Source of the DNA: Candidatus Eremiobacteraceae bacterium
GTDB taxonomy: Bacteria > Vulcanimicrobiota > Vulcanimicrobiia > Eremiobacterales > Eremiobacteraceae
Reading direction: 5' to 3'
DNA: 51,234 bases
Assembly (NCBI GenBank): GCA_036511855.1
Contig: DATCBN010000030.1
Coordinates: forward strand, 1 to 51,234
Shown: positions 1 to 51,234 of the stretch, in pieces
Numbering within the stretch: position 1 is the first letter of the stretch
Layout of the letters: the number at the start of each line of letters is the position of its first letter
The notes under the pieces: generated by a model
What the model was told of the DNA's origin: nothing
Database searches by the model: none
The model's input: the letters and a program-made list of their open reading frames with translations, nothing else
Program-made: the position numbers and the translations under genes

Positions 1-21
1 TACCTCGGAAAGGGTAGGAAA

Positions 22-496
22 ATGCCGAACAATCTCAGCGTTGTGTTAGTGCACGGCGGCTTCGTAGACGGCTAAGGCTGGATGGGCGTCTACAAAATCC
101 TCAAGGAAGACGGTTTCGATGTCAGCGTCGTCCAGAATCCCGCCCTATCGCTCAAAGGACGGGTTCCTTTTCTTGGATAAGGCCAAATTTCCAGCCGCGT
201 TCGCGGGCGACGTGGATGCCAACACGGCCGAGTTCATGGCCAACTCACAGGTGCCGTGGGGCGTGGATGCGCTTGCCGGCCAGATCACTGATCCAGCGTG
301 GAAGACAAAGCCTAGTTGGCACCTGCTCGTCACAGACGACAAGACGATCCCGCTGCCGGCACAGCAGTTCATGTCCAAACGCGCCGGTTCGACCACGACG
401 GAGGTCCCTGGTAGTCACGCGATTTACGTATCGAACCCACGTGCGGTCGCAAACCTTATCGAAACAGCCGCCGAAGGCGTGTTGGTCGCAACCTAA
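22..496 (+). pseudogene. Alpha/beta-hydrolase pseudogene
   Basis: Remnant of a small esterase-type alpha/beta hydrolase. The N-terminal part begins at ATG 22 with an oxyanion-hole stretch (VLVHGGFVDG), but an in-frame TAA at 73-75 sits where the family normally has a small residue before GW. The frame then continues to about 160, where the similarity jumps into another frame (DGFLFLDKAKFP onward), which runs through the C-terminal part with the SHAIYV histidine motif. The central block, including the nucleophile elbow (GHSxGG in the family), is missing. Stop, frame change and internal deletion together make it non-functional. A 125-residue C-terminal reading frame (119-496) remains open, but it lacks the nucleophile and is unlikely to be an enzyme. 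Family assignment comes from recognised sequence similarity. Confidence 0.85.
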
Positions 497-511
497 GCAA
501 ACGAATAGCGA

Positions 512-576
512 GCACCGGACGTGCTATCCACTGGCTCGGGCAATTGCGCCGATCAGGTGGTTGGAACGTCCGGTGC
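512..576. repeat. Inverted repeat GCACCGGACGT / ACGTCCGGTGC
   Basis: Perfect 11-bp inverted repeat with arms at 512-522 and 566-576 and a 43-bp spacer that can form further weak pairing. It lies between the pseudogene end and the 3' end of truA, two convergent genes. There is no clear U-run, so it is at best an atypical terminator or a leftover of a mobile insertion. Confidence 0.5.
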
Positions 577-606
577 GTTTCTATCACTACCTCGCCGCTT
601 CAGAAG

Positions 607-1368
607 TCACAAAGGGTCGGTGTAGTGCACGCGCTCGAGATACAATCCGTGGGCCGGAGCCGTGAATCCGGCGTCGGCGCGCATAGCCGGCTCGAGCAGC
701 CGCAACATATCGTCCGGATCGCGCTGCCCACGTCCGACCTGGACGAGCGTGCCGACGATGATGCGCACCATGTGATGCAGGTACGAGTCGGCGGTGATCC
801 AGAGCTCGATAAAGTCGCGTTCGCGTTCGACGGCGAGCGACGTGACCGTGCGCCGGGTTCCGCCGCGCACTGGCGTCGTCGCGCAGAACGCCGCAAAGTC
901 GTGTTCACCGACAAGCGCGTTTGCCGCCGCTTTGATCCTATCGAGGTCCAGGTGTGCGCCGATGTGAAACGCGCGATGTTCGTGCAACGGCGACGGCGCA
1001 GGACGATTGAGGACGCGATAACGGTAGGTTCGCGCAAGCGCCGAACCGCGAGCGGAAAAACCCGGGGCCCGCTCGACGGCGCGCACGACCGAGATGTGCG
1101 CGCTGCGAAGCATCGCGCTAAGCGCCACGGGCATTCTATACAGATCCGCCCCAGATTCGGTTACGAACGAGACGACTTGGCCCGTCGCATGCACTCCGGC
1201 ATCCGTGCGCCCTGCGTTCACGACCCGAACAGGCTGACCGAGCAGCGTGCCCAGTGCAGCCTCAAGGGCGCCGGCGACGGTGGGCAACTCCGATTGCTTC
1301 TGCATGCCGTGCATGTAGGATCCGTCGTATTCCACGACGAGCGCGATGGTGCGCGACTTCGGTTCCAT
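607..1368 (-). CDS. truA: tRNA pseudouridine(38-40) synthase TruA
   Basis: Converts uridines 38-40 in the anticodon stem-loop of many tRNAs to pseudouridine. The 253-residue protein begins with the family's VVEYDGS strand and carries the catalytic motif GRTDAGVHA, with the catalytic aspartate at about residue 56; length is typical (about 250-270). It lies 10 bp downstream of lysS on the same strand, so it is probably the last gene of the greA-lysS-truA unit. No U-rich terminator follows; only an inverted repeat lies downstream. Confidence 0.95.
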   Translation of the reverse strand: MEPKSRTIALVVEYDGSYMHGMQKQSELPTVAGALEAALGTLLGQPVRVVNAGRTDAGVHATGQVVSFVTESGADLYRMPVALSAMLRSAHISVVRAVERAPGFSARGSALARTYRYRVLNRPAPSPLHEHRAFHIGAHLDLDRIKAAANALVGEHDFAAFCATTPVRGGTRRTVTSLAVERERDFIELWITADSYLHHMVRIIVGTLVQVGRGQRDPDDMLRLLEPAMRADAGFTAPAHGLYLERVHYTDPL

Positions 1369-1378
1369 CGACGTGCGG

Positions 1379-2884
1379 CTAGCTCGACGCCTCTGGTTTT
1401 TGCAGTGGGAACAGCAGCACGTCTCGGATCGACGTCTGGCCCGTCAACAACATGACAAGCCGGTCGATGCCGATGCCGATGCCGCCGGTCGGAGGCATGC
1501 CGTATTCCAGCGCGTGGACGAAATCCCAATCGGGTTCGGGCGCTTCGGCGTCTCCCGCAGCGCGGTCGCGGGCCTGCGCGGCAAATCGCGCTCGCTGATC
1601 ATCGGGGTCGTTCAGTTCCGAGAATGCGTTCGCCGCTTCCATGCGCGCGATGAACAGTTCGAAACGCTCCACGAGCTCCGGGTCACCTGGCTTGCGTTTG
1701 GCCAGCGGCGACAGCGCGACCGGATAGAAGAGCACGTAGGTCGGATCGTTGAGATGCGGTTCGACGAACTTTTCGAAGAGCTTGTCGATGACGTGCGCGT
1801 GGCTGTCTTTAGGTCCGACGTCGACGCGCGCCGCAAGGGCCGCGGCCCTCGCGCGTTCTTCCACCAGCACGTCTTCGCGCTCGAGCCCGCCGAATCGCTT
1901 CATCGCCTCGAGAAATTCGATGCGGGCGAACGGCGCCTGCAGCTTGATCTTGCCGTCCGCGAATTCGTGTTCGCCGCGAATGCCCGCGGCGGCGGCGACG
2001 TGCAAGATCAGGTCTTGCGATAGCTGGAGCATGCCTTCAAAATCGGTGTACGCTTCGTACAGCTCGAGCATGGTGAACTCGGGGTTGTGCGTCCGGTCGA
2101 TGCCTTCGTTGCGGAACGTCCGTCCGATTTCGTAGACCTTTTCCATGCCGCCGACGATGCAGCGCTTGAGGTTCAGCTCCGTGGCGATGCGCAGCTGCAG
2201 CGGAATGTCCAGCGCATTTGAATGCGTGACAAACGGCCGTGCGTTCGCGCCGCCGGCCACGCTCATCAGGGTCGGCGTTTCCACTTCTGAGAAACCGCGA
2301 TCGTCAAGGTAGCGCCGAATCCCCGAGATGATCTTGCTGCGCAAGAGCATCGTGTCGAGAACCGGCCGGTTGACGATGAGGTCCACGTAGCGCCGGCGAT
2401 AGCGCGTTTCGGCGTCGGTCAGACCGTGAAATTTTTCCGGCAAAGGCCGCAGGCTTTTCGCAAGGACGACGAGTTCGCGCGCGCCGATCGTGAGCTCACC
2501 GGTCTTGGTGCGAAACGGCTCGCCCGTTACGCCGATCACGTCGCCGCGATCCAACGCATCTACGAGCGCGAATGCGTCGCTGAGATCGGCGGCGCTGAAG
2601 AACGCTTGGATTCGCCCGGATTGATCCGCCAGGTCGCCAAACGCCACTTTCTTGCCCATGCGCCGAAGGTTGCCCAACCTCCCGGCCACAGAGACGGATG
2701 CGCCGGAGTGTTCGCTCGGACCGAGACGATCGAACTCCTCGCGCAGCGCTGCCGCCGTGTGAGACCTGTGATAGACGGTGTGCGCGAACGGATCCAATCC
2801 GAGCGCGCGCAACCCTTCGAGTTTGGCGCGCCTGGCCTTGATGAGTTCGGCTTCGGTGGCGCCGAGCTCGGGCTCCCGGCTCAT
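1379..2884 (-). CDS. lysS: Lysyl-tRNA synthetase, class II
   Basis: Charges tRNA-Lys with lysine in the cytoplasm. The 501-residue protein has an N-terminal OB-fold anticodon-binding domain (about 60-145, including GRLGNLRRMGKKVAF), then the class II catalytic core with motif 2 (FRNEGIDRTHNPEF, about 257-270) and motif 3 (GGIGIGIDRLVML near the C-terminus). The ATG start overlaps the greA stop as ATGA, which supports this start and implies translational coupling. A greA-lysS pairing is known from other bacteria. Nothing looks degenerate. Confidence 0.97.
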   Translation of the reverse strand: MSREPELGATEAELIKARRAKLEGLRALGLDPFAHTVYHRSHTAAALREEFDRLGPSEHSGASVSVAGRLGNLRRMGKKVAFGDLADQSGRIQAFFSAADLSDAFALVDALDRGDVIGVTGEPFRTKTGELTIGARELVVLAKSLRPLPEKFHGLTDAETRYRRRYVDLIVNRPVLDTMLLRSKIISGIRRYLDDRGFSEVETPTLMSVAGGANARPFVTHSNALDIPLQLRIATELNLKRCIVGGMEKVYEIGRTFRNEGIDRTHNPEFTMLELYEAYTDFEGMLQLSQDLILHVAAAAGIRGEHEFADGKIKLQAPFARIEFLEAMKRFGGLEREDVLVEERARAAALAARVDVGPKDSHAHVIDKLFEKFVEPHLNDPTYVLFYPVALSPLAKRKPGDPELVERFELFIARMEAANAFSELNDPDDQRARFAAQARDRAAGDAEAPEPDWDFVHALEYGMPPTGGIGIGIDRLVMLLTGQTSIRDVLLFPLQKPEASS

Positions 2885-3390
2885 TTTGCCTTCGCTTTTG
2901 CGCCGGTCTTCCGATTGCCCCTGATGGACAGGATCTTGAGTTGGATCTCGCCGCCCGGCGTGGCGACGTTGAGCGTCTGGCCGGGCTTGGCGCCGATGAG
3001 CGCGATGCCGATCGGGGATTCGTTGGAGATCTTCGCGTTGAGCGGATCACTTTCCGTGGAGCCCACGATGGTGTAGTCGAGATCGGCGCCGGTGTTCATG
3101 TTCTTGATCTTGACCGTGCTGCCGAGGTGGACCTCGTCACCGCCGCCTTCGCTTTCTTCGATGATGCGCGCGCTGCGGATCATCACTTCGAGTTTTAGGA
3201 TGCGGCCTTCGACGAAGGCTTGCTCTTGCTTCGCGTCCTCGTACTCCGCATTTTCAGAGATGTCGCCGAATTCTTTCGCTTGGCGAATGCGGTCGTTGAC
3301 TTCTTTGCGGTGGACGGTCTTCAAGTCGTCAAGCTCGGCTTCGAGTTTGCGCAGGCCGTCTTCGGTGAGCAGGGTCTCTCTCTCGTTCAT
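2881..3390 (-). CDS. greA: Transcription elongation factor GreA
   Basis: Binds the secondary channel of RNA polymerase and stimulates cleavage of backtracked transcripts. The N-terminal coiled coil (about 1-75) carries GDISENAEY, with the acidic tip residues at about 43 and 46, followed by the FKBP-like domain (about 85-160). At 169 residues it is slightly longer than the usual 158 because of a Lys/Ala-rich tail. A GGAG Shine-Dalgarno lies about 6 nt before the ATG. It starts 16 bp after the preceding gene on the same strand and overlaps lysS by 4 bp, so it probably belongs to a longer operon. Confidence 0.96.
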   Translation of the reverse strand: MNERETLLTEDGLRKLEAELDDLKTVHRKEVNDRIRQAKEFGDISENAEYEDAKQEQAFVEGRILKLEVMIRSARIIEESEGGGDEVHLGSTVKIKNMNTGADLDYTIVGSTESDPLNAKISNESPIGIALIGAKPGQTLNVATPGGEIQLKILSIRGNRKTGAKAKAK

Positions 3391-3406
3391 CGTTTCTCCA
3401 AGATAG

Positions 3407-4342
3407 CTAGCTGGTAACGGTCGATGTTATGCCGACCGGATTCAATTCCTTGATGCGCGGGCGGAATTGCAGGCGCCGCAGCAAGTCGACGTAGTCGCTT
3501 TCTGCGACTTCGTCCCAACGCTTGCCTAGCAGTGCGAGCAGCGCCGCCTCCATCACATTTGTGCCGAAGGAGCGGCCGCCAAGCTCGGGCGTGCTTGTGA
3601 CGAGCCGCGCGACGCCGCGAACGCGAAGCTCCTCCACGTTTTTAGATGTGACGGTATTCGTGAGCACGGTCTTGCCGCGCATATCGTCGGGCATGTTCTG
3701 GCGGATGAAGTGGAAATCGCCCGCCACGACGGCCGCGCGCGCATAGTATTCCGGAAACTTCGGCTCTGGCGGCCGGTCTTGCTTTTTTCCCGTTGGATAG
3801 AAGAATTGGAACGGCAGCTTGCACGCATCGGGCAGATACTTCTCGGCGAGCGCTTCGAATTCGCTCAGCGACGATACCGGTTTGTCGATACCAAGCGCGA
3901 AGATGAAATCGCCGAACATCACGTCGGCACCGGCGGCCACGAGCGCTTGCGCCATCCCAAACCTATCGAGCGCGCTCACCATCAACACGGGCAAACCGCG
4001 AAAGTCGACGATCCCGTTCTCTTGCAAGTAGGTCACGGTCTCGCGCTCGAGCGTGTTCTTGAGCCCGCTGCCGTCCACCACCGGCGTGATCTTCACCGCC
4101 TCCAGCATGCGCAGGCCGTCGCGCATCGCAAAGCGCTTGGTGCCGGCATAAAGGTAGACGTCGATGCCGCCAAGCCCGATGGCATCGACGGTGCCGTCGA
4201 GTTCGCGCAAGGCTGCGATGGCGCGGTCGAGCGATCCGTCGAAGCCGATGCGCCGGATGTCGAACGTCTCGCCGAGCCACTGAGTCTCCACCCGGTGATC
4301 GCGCGACGACGATCCCAGGCTGACCGAGACGACTTTCTTCAT
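3407..4342 (-). CDS. Uncharacterised conserved protein paired with acyl-ACP reductase-like gene
   Basis: A 311-residue soluble protein beginning MKKVVSVSLGSSSRDHRVET. I recall similar proteins carrying the database label quinate 5-dehydrogenase, but I see no Rossmann glycine motif and do not trust that function. Visible features include a GLGGIDVYLYAG stretch (about 55-66), a conserved-looking VVDGSGLKNTLER segment, and a C-terminal STPELGGRSFGTN motif. The ATG overlaps the stop of the upstream reductase gene as ATGA, so the two proteins are translationally coupled and probably act together or in sequence. A longer open frame upstream (to 4984) only shadows the reductase gene; the overlap and the protein similarity favour the start at 4342. 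Confidence 0.8.
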   Translation of the reverse strand: MKKVVSVSLGSSSRDHRVETQWLGETFDIRRIGFDGSLDRAIAALRELDGTVDAIGLGGIDVYLYAGTKRFAMRDGLRMLEAVKITPVVDGSGLKNTLERETVTYLQENGIVDFRGLPVLMVSALDRFGMAQALVAAGADVMFGDFIFALGIDKPVSSLSEFEALAEKYLPDACKLPFQFFYPTGKKQDRPPEPKFPEYYARAAVVAGDFHFIRQNMPDDMRGKTVLTNTVTSKNVEELRVRGVARLVTSTPELGGRSFGTNVMEAALLALLGKRWDEVAESDYVDLLRRLQFRPRIKELNPVGITSTVTS

Positions 4343-5478
4343 TGCACCGCCGGCAGCGGGCGGACCTGATCGACCGAAATCGCGTGGCCGTTGGTGGATC
4401 GCGCCGCACGCGCAGCCCGCGCGAGCATCCGCGTCTTCGCGATCTTCTCTTCGGTGACCGGCTTGTCGAACGCGCGCATGCCGGCCAAGACGAAGCCGTG
4501 CTTTGCCGCCAGCTGTTCGATCTCGAGGACCTTGTGGATATTGATGCCGCGACCGAGCGAAAAATTCTCGATGCGATTTTCGAGGGTGAGGATCATGGTC
4601 TCGGACATGCACGCAAGCGCGACCGCATCGGGCAGACCGAAGTCGAAGTTGAAATTCGGATCGCCCGGCACGCGGATGTTTCCGCCTTCGGTGACGAGCA
4701 CGTCCGGCCGCTCGGACGCGACGCGGCGCGAAACGTCGTGCGGCAGCGAGACCTCGCACACGACTGCGCCGGGCCGCAGGTCTTCCGGCTCGACGATGCA
4801 CGAGGTTGCGGCAGTCGCGGTCAGGACGATGTCGGCGTTGCGAACGGCGTCGGCCACATCGGTCGTGCAGTCGAGCATGGCGCTGACGTGGGGCTGCATG
4901 GCGTGCCGAAGATTCTTCAAGCGAGTGGCGTTGCGCGCAGCGAGCGTGAGACGGGCGACCTTGTTCCCCAGGATCTGCGCACACGCCGAGCCGATGCTGC
5001 CGGTGGCGCCGATGACTGCTGCGCTCGCGGTGGAGAGATCGATGTCCATCTCGCGCGCCCCGCGCAGCAAGCTCTGGATGGCCGAAGCAATGGTATACGA
5101 GTTGCCGGTCGTGACGGCGATGGGGCAGTTCTCAGCCACCGTCACGCCGCCGTCGCCGACGACTGCGGTGAAGCCGCCTAGGCCGACGATGTCGCAGCCG
5201 AGCTCGGCGGCAAGATTGGCGCCGGCGATCACGCGCGCCATGGCCTCTTCTCGCGGCAATTCAAGCCACTGCTCGGGAAGCAGCGGCGTGCCGATGAAAA
5301 ACCCTTCGATCTCCTCGCCGGTCAGGCTACGAACGCCGGTGATCGTCGAGACCTTGTAGGCCGGCATCCACTCGAGGATCTTTTTGATGAGCGGCATGCC
5401 CTTGCCGACTGCCTTTGGTTCGTACCGCAGGACATCGTCGTACGACAGCGGGTGGATGAGGAACCCGAACTTGCGCAA
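4339..5478 (-). CDS. Long-chain acyl-ACP reductase-like oxidoreductase
   Basis: 379 residues resembling the cyanobacterial aldehyde-forming acyl-ACP reductase (AAR), which reduces fatty acyl-ACP to fatty aldehyde with NADPH. A dinucleotide-binding motif GATGSIGSA is at 157-165, preceded by TTGNSYT (family TTGNTHT). Cys290 in the ALACMSET segment lines up with the cysteine that carries the acyl thioester in AAR, and is followed by NFSLGRGINIHK (family NFSWGRNQITIEK). The start is TTG with no strong Shine-Dalgarno, so the N-terminus is uncertain by a few residues. No aldehyde-deformylating oxygenase gene is adjacent, unlike the cyanobacterial alkane pair. Databases often label such proteins shikimate or saccharopine dehydrogenase. 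The family call is good; the actual substrate is unknown. Confidence 0.75.
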   Translation of the reverse strand: MRKFGFLIHPLSYDDVLRYEPKAVGKGMPLIKKILEWMPAYKVSTITGVRSLTGEEIEGFFIGTPLLPEQWLELPREEAMARVIAGANLAAELGCDIVGLGGFTAVVGDGGVTVAENCPIAVTTGNSYTIASAIQSLLRGAREMDIDLSTASAAVIGATGSIGSACAQILGNKVARLTLAARNATRLKNLRHAMQPHVSAMLDCTTDVADAVRNADIVLTATAATSCIVEPEDLRPGAVVCEVSLPHDVSRRVASERPDVLVTEGGNIRVPGDPNFNFDFGLPDAVALACMSETMILTLENRIENFSLGRGINIHKVLEIEQLAAKHGFVLAGMRAFDKPVTEEKIAKTRMLARAARAARSTNGHAISVDQVRPLPAVQ

Positions 5479-5572
5479 AGAGCGTGCCGCCTCGAGAGTT
5501 TCGCGTGCATTGGCAATCAGGATACCGGCCAGCTCTTTGCCGACCGGACCCGAAGTGCGACCTCGGTTATTA

Positions 5573-6025
5573 TTACCCGACGCGGCCCTCCGGCCCTTCG
5601 CTCTTGGCTTTGAGCGCCCGCAGCATCATGAGAGAATTCTCTTCAACCTTCTTGTGAAGGATGGGTCCGATCAGCTCGGCGAGCGTGGGCACACCGAAGT
5701 CGTAGTCCACTGCGAGGACCACGTGCGTCACGCCATCGTGTTCCTCAAATGTCCAGAAACCCTCGAATTTGTCGAGATCGCCATCCAATAACCGGTAGTC
5801 GATGCGCGTGTGCTCGTCGTCGAACACGTCTTCTTCCGTCCATTCGATGGGCGCCTCTTCGACGAGCGTCTTCCAACGCGTTATAGTCTTCTTGCCGTCG
5901 CGGCGAACGATGTGGACGTACTCGACGTCGGGCATGAACTCGGCGTAGCGTTCCATGTCCTTCGCCAGTTCGTAGATCTTCCGCCGCGGCGCGGCGATAT
6001 CTATTGCGGTTTCGACGTACGGCAT
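5573..6025 (-). CDS. SRPBCC-fold (polyketide cyclase/COQ10-like) protein
   Basis: A 150-residue single-domain protein with the opening typical of the START/SRPBCC ligand-binding fold (ETAIDIAAPRRKIYELAKDMERY) and the closing helix (PILHKKVEENSLMMLRALK). Such proteins bind hydrophobic ligands such as quinones, lipids or polyketides. It lies 94 bp upstream of the acyl-ACP reductase-like gene on the same strand, so a role with an acyl or lipid ligand is conceivable, but that is inference. No catalytic residues can be assigned. It ends with tandem stops TAATAA. Confidence 0.75.
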   Translation of the reverse strand: MPYVETAIDIAAPRRKIYELAKDMERYAEFMPDVEYVHIVRRDGKKTITRWKTLVEEAPIEWTEEDVFDDEHTRIDYRLLDGDLDKFEGFWTFEEHDGVTHVVLAVDYDFGVPTLAELIGPILHKKVEENSLMMLRALKAKSEGPEGRVG

Positions 6026-6134
6026 GGCGAAATTACTCGAGGCCTTTCAGACTTCCGGCCCCGGGCGATTTCCGAGTCGGGCATAAAAAGGAAGCGGCCG
6101 AGTTGATCTCGACCGGCGCGGCCGTAGCGGATGT

Positions 6135-7412
6135 TCATCGGCCATTGAGGACCCCCAATTTTTCCTTGGCCTTCGCCGTTCCTTGTGCGAAGATAGCCAT
6201 ACCTTCATCGATTTCGGCTTCAGTGACGATGAGCGGCGGTTCGAGCCGGATCACGCGCTGTTCGTTCAGCGTATATGCTGCGGTCATGCCAAGTTTGAGA
6301 CACTCCGGAATGATCACGCCCGCGTAACCCTCGCTCGTCAGTTCGACCCCGACGACGAGCCCGCGGCCGCGCACTTCGGCGATGACATCGGGCATGCGCG
6401 CCTGCAATGCTCGCGCCTTTTCGAGCAGATAGACGCCCATCGTGCGCGCTCGTTCGACGAGCCGTTCTTCCTTCAACACGCCGAGCGCCGCGAGCCCCGC
6501 CGTGCAGGCGAGCGGATTGCCGCCGAACGTCGAGGTGTGAACGAGCGGCGATTTGCCGAATGCTTGCATCCATACGTCGGGCCGCGCGATCGTCGCACCG
6601 ATCGGCACAACACCGCCGGATAGTCCCTTGGCGACCGTGATGATGTCCGGCACGACGCCTTCGTGATCGACTCCCCAAAGGTAGCCGGTGCGCCCGAGCC
6701 CGGTCTGCACTTCATCAGCGATGAAGAGCGCGTTGTGCTTGTCGCAAAGTTCGCGCACGCCTCTGAGGTAGCCGTCGGGCGGCAAGATGACGCCGCCCTC
6801 GCATTGGATGGGTTCGACGATAAACGCGGCCGCGCCGGGCAGTGCGCGGTCGAGCGCGTCGAGATCGCCGAACTTCACGTGTTCGAATTCCGGCACCAGC
6901 GGCTTGAACGAATCTTTGAAGATGTCCCGTCCGGTCGCGGTCAAGCTGCCCATCGTCTTGCCGTGGTAAGCGTTATGCGTCGAGACGATATGCACGCGCT
7001 TGGTGGACAATCGCGCCATCTTCAGCGCCGCTTCCACTGCTTCGGTGCCGCTGTTCGAAAAGAAAGTGATCTGAAGGTCGCCGGGGGCGATCGCCGCGAG
7101 CTCTCGTGCGAGCGACCCCATCTGTTCGTTGAAGAACACACGTGTGGACAGCGACATGCGGTCGAGCTGCTTCTTGACCGCTGCCACCACTTTCGGATGG
7201 CTGTGGCCCAGAGTGAAGACGCCGTACCCGCCGCAAAAATCCAAATAGGATTTGCCGTTGCTATCGAAGACGCGGCAGCCCTGCGCGTGATCTTCCACGG
7301 GGGCGCCGGCGACTTTCATGAATCGCGCAAGCGGCGGATTCACGAACTCTTTATAGTCGGCATAGACTTTGTCGAAGAGCGAGATCTGTTCTGTGTCCAA
7401 CTGTTTGGCCAT
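6135..7412 (-). CDS. Class III aminotransferase, putrescine aminotransferase-like
   Basis: 425-residue PLP enzyme that resembles E. coli putrescine:2-oxoglutarate aminotransferase throughout. Motifs include GGYGVFTLGH (61-70), SNSGTEAVEAALK (119-131), PIQCEGGVILPP (201-212), DEVQTG with the PLP-ring aspartate at 233, and AKGLSGG with the Schiff-base lysine at 262. It transfers an amino group from a diamine or omega-amino acid to a 2-oxo acid; acetylornithine or 4-aminobutyrate remain possible substrates. The reading frame extends upstream to 7652, but the start at 7412 matches the family N-terminus and leaves an 88-bp divergent promoter region shared with the hydrolase gene. Confidence 0.85.
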   Translation of the reverse strand: MAKQLDTEQISLFDKVYADYKEFVNPPLARFMKVAGAPVEDHAQGCRVFDSNGKSYLDFCGGYGVFTLGHSHPKVVAAVKKQLDRMSLSTRVFFNEQMGSLARELAAIAPGDLQITFFSNSGTEAVEAALKMARLSTKRVHIVSTHNAYHGKTMGSLTATGRDIFKDSFKPLVPEFEHVKFGDLDALDRALPGAAAFIVEPIQCEGGVILPPDGYLRGVRELCDKHNALFIADEVQTGLGRTGYLWGVDHEGVVPDIITVAKGLSGGVVPIGATIARPDVWMQAFGKSPLVHTSTFGGNPLACTAGLAALGVLKEERLVERARTMGVYLLEKARALQARMPDVIAEVRGRGLVVGVELTSEGYAGVIIPECLKLGMTAAYTLNEQRVIRLEPPLIVTEAEIDEGMAIFAQGTAKAKEKLGVLNGR

Positions 7413-7500
7413 GCACCGCTTGTTCCGTGCCGTGTTTGGCCGGGACCTTTTCCGTGCGTGCAGAGGGACGTGTACGGGCGCAAAGAACGAGTGCGGCGCG

Positions 7501-8283
7501 ATGATGACTCGGTTCGCCAAATCAGGATACGTTAGGATTGCATATGCGGAAGCCGGAGCCGGCGATCCAGTCATCTTTCTGCATGGCGTTGGAGCGACCA
7601 AGCGCTGTTGGGCCGACCAGTTGCAAGCAATGTCGAATCGATTCCGCTGCATCGCGCTCGACTATCGCGGTTACGGCGAATCGGAGGTGCCGCCGTTAGA
7701 AAGCATTTCCCGCGAGGCGTACGCGCGCGACGTGGCTGCGGTGATGGACGCCGCGGGCATCGATCGAGCGGTGCTGTGCGGAAACTCCCTCGGCGGCGTA
7801 GTGGCCCTTGAGTTCTATAGTCAATTCCCCGAGCGCGTCAAGTCTCTGATCCTCGTGGATTCATTCGCCTACTATCCCGGCGGTGCGGAGAGTTTACCCG
7901 ATCGCATCAAGACGCTCGACGACCTCGGCATTGATAAATTCGCCGAGACGCGATCGCGCGCTTTGTTTGGTCCGGATGCGCCGGAATCGCTCGTCGAGAG
8001 CGCCCGCGCCGACCTCGCGTCAATTCCGCTGGAAGTCTACAAGGCGTCGACGCGCGCGACGTGGACGGGCGACTACCGCGCCCTCTTGCCAAAGATCGAA
8101 GTAGGCGCACTCGTGATGTGGGGCGAGTACGATACGAAGATCGCGCCGCGTCCGCTTAGCGAGGAGCTCGCCCGCGCCATCCCGGCCTGCGGAGAAGTCA
8201 GCGAAGTCCCCCGCGCCGGCCATATCCCGCAGATGGAGAATCCGGTCGCTTTCAATGCCGTCGTCGCCGATTTTCTGAAGTAG
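7501..8283 (+). CDS. Alpha/beta-hydrolase
   Basis: 260-residue hydrolase of the 3-oxoadipate-enol-lactonase/haloperoxidase-like type. Visible are the oxyanion strand FLHGVGATKRCW (26-37), the strand LDYRGYGES, the nucleophile elbow CGNSLGG with Ser at about 96, the acid in WGEYDTKIAP and the histidine in AGHIPQMENP near the C-terminus. The catalytic triad is complete, so it should be an active esterase, lactonase or similar, but the substrate cannot be inferred. The start is one of two tandem ATGs at 7501/7504. It is divergent from the aminotransferase gene and ends 5 bp before the CYTH-CHAD gene. Confidence 0.85.
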   Translation: MMTRFAKSGYVRIAYAEAGAGDPVIFLHGVGATKRCWADQLQAMSNRFRCIALDYRGYGESEVPPLESISREAYARDVAAVMDAAGIDRAVLCGNSLGGVVALEFYSQFPERVKSLILVDSFAYYPGGAESLPDRIKTLDDLGIDKFAETRSRALFGPDAPESLVESARADLASIPLEVYKASTRATWTGDYRALLPKIEVGALVMWGEYDTKIAPRPLSEELARAIPACGEVSEVPRAGHIPQMENPVAFNAVVADFLK

Positions 8284-8288
8284 CGCCG

Positions 8289-9758
8289 ATGCTCGAACGT
8301 GAGATCAAACTCGACGCGCCGGCCTCGTTCAGGCTGGAGGCCGTGACCGCTCTCGGCGGCGGATATCGTCTGTCGAAGATCGAGACCGCGACATTTGATT
8401 CGCGCTATTTCGACACCGCAGATTTCCGGCTGACGCGCGCGGGTTGCTCGCTACGATATCGCACAGGCCAGGGCTGGACTTTGAAGCTGCCGCAGACGCC
8501 GGAACATGGGGAAATGGCGCGCCTTGAGCTTGCGTCGGACGCAGGGCCGCGCACGCCGCCGCCAGCGTTGCTCGATCTGATCACCGGATACGTCCGCACT
8601 CGGCGCATGCGCCCGATCGCGACATTGCGAACCGTTCGGCGCACTCTCAGCGTGCGCGGCGTAGGCGGCTCGATATTGGCCGAGATCGCCGAAGACGACG
8701 TGACGCACCTCGCGCTCGAAGGCAAGCCCTCCGGGTTCCGCGAGATCGAAGTGGAGCTGCGCGAACAGGCGCCGGCGGCGCTTCTCGTCGATCTTGCCCG
8801 CCGGCTTCAGGCGGTCGGCGCAGGCACGCTCATCCATGAATCCAAGATCCAGCGCGCGCTGGGCGGATCTGCTGCGCTCGTTCCGGAGCTGAGGCGGCCG
8901 CCCATCAGTCCTCATAGCGGCGTCGGCAATCTCATCCGCGCTGAGATTTCGAAATACGTCGCGGAGCTGCAAGCAAACGACGCGGCGATACGTCTCGGCT
9001 ACGGTCCGGAGCCGCTGCACGTCGCGAGAGTCGCAACCCGGCGATTGCGGTCGACACTGCGCACGTTTAGGTCGGTGCTCGACCAATCGTGGGCGCAAAG
9101 GCTCAGCGATGATCTCGCCTGGCTCGGCAGATGCCTCGGCGCCGCGCGCGATGCCGACGTCCTCGTGCAACGGCTTCGCGAGAGCGCGGCGCAGCTCGAC
9201 AACGATTTCGGCGCGCAGCGAGCGCGCTTCATCGCGGCGTTGCATGAAGGCCTCGATCCGAAATACCGTTCGGTCCGGCGCGCGCTGCGGTCGCCGCGAT
9301 ACGCGCGTCTGCTCGACAGGCTCGTGAACGCCGCATCGCACCCGAAGCTTGTAACCGGCGCGGAAATTCCGGCCAGGCTCCTCTTGCCGAAGCTGATTCG
9401 CGGGCCGTGGCGTAAGATGTGCAAAGCGGCAAAGCACGCCGACGCGCGTTCGCCGGATGACCAACTCCATGCGCTCCGAATCCGCGTCCGACGGTGCCGG
9501 TACGCCGTTGAAACCGGTCAGCAAGTGCTGGGGCCGGCCGCGGAAAAATTCGCGGCGAAGCTGGCCCAGCTGCAAGAGGCGCTCGGCGAACAGCACGACG
9601 CGGTGGTCGCACAGGATTACATCAAGAACGTAGCTGCGAAAGCGCGGGCGTCTCGAGTCGGCGCCGCGCTGCTCGATCGGGAACGGCGTATCGACTTTCG
9701 CTGCCGTCGCGCTTGGTCAAAGGCGTGGACGAAGGTGAAACGGGCGAAGTTCTTCTGA
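8289..9758 (+). CDS. CYTH-CHAD domain protein
   Basis: 489 residues with an N-terminal CYTH domain (about 1-185, opening with the signature LEREIKL, an ExExK metal/triphosphate-binding motif) and a C-terminal CHAD domain (about 210-475), a helical histidine-rich fold with HVARVATRRLRSTLRTFR and HALRIRVRRCRYAVE helices. CYTH proteins act on or bind triphosphate compounds, and CHAD domains bind inorganic polyphosphate, so a role in polyphosphate or triphosphate metabolism is likely. It lies 5 bp after the hydrolase gene and is probably co-transcribed. The end converges with the SPFH gene, with only 5 bp between them. Confidence 0.92.
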   Translation: MLEREIKLDAPASFRLEAVTALGGGYRLSKIETATFDSRYFDTADFRLTRAGCSLRYRTGQGWTLKLPQTPEHGEMARLELASDAGPRTPPPALLDLITGYVRTRRMRPIATLRTVRRTLSVRGVGGSILAEIAEDDVTHLALEGKPSGFREIEVELREQAPAALLVDLARRLQAVGAGTLIHESKIQRALGGSAALVPELRRPPISPHSGVGNLIRAEISKYVAELQANDAAIRLGYGPEPLHVARVATRRLRSTLRTFRSVLDQSWAQRLSDDLAWLGRCLGAARDADVLVQRLRESAAQLDNDFGAQRARFIAALHEGLDPKYRSVRRALRSPRYARLLDRLVNAASHPKLVTGAEIPARLLLPKLIRGPWRKMCKAAKHADARSPDDQLHALRIRVRRCRYAVETGQQVLGPAAEKFAAKLAQLQEALGEQHDAVVAQDYIKNVAAKARASRVGAALLDRERRIDFRCRRAWSKAWTKVKRAKFF

Positions 9759-9763
9759 GGCTG

Positions 9764-10819
9764 CTATGCCCCGAGCTTCGTGCCGCACTCGCCGCAGAAT
9801 TTAGCTCCCGCCGGGTTCTCTGCTTTGCAATTCGGGCACGCGACGGTCTGGGTCATCGGCGCGCCGCAGTCGTTGCAGAATTTCGCCGTTGTTGAATTCT
9901 TCGCTCCGCATTTCGGACAGGCGGCCGTTGCCGCGGGTGCGGCCACCGGCGCCGAGGTCTGCGCCGCATTTGCCTGCATCGCTTGGTTGATCATGCCGGG
10001 CATCGCAAACCCAAGTCCGGCGCCGATGCCCAAACCGGCGGTGGCGCCTGCCGCGCCGCCCTGATTCTGAGCCGCGTCTTCAACCGCGCGTGCGGCTTTG
10101 AACTGCATGTACGTGTTCATGTTGCCGATCACGCCCATGCCCGTGCGCTCATCGATGGCCTTTTGCACGTCTTCGGGCGCGGTGATGGCGTTGATGAGGA
10201 AGTCGACGATCTCCACGCCGTATTGGCCGAAATCGTCTTTGATGCGCGCCTTAGTGGCGGCGCTCAGCGCATCGTATTGCTTCGGCAGGTCGAGGAGGCT
10301 CTTCACCGTCTCGCCGAGCAAGCTGTTGAGGCGCGCGATGATCATGTTCCGGAAGAAATCTTGCAGCGCGTCGGAAGTGTAGACGTTTTGCGTGCCGACG
10401 ATCTTGTTCACGAACAACTGCGCGTCATTCACGCGGACGCTGAACGCGCCGTATGCGCGCAAACGCACCATCGAGAATTCGGCATCCCGGAAAAGGATCG
10501 GCTCGGCCGTGCCCCAGCGCAGGTTCGTGAAGACCTGCATGCCGACGAAATAGACTTCGGATTGGAACGGCGAGGTGCCGCCGAAGGGCATGGAGAGCAA
10601 GCCGGTGATCAGCGGCAGATTCTGCGTGGACAGTGTGAAACGGCCGGCACCGAACGTGTCGAGCGCCCTGCCGTCGCGGAAGAACACGGCCGCCTGGCTC
10701 TCTTGGACGATCAACTGGCTGCCCCACTTTATGTCGGTCGAGCCGGTCTCCGGCCAACGGTGAACCATCTGCTGCCCGGTGTTGTCAAAGAATTCGATGA
10801 CGGAGAGGCCGAGTGCCAT
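9764..10819 (-). CDS. SPFH-domain protein with two C-terminal zinc ribbons
   Basis: 351 residues. An SPFH/band-7-like core (about 20-235) is followed by a Gly/Ala-rich linker (about 240-290) and two CxxC-N(n)-CxxC zinc ribbons: [19 protein letters not shown] and [19 protein letters not shown]. This layout matches the family related to B. subtilis YdjI, often called virion-core-protein-like, thought to act in membrane organisation or stress responses. No N-terminal transmembrane segment is obvious, so it is probably peripheral. It sits apart from its neighbours; 134 bp separate it from the MFS gene upstream. Confidence 0.85.
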
Positions 10820-10953
10820 GACGTCCCTTTCAGAGGCGATGTCGAAGATGCGGGCTTGCGCCGGCCGGTGGTCGAGCGCCTGTACATACCCTATCGGGCG
10901 GCAACTGTTTCACGCGTTCCGATTGGCTGTCCCGCCGCACATGTACAAGGTCG

Positions 10954-12201
10954 CTAGAGGAACTCCCGCTCCTTGGCCTCCGGCCCCACCGCCGCCAAAA
11001 TCCCGACGGCGGCGAACGTCGCGAGTGCGACGATGGCGAGCACGCGGGCGTAGTCGGCGCCCCCGCCCGGCAGCGGAAACTTTGCGGCGAGCAGCGCTTG
11101 CATCTGCGCGGCGCCGGCGGATATGAGGTTCCCCATCTGATACGTGAAACCCGGAAACGTTCCGCGCACGTCGGCCGGCGACAATTCGTTGAGGTGCGCG
11201 GGAACGATTCCCCACGCTCCCTGCACCATGAACTGCATGCAGAACCCGCCGAGCCCGAGCAGCGCAGCGCTGGAAGCGAATGCCCACAGCGGCACGACAC
11301 ACGCGCCCAACACGACGGCGGTCACGATCGCCCGTCGCCTCCCGAGGCGCTGCGAGATCGATCCGAAAATTGTGCCGCCGATGATCGCGCCGACGTTCAT
11401 GACGATGGTCAGCGCGGTGACTTGACCGACCGTGAATGCGCGCTGCTTCTGCAGAAATGTGGGATAGAGATCCTGCGTGCCGTGCGACATGAAGTTGAAC
11501 GCCGCCATGAGCAATATCGCATAGCCGAAGAGCGGCGCGTTGGCGGTGATGCTGCGCCAAAGGCCGCCGGTCTGACCGGTGCGCGCAGCGGCATTTTTCT
11601 TCCACGCGTCGGACTCTGCCACTTGCGAACGGATGTAGAGGATCAGCAGTGCAGGCACCGCGCCGACGATGAACATGGCGCGCCAACCAAGGTGGTAGTA
11701 GTTAACGAAAAAGTATGCAACTGCCGCGATAAGATAACCCGACGCGTACCCCTGCTGCAAGACGCCGGAAAAGAATCCGCGCGCCTGTGGCGGCAGCGCC
11801 TCCATTGCAAGCGCCGCGCCCACTCCCCATTCGCCGCCCATCGCGATGCCGTACAACGCTCGCAATCCGATGAACGCCCAATAGTTCGGCGCGAACGCCG
11901 TGAGCAATTCCAGCAGTGAATAGATGGCGATGTCGACCATCAGCGGCACGCGCCGGCCGTAGCGGTCCGCGAACCAGCCGAAGATGAGCGCGCCGAGCGG
12001 GCGCATCATGAGGGTGATCGTGATCGCGAAGGCGACGTCCGGAATCGCGCGGCCGAATTCGCCGGCGATCTTGACCACGACGAACGTCACCAGGAAGTAA
12101 TCGAATGCGTCGAGCGTCCAACCAAGGAAGCTCGCGACGAAGGTCTTTTGCTGGCTGCTCGAGAGCGATCGAACGATGGCGAGCGCTGTCATGGCGCGCA
12201 C
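10954..12201 (-). CDS. MFS transporter, sialate/carboxylate:H+ symporter-like
   Basis: 415-residue integral membrane protein with about 12 hydrophobic segments. Diagnostic pieces are FLGWTLDAFDYFLV in helix 1, GWFADRYGRRVPL between helices 2 and 3 (MFS signature) and GSISQRLGRRRA in the second half. The helix 1 aspartates resemble the SHS family (NanT/Jen1-like), which moves carboxylates such as lactate, pyruvate or sialate with protons. The substrate cannot be told from sequence alone. The start given is GTG at 12201; an ATG three codons later (12192) is equally plausible. No enzyme gene nearby points to a substrate. Confidence 0.82.
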   Translation of the reverse strand: MRAMTALAIVRSLSSSQQKTFVASFLGWTLDAFDYFLVTFVVVKIAGEFGRAIPDVAFAITITLMMRPLGALIFGWFADRYGRRVPLMVDIAIYSLLELLTAFAPNYWAFIGLRALYGIAMGGEWGVGAALAMEALPPQARGFFSGVLQQGYASGYLIAAVAYFFVNYYHLGWRAMFIVGAVPALLILYIRSQVAESDAWKKNAAARTGQTGGLWRSITANAPLFGYAILLMAAFNFMSHGTQDLYPTFLQKQRAFTVGQVTALTIVMNVGAIIGGTIFGSISQRLGRRRAIVTAVVLGACVVPLWAFASSAALLGLGGFCMQFMVQGAWGIVPAHLNELSPADVRGTFPGFTYQMGNLISAGAAQMQALLAAKFPLPGGGADYARVLAIVALATFAAVGILAAVGPEAKEREFL

Positions 12202-12248
12202 GTTCTTGGACGCGCGCCCGGACTCATGCTCGGGGTATCGTCTCTAAT

Positions 12249-13649
12249 TCAGGACTGGCGCACGGTATCGACGGAAGTTTTCTCGGCGAACAGACGTTGC
12301 CAACCCGCTCTCATGAACGATTCTGCCGACTGCGGCGCGAGTGGGTCGTAGCGGTGCACGCCGACGTGAAGCGCCAAATCCAAACGTTCGAGTCTCGGCC
12401 CGAGGGCATCGAGAGCATTTGCGACCCGCGCGCGCAAGTCGTTCTGCGCGTGCGCGTCGCCCGGCATCAGCAACGCCGCGAACTCGTCGCCTTTACATCG
12501 CGCCGCAAACTCGCCGGGCTGCAACGCAGAGCCGATGACGCGCGACGTCAAGACGAGCAATTCGTTGCCGACGTTCCGTCCGGCATCGCGGTTCGCGGCC
12601 CGCAGACCAGCGACGTCGAACATGGCCACGTCGAAGCCGACGCGCGTCGCGTCGGCCAAGGCGATCGCGCGCTCGAGATGAATTCCAAATGCGCGCGCGG
12701 TGCCTAGTCCGGTGAGATCGTTCACCAGTGCCAGCTCGTGGATTTCCGCAGCCTGCTTGTCGACGACGTACATGTCGATCTTCGCGTCGCACAGGAGCAC
12801 CGCCGCCGGGATGAGCGCTGCGATCAACGCGTAGGCGGTGGAGACGAGCACGGCTTCGGACCCTCCCGTGCTCACGGCGATGGTCGCGGCGGCGCTCAAT
12901 GCGCCCGCCGCTACGGCGGCGATCATCCAATCTCGCAGAATCGTCCGGTGCCCGGGTGCGAAAATCAGCGTGACGGCTGCCGCCGCGTATGCGCCGACGG
13001 TCCACGCCGCCCAAGCAGACGAATCGGCTTCGCCCGCGGCCGCAAATCTCAGTGAGCTCCAAACAATGACCGTTGCCGACGCGATGGCTATGCCGTTTGC
13101 CCAGAAGAGCACGGCCATCGCCTTCGGCCGCGGAAGCCGCTTGTATCGCTGGCGCGTATCCGAGTAGTACCCGCGTTCGGCGCTGCGCCGCTGCTTTCGC
13201 GCCCAGTACCAATCGATCGCGCCGAACATCGTGATCCCCACCGCGCAACCCAGAGCCCACGCAGCCCAGAGCCAGCCGCCGCGGGTGTTGCCTGCCCACG
13301 CGTGAGCCGCCAGCAATATTCCGGAATATGTAAACGTCGCGGCAAGAGCGGCGAGAGCGGGCGATCGGCTTATCGCGAGGCGGCTGCTCAACAGAAACGC
13401 GCAGACGACGCTCGCAAGAGATGCCGCGGAGCTCGCCGTGACCGCATCGATCGGCGCGAAATGCAGCCGCGGTGCCTCAAGCTGCGAAAACATTGCCGCG
13501 AACACCGCACCCAACGCGGCGCAAAAAATCACGACCGCTGTGCGGACGCGCGGCCGATAACGCAAGATCTTTGTCCGGGCCGGAACCGTGACGACTCCGG
13601 TTACCCCGGCCTCCGAATCTGGAACAAAGACGAAATCTGCGGTTGACAT
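12249..13649 (-). CDS. Membrane GGDEF-domain protein with altered signature
   Basis: 466 residues. About eight hydrophobic segments (about 35-290) form a membrane sensor-like region, followed by a C-terminal GGDEF domain (about 300-450) with NDLTGLGTARAF and the signature region ARCKGDEFAALL. GGDEF domains make cyclic di-GMP. Here the first signature glycine is lysine (KGDEF), and the usual DxDxFK segment reads FDVAGLRAAN, so activity may be lost and the domain may instead bind nucleotide or act as a receptor. No EAL domain is present. A PilZ protein is encoded about 10 kb away. The promoter presumably lies in the repeat-rich space upstream. Confidence 0.85.
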   Translation of the reverse strand: MSTADFVFVPDSEAGVTGVVTVPARTKILRYRPRVRTAVVIFCAALGAVFAAMFSQLEAPRLHFAPIDAVTASSAASLASVVCAFLLSSRLAISRSPALAALAATFTYSGILLAAHAWAGNTRGGWLWAAWALGCAVGITMFGAIDWYWARKQRRSAERGYYSDTRQRYKRLPRPKAMAVLFWANGIAIASATVIVWSSLRFAAAGEADSSAWAAWTVGAYAAAAVTLIFAPGHRTILRDWMIAAVAAGALSAAATIAVSTGGSEAVLVSTAYALIAALIPAAVLLCDAKIDMYVVDKQAAEIHELALVNDLTGLGTARAFGIHLERAIALADATRVGFDVAMFDVAGLRAANRDAGRNVGNELLVLTSRVIGSALQPGEFAARCKGDEFAALLMPGDAHAQNDLRARVANALDALGPRLERLDLALHVGVHRYDPLAPQSAESFMRAGWQRLFAEKTSVDTVRQS

Positions 13650-13760
13650 AATCGTGTAATCCCCATTTCACCCGCAGTCCGGTCGAGGCCCCACGGTCAT
13701 CAATCCAATAGGTCTAGGCCTTTCATCCCTGAATTCGGCCTTCGCCGGAATCATATGAAG

Positions 13761-13835
13761 CGGCGAGCTAGAGCTCGCCGATCGTCGTCGTAGTAGGGTG
13801 AGCAACGCTCACCCATGGGCAAGCGATGCTTGCCC
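13761..13835. repeat. Cluster of three short palindromes (REP-like)
   Basis: Three near-adjacent perfect palindromes: CGGCGAGCTAGAGCTCGCCG at 13761-13780, GGGTGAGCAACGCTCACCC at 13796-13814 and GGGCAAGCGATGCTTGCCC at 13817-13835, followed by CGTACGGCTCGCCGTCCTAC. The last two units recur in other intergenic spaces of the window. They lie between the end of an uncharacterised gene and the start of the GGDEF gene, both on the minus strand. Confidence 0.85.
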
Positions 13836-13869
13836 TCGTACGGCTCGCCGTCCTACAAGATACGCTCGG

Positions 13870-14475
13870 CTACAGCAAACCAGCATACGGCGTAGGGAGC
13901 CCGTCGAACATATGTTGCCTGCCCTCGAAGCGTTTGTCGAATTCGTCGATGAGCGCGTCGAGCGAAGCAAGCGCAGCGCGGATCTGTTCGGCGTCGGTAC
14001 CGGCCGACTCCACGGCGCTCGCCGCGATATCGAATCGAGGCACGTCGGCCATGATCGATGCGTCATATTGGTAGAGCTGAAGCAGTTGCGCATCGCCGAG
14101 CTGCACCCGGTCGAACACCGCCGAAAATCCGTAGTCGGCGAACTGCATGCGATCGATCAGCCGCTCCAACTTGCGTCCGCTTTGATCGATGATCGCAAGC
14201 GTTTCGAGGTTGCCCGAGCGCGAGAGCGAGTCGACGACGCGGTCGAGCCGGTCGTTCACCTTAGAAAGATGCTCGCCGATGACGGCGCGCAATTGCTTGT
14301 CGGCGATGCGCCGGTCTTCGGCGGCTTTGTAGCCGGCAAAGCCGGGAACGTGCATGGCCAAATTGTTGAGCGCCTCGCCGATCGTGGCGGGGTGCCCGAT
14401 CAAAGATTCGACCGCACCCGGAGCGGCGGCGACTGTGGGTGTGCCGCCGGGGAGCGGCGTCGGGTTTGTCTCCAT
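13870..14475 (-). CDS. Uncharacterised protein
   Basis: A 201-residue soluble protein I do not recognise. The N-terminus is Pro/Thr/Ala-rich (PTPLPGGTPTVAAAPG). The rest is predicted helical with heptad-like stretches (LSKVNDRLDRVVDSLSRSG; IRAALASLDALIDEFDKRF), suggesting coiled coils. The chosen ATG gives an N-terminus free of the Arg/His-rich extension that an upstream in-frame start would add. There is no signal peptide or transmembrane segment. It is separated from both neighbours, so context gives no function. Confidence 0.6.
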   Translation of the reverse strand: METNPTPLPGGTPTVAAAPGAVESLIGHPATIGEALNNLAMHVPGFAGYKAAEDRRIADKQLRAVIGEHLSKVNDRLDRVVDSLSRSGNLETLAIIDQSGRKLERLIDRMQFADYGFSAVFDRVQLGDAQLLQLYQYDASIMADVPRFDIAASAVESAGTDAEQIRAALASLDALIDEFDKRFEGRQHMFDGLPTPYAGLL

Positions 14476-14588
14476 GAGTGATCGTGTACTCCTCTGGCTT
14501 GGGCATCGATGCGCCCGGGTCTTATGATTATATCGCACGCGTCCTACCGTTGTTACACGTCGTGACGCTTCGCTGGCGGGACGGCCGC

Positions 14589-15614
14589 CTAGACCGCGAC
14601 GTCTACTTCATCTAGTGCAGGCACTTCGGCCGACGGCCGGTTCCGCGCATCGGCCAACAGCGCTCGGACCGCATCGGCCTCCGCCAAATTGTTGATCTGT
14701 TCGCGCAGACTCGAGGCGCCGGCGATGCCGCGGATGTACCAAGCGAGGTGCTTGCGCATTTGGAAGACGCCCGATTTTTCGCCGTAACGCTCGACCATGG
14801 CGTCGAAGTGAACGCGAGCGAAATCGATGCGCTCGGCGACGGTCGGCGGCGCCGGTTGCGGCAGGCCTTGCATCGCGGCCGCGATGCCGCGGATGAGCCA
14901 AGGATTGCCCAGTGCGGCGCGGCCCACCATCACCGCGTCGACGCCGGATTCATGATAGCATCGCACTGCGTCTGCGGGCGACGCTATGTCGCCGTTGCCG
15001 ATGACGGGCACCGACACGACTTCTTTGAGGCGCGCGATGTACGACCAATCGGCAGACGGCTTGTAGAACTGTTTGCCGTAGCGCCCGTGGAGGGTGAAAG
15101 CGTCGATGCCGACCGCCTCCGCGCGTTTGGCGATTTCCAAGTACGTGTAGTTGTCGCGCTCCCAGCCTAGCCGCATCTTCACGGTGACGGGCACGCGCTT
15201 GACGGCCTTGCGCACGGCCGCACAAATGGCCACCGCGAGATCGGGATCGCGTAAGATCGCGGCGCCGTCGCCGCCTTTGACGATCTTCGGTGCCGGGCAG
15301 CCGAAGTTGATGTCCACGATGTCCGCGCCGCACTCCTCGACGAACGCTGCCGCCTGCGCCATGACCGCAGGGTCGTTGCCGTGAAGCTGAACCGATGTGG
15401 GCCGTTCGTCCGCGTACACGTCGATCATCTCAAGCGTGCGGCGGTTCATGCGTATGAGCGACTGTGCCGAAACGAACTCGCTGACCGTCAGGCCGAAGCC
15501 AAACGGCTTGAACAGCTTGCGGAATAGCGCGTTGGTGACGCCCGCCATCGGCGCGAGAGCCAAGGGGGGAGATATCTCGATGCCGGCGATCGTGAGCGGT
15601 GGGAACGCATTCAT
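14589..15614 (-). CDS. dusB: tRNA-dihydrouridine synthase (DusB type)
   Basis: FMN enzyme that reduces uridine to dihydrouridine in tRNA D-loops. The 341-residue protein has the TIM-barrel opening LALAPMAGVTNALFR (18-32), the catalytic cysteine at about 106 in DINFGCPAPKIVKGGDGAA, the phosphate-binding GNGDIASPADA and the VMVGRAALGNPWL segments. The FGCP-KI-GAA pattern fits the DusB/NifR3 branch. The start at 15614 matches the family; the frame extends upstream to 15746 but with an Arg-rich, non-family sequence. It is divergent from the M20 amidohydrolase gene across about 100 bp. Confidence 0.93.
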   Translation of the reverse strand: MNAFPPLTIAGIEISPPLALAPMAGVTNALFRKLFKPFGFGLTVSEFVSAQSLIRMNRRTLEMIDVYADERPTSVQLHGNDPAVMAQAAAFVEECGADIVDINFGCPAPKIVKGGDGAAILRDPDLAVAICAAVRKAVKRVPVTVKMRLGWERDNYTYLEIAKRAEAVGIDAFTLHGRYGKQFYKPSADWSYIARLKEVVSVPVIGNGDIASPADAVRCYHESGVDAVMVGRAALGNPWLIRGIAAAMQGLPQPAPPTVAERIDFARVHFDAMVERYGEKSGVFQMRKHLAWYIRGIAGASSLREQINNLAEADAVRALLADARNRPSAEVPALDEVDVAV

Positions 15615-15715
15615 GACAGTTCGAGCTTCTTCGCGCCGGCGCGCGATGCGGCCTGGCAAGAGCGACCCGCAGACGAGGCGAAGAGCGCACATCCAGTCCC
15701 CGAAAGGATCCGAAC

Positions 15716-16900
15716 ATGAGCGGCGCCATCCTCGAAGTTCCCGCACCGGTGCTTGACGATGTCATCAAGCTGCGGCGCGATTTCCACATGCATCCCGAAC
15801 TCGGTTTCGAAGAAGTCCGCACGGCGGGCATCGTCGCCGATCGTCTCAAGGCTCTCGGATATGAAGTCCGCACCGGTATCGGTGAGACGGGAGTCGTCGG
15901 GATTTTGCGCACGAAAAAGCCGGGCCGCACCATTTTGCTGCGCGCGGACATGGACGGGCTTCCGGTGCAGGAAGAGAGCGGTGTCGGTTTCTCGTCGCGC
16001 GAGAACGGCAAGATGCATGCGTGCGGCCACGACGGCCACGTGGCCATATTGCTCGGCGCGGCGCAGATGATCATGGAACGCCGCGATCTGCTTTGCGGCA
16101 CGATCGTGCTTTGTTTTCAGCCGGCTGAGGAAGGGAAAGGCGGCGCGAAGGCCATGATCGACGACGGCGTGCTCGAAGATCCGCACGTCGACAAGGTCTA
16201 CGGACTTCATCTCGCGTCGTTGTATCCAGTGGGCGTGATCGCCGTCCGGCCCGGCCCTGTGATGGCGTCGAGCGATTCCATCGAAATCACGATCCGCGGG
16301 CGCGGCGGCCATGGCGCGGCGCCGCATCAGACCGTTGATCCGATCCTCACGGCAGCTCAGTTCGTCACAAGCGTGCAATCCGTCGTCAGCCGTTCCGTCG
16401 ATCCCATACAGCCTGCCGTTGTGACCATCGGTTCTATCCATGGCGGCAACATCCACAACGTGATTCCGGACAACGTCTCCATGCTCGGCACCGTGCGCGC
16501 GTTCGACGCGGACGTACGCGAGCAGATGAAGCCGCGGATAGAAGCCGTGCTCAAAGGCTGCTGCGACGGAGCCGGCGCCGCCTACGACTACAACTACTTG
16601 TGGCGCTATCCGGTCACGGTGAATAACGCCGCCGAGGCCGCGTATGTCGCGGATCTCGCCGCCAAGACTCTAGGGCCGTCTCGTTCCGTCGAATTCGAAC
16701 GAACCATGGGCGCGGAAGATTTCTCGTTCATGCTCGAGCAGAGACCGGGCGCGTTCTTCTTCGTCGGCGTGCAGAGCGGGCCGGCGACGGCGGTCGCACA
16801 TCACAACGCGAGGTTCGCCATCGATGAGGATTGTCTCGAAGCCGGTGTGCAGATGATGACGGCGCTCGCTCTGGACGCGCCAAAAATAGCGCAGGCGTGA
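15716..16900 (+). CDS. M20-family amidohydrolase (aminoacylase/hippuricase-like)
   Basis: 394-residue metal-dependent amidohydrolase of the M20D group, which removes acyl groups from N-acyl amino acids such as hippurate, N-acetyl-diaminopimelate or auxin conjugates. Metal ligands are visible: HACGHDGH (Cys103, His105), the Glu pair in QPAEEGKGG (138-139), His165 in YGLHL and the C-terminal HHNARFAIDED. The inserted dimerisation domain (about 180-290) contains GRGGHGAAPHQTVDP. The stop overlaps the next gene's GTG start as GTGA, indicating coupling. The substrate is not predictable. Confidence 0.9.
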   Translation: MSGAILEVPAPVLDDVIKLRRDFHMHPELGFEEVRTAGIVADRLKALGYEVRTGIGETGVVGILRTKKPGRTILLRADMDGLPVQEESGVGFSSRENGKMHACGHDGHVAILLGAAQMIMERRDLLCGTIVLCFQPAEEGKGGAKAMIDDGVLEDPHVDKVYGLHLASLYPVGVIAVRPGPVMASSDSIEITIRGRGGHGAAPHQTVDPILTAAQFVTSVQSVVSRSVDPIQPAVVTIGSIHGGNIHNVIPDNVSMLGTVRAFDADVREQMKPRIEAVLKGCCDGAGAAYDYNYLWRYPVTVNNAAEAAYVADLAAKTLGPSRSVEFERTMGAEDFSFMLEQRPGAFFFVGVQSGPATAVAHHNARFAIDEDCLEAGVQMMTALALDAPKIAQA

Positions 16901-17469
16901 AGGCGTTCTGGCGCTGGACGGGCACGATTTTTTTCGCGCTCGTCTTCGTCTTTTTGGTGATGACCGGCATCGGCACATCGCTGCCGATCGATCATCATGC
17001 GGTATGCTCCGCGAACTATGCGAGACCAGTCCATTTTTTATTCGCGGTGGTGGAAAACGACGACACGTCGGTGTATTGGCGGCCTGAAATCTCGCGCGCC
17101 GAGCTCGTGTCGGGGCGCGGTGCGACGGCGGTATGGCGCGAGACCGACACTCATGGCAGCGCGATCATCTACCGCACGATCGCATATGCCGAAGACAACA
17201 AGTTGGTGCGCACCATCGACTTCGTGCCGGGCATGCCGTTCGGCGGTACGTGGGCGTACATTTTCTCAGCCGAGTCGGGAAGGCTTGCGATCGCTCCAAT
17301 CAACGGCTCGGGATTAACGATCATCGAAGACGGCAAGATCTACAATCCGTTTTTCCGGTTCATGGCGCGCTACGTCTTTGGCTACACGCAGACCATGAAG
17401 ACGTATCTCACGGACCTCGCTCGGCTCACACACGATAAACCCGCGATCACCTGTGCGGCGAATCCGTAG
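16897..17469 (+). CDS. Membrane-anchored SRPBCC-like protein
   Basis: 190 residues starting at GTG, which overlaps the amidohydrolase stop by 4 bp. One N-terminal transmembrane helix (about 8-28, IFFALVFVFLVMTGIGT) is followed by a domain resembling the SRPBCC/polyketide-cyclase fold (HFLFAVVENDDTSVYW, TWAYIFSAESGRLAIAP, FFRFMARYVFGY, TQTMKTYLTDLARL). It probably faces the periplasm and binds a hydrophobic ligand. I know no established partnership with M20 enzymes. The frame extends further upstream inside the amidohydrolase gene, but the overlap start gives a clean membrane anchor. Confidence 0.7.
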   Translation: MKAFWRWTGTIFFALVFVFLVMTGIGTSLPIDHHAVCSANYARPVHFLFAVVENDDTSVYWRPEISRAELVSGRGATAVWRETDTHGSAIIYRTIAYAEDNKLVRTIDFVPGMPFGGTWAYIFSAESGRLAIAPINGSGLTIIEDGKIYNPFFRFMARYVFGYTQTMKTYLTDLARLTHDKPAITCAANP

Positions 17470-17475
17470 GACTCG

Positions 17476-18903
17476 TCACCAGCGCGAGATGACCATCTTT
17501 TTGCGCGTGTAGAATTCCACCGCGTCTTGGCCCTGCAGATGAAGGTCGCCGAAGAACGAGCCTTTCCAGCCCGAGAACGGATAAAACCCGAACGGCTGCG
17601 CGGTGCCGGCATTGATGCCGACCATGCCCGCTTCCACCGTGTCGCGGAATTGGCGTGCGGACTTGCCGCTCGACGTGAAGATCGCCGACATATTGCCGTA
17701 CCGTGACGCGTTCGCCATCGCGATCGCGTCGTCGAGCGTCTTCGCATACGCCATCGAAAGCACCGGCCCGAAGATCTCGTCGCGACCCACCGCCATCTCG
17801 GTGGTCACGCCGTCGAGCACCGTCGGGCCGACGAAATAGCCTGGCCGGTCTATGTAGCCGCGTCCGTCAGTGGTCACGCGCGCGCCCTCTGCCGCGCCGC
17901 GCGCGATGTATTCAAGCACCCGCGTGCGATGCTCATCGCGGATAAGCGGTCCGACGTCCACGCCCGCTTGATCGCCGGGGCCCACGACAAGTTTGCGCGC
18001 GCCTTCATTCACGGCCGCGAGCAACGGCGCGCCCGCCGAGCCCACCGCGACCGCCACGCTTCCAGCCAAGCAGCGCTCGCCGGCATTTCCGAAAGCTGAG
18101 TTGAGGATCGACGGCAGCGCTGCGTCGATGTCGGCGTCGGGCATGACGAAGATGTGGTTCTTCGCGCCGCCCGCCGATTGCACGCGCTTCCCGGTGCGAG
18201 CGGCCTCGCGGTAGACGTGCGCCGCCACCGCCTCGGAACCGACGAATGACACCGCTGCGACGTCCGGATGCGAGATGAGCGCGTCGACGCAATCGCGAGT
18301 CCCGTGAACCACGTTGAGCACGCCATCGGGAAAGCCGGCCTCCAGGAAGATCTCAGCCAGACGGACCGCTCCGAGTGGCGTCCGCTCCGATGGTTTGAGG
18401 ACGAACGTGTTGCCGCACACCACCGCGAGCGGGAACATCCACAGCGGGATCATCACCGGAAAATTGAACGGCGTGATGCCGGCGGCAACCCCTACGGGAT
18501 AGCGGTAGCAATCCTGATCCACGCCGTTGCCGACATCGCGCAGGGTCCGGCCCTGCAAAATCGTCGACGCCGCGCAGGCGAAGTCCACGACCTCGATCCC
18601 GCGCCGCACCTCGCCCCGCGCCTCGGCAAGAGTTTTGCCGTGATGGCGGGTGACGATGGCCGCGAGTTCCTCGGCGTGTTCTTCAAGTTTCGCTTTGTAG
18701 GCGAACATGAGCCGTTGACGATCCATGATCGACACGCGGCTCCACTCCGGTTGCGCGGCAGCTGCGGCTTTCACCGCCCGATCGACGTCGGCGGCACCGA
18801 GCAGCGGCACGCGTTCGATTTCTTCGGCCGTGGCCGGATTGAAAACGGGCAGCGAATCGCGCTCCAAACGCTCCCACTTCGGACCGATGAGCGCCGGTAT
18901 CAC
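17476..18903 (-). CDS. mmsA: Methylmalonate-semialdehyde dehydrogenase (CoA-acylating)
   Basis: 475-residue aldehyde dehydrogenase. Catalytic Cys278 lies in GNAGERCLAGS, and the position that is glutamate (general base) in ordinary ALDHs is Asn249 in GGAKNH, a hallmark of the CoA-dependent MmsA/IolA branch. It converts methylmalonate or malonate semialdehyde plus CoA and NAD+ to propionyl- or acetyl-CoA in valine, inositol or beta-alanine breakdown. The GTG start overlaps the FMN-reductase stop as GTGA. It is the last gene of the CoA biosynthesis operon and the only catabolic enzyme there. Its 3' end converges with the SRPBCC gene, with 6 bp between them. Confidence 0.92.
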   Translation of the reverse strand: MIPALIGPKWERLERDSLPVFNPATAEEIERVPLLGAADVDRAVKAAAAAQPEWSRVSIMDRQRLMFAYKAKLEEHAEELAAIVTRHHGKTLAEARGEVRRGIEVVDFACAASTILQGRTLRDVGNGVDQDCYRYPVGVAAGITPFNFPVMIPLWMFPLAVVCGNTFVLKPSERTPLGAVRLAEIFLEAGFPDGVLNVVHGTRDCVDALISHPDVAAVSFVGSEAVAAHVYREAARTGKRVQSAGGAKNHIFVMPDADIDAALPSILNSAFGNAGERCLAGSVAVAVGSAGAPLLAAVNEGARKLVVGPGDQAGVDVGPLIRDEHRTRVLEYIARGAAEGARVTTDGRGYIDRPGYFVGPTVLDGVTTEMAVGRDEIFGPVLSMAYAKTLDDAIAMANASRYGNMSAIFTSSGKSARQFRDTVEAGMVGINAGTAQPFGFYPFSGWKGSFFGDLHLQGQDAVEFYTRKKMVISRW

Positions 18904-19484
18904 GGAACTATGCCTTGCGAATCCGTTCGTCCAACCCGGCGGGCAAATTCCGCCAACGCGGAAAGCAACGCCGTGACCAGCCCTTTGGTCTTCTCATCCG
19001 TGAGATTGCCATCGGCGTCGAACTTCGTGCGCGCCGACGACACGTATAGCTGGGGGTCCGTGAGAAACCAGATGTCGGCGCCGGCCGCCAGTTGGCGAAG
19101 TTGGAGCTGTGAGCGCAAGGTGCCGAATCCGGTCGTCGAAGCGCCCATCATCGCGGTGGGTTTTTCGTCAAGGACCCCGTCGAATCGCGATGCCCAGTCG
19201 AGCACGTTCTTGGTCACAGCCGGCATCGAATAGTTGTATTCGGGTGTGACGATGAGCAACGCATCCGCCGCCTTGATCGCGTCAACCAGGCGCTTGACCG
19301 GCGGCAATGGATTCGACTCGTCGTCGAAGTCGGCGTTGTACAGCGGTACGTCGTCGATGTCGATGACGTTGATCGTCACGTCCGGCGGCGCGAGCGCGAC
19401 GGCCGCGCGCAGCAATCCACGATTGTATGATTTCACGCGAAGAGAACCCGCAAATGCGGCCACCTTCACGATGTCCGCCGTCAT
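18900..19484 (-). CDS. NADPH-dependent FMN reductase family protein
   Basis: 194-residue flavodoxin-like flavoprotein. The FMN phosphate loop FAGSLRVKSYNRGLL (about 10-24) and the flavin contact TPEYNYSMPAVTKNVLDW (about 79-96) are typical of the azoreductase/chromate-reductase/ArsH-like NADPH:FMN reductase group. It reduces FMN, quinones or other small acceptors in the cytoplasm. It overlaps coaX (ATGA) upstream and mmsA (GTGA) downstream, so it is co-translated within the CoA operon. CoaBC is itself an FMN enzyme, which may explain the linkage, but that is inference. Confidence 0.88.
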   Translation of the reverse strand: MTADIVKVAAFAGSLRVKSYNRGLLRAAVALAPPDVTINVIDIDDVPLYNADFDDESNPLPPVKRLVDAIKAADALLIVTPEYNYSMPAVTKNVLDWASRFDGVLDEKPTAMMGASTTGFGTLRSQLQLRQLAAGADIWFLTDPQLYVSSARTKFDADGNLTDEKTKGLVTALLSALAEFARRVGRTDSQGIVP

Positions 19485-20314
19485 TCGTTTCCGCCAAGCA
19501 CCGGCGCGCCGTCGCTCGCCGGATCGAGCATGGCGCGGCGGTCGGTGGTGGCCCAGTGATACAAGCCGTGAAGGCTCAGGCTGTCGTCGACGTGATGGAT
19601 CGCCTCGGTGTTTTTCGCGACTAATTCCGCGAGGCCGCCGGTGGCCACCACCGTGGGCTTGCCGCCGAGTTCCGCGGCGATCTTCGCGATGAGAAATTCC
19701 GCCTGGCCGACAAATCCGAAGATGATCCCGGATTGGAGCGCCTCTGCGGTATCGGTGCCGAGCGCGGCTCGCGGCCGGATCAGCGGCACGCTCATGAGTT
19801 TTGCGGCGCGCCCGACGAGCGCGTCGACTGAGAGCTCGATGCCCGGTGCGATGGCGGTGCCGGCGAACGCGCCGTCCGCGTCCACACCCGAGAACGTGGT
19901 CGCAGTGCCGAATCCGACGATGATGATCGGCGCGCCGTACCTCTTAACGCCCGCGATCGCATTGGCGATGAGGTCGGCGCCGAGTTCGGCTGGACGTTGC
20001 GTGCGAACGGGCATCATCGTTTGCCTTGCGGCGGAGATGAACTCCGTGCGGCAGTTGAAATAGCGCTGCGACATGCTCGTGACGGCTCGGTAGAGTTGGG
20101 GAACAACGTTCGCCACCACGACTCGCTGGACCGACGCCGGCGGCACGCCGCGCACGCGCAGCATCCCATCGACGAGAACGGCGAGCTCGTCGCCGGTCTG
20201 GCGGCGGTTCGTGACCGAACGCCACGTATGAGCGAGCGTTCCGGCGCTGTGGCCGGCGTCTTCGAATAGACCGAACTTTATATTCGTGTTGCCGATGTCG
20301 ACCGCGAGGAGCAT
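19481..20314 (-). CDS. coaX: Pantothenate kinase, type III
   Basis: 277 residues; phosphorylates pantothenate, the first committed step from vitamin B5 to CoA, and is of the type III class that is not feedback-inhibited by CoA. Motifs: the phosphate loop AVDIGNTNIKFGLF (about 4-17), GADLIANAIAG, and the actin-like GFGTATTFSGVD segment. The ATG at 20314 matches the family N-terminus; the upstream in-frame extension is non-family sequence within coaBC. It lies 2 bp after coaBC and overlaps the FMN reductase gene by 4 bp. Confidence 0.95.
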   Translation of the reverse strand: MLLAVDIGNTNIKFGLFEDAGHSAGTLAHTWRSVTNRRQTGDELAVLVDGMLRVRGVPPASVQRVVVANVVPQLYRAVTSMSQRYFNCRTEFISAARQTMMPVRTQRPAELGADLIANAIAGVKRYGAPIIIVGFGTATTFSGVDADGAFAGTAIAPGIELSVDALVGRAAKLMSVPLIRPRAALGTDTAEALQSGIIFGFVGQAEFLIAKIAAELGGKPTVVATGGLAELVAKNTEAIHHVDDSLSLHGLYHWATTDRRAMLDPASDGAPVLGGNE

Positions 20315-20316
20315 CG

Positions 20317-21549
20317 TCAGGCGCCCGATCGGAGCTGGGCGGTGCGATCTAAGATCGAAGCCGCGATCGAGGGCTTCGACGCGCGCGCAACGGCTTGTTC
20401 GCCGCCCGGCCAAAGAATGAGCACCTCGTTATCGGCTGCGCCGAAGGCGCCGCTGCCGTTGTTGCCGATCCGGTTGACGACGATGCAATCCAACTTCTTG
20501 CGTGCGAGCTTTTCCAGCCCGTTGGCGCGCAGGTCTTCGGTTTCAGCTGCAAAGCCCACCACCAAACATCCCGTCGGACGACGCGCCGAGACGTCGGCGA
20601 TGATGTCGGGGTTGCGTTCGAGATCCATCTGCAGCGGCGCGCCGTCTTTCTTCACCTTGCCCGAAGCCTGCGAGGATGGACGAAAATCCGCCACCGCGGC
20701 CGCGCCGATGAACATCGTCGTGTCCGGCAGATGTGCGAGCGCTGCGGCGTGCATTTCGCGGGCGGTGACGACGCGAACGAGTTCTATGTCGAAGGGCGGC
20801 GCGAGTTCGGCGGGCCCGCTGATCAAGGTGACGTGCGCGCCGCGCCGCCGCGCCTCACCGGCAAGCGCGTAACCCATGCGGCCGCTGGACGCGTTCGACA
20901 GAAAGCGCGCTGGGTCGGCGAACTCGCGCGTCGGACCTGCGGTGACGACGACGCGCTCGCCGGCCATGCTGCTGGCCCGCCCGAGGGCGCGCACGACAGC
21001 GGCGACGATGTCGTCTTCATCTGCAAGACGGCCGTCGCCGATCTCGCCGCACGCGAGAAATCCGGAACCGGGCTCGACGAATTCAAGCCCGCGCGCCGTC
21101 AGCGACGCGATATTTTCACGCGTCGCCGCGGAATCGAGCATCGCGGTGTTCATTGCCGGCGCTACGAGTACGGGGTTGCGCGTGGCGAGGACGCAGGTCG
21201 TGAGCAGATTGTCGGCGATGCCGTGCGCGATTTTGGCTAGCGTGTTCGCGGTGGCGTTGAGCACGACGAACAGTTCGCTCTTGCGCACCAGCGTGATATG
21301 CGCGACTTGCCACGTGGTGCCGGCGTCGAACATCTCGGTGTGCACGTCGTTGCCGGACAGCGCTTGAAACGTGAGCGGCGTGACAAACCGGCACGCTGCT
21401 TCGGTCATGATCACGTGGACGTCGGCGCCTGCTTGGCGTAGTTTACTGACGACGCCCGCGCACTTGTAGGCGGCGATTCCGCCGCAGACGCCGACGAGTA
21501 CGGTGCGACCGGCGAGATCCGGCGGCGCAGATGATGGCGCGATGTTCAT
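20317..21549 (-). CDS. coaBC: Bifunctional phosphopantothenoylcysteine decarboxylase/synthetase
   Basis: 410 residues. The N-terminal CoaC flavoprotein domain (about 1-185) has GGIAAYK, the active-site His84 in QVAHITL, the PAMNTAM motif (131-137) and the substrate-clamp cysteine 167 in GFLACGEIGDGRLAD. The C-terminal CoaB synthetase domain (about 195-400) has AGPTREFADPARFLSN, SSGRMG and KVKKDG. Together they condense phosphopantothenate with cysteine and decarboxylate the product to phosphopantetheine. All key motifs are intact. It sits between panC (75 bp upstream) and coaX (2 bp downstream). Confidence 0.96.
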   Translation of the reverse strand: MNIAPSSAPPDLAGRTVLVGVCGGIAAYKCAGVVSKLRQAGADVHVIMTEAACRFVTPLTFQALSGNDVHTEMFDAGTTWQVAHITLVRKSELFVVLNATANTLAKIAHGIADNLLTTCVLATRNPVLVAPAMNTAMLDSAATRENIASLTARGLEFVEPGSGFLACGEIGDGRLADEDDIVAAVVRALGRASSMAGERVVVTAGPTREFADPARFLSNASSGRMGYALAGEARRRGAHVTLISGPAELAPPFDIELVRVVTAREMHAAALAHLPDTTMFIGAAAVADFRPSSQASGKVKKDGAPLQMDLERNPDIIADVSARRPTGCLVVGFAAETEDLRANGLEKLARKKLDCIVVNRIGNNGSGAFGAADNEVLILWPGGEQAVARASKPSIAASILDRTAQLRSGA

Positions 21550-21624
21550 GGGAGTGGATGTGCTTGCTTAGTCGGCCCCCCGATGCCGCCCTCCACGGCG
21601 CTAGCATTCACGGGCAAATCCCTC

Positions 21625-22461
21625 CTACGGCGTGCGCATGCTGACGTTGTCGATCAATCGCGTCGCACCGCAGTACGCGGCACCAACCACAAGAAGATCC
21701 GACTCCGCGGGCGCGGTGACGAGCGGCACGAACGCGCGCGGATCGACGACGGCGATGTAGTCGAGCCGTAATGGAGCCAACAAAGCCGCTGCATCCGCGA
21801 CGAGCCGATGTGCGTCCGTTCGTCCGGCGACCAGTGCTTGCGCTACGCTTTGAAGCGCTTGCGAAAGCTTCACCGCGTCGCGCCGCTCCTGCGTGGACAG
21901 ATAGATATTGCGCGACGAAAGCGCGAGACCATCGTCCTCGCGCACGATGGGGCAGCCGACGATCTCAACCGGCAGATCGACGTCCGCCGTCATCTGCCGC
22001 ACCACCGCGAGCTGTTGCGCATCCTTTTGACCGAAGTACGCGCGCTGCGGCACGACGAGATTGAAGAGTTTCAGCACGACGGTCGCGACGCCGCGGAAGT
22101 GCCCCGGTCTGCGCTCGCCCTCGAGCTGCGAAGCGAGAGATCCCGGATCGATCGTCGTTTGCGCGCCGGGCGGGTACATCACGTCGTCCGCTGGTGCGAA
22201 TAAGAGGTCTGTGCCGATCCGTTCTAACATCGCGGCATCGGCGTCGAACCTGCGCGGATAGCGGCTTAGATCTTCGCCCGGTCCGAATTGCAACGGGTTG
22301 ACGTACACAGACACGACGACCGTCGCGCACTCCGCGCGGGCACGCGCGACGAGCGATGCGTGGCCCGCATGCAAGGCGCCCATCGTCGGCACGAACCCGA
22401 CCGGCGACGACAGAGCGGCCCGCGCGGCGCGAAGGTCGCTGACCGAACGGACGACGTGCAC
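21625..22461 (-). CDS. panC: Pantothenate synthetase
   Basis: 278 residues; condenses pantoate and beta-alanine using ATP. Motifs: PTMGALHAGHASLV with the HIGH-like ATP site (about 25-38), the pantoate-binding YVNPLQFGPGEDL and RYPR, FGQKDAQQL and the KMSKS-equivalent LALSSRNIYLS. The start is GTG, 3 bp after the panB stop. The gene precedes coaBC in an operon that otherwise lacks panD, so beta-alanine must come from elsewhere. Confidence 0.95.
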   Translation of the reverse strand: MHVVRSVSDLRAARAALSSPVGFVPTMGALHAGHASLVARARAECATVVVSVYVNPLQFGPGEDLSRYPRRFDADAAMLERIGTDLLFAPADDVMYPPGAQTTIDPGSLASQLEGERRPGHFRGVATVVLKLFNLVVPQRAYFGQKDAQQLAVVRQMTADVDLPVEIVGCPIVREDDGLALSSRNIYLSTQERRDAVKLSQALQSVAQALVAGRTDAHRLVADAAALLAPLRLDYIAVVDPRAFVPLVTAPAESDLLVVGAAYCGATRLIDNVSMRTP

Positions 22462-22464
22462 GCG

Positions 22465-23319
22465 CTAGCGCGTCGCGGGATTCTGGCTCGCTGCGTGAGC
22501 GTTCGATTGCGCATCCCGCGTCTGGGCGCCGACTTCGTGCTCCGGCTCAGGGAACTTCAGCGTTCGCACATCGCCGACGTACGAACGCACCGCGGCAAGC
22601 CCGTCGTCGTACAATTTCGCGTAACGTTTGGCGTGCCGGGGCAGATAGCCGACCGAAAGCCCGAGCAGATCGTTGATGACGCTGACCTGGCCGTCGCAGC
22701 TCGGCCCCGCGCCGATACCGATCGTCGCGCAGCGGATAGCTGCGCTCACCTTCAACGCAAGCGCGCTCGGCACGCACTCGAGGACGATGGCAAAGCATCC
22801 GGCTCGGTCCAATGCCTCAGCCTGCGCGAGCATGAGCTCGGCAGATTCGACCGTCTTGCCCTGCGCGCGATATCCACCGAGCGCATTGACCGACTGCGGC
22901 GTGAGGCCGAGGTGCCCCATCACTGGAATGCCGCTCGATACGAGGCGTGCGACCAGATCGATGTCGTGCCCGCCCTCCAATTTGACGGCTTGCGCCAAGC
23001 CCTCTTTGAGAAACCGGCCTGCGTTGCGGACCGCTTCGTCGTGGCCGCATTGGAACGAAAGAAACGGCATATCTGCGATGACGAACGCGCCTTTAGCGCC
23101 GCGGGTCACCACGCGGGTATGGTAGAGCATTTCGTCGATCGTGATCGGCAGCGTGGTATCGTATCCCGCGAATACCATCGCGGCGGAATCGCCGACCAAA
23201 ATCGCATCGGCGCCGGCTGCGTGCACCATGGCCGCAACGAGCGCGTCGTAGGCCGTGACGATCGCGATCTTCTCGCCACGTGCTTTCTTGTCGAAAAAAG
23301 TGTTGACGGTGACGGGCAT
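22465..23319 (-). CDS. panB: 3-methyl-2-oxobutanoate hydroxymethyltransferase
   Basis: 284 residues; makes ketopantoate from 2-oxoisovalerate and methylenetetrahydrofolate. The TIM-barrel motifs TAYDALVAAMV, VGDSAAMVFAGYDTTLPI (metal-binding Asp), MPFLSFQ, KLEGG and GHLGLTPQSV, plus GIGAGPSCDGQV near the C-terminus, are all present. ATG 23319 matches the family; an in-frame extension to 23508 lies within the FHA gene and is not homologous. A longer than usual tail after about residue 260 is rich in Ala, Gln and Asn. It lies 10 bp after the FHA gene and 3 bp before panC. Confidence 0.95.
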   Translation of the reverse strand: MPVTVNTFFDKKARGEKIAIVTAYDALVAAMVHAAGADAILVGDSAAMVFAGYDTTLPITIDEMLYHTRVVTRGAKGAFVIADMPFLSFQCGHDEAVRNAGRFLKEGLAQAVKLEGGHDIDLVARLVSSGIPVMGHLGLTPQSVNALGGYRAQGKTVESAELMLAQAEALDRAGCFAIVLECVPSALALKVSAAIRCATIGIGAGPSCDGQVSVINDLLGLSVGYLPRHAKRYAKLYDDGLAAVRSYVGDVRTLKFPEPEHEVGAQTRDAQSNAHAASQNPATR

Positions 23320-23329
23320 TTTTGTTGGT

Positions 23330-23641
23330 CTACGCTTTCTTTGGCGGAGCAGGATCGAGCACGCGCAACATCGTGCGGCCGACGATAAACGGCTGGCCCG
23401 TGGTGATGAGCATCGGACCATCGATGGGCGAGCCGTCGACGAGCGTGCCGTTGCGGCTGTCCAGGTCGGTGAGTACAAGTCCGCCGGGCGTGGCGCGAAC
23501 TTCGGCATGCCGGCGGGATGCGGCTCGGTCGGTGGACAATTCGGCGCCGACGGCTGTACCGTCGCGGCCGATGCTGATGTCCCGGGAAAACGCCCAGCGT
23601 TTGCCGTCGAGTGGGCCGTTCATCGCTTCGAGTTCGTACAT
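23330..23641 (-). CDS. Small FHA-domain protein
   Basis: 103 residues made almost entirely of one forkhead-associated domain, which binds phosphothreonine peptides. The signature residues are present: SIGRDG (GR), RAASRRHAEV (S/RRH) and LDSRNGTLVDG (NG). No other domain is attached, so it is probably an adaptor in Ser/Thr kinase signalling; no kinase is encoded in the window. It is the first gene of the panB-panC-coaBC run (10 bp spacing), so CoA synthesis may be transcribed together with a phospho-signal reader. Confidence 0.88.
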   Translation of the reverse strand: MYELEAMNGPLDGKRWAFSRDISIGRDGTAVGAELSTDRAASRRHAEVRATPGGLVLTDLDSRNGTLVDGSPIDGPMLITTGQPFIVGRTMLRVLDPAPPKKA

Positions 23642-23823
23642 GAGAACGGCCGATTTCGCGGGTTGCGCGGCGCCCTCCCGCGTAGCCGCCCATGGGGCGG
23701 TTAGAGGCCGTGCCGGACTTTTGGCCTAGCCAGGTCTTGCAAGCCTAATTTTACCGTCCGGTCTGGCCGACAACACTAAATGTAAGAAGGCCGCGCCTCT
23801 TATAACCGGAGCTGAAAAACGTT

Positions 23824-24048
23824 GTGGAAGACCCGAGCGTGAGCCAGGTTCGCGATTCCGATTTGCTTGACATCGACCCCGACGCGCTTCGGGAAGCCGA
23901 GCGAGTTTTCGCGCAAGGCATCTTGGACACGATGCCCGGCAAGCTCGTTGCGAGCGCCGCGTACGAAGAGACCCGCGTCGTCCTCACGATGACCGACGGG
24001 AGCGAATATTATTTCTACGGATTCATGGGTGAGGCAAAACGCGACTGA
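23824..24048 (+). CDS. Small hypothetical protein
   Basis: 74 residues, acidic, starting at GTG with a GGAG Shine-Dalgarno about 13 nt upstream; a second GTG at 23839 is an alternative. The sequence has a helical half (DPDALREAERVFAQGIL) and a beta half (TRVVLTMTDGSEYYFYGFMG). I do not recognise the family. It is transcribed divergently from the FHA gene and ends just before a strong bidirectional terminator, which supports its being a real transcription unit. Confidence 0.5.
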   Translation: MEDPSVSQVRDSDLLDIDPDALREAERVFAQGILDTMPGKLVASAAYEETRVVLTMTDGSEYYFYGFMGEAKRD

Positions 24049-24075
24049 ATTCTGCGTCGCATAAAGCTGCAAACA

Positions 24076-24103
24076 AAAAACTCGCGCGACGACGCGAGTT
24101 TTT
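24076..24103. terminator. Bidirectional Rho-independent terminator
   Basis: Stem AAAAACTCGCG / CGCGAGTTTTT with loop CGACGA, flanked by an A-run on the left and a T-run on the right. It lies between the convergent small hypothetical gene (plus) and the PilZ gene (minus), so it can end transcription in both directions. Confidence 0.9.
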
Positions 24104-24129
24104 CTGATTTTAGAGGCTCGGTTTTTGGA

Positions 24130-24483
24130 TCAGGCCCGCCGTTGCGCGTCGTTGGATTCGACGAAACCCAGGATGGCCGTGTGGTCGCCCGGCTCGATGG
24201 ACGTGAATGCGATGCCGTGATGAAATTTCTGCTCGTTGCGCGCGAAGAAACTCAACACGACCCGTCCCCTGGCCTGAACCGTGCGGTTCGTACCGGGAAG
24301 ACCGAACTTGAGGCCGACGTTCGCGCGCGCCGGCAAATCATACGAGGCGACGAGGCGCATTCCCCCGGCCCCAAGATCGAAGACCGAGCCGTCGTGCGGA
24401 TTAGCTTCGCCATCCACCGAGAATTCCACGGGCAAAGTAACTGCAACGCGGACATACTGACGCCGGCTTAGCTCACCATCCAT
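24130..24483 (-). CDS. PilZ-domain protein
   Basis: 117 residues, a single PilZ domain that should bind cyclic di-GMP. The N-terminal arginine motif (RRQYVRV, RxxxR-like, about 7-13) and the second motif DLGAGGMRL (D/NxSxxG-like) are visible, with Gly in place of the usual Ser. It may control motility, adhesion or exopolysaccharide; no partner gene is adjacent. Together with the membrane GGDEF protein it shows that cyclic di-GMP signalling probably exists in this organism. Confidence 0.82.
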   Translation of the reverse strand: MDGELSRRQYVRVAVTLPVEFSVDGEANPHDGSVFDLGAGGMRLVASYDLPARANVGLKFGLPGTNRTVQARGRVVLSFFARNEQKFHHGIAFTSIEPGDHTAILGFVESNDAQRRA

Positions 24484-24618
24484 TTGTCCCAGTATTCTCG
24501 CACAGGCGTTCGGAGCCTGCCATACTTGAATTTACTTGCCCTCATCGCGAGCTCGGGTGATAGCGCTCACGCCCGTCCGCCGGCGCGGCGCTCGCGCCAG
24601 AAATGAGGCAAAACGCGA

Positions 24619-24882
24619 ATGGATATCTCATCGTCGTCTGTCGGCTTTCCTACCTACTCATCCACATTAGACGATGGACTTTGCGGTTCAGAATTCGGTC
24701 AGGAGATGCAGCCGGACTCGGAGGTCAGCTTCACGCAACCGGTGGCCAGCATGCCGATCGGTCAGCAGTGCGGCAACCCCGGTCAAGACGGTTCGATGCT
24801 CGGCGCGCTCGGCCAGCCGGTGGACAACAACTTCAGCTGGTTTGGCGACGACGCCGATGGCGACTCCGCGCAGCCGCTATAG
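24619..24882 (+). CDS. Small acidic hypothetical protein
   Basis: 87 residues rich in Asp, Gly, Ser and Gln, with two Cys (GLCGSEF, GQQCGN) and several GQ/GN turns, ending in an acidic stretch (WFGDDADGDSAQPL). A GAGG Shine-Dalgarno lies 9 nt before the ATG. The sequence looks intrinsically disordered and matches no family I know. Its last 6 bp overlap the 3' end of the convergent aluminium-resistance-like gene. It could be a spurious frame, but the ribosome site and the non-random composition give modest support. Confidence 0.4.
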   Translation: MDISSSSVGFPTYSSTLDDGLCGSEFGQEMQPDSEVSFTQPVASMPIGQQCGNPGQDGSMLGALGQPVDNNFSWFGDDADGDSAQPL

Positions 24883-26166
24883 GGTGCGCTCGAGCCCGCC
24901 GCTCGCGCGCTCTATGTCACTTGCGGCGTTCATCGCCACAAGCACTCCGTGCGCAACATCTAGACCGCCCTGAAGATACACTTCGTACGGTGCGCGCATC
25001 GGAGCATCGCACGAGAGCTCCAATGTCGAGCCGGCGACGAACGCGCCGTCGGCCATCAACACGGGATCCGCATAACCCGGCACCGGACCGGGTTCCGGCA
25101 AGGCGCGCGAGTTCACCGGCAGCATCCGTTGCACACCGCGTGCGAATGCCTTTAGCTTCTCGGGCGATCCAAGGCGGATCGCTTGAATTATGTCCGTACG
25201 TGCTGCGCCGCACGCCGGCTCCGTTTCGTATCCTAATTCGGCGAACAGCGCGGCGGCGAAATCCATCGTCTTCAAACTCTCGGCCACGGCGCGCGGCGCG
25301 CGATGCAGCCCGGCGAAAAACCATCGACTCGTGTCCAGCGTCGGTCCGATCGCGGCGCCGATCCCGGGTGCGAAAATTCGTTCTGCCACGCGCTCCACGA
25401 TTTCGGCCCGCCCCGCGACGTACGCGCCGCTCACCGCCACGCCTCCGCCCGGATTCTTGATGAGCGAACCGACCACTGCGTGGGCGCCGACGGCGCACGG
25501 TTCTACAGGTTCGACGAATTCCCCGTAGCAGTTGTCCACCACCACGATAGCATTGGGAGCCCGCTCGCGCACGGCCGCGACAAGAGCGCCGATCGCCGCG
25601 ACATCGAGCGACGGACGCGGCGCATAGCCACGCGAGCGTTGCACGAAGACGACGTCTGGCACGCGATCGAGCGCTGCGGCGACATCGTGCGCCGCCGGGG
25701 CGGGTCCGTCAGTCCACGGCACTTCATCGTACTTCACGCCGCGGGCGACGAGACTGCGGGGGTGGTCCACCAGCGCCATCCTCAGCGTGTCGTACGGCCG
25801 GCCCGTCACCGAGCAGAAGCGGCCGCCCGCGTCAAGCAGCGCCGACAGCGTGACGACGATCGCCTGGGTTCCACTTGCAAGCTGCAGGCGCGCGATCGAC
25901 GCATCGGCGTCCATCAATCGGGCGAACAACGATTCGTACGCTTCACGGCCGCGATCGTGATAGCCGTAACCGGTGCTGCCTGTGAGGTGGCCTTCGTTCA
26001 AGCCGGCCTGCGCGAACGCGCCGATCACCTTTGCCGAGATTTCGAACGCTTTGGCATCGCGGTCGCGCCACGCAGGCAAGGCAAGCGCGAGCGCGGACTC
26101 CGCCGCGTCGACGACACGCGGCGTGAAGCCGAAAAGCTTGGCCGCAGCGCGAAGTCGGTCAACCAT
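24877..26166 (-). CDS. Aluminium-resistance/methionine gamma-lyase family PLP enzyme
   Basis: 429-residue fold-type I PLP enzyme of the YnbB/Alr family, annotated as methionine gamma-lyase family or cystathionine beta-lyase-like aluminium-resistance protein. The family-specific GSTGYGYHDRGREAYE (63-78) is present, with VDNCYGEFVEP (PLP Asp) and Schiff-base Lys237 in SLIKNPGGG. It probably cleaves C-S bonds of sulphur amino acids; the aluminium link is only historical. The start at 26166 overlaps the end of the PTS EIIC gene by 8 bp; the longer upstream frame is Arg/Ser-rich shadow sequence. Confidence 0.88.
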   Translation of the reverse strand: MVDRLRAAAKLFGFTPRVVDAAESALALALPAWRDRDAKAFEISAKVIGAFAQAGLNEGHLTGSTGYGYHDRGREAYESLFARLMDADASIARLQLASGTQAIVVTLSALLDAGGRFCSVTGRPYDTLRMALVDHPRSLVARGVKYDEVPWTDGPAPAAHDVAAALDRVPDVVFVQRSRGYAPRPSLDVAAIGALVAAVRERAPNAIVVVDNCYGEFVEPVEPCAVGAHAVVGSLIKNPGGGVAVSGAYVAGRAEIVERVAERIFAPGIGAAIGPTLDTSRWFFAGLHRAPRAVAESLKTMDFAAALFAELGYETEPACGAARTDIIQAIRLGSPEKLKAFARGVQRMLPVNSRALPEPGPVPGYADPVLMADGAFVAGSTLELSCDAPMRAPYEVYLQGGLDVAHGVLVAMNAASDIERASGGLERTL

Positions 26167-27454
26167 CCGTCTTCTCTTCCACCAGATGTTCGGGATGACG
26201 CTCGACGTCGAGTTCGTGCGCGCGGATCGCTGCGGCGGTCTTGACGAGCGCTTCAGCTTCTTCGGGCGAACGGCCGATCTCGCGTTCGAACGATCGCAAG
26301 AACGGCGCATACAGGGCCGCGCCGACCGCTACGTTGACCACGACGAGGACGACGGCGCGCCAATCGCGGCCAGTGACGATCCACGCGCCGATCACCGCCG
26401 GAAGCAGATTGACGGGCGGCACCCAAAACACGGTCCGGTCGACGATGCCGAACCACATGGCCGCGTAGGTGATCGTCGCGAGCAGAAGCGGCACACCGAT
26501 GAACGGAAGCGCAAACGTCGGATTCATGACGATGGGGACGCCGAAGATCAACGGTTCGTTGACGTTCGCGAACGACGGCAGCAGCGATGCGAGCGCGAGT
26601 TTGCGCAAGCGAGCGACGCGCGAGCCCAGCATGAGCAGCGCCAGCGGCAACGTGGCGCCCGATCCGCCGGGGAAGAAAAACGTGGCGAGGGCTATCGTGA
26701 CGATGTGCGGCGGCAGCTGATGATGGATGAAGGCCTGACTGTTCTGATCGAGCGCGTGGAGATAGATCGGCGTGACGATGGCCGATAGGAATGCCGGTCC
26801 GTGCACGCCGGCGCACCAAAGCAGCGTCTGCAGCGCGACGACGACCAGCAGACCCGGCAAGGTATCGCCGACCGCCACCAGCGGTCTGATGAGCGGAAGC
26901 AAGAGGCCGCCCAGACTTATGCCGGCGGCGGCGAGCAAGCCGAAGACGGCAACGGTCGCGATTGCGGCCGCGGCGATGCCGGCCATCGCTGGCAGCCTTC
27001 TGCATGCGATCCGCAGCGCTTCGCCGGTGAGCATTGCAACGATCAGTCCCAAGAATATGCTCGTCGAGGAGATCTGCGCGATAGCCAACCACGGCTGAGC
27101 GCGCGAGTCCGTGGGAAGCGAGAGGTAAAATGCGATCAAGCTAAGCGCGACGGCCGCGACGCGGTTGTAGCGGAAGGTTCGCGCGAGCCGCTCGGCGAGA
27201 AAGGCCGCCAGAGCCACGCCCATGACGCCGAAGCCCACGTGGTACGCCGCGAAGAAGCGGCTGGCCGGATCCGGATCGGATTGGTAGAAATATGCTGCGA
27301 TGCTCGCGACTAGCAGGGCGACGAATGCGGGCCCGATCGCCTCTCGAACTGCCGCCATATGCGGCTCTTCGGCTGCGCGGCGAAGCGCGGGGAAAAAGCG
27401 CATCTCGAGCGCGGCGATCGTCCGCTCGAAACCGCCGCTCGGGGCGTGCTGCAA
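26159..27454 (-). CDS. PTS EIIC-like sugar permease, lactose/cellobiose family
   Basis: 431-residue membrane protein with about ten hydrophobic segments. The conserved EIIC motifs WCAGVHGPAFLSAIV (about 205-222) and FANVNEPLIFGVPIVMNP (about 290-307, with the substrate-binding NEP) match the CelB/LacE group, which transports and phosphorylates beta-glucosides or chitobiose with EIIB and EIIA. No EIIA, EIIB, HPr or EI gene lies in the window. The start is TTG with weak support; an in-frame ATG at 27403 is an alternative. It lies 12 bp after puuD and overlaps the next gene by 8 bp, so all three are probably one operon. Confidence 0.82.
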   Translation of the reverse strand: MQHAPSGGFERTIAALEMRFFPALRRAAEEPHMAAVREAIGPAFVALLVASIAAYFYQSDPDPASRFFAAYHVGFGVMGVALAAFLAERLARTFRYNRVAAVALSLIAFYLSLPTDSRAQPWLAIAQISSTSIFLGLIVAMLTGEALRIACRRLPAMAGIAAAAIATVAVFGLLAAAGISLGGLLLPLIRPLVAVGDTLPGLLVVVALQTLLWCAGVHGPAFLSAIVTPIYLHALDQNSQAFIHHQLPPHIVTIALATFFFPGGSGATLPLALLMLGSRVARLRKLALASLLPSFANVNEPLIFGVPIVMNPTFALPFIGVPLLLATITYAAMWFGIVDRTVFWVPPVNLLPAVIGAWIVTGRDWRAVVLVVVNVAVGAALYAPFLRSFEREIGRSPEEAEALVKTAAAIRAHELDVERHPEHLVEEKTDG

Positions 27455-27466
27455 AGGTTACCGGCC

Positions 27467-28231
27467 CTACGAAGCGCCGGACGCGGGCACGGCCGACCTG
27501 GCGCGGCGTCGCGCTGCGGCATGCTCCACGAACGAGCGAAAGATCCGGCGGCTCGGCTCATCGCGGCCGACCAGCTCTTCCGGGTGCCACTGGACAGCGA
27601 CGAAAAATGGATGGCCATCGTCGGCCTCGATGCCTTCGATCGTGCCGTCACGCGCGCGCGCAACCACCCGAAGTCCATAGGCGACGCGCCGCAACGCCTG
27701 ATGGTGCATCGAGTTCGTCTCGATGCAGACGCCATCCACGATCTCTGCGAGTTTCGAGTTGGTATGGATGTCGACGGGGTGAGTGGTTTCTTGCCGGCCG
27801 TGGTCCGGCGTTTGCTGATGCTGCACGATCTGATGGTTGGGCGATTCGTACAGGTCTTCGATATCTTCGTACAACGTGCCGCCGAACGCGACGTTGACCA
27901 CTTGACAGCCCCGGCAAATCGCAAGCGTCGGAATCTTGGCCCTTTTCGCGTAGCGGGCGGCCCCGAGCTCCAAACCGTCGCGATCGGCCGACGAGACGAA
28001 CACGGTCGGATGCGGCCGTCCGCCGTATTCGTCGGGCGGCAAGTCCGGACCGCCGGGCAACAGCAGTCCGTCGTAGGCCTCGACGATTGCCGGAATCTGA
28101 TCCTCGGTGAATGTGCCGTAGAGGAGCGTGGGCTCGCCGCCGGCTTGTTCTACTGCTTGGCGGTAGGTGGCCCAGTGGTCACGGACCGACACTTCATCCG
28201 CGCCGACCGTGATCGCGATTCTAGGCTTCAT
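27467..28231 (-). CDS. Class I glutamine amidotransferase-like gamma-glutamyl hydrolase (PuuD-like)
   Basis: 254 residues of peptidase family C26. The nucleophile Cys106 lies in LAICRGCQVVNV, and the catalytic His/Glu in VQWHPEE near residue 220. LLLPGGPDLPP and FGGTLYEDI are typical of gamma-glutamyl-gamma-aminobutyrate hydrolase, which frees GABA in putrescine breakdown. A putrescine-aminotransferase-like gene is in the window but 20 kb away, so a shared pathway is only possible. It is the first gene of the puuD-like, EIIC, Alr run. Confidence 0.88.
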   Translation of the reverse strand: MKPRIAITVGADEVSVRDHWATYRQAVEQAGGEPTLLYGTFTEDQIPAIVEAYDGLLLPGGPDLPPDEYGGRPHPTVFVSSADRDGLELGAARYAKRAKIPTLAICRGCQVVNVAFGGTLYEDIEDLYESPNHQIVQHQQTPDHGRQETTHPVDIHTNSKLAEIVDGVCIETNSMHHQALRRVAYGLRVVARARDGTIEGIEADDGHPFFVAVQWHPEELVGRDEPSRRIFRSFVEHAAARRRARSAVPASGAS

Positions 28232-28299
28232 CGCGACGATGTTTCAACTTTGCGCTGCGAGGACCCCTCGGGTCTGTGTAGGAGGGCAAGCTCGTACTA

Positions 28300-28391
28300 G
28301 GGCAAGCATCGCTTGCCCAATTGGGTGAGCGCTGCTCACCCTAATACGGGTTGCTCACCCTCCTACGAAAAAGGGCAAGCGATGCTTGCCC
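28300..28391. repeat. Cluster of REP-like palindromes downstream of lexA
   Basis: Three perfect 19-bp palindromes: GGGCAAGCATCGCTTGCCC (28300-28318), GGGTGAGCGCTGCTCACCC (28323-28341) and GGGCAAGCGATGCTTGCCC (28373-28391), with a partial copy (GGGTTGCTCACCCTCCTAC) between the second and third. Each has 8-bp arms and a 3-nt loop. The cluster is bounded by GTACTAGGGC on one side and CCCTCCTAC on the other, boundaries shared with the other clusters. It fills the space between the lexA stop and the puuD-like start. Confidence 0.88.
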
Positions 28392-28414
28392 TCCTACATT
28401 TTCGCTCGCGCGTG

Positions 28415-29035
28415 CTACGAAAGCTTGCGGATGACCGCCGTTACTTTGCCCAGGATCTTGGCTTTGGTGGTATAGACCGGTTCCATGAATTTGTTCTCGG
28501 GCTGCAGTCTGACGCGGTTGCCTTCGAGGTAGAACGTCTTGAGGGTGGCTTCCCATTCGCCGCCTTGCGAATCGTCGGGATATGCGACCACGATATCGCC
28601 GTTATTGGCGACCGGTTGCGGGTTGACCACGACGAGATCGCCGTCGAGGATGGCGGCATCCACCATGGAGTCGCCCTTCACGCGAAGCATGAATGATCCG
28701 GAATTCTTGACGAAGGTGGCGGGCACGGTAAAGCGCTCTTCGACGTTTTGAATGGCGTCGTAGTTCCAGCCCGCGGCCACTCGGCCGACCACCGGCAGCG
28801 ACAGCGTTTCTTCATGGGATTCGTTGCCGGAGACGAGCGCTCGCGGCTTGGTGGGATCGCGCTTGATGAGCCCCTTCTTCTCGAGGGTGCGCAGATGGCA
28901 TTGCACCGTGCTGCTCGAGGAGAGGCCCACGCGCTCGCCGATTTCGCGTACCGACGGCGGGTAACCGTGTTCGCGACGAAAATCGCGGATGACATCTAGG
29001 ATGGATTGCTGGCGCGGCGTCGTCTTGCGATCCAC
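28415..29035 (-). CDS. lexA: SOS repressor LexA
   Basis: 206 residues. The N-terminal winged-helix domain (1-65) contains PPSVREIGERVGLSSSSTV and KGLIKRDPTKPRA, very close to B. subtilis LexA and so predicting a Bacillus-type operator. The cleavage site is Ala88-Gly89 in GRVAAGWN. The catalytic Ser123 is in KGDSMVDAAI and the Lys is at about 166 in ATLKTFY, after a short insertion. RecA-stimulated self-cleavage derepresses SOS genes. The gene's own promoter overlaps an SOS box, as expected for autoregulation. It is divergent from a LysM membrane protein gene. Confidence 0.97.
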   Translation of the reverse strand: MDRKTTPRQQSILDVIRDFRREHGYPPSVREIGERVGLSSSSTVQCHLRTLEKKGLIKRDPTKPRALVSGNESHEETLSLPVVGRVAAGWNYDAIQNVEERFTVPATFVKNSGSFMLRVKGDSMVDAAILDGDLVVVNPQPVANNGDIVVAYPDDSQGGEWEATLKTFYLEGNRVRLQPENKFMEPVYTTKAKILGKVTAVIRKLS

Positions 29036-29130
29036 TGCGATTACCGCCTTTATCCAATGCTCTTCGAGAGAGGCAAATTAGGGTGACGATACTGTACGGC
29101 GGCCGATAGCTCGACCGTCGCGCAAAGTGA

Positions 29131-29159
29131 ATCGTACCATAGGGGCTCAAAAATTGCAA
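29131..29159 (-). promoter_or_regulatory. Predicted lexA promoter
   Basis: On the minus strand, TTGCAA (29159-29154) and TACGAT (29136-29131) are separated by 17 bp, a good sigma-70-type arrangement. The -35 hexamer overlaps SOS box 1 by 3 bp, so LexA should block its own promoter. Confidence 0.7.
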
Positions 29160-29170
29160 ACGTTTGTTCG
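29157..29170 (-). promoter_or_regulatory. SOS box 1 (LexA operator)
   Basis: Minus-strand CGAACAAACGTTTG matches 13 of 14 positions of the Gram-positive LexA consensus CGAACRNRYGTTYC. It overlaps the lexA -35 and lies 8 bp upstream of the -35 of the LysM gene, so one bound LexA could repress both. Confidence 0.85.
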
Positions 29171-29178
29171 AAAAAATC

Positions 29179-29207
29179 TTGACACTGAGGGCACCCGGCG
29201 CTAAGAT
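29179..29207 (+). promoter_or_regulatory. Predicted promoter of the LysM gene
   Basis: A consensus -35 TTGACA (29179-29184) and TAAGAT (29202-29207) are separated by exactly 17 bp, on the plus strand. The two SOS boxes flank it: one just upstream, one just downstream of the -10. Confidence 0.75.
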
Positions 29208-29215
29208 GAACCTGT

Positions 29216-29229
29216 CAAACATACGTTCG
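29216..29229 (+). promoter_or_regulatory. SOS box 2 (LexA operator)
   Basis: CAAACATACGTTCG; its complement CGAACGTATGTTTG fits 13 of 14 positions of CGAACRNRYGTTYC. It lies at about +2 to +15 of the predicted LysM-gene transcript, a position expected to block initiation. Confidence 0.85.
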
Positions 29230-29258
29230 ACCGCGTCCCGACCGAGAGGACAAGCCCC

Positions 29259-29552
29259 ATGCTACGAACCTACCGCGCCTCGCGAGCCACATTGATTCCC
29301 GTCATCCAATTGCTGTCCTTAGTCATCGTGTTCGCATTGCCGGTCGTCTGGGGCGCTCACGTCTACACGTCCACGCCGTCGCGCTACGATCGCGTCACGG
29401 TCCGTCAGGGCGACACGGTTTGGAGCATCGTCGCAAAGCGCGCCGGCCCAGGCAGCGACGTCGCGGAGGCGGCCTATACGGTCGCGCAGGTCAACCATCT
29501 CACCGCGAAGAGCAGGCTTCAACCCGGCCAGGTGCTCCTGATACCGCGATAG
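29259..29552 (+). CDS. LysM-domain membrane protein, YneA-like SOS division inhibitor candidate
   Basis: 97 residues: a short basic N-terminus (RTYRASR), one transmembrane helix (about 11-33), then a LysM domain (about 44-96: VTVRQGDTVWSIVAKRAG ... QVNHLTAKSRLQPGQVLLIPR) that should bind peptidoglycan outside the membrane. Size, topology, divergent position beside lexA and flanking SOS boxes all match B. subtilis YneA, which halts division during DNA damage. Sequence identity outside LysM cannot be judged by eye, so function is inferred from layout. A GAGGACA ribosome site precedes the ATG and a clear terminator follows. Confidence 0.85.
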   Translation: MLRTYRASRATLIPVIQLLSLVIVFALPVVWGAHVYTSTPSRYDRVTVRQGDTVWSIVAKRAGPGSDVAEAAYTVAQVNHLTAKSRLQPGQVLLIPR

Positions 29553-29568
29553 GCTCGGCTTGAGTTCA

Positions 29569-29598
29569 AGCGGTGAGCTACGGCTCGCCGCTTTTTTT
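29569..29598 (+). terminator. Rho-independent terminator after the LysM gene
   Basis: Stem AGCGGTGAGC / GCTCGCCGCT (one T-G wobble) with loop TACG, followed by a run of T. It isolates the LysM gene from the rpsO promoter just downstream. Confidence 0.92.
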
Positions 29599-29611
29599 GT
29601 GGAAGCGGCGT

Positions 29612-29640
29612 TTGACCGTACCGGACCTGTATGTTATCCT
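29612..29640 (+). promoter_or_regulatory. Predicted rpsO promoter
   Basis: TTGACC (29612-29617), 17-bp spacer, TATCCT (29635-29640). It lies directly after the upstream terminator and about 85 bp before the rpsO start, consistent with a leader-bearing ribosomal protein transcript. Confidence 0.7.
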
Positions 29641-29725
29641 ACTGAGGTGCCTTTTTACGACGGCGAAGCGGCTCGCACGATGCGGGCTGCGGCCGTACGC
29701 GAATTCGGAAGGAGTCTATCAAACC
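29641..29725 (+). promoter_or_regulatory. Structured rpsO leader, possible S15 autoregulatory site
   Basis: The leader can form an outer stem ACGGC/GCCGT (29660-29664 with 29692-29696) enclosing a 7-bp hairpin GCTCGCA-CGA-TGCGGGC (29671-29687), just before the ribosome site AAGGAG (29709-29714). S15 represses its own translation through leader structures in several phyla. No known class was matched here; this is a structural suggestion only. Confidence 0.4.
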
Positions 29726-29995
29726 GTGGCACTCAATAGGGATCGCAAGACTGCGGTCATCGATAAACATCAGCGCAAAAAAGATGACACCGGTTCACCC
29801 GAAGTCCAGATCGCTCTCTTAACCGAATCAATCAACGAGCTGACCGGTCACTTCAAGATCCATAAGAAGGACCACGCGAGCCGCCGCGGGCTGCTCAAAA
29901 AGGTGGGTAAACGCCGAAGTCTGCTGCGTTATCTTGAAAAAAGCGATCTCGATCGATATCGCGCGATCGTCGCGAAACTAGGATTGCGCCACTAG
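29726..29995 (+). CDS. rpsO: Ribosomal protein S15
   Basis: 89 residues, the standard length; binds 16S rRNA early in 30S assembly. Contains [22 protein letters not shown] and [19 protein letters not shown], plus [23 protein letters not shown], all family hallmarks. The GTG start fits the S15 N-terminus ([12 protein letters not shown]) with AAGGAG 11 nt upstream; the open frame extends further upstream into the leader and terminator but is not S15-like. It ends with TAG, showing that TAG is a genuine stop in this genome. It is followed by pnp, the classic rpsO-pnp pair. Confidence 0.97.
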
Positions 29996-30017
29996 CTACT
30001 AACCATTTATGCGATCG

Positions 30018-30087
30018 AAGCGCGCCGGTCGGATCGCACCGGTGCGCTTTGCGCGTCCAGGGATGTTCGACGATCTTTAAGAACATC
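30018..30087 (+). other. Two hairpins in the rpsO-pnp intergenic region
   Basis: Hairpin 1 (30018-30049): 12-bp stem AAGCGCGCCGGT / ACCGGTGCGCTT with one G-T wobble and loop CGGATCGC, without a U-run. Hairpin 2 (30062-30087): GATGTTC / GAACATC with a 12-nt loop. In E. coli the same gene pair is separated by RNase-processed hairpins through which PNPase controls its own mRNA; these could serve similarly, or partly end rpsO transcription. Confidence 0.6.
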
Positions 30088-30140
30088 GGATTGTCGAAAT
30101 ATCGAGATTAAATCAATAAGAATCTAGGAGGAACTCCCTT

Positions 30141-32261
30141 TTGCCAGAGTCCGTCAGCATGGAGCTGGGCGGGCGCACGCTCACCATCGAAACCGGTGAA
30201 CTTGCGCGCCAGGCCAGCGGCTCCGCATTTGTTCGTTATGGCGACACCTGTATTCTCGCGGCCGCCACCGCAAGCGCAAATCCGCGCGAGGGCATCGATT
30301 TCTTCCCCCTCACCTGCGACTACGAAGAGCGGATGTACGCCGCCGGTAAGATCCCGGGCGGCTTCATCAAGCGCGAAGGCCGGCCGTCCGAAAAGGCCAC
30401 CCTCACCGCCCGGTTGATCGACCGGCCGATCAGGCCGCTGTTCCCGGAAGGATTCCGCAACGATATCCACGTCATCTGCACGGTGCTCTCGGTCGATCCT
30501 GAAGTCGACCCCGATGTCGTCGCGATGATCGGCGCGGGCGCCGCGCTCGCGGTCTCCGACATCCCCTTCGATTTCAACGTCTCCGCTGTGCGCGTCGGCA
30601 TCGTCGACGGCCAGTATGTCGTCAACCCCGCAAAGTCGATCCTCGAATCGAGCACGCTCGACATGATCGTGGCCGGAACGGCCGATGCGGTCATGATGGT
30701 CGAAGGCGGCGCGAAAGAAATCTCAGAGGAGCAGATGCTCGGCGCCGTCGCGTTTGGGCACGAGCGCATCAAAGAACTGGTGCGGTTGATCAACGACCTT
30801 GCGCGGCGCGCCGGCAAGCCGAAGCGTAAGTTCAAGTTATTCGTGCCGTCGCCATCCATGCACAGCTTTGTCGACGACAGGTTCGGCGCGGATATCGCGA
30901 GCGCCATGCGCATCACCGGCAAGATAGAGCGCGAGCGCGCCTTCGAGCAGATCACGCGCGACGAAGCGAAGCGACGGATCGTCGGGCATATGCTCGAGTC
31001 GGAATTGCGTCCGCAGCTCGAAGATCCGAAGAATCAGGACTTCAACAAGTGCGTCAAGGCGCGCGAAGAGGATGAGCTTCGAACGATGGTGGTCGATGAG
31101 GGCATCCGGCCCGATGGACGCCGTCTGGACGAGATCCGGACAATCACCTGCCGCACCAGCGTCGTGCCTCGCACGCACGGCTCGGGACTGTTCACGCGCG
31201 GCGAAACGCAGATATTCACGGCCGCAACGCTCGGGTCCATCTCCGACGAGCAGCGAATCGACGGACTCGGCCCGCAAACGTTCAAGCGCTACATGCACCA
31301 CTACAACTTCCCGCCGTTCTCCGTCGGCGAGACGCGTCCGATGCGTGGCCCGGGGCGACGTGAGATCGGCCACGGCCACCTTGCGGAGCGCGCGCTGGTT
31401 CCGCTGCTTCCGCCGCCGGATCAGTTCCCATATACCCTACGCCTCGTTTCAGAGACGTTTGAGAGCAACGGTTCATCGTCCATGGGCTCCGTCTGCGCGA
31501 GCACGTTAGCGCTGATGGACGCCGGTGTGCCGCTTCCCAAACACGTCGGCGGCATCGCCATGGGGCTCATCCTCAAGGGCGGGCGCGCCGGCATCTTGTC
31601 CGACATCCAAGGTCTTGAAGACGCGCTGGGCGAGATGGACTTCAAGGTGGCAGGCACCGTCGACGGCATCACGGCCGTGCAGATGGACATCAAGGTGCAG
31701 GGCATCACCATCGAAACGATGCGAGACGCGATGGCCCAGGCGCGTGAGGGCCGGCTGCACATCATCGGCAAGTTGCGGGAGACGATCGCTGCGCCGCGGC
31801 GCGGTCTTTCGGCATTCGCGCCCCGCATGTACGTGCTGGAGATCAACCCAGAGAAGATCAAAGACGTCATCGGGCCAGGCGGCAAGATCATCAACAAGAT
31901 CGTCGCCGACACGGGCGTCAAGATCGACATCGAGAACGATGGCCGCGTGTTCATCGCTGCGCCCGACGGCGAGAGCGGCGAGAAGGCCAAGAAGATCGTG
32001 GAAGATCTTGTTCGCGACGTCGAAATCGGCGCGGTCTACACGGGCGTGGTCAAGCGGATCATGAACTTCGGCGCGTTCGTCCAGATCTTGCCGGGCAAAG
32101 AGGGTCTCGTCCACATCTCGCAGTTAGCCGCTCACCGCGTCAACCGCGTCGAGGACGAAGTGAATCTCGGCGATACGCTCACCGTCAAGGTGCGCGAGAT
32201 CGACAGCCAAGGACGTGTGAATCTCTCGCGCGTGCTCACCGGCGACAACTCCAACAACTAA
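30141..32261 (+). CDS. pnp: Polyribonucleotide nucleotidyltransferase (PNPase)
   Basis: 706 residues; 3'-to-5' phosphorolytic exoribonuclease of mRNA decay. Two RNase PH domains (about 1-215 and 300-535) flank a helical domain; the second carries the active-site aspartates in [20 protein letters not shown] domain follows ([14 protein letters not shown], GxxG loop), then an S1 domain ([25 protein letters not shown]). The start is TTG, with a perfect AGGAGG 9 nt upstream deciding it. Length is typical (about 700). Downstream is a strong terminator. Confidence 0.97.
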
Positions 32262-32284
32262 GCGTTTGGCCGAAGATAATGTAG

Positions 32285-32314
32285 GGCCGGCCTTTATGGC
32301 CGGCCATTTTTTTT
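32285..32314 (+). terminator. Terminator after pnp
   Basis: Perfect stem GGCCGGCC / GGCCGGCC with loop TTTAT, followed by A and eight T. The left flank TGTAGGGCCGGCC is shared with the inverted-repeat element at 32905-32950. Confidence 0.9.
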
Positions 32315-32374
32315 AGTATGATTGAGTCCCGTAGCAGTAGGTTCAGCCGCGCCCACCCTACAATCCGTTCGACT

Positions 32375-32893
32375 ATGACAACGCGGAACATGATGGCACG
32401 AGCGTTACTAGTCATTCTGCCGGCGCTTGTCGCATGCGCGCCGAAGGCCCAAGCGCCGCCCCAATGCTGTGCCACCCTCGGCTACAATCGCACCGAGGTG
32501 GAATCGGTGCTCGGCAAGCCAAGTCCGCCGCAACCGTCGAAGTATCACGCGCTGCCGTCGCCTCCGCCGGGTGCTTCGATCTACACCACGGAGCACGCGT
32601 ATCTCACGGTGACGTATTTCGGTATGACGCCGGCGGTCGCGCAGCACTTCTCGCTGGACTTCTTCGAGGGCAAAGACCCGGCGGCGGGATTCAAATTCGC
32701 TGCGGCCTATCTGCCGGACGACGCCAAGGATATCGCCCACGCGGTCGGTGCGAAGTATCAGATCAGGTTGTTCAAGAGCGACCAATTGGCGCGCACGCTG
32801 CCGGCGAGCGGCGGCAAGATCTTCGTAGAATGCGCCGGCCCGAATCCAACCCTCGAATGCGACACGATGGAGATCGGCGCCGGCAACCCGTAG
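32375..32893 (+). CDS. Putative lipoprotein of unknown function
   Basis: About 172 residues from ATG 32375. The signal peptide MTTRNMMARALLVILPALVAC ends in a lipobox (LVAC), so the mature protein should be lipid-anchored at the cysteine. The mature part has a Pro-rich linker (KPSPPQPSKY, PSPPPGA), a YLTVTYFGM strand and further cysteines (QCCATLGY; a pair near the C-terminus in VECAGPNPTLECDT) that could form disulphides. I do not recognise the family. ATG 32390 is another possible start; the frame also extends upstream to 32318, but that adds a polar stretch before the signal peptide. Confidence 0.65.
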   Translation: MTTRNMMARALLVILPALVACAPKAQAPPQCCATLGYNRTEVESVLGKPSPPQPSKYHALPSPPPGASIYTTEHAYLTVTYFGMTPAVAQHFSLDFFEGKDPAAGFKFAAAYLPDDAKDIAHAVGAKYQIRLFKSDQLARTLPASGGKIFVECAGPNPTLECDTMEIGAGNP

Positions 32894-32904
32894 CGTTCGT
32901 GGTT

Positions 32905-32950
32905 GTAGGGCCGATGTTTATCATCGGCCGGCCGGAAAGGCCGGCCCTAC
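32905..32950. repeat. Composite inverted repeat, convergent terminator-like
   Basis: Outer arms GTAGGGCC (32905-32912) and GGCCCTAC (32943-32950) enclose two hairpins: GGCCGATG-TTTAT-CATCGGCC (32909-32929) and GGCCGGCC-GGAAA-GGCCGGCC (32926-32946). It lies between convergent genes (lipoprotein and TolC-like). The outer sequence matches the left arm of the pnp terminator. Confidence 0.8.
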
Positions 32951-32958
32951 AAAATGGG

Positions 32959-34362
32959 CTACAGCAGCCCGGCGGCGCGCTGCAGTGCGGTCAACGCGAT
33001 GCGAAGGTTCGCCTGTGCGTTCACGTAGTCGGTGCGGGCTTGAGCGTCGTCAAGCAACGCATCGGCCAGCTCGAGCGACGTCCCAACGCCGGATTTGAAA
33101 CGGATCTGGCTGACACGCAGACTTTCGTCGGCGGCATCCTGCCCGGCTTTATTTGCGCCGACTTGTGCCTGCGCGGCGGTGTAGTTGAAATACGCTTGCC
33201 TGACCTCCAAGTCGATCCCGTTGCTCAATTGCTTGAGGTTGATCTTCGCCTTTTCGACATCGGCGTTGGCTTCGGCTACTTTGCCGTGCGTGAGCCCGCC
33301 GTCGAAGAGCTTCCAGGTCACGGCTAGGGTCTCGGAGAGCTGCGGCTGCGGAACATTTTCGAAATTCGGTTTGCTGCTCGCATCGGCGACCTGGACCGTG
33401 ATGAACGGCAGCGCGCCCGAACGCGCCGCCTTGACTGCGGCGGCGGCGATGTCGACCGCGGCCCGTGCAGCGCCGAGCTCGTAGCGATGCCCGGTGGCAT
33501 CGGCGAGCACGTCGCTAAGCGCGAACGACGGCGTGGCCGCGGCGAGTTCTTCCGTCGGGTCTATCTGACTGCCGAGATTGACGTTGAGCAGATTTGCCAG
33601 CGCGGCGTTTGCAAGTGACGCGGCGGCGCCGGCCTGGATGTCGCGGACTTGCGCGTTCGTAAGCGCGACTTGCTGCCGCAACACATCGGCCTTCGCAAGC
33701 GTTCCGGCGCTGAGTCCATCGTTGGCAGTTTTGAGATTCTCTTTGGCGACCGCGACGGTTTGATCCGCGATGGCGGTTCCGCGCTGGGCTTCGATGAGTT
33801 GGAAATACGCGTTGGTGACGTCGCGGATGACGGTGGCACGCTGCGCCGCGTAATCGCTTTGCGCTGCGGAGAGTCCGGCGGCGGCTTGACCGATGGCGGC
33901 CTGAACCGCGCCGCCGCTGTACAACGCGTATTGCAGCGTCGCGTCCACGTTATTGAGATTGGTCGCCGAGAAGAAAATTGGTTTGGTCACCAGTTTGCCG
34001 CCCGGCCCAGGCGCTTGAAAATTGAAGAATGCCGGATTTTGCGTGTGCACGAATGAATAGTCGGCCGACAGCTTCGGAACGCGGCCCGCTCCGGCTTGGA
34101 TCACGCGCGCTTGCGCCGCGCTCACGTCCTGCGCGGAAGCCTGATACGAAAGATTGTTGGCAAGCGCGAGCTGCAAAGCGTCCGCGAGCGAAAGCGAAGT
34201 CCGGGTCGTGGACGCTGTTTGGGGTTGATCGACGTTCGTCTGGCCTGCCTGCGCCGCAGGGCTCGCCAGGAAAATCGCGCCGCAAATCGCTGCGGCAGCC
34301 GAGAAACTAGTAACGCGCACGGTTTGGCGACCTTTCAAAAGGCGGCCGTCGTATCGCGCCAC
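32959..34362 (-). CDS. TolC-family outer-membrane efflux protein
   Basis: 467 residues. A signal peptide (SFSAAAAICGAIFLASPAAQA) precedes two OEP repeats of long helices. The first opens with LSLADALQLALANNLSYQAS; the second has YELGAARAAVDIAAAAVKAARSG and ends near LADALLDDAQARTDYVNAQANLRIALTALQRAAGLL. TolC-like trimers form the outer-membrane channel of efflux and type I secretion systems, so this implies an outer membrane. No inner-membrane pump or adaptor gene is adjacent. The GTG start immediately follows the STAS gene stop; a start nearer the signal peptide is possible. Confidence 0.9.
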   Translation of the reverse strand: MARYDGRLLKGRQTVRVTSFSAAAAICGAIFLASPAAQAGQTNVDQPQTASTTRTSLSLADALQLALANNLSYQASAQDVSAAQARVIQAGAGRVPKLSADYSFVHTQNPAFFNFQAPGPGGKLVTKPIFFSATNLNNVDATLQYALYSGGAVQAAIGQAAAGLSAAQSDYAAQRATVIRDVTNAYFQLIEAQRGTAIADQTVAVAKENLKTANDGLSAGTLAKADVLRQQVALTNAQVRDIQAGAAASLANAALANLLNVNLGSQIDPTEELAAATPSFALSDVLADATGHRYELGAARAAVDIAAAAVKAARSGALPFITVQVADASSKPNFENVPQPQLSETLAVTWKLFDGGLTHGKVAEANADVEKAKINLKQLSNGIDLEVRQAYFNYTAAQAQVGANKAGQDAADESLRVSQIRFKSGVGTSLELADALLDDAQARTDYVNAQANLRIALTALQRAAGLL

Positions 34363-34707
34363 TTACGCGGCCGATACGACCTGCGGCCGGATCGGGTGAT
34401 ACTTGAACACTCGCGACAAGGCGGTGACTTCGAACACGCGTCTGACCGATTCGTTGGCGGCGATCACACGCACATCACCACCGACATCGCGCACCGCGCG
34501 CAGCAGCCCGATTATGGCTGCGAGGCCGCCCGAGTCGACAAGATGCACGTTACTGAGATCGAGTGCGAAACTCTTCGGCTCGCCTGCCATAAGTTTTACG
34601 AGGCGGTTGCGCACGACGCGGCCGGTTGCCGCGTCGAGATCTCCCTCGACGACGGCGACGGTCTCGCCCGGTTCGATCGAATCAAAAGTGCGGATGTCGA
34701 TGCCCAT
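34363..34707 (-). CDS. STAS-domain anti-sigma factor antagonist-like protein
   Basis: 114 residues forming one STAS domain of the SpoIIAA/RsbV type (TVAVVEGDLDAATGR, FALDLSNVHLVDSGG, VRRVFEVTALSRVF). In SpoIIAA the switch is the second Ser of DSSGL; here that stretch is Asp58-Ser59-Gly60-Gly61-Leu62, so the usual phosphoacceptor position is Gly and only the preceding Ser remains. It may be a non-phosphorylated or differently controlled antagonist. The start at 34707 has a GGAGAGAG ribosome site. It directly abuts the TolC-like gene, so the two are probably co-expressed. Confidence 0.82.
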   Translation of the reverse strand: MGIDIRTFDSIEPGETVAVVEGDLDAATGRVVRNRLVKLMAGEPKSFALDLSNVHLVDSGGLAAIIGLLRAVRDVGGDVRVIAANESVRRVFEVTALSRVFKYHPIRPQVVSAA

Positions 34708-35190
34708 ATTTCTCTCTCCAGACGTTGTTGCTTGCCGCAACCGGTACACGAGTTAACTATTTCCACGTATATTGTTAACTGCTTCACCATATCCTACCTA
34801 ACAGTTAGTGAGGAAACTAAAATCCCGTGCAACGGGACGAAAAGGCCGTTCCTGAGACCCGTTGGCTCGCGTTCAATCGTTCGCACGGTCAATCGATAGC
34901 GCCGGTCGTGCGCGAGCGTCTATTCACCCGCCGCGCAACGGCCGGATCTGTGGTTCGCGTCGATGCGGCAGAGGCCGTGAACGCATTCATGCGCCGCGTC
35001 CGGCGGTTCGGTGACAAGCGAACTGAAGCCATGGCTTTGAGAGAGCCGGCGAAATTCGAACGAGCGCGATTTTCTGCGCCGCACGCGTCAATTCGCATTG
35101 ACGAAATGTTCGAGCTGATGTCCGCGACGCCGCTCGTCAAAGTGATTGATTCAGTGCGACGGCCGCTAGAATTTGCACGCGAGGCTTTCC
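34708..35190. other. Long intergenic region with paired GTTAAC palindromes
   Basis: No secure gene lies in this 483-bp space. It is AT-richer than the surroundings near the STAS start. GTTAAC palindromes occur at 34752-34757 and 34774-34779, exactly 22 bp (two helical turns) apart, and an 11-bp palindrome CTAACAGTTAG at 34798-34808. These look like operator sites for a dimeric regulator controlling the STAS-TolC-like unit, but no promoter hexamers can be assigned with confidence. The right part holds a doubtful open frame described separately. Confidence 0.45.
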
Positions 35191-35261
35191 ATGCGCGGCA
35201 TGAGAACGAGCGAAGCCGTGTACGCCAATCTTCGGGAATTCGTCGATCGACTGAGGCGTGA
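34827..35261 (+). other. Doubtful reading frame, STAS-like tail
   Basis: 144-residue open frame starting at GTG that overlaps the start of ubiD by about 70 bp. Most of it is Arg-rich and low in family signals, but residues about 92-115 (EMFELMSATPLVKVIDSVR) resemble the closing helix of STAS domains. It could be a decayed or diverged STAS gene next to the intact one, or chance. The last 20 or so residues lie inside ubiD and are certainly not natural for this fold. Confidence 0.2.
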
Positions 35262-36684
35262 CGGCGAGCTGCGCGAAATTCCCGTCCAAGTCGATCCTTA
35301 TCTCGAAATCTCGGAGGTCGCGGACCGCTGCGTCAAGAGCGCCGATGGCGGGCCCGCACTGCTGTTCAGCGATGTGAAGGGCTCGCGCTTTCCGGTTCTG
35401 ATCAACGCGTTGGCAAGCGAACGGCGGATGGCTCGCTCGCTGGGCTTGAACAACCTCGAGGAACTCGAAGCCAAAGTCGGAGCGCTGCTCAAGTTCGTGC
35501 AGTCCGGCGCGACGTCCGACAAACTTGGAATGCTCCTAGGCCTCAAAGACCTCGCCGGAATTTTCCCAAAGACGGTCCGTTCGGGTCCATGCCAGGACGT
35601 CGTCCTGCAAGGTGACGATGTCGACCTCGGCTTGCTGCCGGTCATCACGTGTTGGCCGCTGGACGGCGGACCATTCATCACGCTTCCATTGGTCATCACG
35701 AAAGATCCGAAATCGGGCGCGCAAAACGTCGGCGTCTACCGCATGCAGGTCTACGACCGCAACACCACCGGCATGCATTGGCAGCGGCACAAACACGGAC
35801 GCGAACACCAAGAAGCAGCGGGCGCCGGCGCGCGGATGCCGGTTGCGGTGGCGATCGGCACGGACCCGGCGATGTTATACGCGGCCACCGCACCTCTGCC
35901 AGCCGGCATTGACGAGGCGGTGTTGGCCGGCTTCCTGCGCGGTCACGGCGTACCGATGGTCCAATGCCGCACGGTGGATCTTAAAGTGCCGGCAGAGTCG
36001 GAATTCGTGCTCGAAGGGTACGTCGACAACGCGGAGCTGCGCCGAGAAGGACCGTTCGGCGATCATACCGGCGTCTATTCGCTCGCCGACGACTACCCGG
36101 TCTTCCACGTCACCTGCATGACCCATCGCAAGAATCCGATCTACTGGACCACCATCGTCGGCAAACCGCCGATGGAGGACGAGTGGCTCGGCAAAGCCAC
36201 AGAACGTTTCTTCCTGCCGCTGCTGCGTCAGATGGTGCCCGAGATCACCGATTACAATCTGCCCGTCGAAGGAGGCTTTCACAATCTCGCCATCGTCTCG
36301 ATCAAAAAGCGCTACCCTGGCCAAGCCAAGAAGGTGATGTATGCGTTGTGGGGCCTCGGCCACATGATGATGCTCACGCGAAATATTCTGGTGGTCGATG
36401 CCGATGTCGACGTGCAAAACGTGCGCGACGTCGCGTGGGTCGCGCTCAACAACGTCGACGCCGGCCGCGATCTCGTTTTCGCGCCCGGCCCGGTGGACGT
36501 GCTCGATCATGCTGGACCGCTGCCCTTGCTCGGCACGAAGCTTGGCATCGACGCCACGCGCAAGACCGCCGAAGAGGGTTATCAGCGAGAGTGGCCGCCC
36601 GACATCGTCATGTCGGACGATGTCAAAGTACTGGTGGCGCGCCGCTGGGCCGAATACGGTTTGTCCAGTCTCGCCGATCGATGA
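35191..36684 (+). CDS. ubiD: UbiD-family prenylated-FMN decarboxylase
   Basis: 497 residues. Motifs: VADRCVKSADGGPALLF near the N-terminus, the prFMN region (VGVYRMQVYDRNTTGMHWQRHKHG), FVLEGYVD and REGPFGDHTGVYS with the conserved acidic residues, and GKPPMEDEWLGKATE. UbiD enzymes (de)carboxylate aromatic or unsaturated acids; with UbiA next door a quinone-biosynthesis role is likely. The prFMN-making partner UbiX is not in the window. ATG 35191 has GAGG 6 nt upstream; the frame is also open from TTG 35173. The stop overlaps ubiA as ATGA. Confidence 0.93.
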   Translation: MRGMRTSEAVYANLREFVDRLRRDGELREIPVQVDPYLEISEVADRCVKSADGGPALLFSDVKGSRFPVLINALASERRMARSLGLNNLEELEAKVGALLKFVQSGATSDKLGMLLGLKDLAGIFPKTVRSGPCQDVVLQGDDVDLGLLPVITCWPLDGGPFITLPLVITKDPKSGAQNVGVYRMQVYDRNTTGMHWQRHKHGREHQEAAGAGARMPVAVAIGTDPAMLYAATAPLPAGIDEAVLAGFLRGHGVPMVQCRTVDLKVPAESEFVLEGYVDNAELRREGPFGDHTGVYSLADDYPVFHVTCMTHRKNPIYWTTIVGKPPMEDEWLGKATERFFLPLLRQMVPEITDYNLPVEGGFHNLAIVSIKKRYPGQAKKVMYALWGLGHMMMLTRNILVVDADVDVQNVRDVAWVALNNVDAGRDLVFAPGPVDVLDHAGPLPLLGTKLGIDATRKTAEEGYQREWPPDIVMSDDVKVLVARRWAEYGLSSLADR

Positions 36685-37565
36685 CGGCGATGCTCCGCAC
36701 ATTTCTGCAAGAGATCAAAATCGAGCACACGCTGTTCGCGCTGCCGTTCGCTTACGTCGGCGCGCTTCTCGCCTACGGCGGCGTGCCGCCGTGGCATAGC
36801 ATCGCGTGGATCACCGTCGCCGTTTTCGGCGGACGAACGGCGGCGATGGCGGCGAACCGTCTGATCGATGCGCGCATGGACGCGAAGAATCCGCGCACCG
36901 CGCGCCGCGCGTTGGCGACCGGCGAACTTTCGCCGTCGGTGATGATATGGGCTATCGCGATCAGCCTCGTCGCGCTCGCCATCGCTGCGTTCGAACTTAA
37001 CCCGCTCTGTTTTGCCCTCGTTCCACTGGCCGCGGTCGGATTGATCGTGTATCCGTACGTCAAACGCGTCTCGTGGGGCGTGCATTTCTTCCTTGGCGCA
37101 GTGGACGCGCTCGCTCCGCTCGGCGCATGGATCGCGATCACGGGCCGATTCGAAGCCGGCGCCTGGCTGCTGTTCGCCGCAGTCACGCTCTGGGTCGCAG
37201 GGTTCGACATCCTGTACGCGCTCATGGATCGAGATTTCGACCTCCGCGAGGGGATCGCGTCCGTTCCTGCGCGCTTCGGCGAAGGGAGCGGACGCCTTCT
37301 GCCGCAACTGTTGCATCTCGGAGTCGTCGCGGCGCTCGCCTGGTTAGGAGTCGCGACCGGCGCGCATGGATGGTATTGGGTGGGAGTCGCATCCGCCGGC
37401 GCGCTGCTGGCCTTCGAATTCTCACTGCTACGCACGAGCGGCGACGTCTTTTCGCTCAATGCCGCCGTCTTCAACGCCAACATGCTCTTCTCGGTCGTCT
37501 TCATGTGCACTACCTTTGCCTCGCTCGTCACCGGAGTATCCGCCCATGCCGCTTTCATCCCGTAG
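36681..37565 (+). CDS. UbiA-family prenyltransferase (MqnP/UbiA-like)
   Basis: 294-residue membrane enzyme with about eight to nine helices that attaches a polyprenyl chain to an aromatic acid. The first Asp motif is NRLIDARMDAKNPRTARR (Asn59, Asp63, Asp67); the second is FDILYALMDRDFDLREGI. The form with NPRTARRAL fits the 4-hydroxybenzoate and futalosine-pathway (MqnP) enzymes rather than MenA, but distinguishing ubiquinone from menaquinone is not possible here. The start overlaps the ubiD stop by 4 bp, strongly indicating a shared pathway; its end overlaps the next gene by 20 bp. Confidence 0.9.
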   Translation: MTAMLRTFLQEIKIEHTLFALPFAYVGALLAYGGVPPWHSIAWITVAVFGGRTAAMAANRLIDARMDAKNPRTARRALATGELSPSVMIWAIAISLVALAIAAFELNPLCFALVPLAAVGLIVYPYVKRVSWGVHFFLGAVDALAPLGAWIAITGRFEAGAWLLFAAVTLWVAGFDILYALMDRDFDLREGIASVPARFGEGSGRLLPQLLHLGVVAALAWLGVATGAHGWYWVGVASAGALLAFEFSLLRTSGDVFSLNAAVFNANMLFSVVFMCTTFASLVTGVSAHAAFIP

Positions 37566-38718
37566 ATCCGCCATCGCGGCCGCCCTTGCCGCCGCCGCCC
37601 TTATCATACGGTCGTCGGCTCCAGCAGGCGCCGATTTCCCGCCCTACGCGAAGGTCGTGTCGATCGTCATCGTAGCACCGCTTTCCGGGTCCGACAAACA
37701 ATTCGGCATCGATCTATCCAACGGCGTGCAGCAAGCGGTCGACGAGGCGAACGACGCGCGCGGCATCGCGGACTACGGATGGGTGATGCATAGCTTCGAC
37801 GATCAAGCCGATCCCGGCATCGCACAGCAGCAGGCGCAATTCGCCTTGGTCGATCCGAGCACGGCGTTCATCATCGGCCACATCGGCGGTCAGGAGACCG
37901 CGCTTTCGCTGCCGACCTACCATCAAGCTGAAGTGCCGGTCATCATCCCGACGTCGCCGTTCGCCGCGCTCACGCAGACCGGATACGACAATGTGTTCCG
38001 GCTTTGCCCGACCGACGTCAGCGAGGGTCGCAGCGATGCCCGCTACGCCGATCGCACGCTCAGCGCAAAGCGGATCGCGGTCGTGTACGAGCAAAACGAC
38101 TACGGCGCCGACGCCGGTCAAGGATTCGTCAACTACACCGCTGCGAGCAACGTGACGGAAAAAGATTTTCCGCTGGATGTCGAGTTCAAGAATCTGAAGA
38201 CCCAGGTGGCCGCGCTGAAAGATTGGGCGCCCGATCTCGTGTTCTTGAGCGGGGTCGGAAGCGATATGATCCGCGTCATTCCATCGCTCCGCACCGCGGG
38301 CGTCACCGTGCCGCTCCTTGCCACGCAGGGATTTTACAGCGATTCACTGCTCAAATCACTCGGCGACAATGCCGAAGGCATCACGGTGAGCTCGTGCGTG
38401 CCGCCCGTCCAATTCATGCCGACGGCGAATAACTTCGTCACGCAATTCCAATCGCGGTATGGCCGGCTGTCGTCGTACGCTCTATTCGGCTACGTCGCAG
38501 CGCAGATCGCCATCCAATCCACGAAGTTCGCCACTTCGGTCGAGCATCGCGCGGTGGATCGCGCGCTCGCCACCCATTCGTTCAACACGATTCTGGGCCA
38601 GATACAATTCCAACCGTCGGGCGACGTGCTCGGCGCCGATGTCTACTTTTACCAGTATAAAAAGGGTGCTTTTACGTATCTCTCATCGGCGTATCCCAAT
38701 CCGCTGATCGTTCACTGA
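37546..38718 (+). CDS. Periplasmic branched-chain amino-acid-type binding protein
   Basis: 390 residues. A signal peptide (RSAIAAALAAAALIIRSSAPAGA) precedes a type I periplasmic binding fold: VSIVIVAPLSGSDKQFGID, GVQQAVDEAND, IIGHIGGQETALSLP, VYEQNDYGADAGQGF, and LVFLSGVGSDMIRVIPSLR. This is the LivJ/substrate-binding group of HAAT ABC transporters. No permease or ATPase genes adjoin it, so it may serve a distant transporter or a sensor. ATG 37546 has a GGAG site inside the ubiA 3' end. The stop codon lies in the left arm of a long hairpin. Confidence 0.88.
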   Translation: MPLSSRRSAIAAALAAAALIIRSSAPAGADFPPYAKVVSIVIVAPLSGSDKQFGIDLSNGVQQAVDEANDARGIADYGWVMHSFDDQADPGIAQQQAQFALVDPSTAFIIGHIGGQETALSLPTYHQAEVPVIIPTSPFAALTQTGYDNVFRLCPTDVSEGRSDARYADRTLSAKRIAVVYEQNDYGADAGQGFVNYTAASNVTEKDFPLDVEFKNLKTQVAALKDWAPDLVFLSGVGSDMIRVIPSLRTAGVTVPLLATQGFYSDSLLKSLGDNAEGITVSSCVPPVQFMPTANNFVTQFQSRYGRLSSYALFGYVAAQIAIQSTKFATSVEHRAVDRALATHSFNTILGQIQFQPSGDVLGADVYFYQYKKGAFTYLSSAYPNPLIVH

Positions 38719-38755
38719 TGAAAGGGCCGACCTTAAAGGTCGGCCCTTTCATCAG
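38715..38755. terminator. Long perfect hairpin at convergent gene ends
   Basis: 18-bp perfect stem, CTGATGAAAGGGCCGACC paired with GGTCGGCCCTTTCATCAG, with a TTAAA loop. The left arm includes the stop codon of the binding-protein gene. It lacks a long U-run but should halt or stabilise transcripts from both sides. Confidence 0.75.
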
Positions 38756-38763
38756 TTGTACTA

Positions 38764-38782
38764 GGGCAAGCATCGCTTGCCC
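38764..38782. repeat. REP-like palindrome, single unit
   Basis: GGGCAAGCATCGCTTGCCC, preceded by GTACTA as in the units at 28300 and 48170. It lies between the hairpin after the binding-protein gene and the stop of the methyltransferase gene. Confidence 0.85.
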
Positions 38783-38787
38783 ATCGA

Positions 38788-39633
38788 TCAGTTCTTGATG
38801 CCGATGATCTTTTTAAGGCCGGGTGCACTGCCTGGCACCACTTCGAGCAAGCCGAAACGGGCGGTGGTCATCGCTTCGCGGATCGCGGCGTCGGTGAAGT
38901 AGCGCCGGCAGCGCGCGATTTCGAAGATCTTGCCGTCGGTCGGCACGACGTAGTGGCGGATCACTTCGGCGGACGCATCCGCGTCGTAAAGCCGCTCTTC
39001 CAACTGCAGATTCGGCACGTCCGTGAACAACGATGATTCCGCTTGAACGAACTGCCATGCGCGGACATCGCCCGCCGCGCTCGCGGCGTCGGCGAACTCG
39101 ATGGCGGCTCTGCCGCCCGAGACGAGCGCGCGTTCGACAACGGCCAGCAGGCGGTTGCAATCGGCCGGCGCGAAATCGGACAGGCCGCCGCAGGTGAGGT
39201 AAGCGCCGTCGTATGCATCTTCGATGGCGAGATCGCAAACATCTAGTTCGCGAAAGTCGACGGCAAGACCGAGGTTCTTGGCGGTTTCGCGCGCGAGCGC
39301 CACGGCCCCGGGTCCGATGTCGATGCCGGTCATCCGGAATCCGCGCAACGCCATCCCCACGGCGTGCCTGCCGTTGCCTGCGCAAAGGTCGAGGATGCGC
39401 GCTTTAGGTTTGGCCTGCAACGCCGAGATGAGCGATTCTACTTCTTCGCCGGTCTCGTTCATGCCGATCTGCTGCGCGTAGTCGGCACGGCGCACGTAGC
39501 GTTTGCTGAAGTCGGGATCGCTCCATGGATATGTCGTCGCATCGACCCAAGGAGTGGGGCGCTCTTTGCGATCTGCGATTGCGCGGACCAGCGCTTCGAG
39601 CGGCCCGAATTGGTTGCGAACGTCGACAGCCAT
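38788..39633 (-). CDS. SAM-dependent class I methyltransferase
   Basis: 281 residues. A Rossmann-type methyltransferase core contains motif I ILDLCAGNGRHAVGMA (about 80-95), GIDIGPGAVALARE (acidic end of beta-2), and LDVCDLAIEDAYDGAYLTCGG (motif II region), followed by a beta-rich C-terminal part (LQLEERLYDADASAEVIRHY) seen in small-molecule methyltransferases. The substrate is unknown. AGGAG lies before the ATG. It is separated from hemD by about 160 bp, so it is not clearly part of the haem operon. Confidence 0.82.
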   Translation of the reverse strand: MAVDVRNQFGPLEALVRAIADRKERPTPWVDATTYPWSDPDFSKRYVRRADYAQQIGMNETGEEVESLISALQAKPKARILDLCAGNGRHAVGMALRGFRMTGIDIGPGAVALARETAKNLGLAVDFRELDVCDLAIEDAYDGAYLTCGGLSDFAPADCNRLLAVVERALVSGGRAAIEFADAASAAGDVRAWQFVQAESSLFTDVPNLQLEERLYDADASAEVIRHYVVPTDGKIFEIARCRRYFTDAAIREAMTTARFGLLEVVPGSAPGLKKIIGIKN

Positions 39634-39796
39634 CGTAGTGGAATCTCCTAGCGTAGCGACGGTCCCATGCTTGCGCCATCGATGCGCGAGAACCGTTCAT
39701 CTACTATTAGGGTTCGGCGCTTCCGCCGTCGCACCGCAGGCGCGCCTTGCTGATTTTATGTGACGCAGCGCACATCGGCCCGATATCCCGCGAGCG

Positions 39797-40597
39797 TCAG
39801 CTCTGTTTGAAGCGCTCGATCAGGATGTCGATGACCCCGTTCATCGTATATTCGCGCGGCACAAGCGTCACGGGAATGCCCGCGTGGCGCGCCTCGCCCT
39901 CGGTGACGGGGCCGATGCAGGCGATGATCTTCGGCGCCAAGGTCGATGCCGTCGCCGCGCCGAGACCCAAGCGAAGACTGCGCGCGGCACTGCCGGATGC
40001 TATTACTATCACGTCCGCATCCCGAATTGCGGCGCCGATATCGTCGGGCGGCGCTTCAATCGTCGCATAGGCCGCCACGGTCTCCACCGCGCAGCCTGCG
40101 CCCGCAAGCGATTCAAGAGCGTCCGGCCGCCCATCCAAAGCTTGGACGAGCAGCGCTCGTTCGCCGGATTTCATGACCGTCGCGAGCGTTTCGCCAAGTG
40201 CGGCGCCGGTGTGCGAAGCCGGTATGAGCTCTGGGGAGCGGCCGAATGCGGCGCGTATCGCCCGCGCCGTCGCCGGCCCGACCGCGGCGAATTTCGACGT
40301 CGACGCTTTGCCTGAGCCGCGTTCGCGTGCGAACGCTTCAACGCCGTGCACGCTCGTGAACGCGATCCAGTCGAAATCCGTTCGCGCTGCGGCCGCGGTG
40401 AGCGCGCGTTCATCGGGTGGAGGAACTATCCGGATCAGTGGTATTTCGCGGACGAGCGCGCCGAGATCGCGCAGGCGGTCGATGTCCTTATGCCCGGCCG
40501 CCGGCGCCCGCGTCAGCAACACGCGCACACCGGTCAGCGGCTTTGCGTTATTCTCCGTGCCGCTTCGCGACCGGCGCGAGCGTTTCGCGCAGATCAC
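39797..40597 (-). CDS. hemD: Uroporphyrinogen-III synthase
   Basis: 266 residues (fewer if a later start is used); cyclises hydroxymethylbilane with D-ring inversion to uroporphyrinogen III. The family is weakly conserved; visible signatures are GVRVLLTRAP, FDWIAFTSVHGVEAF, FAAVGPATARAI, VIVIASGSAARSL and the C-terminal ACIGPVTEGEARHAGIPVTLVP with HIGP-like IGP. From 40597 it overlaps hemA by 50 bp; a GTG near GVRVLL about 20 codons later is an alternative. It is the last gene of the haem operon. Confidence 0.88.
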   Translation of the reverse strand: MICAKRSRRSRSGTENNAKPLTGVRVLLTRAPAAGHKDIDRLRDLGALVREIPLIRIVPPPDERALTAAAARTDFDWIAFTSVHGVEAFARERGSGKASTSKFAAVGPATARAIRAAFGRSPELIPASHTGAALGETLATVMKSGERALLVQALDGRPDALESLAGAGCAVETVAAYATIEAPPDDIGAAIRDADVIVIASGSAARSLRLGLGAATASTLAPKIIACIGPVTEGEARHAGIPVTLVPREYTMNGVIDILIERFKQS

Positions 40598-41879
40598 GCT
40601 CGAGATCGCGATGCAAACCGTCTACGTCGAGCAAGCTCTGCAGCGCGTCGGTCTCGAAAACGTCTTGCGAGCGATCGGCGATCGTCTCTCGCAAATGCGT
40701 CACCGGCGCGTGGAGCAGCCGGTTGACGATCGCTTGGCTCGCGGACTCGATGAGCTCGCGATCGCGATCGCTCAAGCTTCCAAGATTCGCGAACAGCTTC
40801 TCGATTTCTGCCGCGCGGACGGCTTCGGCGCGCCTTCTAAGGTCGGCGATGAGCGGCGCCGCCGCTCGGGAAACATACCAGCGGGTATAAGCCGCCACGC
40901 TTGCGGCGACGATCGCTTCGACGGCGGGTATCTCCTCACGGCGTCTTTCGATGTGGCCCGCAACGATTTGCCGCAGATCGGCCAGTTCGTAGATCGTCAC
41001 CGCGGCGATGTCGCGAGCTGCCATTTCGACGTCGCGCGGCGTGGCCACGTCGATGACGAGCAGCGGCTGTCCGACCCGCGAACGCACGGCCGCCCTGATC
41101 GCGTCCGCGGAGATCACCGGCGCGCCCGCGCCGACGGCGGATATCACCAGATCCACATTCGCGAGCAGCGCGGGCACGTCGTCGAGCCCGGCGCCGTCGG
41201 CGCCGATTTCGTGAGCGAGCTGTTTTGCTTTGGCCACGGTGCGGTTGGCGATCACAAGCGAAGCGGCGCCGCGGGCGGCCAAGTGGCGCGCGACGATGCC
41301 GCCCATCTTCCCGGCTCCCACAACAAGCACGCGCGCCGCCCGGATATCCCAATGCCGCGCTGCGAGCTCGACCGCCGCAGATCCGAGCGAAACGGCGTCG
41401 TGGCCTATCGCGGTCTCGGTGCGAGCACGCTTTCCCGTCTCGAGCGCTTTGCGGAAAAGATGATGGAGGTTGCTGCCTGCAGTGCCTGCGAGTTCCGCCG
41501 CTCTCAGCGCATCTTTTACTTGCGCGAGTATCTCTGCCTCGCCGACGAGCATGGAATCGAGACCGCTCGCGACCTTGAAGAGTTGTTCGACCGCTTCGGC
41601 GCCGAGCATCGTGTACAGATATTTGTCGAAGTCGTCGACGCGCATCGATCGATACGTCGTCAGGAATTCCTTGAGCTGAGCCACGCCGTTCTCGAAGTCG
41701 CCGACATCGGCGTAGATCTCGAGACGGTTGCACGTGGAGACGATCGCCGCTTCGCGGACCTCAGGGTATTCGTGAAGCACACCGAGCGCCTCGATGATGC
41801 GCCCGGGAGGAAAAGCGTGGCGGTCGCGCACGTCCGGCGGCGCGGTTCGATGACTCAGTCCGAGGACGACGATCGGCAA
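40548..41879 (-). CDS. hemA: Glutamyl-tRNA reductase
   Basis: 443 residues; NADPH-dependent reduction of glutamyl-tRNA to glutamate-1-semialdehyde, the first step of C5 haem synthesis. N-terminal catalytic domain with GLSHRTAPP and the nucleophilic Cys50 in STCNRLEIYA; the conserved GLDSMLVGEAEILAQVKDA; the NADPH domain with VVGAGKMGGIVARHL and ANRTVAKA; a C-terminal helical dimerisation domain. The start is TTG. A 62-bp gap separates it from rex, the widest inside this operon, and could hold an internal promoter. Confidence 0.95.
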   Translation of the reverse strand: MPIVVLGLSHRTAPPDVRDRHAFPPGRIIEALGVLHEYPEVREAAIVSTCNRLEIYADVGDFENGVAQLKEFLTTYRSMRVDDFDKYLYTMLGAEAVEQLFKVASGLDSMLVGEAEILAQVKDALRAAELAGTAGSNLHHLFRKALETGKRARTETAIGHDAVSLGSAAVELAARHWDIRAARVLVVGAGKMGGIVARHLAARGAASLVIANRTVAKAKQLAHEIGADGAGLDDVPALLANVDLVISAVGAGAPVISADAIRAAVRSRVGQPLLVIDVATPRDVEMAARDIAAVTIYELADLRQIVAGHIERRREEIPAVEAIVAASVAAYTRWYVSRAAAPLIADLRRRAEAVRAAEIEKLFANLGSLSDRDRELIESASQAIVNRLLHAPVTHLRETIADRSQDVFETDALQSLLDVDGLHRDLERDLRETLAPVAKRHGE

Positions 41880-41941
41880 AGTACGTCAAGCGTTCTCGCG
41901 GCGCAGCGGCAAACCTCGCACCGTAACCCGGGACAATAAGA

Positions 41942-42634
41942 CTATTCGCGGACGCCGCGCTTCAAGTGGTGCGTCAGGATCGAGAGTTCGGATGCGAGAT
42001 CGATCGTGCGCACGGCCACCCGCGCCGGCAATTTCAGCGTGGTTGGCGCGAAGTTGAGGATCGCGCCGATGCCGCAGCGAGCCAGCCGATCCGCGACGAG
42101 TTGGGCGGCAGTGGACGGCACCGTCACGATGCCCATGCTGCATTCGAGCGCCGGCAGAACCTTCTCGAGGTCGTCGGCATGGCTGATGCGCACGCCATGC
42201 CAACGCGATCCGACGAGCGCCGCGTCGGTGTCGAAAATGCCGCCGATGTGAAATTTCTCTTCGCGATATTCGAGGAACGTCGCAAGGGCGTGGCCGAGAT
42301 AGCCGAATCCCACGATGACGATGCGCCAATCGCGGTCGAGCCCGAGCAGGCGCGCCAACTTGCGCATGAGCGCGACCACGCCGTAGCCTTGACCGCGCCT
42401 GCCAAGAGCGCCAAGGCGCGAAAGATCCTTGCGCACCTGCGTCGACGATATGCCTCGACCGACGCGCAGAGCAAGCTCTTCGGACGTCAACACGGTCACG
42501 CCGTCGCGCACGGCGTCCTCCAAGCCGCGATGGTAGAGGAAGAGCCGCGGCAGACTGATGACCTGCACGCCGTCTCCGGACGGTTCGCGGCGGACGGATC
42601 GCTTCGTCGCCGGCTTGTGCGCGCGTTTTATCAT
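41942..42634 (-). CDS. rex: Redox-sensing transcriptional repressor Rex
   Basis: 230 residues. The N-terminal winged helix (about 27-95: [39 protein letters not shown]) is followed by a Rossmann NAD(H) domain ([24 protein letters not shown]) and the domain-swap helix at the C-terminus. Rex releases DNA when NADH/NAD+ rises, derepressing respiratory and fermentative genes. The N-terminus is about 25 residues longer and more basic than usual. The ATG overlaps the hemL stop by 4 bp, putting rex inside the haem operon. I found no clear TTGTGA-type Rex site in the gap before hemA. Confidence 0.92.
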
Positions 42635-43905
42635 AGCGATGCGCGCGCTGCGGCGACCGTGCGCGCGATGTCATCCGGGCTGTGCGCGAGCGAGACGAAG
42701 GCGGCTTCGAATTGCGACGGCGCCAGATAGACGCCGCGCTCGAGCATGTTATTGAAGAAAGCGGCGAACGACTTGGTGTCCGCCTTTTTAGCGCTCGCAA
42801 GATCCGTCACGGGCGTCGCGCTGAAGAAAAAACCCCACAACGACCCGGCATGCGCGGTCTGGACGGAGACGCCGGCGGCGGCGAACGCGTCGCGCCAGCC
42901 GCGTTCGAGCAGCGCAGTTTTCGACTCAAGCCGCTCGTAGACGCCCGGTTCGGCAAGTTCGCGCAACTGCGCGATGCCGGCCGCCATCGCGAGCGGGTTG
43001 CCCGAGAGCGTGCCCGCCTGGTAGACATCGCCGCTGGGCGCGAGCCGTGTCATTATTTCCCGCCTACCGCCGAACGCGCCGACCGGAAGGCCGGCGCCGA
43101 TCACCTTGCCCAAGCACGTCAGGTCCGGCACGATGCCGTACACCGCCTGCGCGCCGCCGTACGCCACGCGGAAGCCCGTCATCACTTCGTCGAAGATGAG
43201 CAGCGCGCCGGCGCGCGCGGTGATGTCTCGCAGCCCCTGCAGATAACCTTGACCCGGCAGCACCAATCCCATGTTGCCCGCGACAGGTTCGACGATGACG
43301 CATGCGATTTGGCCCGGGTTGCTTTCAAATGCAGCTTCGAGCGCGGCGGCATCGTTGTACGGCACGACGATCGTGTCGGCGGCTTGGCTCTTAGACACTC
43401 CCGGCGAGTCCGGCACGCCGAGGGTGAGCGCGCCCGATCCCGCGCTGACCAACAACGCGTCGGCGTGACCGTGATAGCAGCCGGCGCACTTCACGATCTT
43501 GTCGCGTTTTGTGAACGCGCGCGCCAACCGCAGCGCGCTCATGCACGCCTCGGTGCCTGAGTTGACGAAGCGCACGAGCTCGATCGAAGGCATGGCCTTC
43601 GTCACGAGTTCGGCTAGCTCGACTTCGAATGCGGTGGGCGCGCCGAACGAGGTGCCCATGCGCGCGGCCCGCTCGATCGCTGCGACCACGGCTTCGTGCG
43701 CGTGCCCGAGGATGAGCGGCCCCCACGAGCCCACGTAGTCGATGTACTCATTTCCATCGACGTCGTAGATCCGCGAACCTTCGCCGCGGGCGATGAAGCG
43801 CGGCGTGCCTCCAACCGCTGCGAACGCACGCACCGGCGAATTGACGCCGCCGGGGATGACGCGCCGCGCCGCCGCGAACAACTCAGTCGATCGTGGGGTG
43901 TTCAT
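42631..43905 (-). CDS. hemL: Glutamate-1-semialdehyde 2,1-aminomutase
   Basis: 424 residues; PLP enzyme converting glutamate-1-semialdehyde to 5-aminolaevulinate. Motifs: [71 protein letters not shown] and Schiff-base Lys267 in [17 protein letters not shown]. Length is typical. It overlaps the mobA-like stop upstream and rex downstream, each by 4 bp (ATGA). Confidence 0.97.
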
Positions 43906-44537
43906 GTTCTCCGATCGCGAGCGGCCGATGCGCTTCGCAGGCTTTCGTAGTCGCGGGGCGTGTTGACGTTGGCCAACGCTGGCTCATCTTCCGGCACGAT
44001 CGGGTAGTAAACGGTGCGCAAGCCGTCGAGCGCAGCAGTGACATTGCGGCGGCCGTTCGCGAGTGCGATGCGCGCCGCCGCCAGCCACGGCGCGGCCTTA
44101 TACAATGCGGCCAAAGGCTCGAGCGTGCCGTCGGCATGCGCCGGAACGATCGCGTCGGGCCAAACTGCCGCTTGCGCCGCTGCGACAACGCGCGCGACGA
44201 AGGCGGCGTCGATTCCCGGCATGTCGCCTGCGGCTGCGAAGAAGTACGGCGTGTTCACGGCCGAGGCGCATGAGGCGAGCGCCGCGAGCGGGCCTTCGCC
44301 TGGGCGGTCGTCGTAGACGACCGGCACGTCGAGTTGAGCGGCGATCTCGGCCGGCAAGAGGCCGTTGGCGGACACGATGCACGGATCACCCGTTGCCGAA
44401 AGCGCGCGCACCACGCGAACGAGCATCGGCTCGCCGTTTACGGGCAACGCGAGCTTGCCGGGCAAGCGCGTGGCAGCGCCGCCGGCGAGCACGATGATGG
44501 TGACGCGCTTTTCAGCGCCGGGCGCGTCGAGCGGCAT
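43902..44537 (-). CDS. MobA-like nucleotidyltransferase
   Basis: 211 residues. The GT-A nucleotidyltransferase opening [20 protein letters not shown] (MobA family LAGG-S-RMG-DK-L) and the AAGDMPGID metal site indicate a molybdenum-cofactor guanylyl- or cytidylyltransferase or a related enzyme. Compared with MobA, the RMG-x-DK segment is RLPGK, so the nucleotide or acceptor may differ. Its start lies 26 bp inside hemB; a GTG start at VTIIVLAGG (44504) would avoid that. Its place between hemB and hemL is unusual and suggests co-regulation of metal cofactor pathways. Confidence 0.78.
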
Positions 44538-45489
44538 AGGCGCGCGCGAAATAGGTCACGATGATATCGGCGCCGGCGCGTTTGAAGGCGACGAGCAATT
44601 CGTCCACGGTGCGCTCTTCTTCGAGGTATCCTTTCGCCACCGCAGCCTTGACCATCGCGTATTCGCCGCTGACGTTGTAGACGGCGAGCGGCAAGAGCAC
44701 CGCGTCGCGCACCGCACGCACCACATCCAAATACGCCATCGCCGGCTTTATCATGATGACGTCTGCGCCTTCTTCGGCGTCGAGCTGCGCTTCTTTCACC
44801 GCCTCGAGCACGTTGGACGGATCCATTTGGTGCGTGCGGCGGTCGCCGAACGCCGGCGTCGAATCCACCGCCTCCCGGAATGGGCCGTAAAACGCGGATG
44901 CGTACTTGACGGCGTACGACATCACGCCGGTGGCGGCAAAACCGGCTCCGTCGAGCGCCGAGCGGATCGCGCCAACGCGGCCGTCCATCATATCTGAGGG
45001 CGCAACGAAGTCGGCGCCGCATTTCGCATACGAGAGCGCGCCGCGAGCGAGCAGCTCCACGCTGCGGTCGTTGTCGATGTGGCCATCGTCGTCCACGATC
45101 CCGCAGTGACCGTGCGACGTGTACTCGCACGCGCACAGATCGGCTGCGACGAGTAGCTCCGGGCATGCGCGCTTGATGCCTTCGATCGCGAGCTGCACGG
45201 GGCCGTCGGGCTTGTCGAGCCACGACGCCGCTTCGTCTTTGGACGGTGGCAGTCCGAACAAGAGCACGGCGGGGATGCCAAGCGCGGCTGCGGCTTTTGC
45301 ATCTTCCACGACTGAGTCGACCGATTGATGATACACGCCGGGCATCGATTTGATTTCCGTGCGTACGCCGGAGCCGGGCACGACGAACAGCGGCTCGACA
45401 AGATCGTCGACGCTGACCGAGTGTTCGGCGACCATTCGCCGAAGGGTCGCTGTGGAACGCAGCCTGCGCGGGCGGATCGGAAGCTTCAC
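44512..45489 (-). CDS. hemB: Delta-aminolaevulinic acid dehydratase (porphobilinogen synthase)
   Basis: 325 residues; joins two 5-aminolaevulinates to porphobilinogen. Schiff-base lysines are Lys195 (SYAVKYASAFYGPFRE) and Lys248 (VIMIKPAMAYLD). The zinc-type cysteine cluster is Cys119, Cys121 and Cys129 in DLCACEYTSHGHCG, so it is a Zn2+-dependent form rather than Mg2+-only. The GTG start overlaps the hemC stop as GTGA, which fixes the N-terminus; an upstream open frame is a shadow in hemC. Confidence 0.96.
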   Translation of the reverse strand: MKLPIRPRRLRSTATLRRMVAEHSVSVDDLVEPLFVVPGSGVRTEIKSMPGVYHQSVDSVVEDAKAAAALGIPAVLLFGLPPSKDEAASWLDKPDGPVQLAIEGIKRACPELLVAADLCACEYTSHGHCGIVDDDGHIDNDRSVELLARGALSYAKCGADFVAPSDMMDGRVGAIRSALDGAGFAATGVMSYAVKYASAFYGPFREAVDSTPAFGDRRTHQMDPSNVLEAVKEAQLDAEEGADVIMIKPAMAYLDVVRAVRDAVLLPLAVYNVSGEYAMVKAAVAKGYLEEERTVDELLVAFKRAGADIIVTYFARAYAARRARR

Positions 45490-46448
45490 GCTTTTTTGGT
45501 CTCCGCCGCTCTGCACAGTGCGAGGATGTCGCGGCCGCCGGCGTCGAGCATTTCGTCGGCAGCCATCTCGGCGCGCGCCGTTCCCACCTCTGCATCGCAC
45601 GCGAAAGTCCGGCGAAGCCAAACGTCGCCGCCCGGCGATCCGACGAACGCGGACATGGTCGCGTGTCCATTGTCAATCGATGCGTACGCGCCGATCGGCA
45701 TGAGACAGCCGCCGCCCATCTGCCGCAAGAACGAGCGCTCCATCGTGGTCGCGATCGCCGTCGGGGCATGCTGCAGTGGCGCAAGCAAATCCGCAACGCG
45801 TTTGTCGCCGGTCCGATGCTGGACGAAGATCGCGCCTTGCCCGGGCGCGGGAACGAACGTAGCCGGATCGAGCGGCGAACCACCGCCGACGGATCCGAGA
45901 AGGCCTATCCGGTCCATGCCGGCGACGGCGAGCACGGCGGCATCGTAGCGCTGGTCGAGCACGGCGCGCACGCGCGTATCGACGTTGCCCCGTATGTCGC
46001 GGATGTCGAGATCCGGGCGCAATGCGAGCAGCTGCGCGCGGCGGCGCGGCGAACTGGTCCCGATGAGAGCGTTGTGCGGCAATGACGCGATCGTGGGATA
46101 GCGGTTGTCGCGGGAGATCAACGCGTCGCGCGCATCGCCTCGTTCGATCGTGATGCCCGCATCCACCCCGGCGCGCGTCTCGGTCGGCATGTCTTTGAGC
46201 GAATGCACGGCGATGTCGGCACGGTCCTCGAGCAATGCCGTCTCCAATTCTTTGATGAAGACCCCGTCGCCGCCGATCGCGGCAATGCTCCGGTCTTGAA
46301 CCGAATCGCCGCGCGTCGTGATTTCGAGCATGACGTGCGCGCAGCCGGCGACGCGCGCGAGCAGCGTGGCGACGAGTTCGGCTTGAGCCAGTGCGAGGCG
46401 GCTCTTGCGCGTGGCGATGCGCAAGGCGGCGACGTGCGTTGCGGACAT
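45486..46448 (-). CDS. hemC: Hydroxymethylbilane synthase (porphobilinogen deaminase)
   Basis: 320 residues; polymerises four porphobilinogens into hydroxymethylbilane on a dipyrromethane cofactor bound to Cys248 (MGGGCLMPIGAYA). Other motifs: LRIATRKSRLALAQAE, TRGDSVQD, GVFIKELETALL, DIAVHSLKDMPTE and RRRAQLLALRPDL. ATG 46448 matches the family; an upstream in-frame extension (to 46496) would run into the divergent gene's start. It is the first gene of the haem operon and divergent from the glycosyltransferase gene across about 46 bp. Confidence 0.95.
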   Translation of the reverse strand: MSATHVAALRIATRKSRLALAQAELVATLLARVAGCAHVMLEITTRGDSVQDRSIAAIGGDGVFIKELETALLEDRADIAVHSLKDMPTETRAGVDAGITIERGDARDALISRDNRYPTIASLPHNALIGTSSPRRRAQLLALRPDLDIRDIRGNVDTRVRAVLDQRYDAAVLAVAGMDRIGLLGSVGGGSPLDPATFVPAPGQGAIFVQHRTGDKRVADLLAPLQHAPTAIATTMERSFLRQMGGGCLMPIGAYASIDNGHATMSAFVGSPGGDVWLRRTFACDAEVGTARAEMAADEMLDAGGRDILALCRAAETKKA

Positions 46449-46494
46449 GATAGGCGGACTCCGTTCGCCCGCAGCTTCGCCGGCTCCCACGAGC

Positions 46495-48153
46495 ATGGCG
46501 CTAAAGAGGGGAAGCCGTGCGGCTTTTGCAACTCACGTCGGCGTGAACGCGTCGTCCGGCGCGCCCGATTTGCGAATTCCGCCGTTCCTCACCGCCGCGG
46601 TATTCACGCTATTGGCCGCTATCTATCTCGTCCGTCTCGGCGCGGGCAGCCTCTGGGACAATAGCGAGCCAACCTACGGCGAGATCGTCAAAGAACTGTT
46701 CCGGACCGGCGATTGGCTGACGCTGCATCTGAATTTCCGGCCTTGGGATACGCATCCGCCCCTTTGGTTCTGGACAGCGGGTCTTAGCGCGATGCTCTTC
46801 GGGTTGAACGAGTTTGCGCTTCGTTTGCCGAGCGCGCTGTTCGGCATCGCCACCGCGATCGCGACGTATCGCGCCGGCCGGCGCATGTACGGTTCGGCGG
46901 AAGGGCTGATCGCAGCGCTCGCCGCCGGCACAAGCCTCGAGATGATCGTGCTCTCCCGGCTCGCCATGATGGAGACGGCGCTGATCTTCTTCATGACCGT
47001 CGCGTTCTTTTGGTCGTATTTCGCACTGCGCGACGGCGACGGGCGTGCGCTGTGGATCGCGGCGGCTGCGGCGGCGCTCGGCACATTGACCAAAGGCCCG
47101 ATCGCGCTCGTTCTTCCGTTGCTCGTGATCCTGCTGTGGCTCGCGTGGACGCGCGGCTGGTCGCGGCTTCGCGGTCAACCGGTTCTTGGCGCGGCAGTGG
47201 CCTATATCGTCATCGCCGGTTCGTGGTTCGCGATCGCCACGATGTTGCGTGGTTCGGGTTTTCTCGGCGAGTACTTCGGGCTTTCAAACGTCGGCCGCTT
47301 CTTACATCCGTTCGAGAATCAACCAGGTCCCTGGTGGTACTACGTACCAGTGCTCCTGTTGGGTTTTTTCCCGTTCATCGCATTCTTGCCGCAAGCGTTG
47401 CAGCGGGCGTGGCGACTCCGCAGCGACGACGAGCGCTTTCTCCTTCTTTGTGTTGCGGTGCCCTTCGTGTTCTTCTCGATCGCGCAGACAAAATTGCCGA
47501 ACTACATCGCGGTGTTCTTTCCGGCGCTCGGTATTCTCGTGGCGAGCTTCGTGGGGGCTTCGGCGCGCGAGAACAACTTGAGACCGCTGCGCTCAGCCCT
47601 GATATTCTTGCCGGCCGCGCTAGTGCTGCTCACCGCCGGAATCGCGTTCTATGGCAGATTGCATTTCCAGGGCGAGATGGCGGCCCTTGCGCCGTCGCTC
47701 GCGACGCTTGCGTGGCTCGTTGTCGTGCCGTGCGTGCTGACCGCCGTGCTGACGGTGGCGCTGAAGCGAGTCTGGCTAGCACCGGTCGGCTTGAGCCTCA
47801 CGATGGCCGGATTCGTGGCCGCGCTCGCGTTTTTCATCCTGCCGGAAGTGGAGACGTTCAAACCGATGAAGGGAATGGCCGCACAATTGATGTCGCACGA
47901 CCGCGCCGGCGACGCGGTCTGCTTCGACGGCGTGAGCGGTGGATTCTCGCTTTTGTTCTATACTGAATCCGGCCCTGTGACGTCGATTGGTCACGATCCG
48001 ACCGACGTCAATCCCAAAAAGTATTTCGCGGCCGAGAAACGCGCGCTGTGCGTCGTCTCACCGCAGCGCTACGACGACCTACGCGCGAGCGGCCTTCCGC
48101 TTACCGTTTTGGCGCGCGACCAAAAGCTGTGGCTGGTGACCAACTCTCTGTAG
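46495..48153 (+). CDS. ArnT/PMT-type membrane glycosyltransferase
   Basis: About 552 residues with 11-13 transmembrane helices and a C-terminal periplasmic domain (about 440-552). The first periplasmic loop has the acidic site LWDNSEPTYGEIVKELF and PWDTHPPLWFWTAGL, typical of the GT39/GT83 (PMT_2) family that transfers sugars from polyprenyl phosphates to lipid A, glycans or proteins. The exact acceptor is unknown. The frame is open further upstream to 46405, but ATG 46495 clears the divergent hemC start; a GTG about 15 codons later is also possible. Confidence 0.85.
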   Translation: MALKRGSRAAFATHVGVNASSGAPDLRIPPFLTAAVFTLLAAIYLVRLGAGSLWDNSEPTYGEIVKELFRTGDWLTLHLNFRPWDTHPPLWFWTAGLSAMLFGLNEFALRLPSALFGIATAIATYRAGRRMYGSAEGLIAALAAGTSLEMIVLSRLAMMETALIFFMTVAFFWSYFALRDGDGRALWIAAAAAALGTLTKGPIALVLPLLVILLWLAWTRGWSRLRGQPVLGAAVAYIVIAGSWFAIATMLRGSGFLGEYFGLSNVGRFLHPFENQPGPWWYYVPVLLLGFFPFIAFLPQALQRAWRLRSDDERFLLLCVAVPFVFFSIAQTKLPNYIAVFFPALGILVASFVGASARENNLRPLRSALIFLPAALVLLTAGIAFYGRLHFQGEMAALAPSLATLAWLVVVPCVLTAVLTVALKRVWLAPVGLSLTMAGFVAALAFFILPEVETFKPMKGMAAQLMSHDRAGDAVCFDGVSGGFSLLFYTESGPVTSIGHDPTDVNPKKYFAAEKRALCVVSPQRYDDLRASGLPLTVLARDQKLWLVTNSL

Positions 48154-48169
48154 GAAGGCAAATGTACTA

Positions 48170-48217
48170 GGGCAAGCATCGCTTGCCCAAAAAAAATTGG
48201 GTGAGCGATGCTCACCC
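48170..48217. repeat. Pair of REP-like palindromes
   Basis: GGGCAAGCATCGCTTGCCC (48170-48188) and GGGTGAGCGATGCTCACCC (48199-48217), separated by an A-rich spacer ending in TT. Preceded by GTACTA and followed by TCCTAC, as in the cluster downstream of lexA. They separate the convergent glycosyltransferase and ccsA genes. Confidence 0.88.
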
Positions 48218-48233
48218 TCCTACGGGTTGATTG

Positions 48234-49115
48234 TTATTTGTAAGAGTGAAGCCCGCTGATCCAGATGTTCACGCCGAAGTAGCAGAACATGATGCTGGCG
48301 AATCCGACGATGGACGTCCAAGCCGAATTGACGCCGCGCCACGAAGGCCGCGTGTGCATGTGCAGGTACGCTGCGTAGACGAGCCACGATACGAGCGCCG
48401 CGGTCTCTTTCGGGTCCCACTGCCAATATGCACCCCAGGCGTCGTGCGCCCAAAGCGCACCCAAGACGATTCCGATGGTGAGCAATATCTCGCCGACCGC
48501 GACGACGCGGTACGTGACCACGTCGAGCTTAGACGACGGCGGCACGTTGACGAGCCAGGCTTGTGGCGTGGCCGCCTCTTCGCTGCGCCGTTTCAGGAGA
48601 AAGAGAACGCTCGTCGCGAACCCGATCAAGAACGATGCATATGCAGCCAACACGATCGGCACGTGGTAGACGATCCAATATGATTTGAGCGACGGTACCA
48701 GGGGCTCGAGCCCCTTGTTCCAACCGCTTGCGTAGGCGAGCAAGAGGTCGGCGACGGCGAACACGATCGGACCCGCATACCAGATCTTGAAGCGCGCGCC
48801 GAACGTGACGAAGAGAAGCACCGTCCAGAGCACGACCACAGAGAGCGAGCCATAAAGATCATTCCACGGCACGTGGCCGCTGTAGTACCACCGCAGACCG
48901 AGGCTTACGATCTGGCATGCGGCTCCGCCGACGGCAATCGAGACGCCGGCGAATAGCACCACTCTGTTCTGGAAGAACCACCAGCCGACGAAGACCGCGA
49001 ACGCGAACACGTAGATGATGACGGCCGCCAAGTACCATTCCATGTACTGCAGCGAATGCGCGGTCATCGCCGCGGCGGCGTTTGAGTTGTACTGCGAGTA
49101 GTTGGTATCAGGCAT
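48234..49115 (-). CDS. ccsA: Cytochrome c biogenesis protein CcsA (ResC)
   Basis: 293-residue membrane protein of system II cytochrome c maturation; with ResB it exports haem and attaches it to apocytochromes. The haem-binding WWD motif is clear (ALWAHDAWGAYWQWDPKET), with flanking membrane helices and conserved histidines such as WIVYHVPIVLAAYASF and YLHMHTRPSWRG. Its start overlaps the resB end by 8 bp, so the two are translated together. The length (about 290) is that of the short CcsA/ResC form. Confidence 0.95.
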   Translation of the reverse strand: MPDTNYSQYNSNAAAAMTAHSLQYMEWYLAAVIIYVFAFAVFVGWWFFQNRVVLFAGVSIAVGGAACQIVSLGLRWYYSGHVPWNDLYGSLSVVVLWTVLLFVTFGARFKIWYAGPIVFAVADLLLAYASGWNKGLEPLVPSLKSYWIVYHVPIVLAAYASFLIGFATSVLFLLKRRSEEAATPQAWLVNVPPSSKLDVVTYRVVAVGEILLTIGIVLGALWAHDAWGAYWQWDPKETAALVSWLVYAAYLHMHTRPSWRGVNSAWTSIVGFASIMFCYFGVNIWISGLHSYK

Positions 49116-50286
49116 AGGCTTTCACCGTACTGACATCGTCCGGGGCGGCGCTTTTGGCCAAGGCTTCGCGCCATCCGGATACGAGCGCAGCGAAATCGTC
49201 CTCGTACATCGCGTTGCCTTTCGTGGTCGTGACCGCGACGTCCGCCTCAACGCCGGAAGCACCCCGCCGGACCCGCGCATAGAGCTTGACGGGTAGAAAG
49301 AACAACGACATCACGAAGCCTGCGATGAGGATCGCGACGCCGAGACCGACATAGTCCTCGCCCGGATCTCGCCGGTACGTCATGCCGGACCACGCGATCG
49401 GCGCGAGTGCGGTGACTTTGTAGCCGTCGCCCACATCCACGGTCTTGCCGACCGGAAGGATGATCGGTTTGTCGGTCGTGGGGATGTTGTCGTGAAACGC
49501 CCAGAACACGTACTCGTCTGTCTTCGGCAGCCGCACACCCGGCGGCAGTTGCGACGGATCGCTCGGCCCCGCCATGGTCATGAATTGCACGCCGCGGCTC
49601 GTTCCGGGAAACAGCACTTCATCTTGCGGCATCAAGCGCTGTGCTCCGTCGACTGCGACCGGCTTACCGTGGCGCGTCACCGCGAGCCTTCCGGCAAAAC
49701 CGTACGAAGCTTGGTAGATGTAGATACCGTCATGGGTCACGTACGGATGATTCACGGTGACGCTCGGCGCAGCGTTGTCGTCGGGTCCGGCCAGCGCCAC
49801 ATCGGATTGGAAACTCGACGCTTGATAAAACGTCCCGGTCGGCGTCTGGACGGGCTCGAACGTCGCCGTAAATTTCCGCAGCGTCAATTGCAGCGGCGTT
49901 TGCGCCACCGCGATCGTCTGGCCGTCGAATGCCATGAGCTGGCCGCGGATGCCGAATTTCCAGCCCAAGAAGATGCCGATGCACAGCACGACAAATCCGA
50001 GATGCGCCACCAACACGCCGTAACGCGCCCACTTCTGGCGGTGCGCGAACGCCCAGTGGGCGCCGTCTATTTCCTGCGTTCGCACGTTGAACCCGCGCTG
50101 CTTGAGATACGCATCCGAAGCAGCAGCGGCCGCCGCCTGCGTTCCTGCCACATGCGCGCTCGCCCGCAAGGCGAAGTGCTCGATGGGCACTGCCCGGTCG
50201 GCGGGGAAGCGCTTTGGGATGACGCGTCTGAAGGTGCACACCGACATCGACACGAGCAACAGGACGACGAGCGAGATGTAGGGCAC
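49108..50286 (-). CDS. resB: Cytochrome c biogenesis protein ResB, main part (downstream of an internal TAG)
   Basis: 392 residues from a GTG that is the first start available after the internal stop. It contains three of the four ResB membrane helices (about 2-18, 90-112 and 322-342) and the large periplasmic domain. CTFRRVIPKRF after the first of these helices is typical of ResB. The reading frame is continuous, without any frameshift, with the 51-codon fragment upstream; only TAG at 50347-50349 separates them. If translated from this GTG the protein would lack helix 1. It may be a broken gene, need readthrough, or reflect a sequence error. CcsA follows with an 8-bp overlap. Confidence 0.85.
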   Translation of the reverse strand: MPYISLVVLLLVSMSVCTFRRVIPKRFPADRAVPIEHFALRASAHVAGTQAAAAAASDAYLKQRGFNVRTQEIDGAHWAFAHRQKWARYGVLVAHLGFVVLCIGIFLGWKFGIRGQLMAFDGQTIAVAQTPLQLTLRKFTATFEPVQTPTGTFYQASSFQSDVALAGPDDNAAPSVTVNHPYVTHDGIYIYQASYGFAGRLAVTRHGKPVAVDGAQRLMPQDEVLFPGTSRGVQFMTMAGPSDPSQLPPGVRLPKTDEYVFWAFHDNIPTTDKPIILPVGKTVDVGDGYKVTALAPIAWSGMTYRRDPGEDYVGLGVAILIAGFVMSLFFLPVKLYARVRRGASGVEADVAVTTTKGNAMYEDDFAALVSGWREALAKSAAPDDVSTVKAYA

Positions 50287-50346
50287 CGAGTGGAAGACGC
50301 CGTCGAGGTGAAGCCGGATGACCAGGTTCGCGACCGCCGACGGATA

Positions 50347-50502
50347 CTATTGATAGTAGTGATCCGGCGTCTGATTCTGATCGATGATCGTGCCGACGGT
50401 CGTCGCGGCCGCCCACACGCAGAACACGGCGACCGGAAACAGCACGTTGCTGAGCACGTCGAGCACTTCGTCTGCGAACGGCCTCCGGCGAGTGGTGCTC
50501 AT
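50347..50502 (-). pseudogene. resB: ResB N-terminal fragment ending at in-frame TAG
   Basis: 51 codons encoding the ResB start: DEVLDVLSNVLFPVAVF, the first transmembrane helix and the family's GTIIDQNQTPDHYYQ, then TAG. After the stop the same frame continues YPSAVANLVIRLHLDGVFHS into the ResB body, which fits the family (GT-IPQ-Q-P-FY...YG...LGL-VYHS). The ATG overlaps the tatC stop as ATGA, which shows that this is the native resB start. The original gene was therefore 49108-50502 (464 codons plus stop), split by one nonsense codon. Confidence 0.85.
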
Positions 50503-51206
50503 GCCGGTGCGATTTTCGGCTGCGTGACACGCACCACCGCGATGCTCGCGAGATACAGCCCGAGCAGCGGAAGTGCCAGCAGGCCCATGGTCAACGGATT
50601 GCCGTCGGGAGCGGCGACGCCGGCGAGGACGCATATCACGACGGTCGCGTGGCGCCACTTGTCCGCGAGCATCTTCGCGTTCACCAAGCCGATGCTCGCG
50701 AGGATCGAAAGCACGATCGGAAGTTGGAACATGACCGCGAAGATGCCGAGCAAGACGGTGACGAAGCCGATGGTCGGCTCCAACTGATACGTGCCGACGA
50801 GGCCCGCCTGCTGCGTGAGGCTCAGAAGCGCGCGCAGAACGAACGGCAAGATGAGAAAGCCGCAAAATGCGATGCCGAGCGCGGACATGAAGAACGACGG
50901 GATCACGTACCATCCGATCCGGCCGCGGACGCGGCGATCGAGGGCGGGTGCGACAAACGCGTAGAGTTGATAGAGCACGACCGGCATGCCGGCCACGACC
51001 CCCGCGAGCAGCGAGAGCTTGATCTCTACCGTGATGATCTCTGCCGGCGAGAACACGTGCAATTGAATTCCGTTCAAGAAGCGCTGCTCGACCCAGTTGA
51101 GCATGCGCGGCATCAGCGGAAAGGCGACCGCTGAAATAACGACGACGGTGATGATCGAGATGAAGAGGCGGTTACGCAGCTCGGCGAGGTGCTGCGTGAA
51201 CGTCAT
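50499..51206 (-). CDS. tatC: Sec-independent translocase subunit TatC
   Basis: 235 residues with six transmembrane helices; receptor core of the Tat system that exports folded cofactor-bearing proteins. Motifs: TFTQHLAELRNRLF at the N-terminus, FSPAEIITVEIKLSLLAG (first periplasmic loop and helix 2), MPVVLYQLYAFVAPAL, and the late NPLTMGLLALPLLGLYLASI. The frame stays open to the window edge (EEKLVDDVE before ATG 51206), so the true start may lie beyond the window. It ends overlapping the resB ATG by 4 bp. Confidence 0.93.
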   Translation of the reverse strand: MTFTQHLAELRNRLFISIITVVVISAVAFPLMPRMLNWVEQRFLNGIQLHVFSPAEIITVEIKLSLLAGVVAGMPVVLYQLYAFVAPALDRRVRGRIGWYVIPSFFMSALGIAFCGFLILPFVLRALLSLTQQAGLVGTYQLEPTIGFVTVLLGIFAVMFQLPIVLSILASIGLVNAKMLADKWRHATVVICVLAGVAAPDGNPLTMGLLALPLLGLYLASIAVVRVTQPKIAPA

Positions 51207-51234
51207 CTCGACGTCATCGACGAGCTTTTCTTCC

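Follow-up and report, generated by a model that had tools for sequence, protein, structure and literature searches.

Is the in-frame TAG in the resB gene of this Candidatus Eremiobacteraceae genome a lesion of the species, a codon that is somehow translated, or a change confined to the draft sequence? The gene lies in a stretch of 51,234 bases (the window), which comprises all of contig C30 in draft genome G000 (3.07 Mb, 112 contigs, 96.4 percent complete). On the minus strand, a frame of 464 codons, codon 52 counted, runs from an ATG at 50502 to a TGA at 49110-49108. The sole stop before that TGA is a TAG at 50349-50347, which is codon 52, and the translation around it reads MSTTRRRPF...HYYQ*YPSAVANL... 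(asterisk, stop). Upstream of the stop are codons 1-51 (50350-50502, minus strand), an N-terminal part with the first hydrophobic segment; downstream are codons 53-464 and the natural TGA (49108-50346, minus strand), with three more. The four segments were located by hydropathy and are centred on residues 13-31, 73-91, 162-180 and 385-403, and the stop falls between segments one and two. It is 885 bases away from the contig end at 51234.

Both neighbours of resB on the minus strand are intact. The upstream tatC (50499-51206) matches PF00902 over positions 1-208 of 208 as well as TIGR00945, and the ResB partner ccsA (also called resC; 48234-49115) matches Cytochrom_C_asm (PF01578, 3e-49) and TIGR03144 above its cut-off. 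The TGA of resB overlaps the start of ccsA, and the ATG of resB overlaps the tatC stop in an ATGA (50499-50502). This overlap is also found in two other family members, G005 and G012; in the rest of the family the two genes are separated by a spacer whose length differs between genomes. A tatC-resB spacer shorter than that of the genus sisters G001 and G002 was weighed as a possible second lesion but set aside, the same ATGA being present in G005 and G012.

The part of resB after the TAG was sufficient by itself to match the Pfam ResB family (PF05140) at 9.4e-46 over profile positions 41-485. In a whole-genome search the match crosses the stop, covers positions 6-485 of 486 and is annotated with '1 TAG'. 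Amino-acid identity to G001 is 0.88 over the 40 residues before the TAG and 0.82 over the 40 after it; for G002 the values are 0.90 and 0.88. Judged by this comparison, the arrangement is more than a chance layout of open reading frames, because the identity to G001 is high on both flanks. The original prediction described resB as one gene with a single nonsense codon at position 52, family-like sequence on either side of it and intact CcsA and TatC, and each of these points is borne out. The locus resembles ResB/CcsB of System II (PF05140; fused CcsBA in PDB 7s9y/7s9z) in its near-full profile match, its four hydrophobic segments, its CcsA partner with a family match of its own and a tatC-resB-ccsA order common among relatives. 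It differs in that the single uninterrupted frame of a ResB/CcsB is broken by the TAG at codon 52. A profile search of solved structures matched CcsA/CcsBA entries at about 1e-4 to 1e-5, with matches that start at profile position 149, approximately the third hydrophobic segment, and give codon 52 no structural placement.

A comparison with sister genomes had been suggested with the original prediction. Codon 52 is a sense codon in all 13 other family genomes. In seven of them, including both genus sisters, it is GAG or GAA, and in six it is another sense codon. G001 and G002 thus both encode Glu, and the codon of one sister is a single substitution from TAG. The residue-52 column is variable, with E, K, T, F, S and A among 14 aligned relatives and M elsewhere. 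The search was extended to 117 genomes of the class, of which 111 gave a ResB match and six, uninformative here, gave none. Only G000 has an internal ResB stop among the 111, some of these matches being cut by contig ends. A stop within the match was flagged in fifteen genomes, namely G000 and 14 others whose stops lie in its last 17 codons and were rejected as natural C-terminal ends; G044, a seeming second case in a first search, was rejected for the same reason. A seeming frameshift in G076 proved to be a run of N interrupting the sequence, and in some genomes (e.g. G055, G058) pieces of ResB lie on separate contigs. The genomes searched did not include a second assembly of the same species. 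The pattern around the TAG had no match in viral contigs, and a search of plasmids returned one distant ResB. No report of a resB nonsense codon in this phylum was found by title in the literature, a result that does not prove there is none.

On the available evidence, TAG is an ordinary stop in this genome. Release factor 1 is encoded by an intact prfA of 363 residues that scores 483 bits against TIGR00019, above the curated cut-off, and RF2 is present as prfB. The main open reading frame of prfB (contig C81, around 39381-39698 and upstream) starts late because of an apparent early in-frame TGA at a shift site, CTTTGAC, which we take to be the classical programmed frameshift site of RF2. Stop usage was counted in the 47 window frames that align to G001, with one row dropped and a few frames that may be chance ORFs. 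Among the 46 frames ending within 10 residues of the G001 end, 21 stop at TGA, 20 at TAG and 5 at TAA. A look-up of suppressor tRNAs, also suggested earlier, found the anticodon CTA in none of 41 tRNAs, a set that is incomplete. Trp, Val CAC/GAC and Ala GGC are lacking from it as well, and these are probably missing from the draft assembly or were missed by the search. The earlier view that TAG is a normal stop elsewhere in the window and that general recoding is unlikely agrees with the RF1, the tRNAs and the use of TAG.

A two-sided test was applied to assess how isolated the resB stop is. It called any in-frame stop with at least 55 percent identity over 40 residues on each side and lying outside other aligned frames. 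In the window it covered 47 frames (14,907 codons) against G001 and 29 (9,152) against G002; in about 100 kb of contig C4 it covered 92 frames (28,319) and 71 (22,386), respectively. In G000 the output was resB and one borderline case, a TGA at 41888. The latter was rejected as a broken gene, since the sister ORF is over-extended and the alignment to the G002 orthologue begins at 41879 and is free of stops. The tested frames of the window and contig C4 contained no further convincing nonsense codon, and nonsense codons are thus not common in these parts of the genome. When the test was run in reverse as a control, it returned a TGA at about 138217 of G001 contig C23, in a 138-residue ORF with flanking identities of 0.82 and 0.78. 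Chance could account for that ORF, or the gene may be broken in the sister.

The frame beyond the TAG shows little sign of decay. There is no second stop in its 412 codons and no frameshift relative to the genus sisters. Its mean amino-acid distance to 11 outgroups is 0.410 in G000, 0.417 in G001 and 0.411 in G002, and on common columns the difference between G000 and its sisters is -0.0058 (bootstrap s.d. 0.0105). When unconstrained substitutions were simulated, about 15 or more of them within 1200 bases were enough to pass the two-s.d. upper limit. Synonymous change on the G000 branch, taken from pairwise dS, is roughly 0.7 per site, a rough value near saturation, and the detection limit of some 15 substitutions corresponds to about 2 percent of it, with the same roughness. 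For the part of resB beyond the TAG, pairs that include G000 give a dN/dS of 0.17-0.21, and the two sisters compared with each other give 0.09; the corresponding values are 0.10-0.12 and 0.03 for ccsA and 0.11-0.13 and 0.06 for tatC. The rise in G000 pairs is therefore common to resB and its neighbours. Beyond the TAG, 140 columns do not vary among the 13 other members of the family, and resB of G000 differs at 4 of them, which is the largest number among 14 genomes (others 0 to 2) and could reflect mild relaxation. Three of the four changes are conservative. One column is His113, which is His in all 13 other members and Arg in G000 (50164-50166). For ccsA, G000 departs at 4 of 119 invariant columns and other genomes at up to 9. 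The marks of an established pseudogene, further lesions and relaxed selection, were not found in resB.

The gene content of the genome indicates that ResB should be needed. A whole-genome profile search found a single ResB, and the Cytochrom_C_asm family (CcsA/CcmC/CcmF) has one member, the ccsA next to resB; since this gene is single, there is no CcmC or CcmF relative of System I. Cyt_bd_oxida_I, subunit I of cytochrome bd, had no match in G000. The Cytochrome_CBB3 domain occurs at seven places in six open frames without internal stops, and all six frames contain CXXCH. One of these frames adjoins the strongest of three COX1-family genes, on contig C93, which suggests a cytochrome-c-containing oxidase there. 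The expected need for ResB follows from the single ResB, the single CcsA-family gene, the absence of a bd match and the retained CXXCH cytochromes. Contig C74 encodes, around 42795-43379, a protein of 638 residues in which CXXCH occurs three times; it is followed by a protein that was named by eye as multicopper-oxidase-like.

We favour, with a probability of about 0.68, the reading that the TAG arose by a nonsense change of one base at the tip of the branch: it would be either a consensus or base-call error of the draft, or a null allele that is very young or carried by a minority. The position at the very tip is indicated because the stop is unique to G000, the frame after it is undiverged and no second lesion is present. 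As written, the gene would yield a 51-residue fragment with the first membrane helix only, and no working ResB, because TAG acts as an ordinary stop. We infer that an intact population, or an intact true sequence, stands behind the assembled one. In every feature seen, the case resembles ordinary point nonsense alleles and consensus errors of draft genomes, with a single base change, no other lesion, absence from relatives and normal purifying selection around the stop. Counting against this reading, the contig keeps synteny with G001 along its whole length and has no other visible error, the TAG does not lie at the contig end, and the four broken invariant columns are in the same gene. The original prediction had listed recent loss, readthrough or suppression, internal restart and assembly error without ranking them. 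Error, widened to include a very young allele, is now the most likely, and the other options are disfavoured. An error, or a null allele that is very young or in the minority, covers all of the evidence with the least effort, and fixed loss and tolerated readthrough carry lower weight.

The alternative that survives best, itself unlikely, is that ResB was truly lost, recently and to fixation, with cytochrome c maturation switched off and the rest of the pathway as yet undecayed. The TAG does truncate ResB after the first hydrophobic segment, and the intact genes of the genus sisters mean that any loss would be recent. With three COX1-family genes present, some oxidase might work without cytochrome c. 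However, the c-type cytochrome domains are free of stops and keep their CXXCH motifs, a cytochrome bd match is lacking, and the 412 downstream codons have neither a second lesion nor added divergence. Nor does an internal stop occur in the other 110 class genomes with a match, some of them cut at contig ends. A loss of long standing is unsupported, given the retained cytochromes and the lack of relaxation in the downstream frame.

Next in order, and rather doubtful, is a TAG that is real and tolerated, whether through near-cognate readthrough, an unseen suppressor tRNA, restart downstream or a ResB split into two pieces. The constraint that persists in the downstream frame and the retained pathway are in its favour, and codon 52 sits where the sequence is variable, between hydrophobic segments one and two, so that many inserted residues should be accepted there. 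The lack of tRNA-Trp among the 41 tRNAs shows that the set is not complete, and the assembly could have missed a suppressor too, although none with a CTA anticodon was found. The base after the TAG (+4) is T. In E. coli reporters a T at this place makes termination more efficient, and mean TAG readthrough was reported to lie between 0.01 and 0.8 percent of the positive control, varying with temperature and medium (PMC11126739); +4U is likewise reported to lower readthrough (PMC5289835). Programmed readthrough as a conserved feature was rejected. An open, conserved frame after the stop is what the locus shares with such systems; it differs in that the stop is conserved in none of the 13 family relatives, the +4 base is unfavourable and no suppressor tRNA was found.

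Restart within the gene, proposed originally at GTG 50286, is disfavoured as well. This GTG (50284-50286, minus strand) is the nearest usual start codon after the TAG. Its predicted anti-SD pairing is weak, at -2.1 kcal/mol, and its product would be without the first membrane helix, whose counterpart TM1 in the CcsBA model is predicted to contact TM8, a CcsA helix (PMC6299221). A CTG at 50325 has stronger predicted pairing (-5.7 kcal/mol), which counts in favour of restart. The resB ATG at 50502 has almost no predicted pairing and probably relies on translational coupling to tatC.

A more specific form, in which the TAG is fixed in the species and cytochrome c maturation runs on trace ResB made by UAG readthrough or restart, with heme attachment throttled, is very improbable. 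Reassignment of TAG to an amino acid, which has the open resB frame past the codon in its favour and nothing further, can be dismissed: RF1 is neither lost nor changed, a CTA tRNA is lacking from the 41, TAG is not rare as a terminator, closing 20 of 46 aligned window frames at the point where the sister's protein stops, and the window and contig C4 hold no other convincing two-sided in-frame TAG.

The single-base change at the branch tip is most likely an ordinary kind of event, not a new route of making protein. The species itself most likely still produces an intact ResB that serves System II in cytochrome c maturation. The locus serves mainly as a caution: where partner genes, substrates, the release factor and the constraint downstream are all intact, a lone stop codon in a draft genome should not be taken for pathway loss or recoding. 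Were the TAG nevertheless real and fixed, it would be an uncommon experiment of nature on the minimum of ResB that suffices for respiration.
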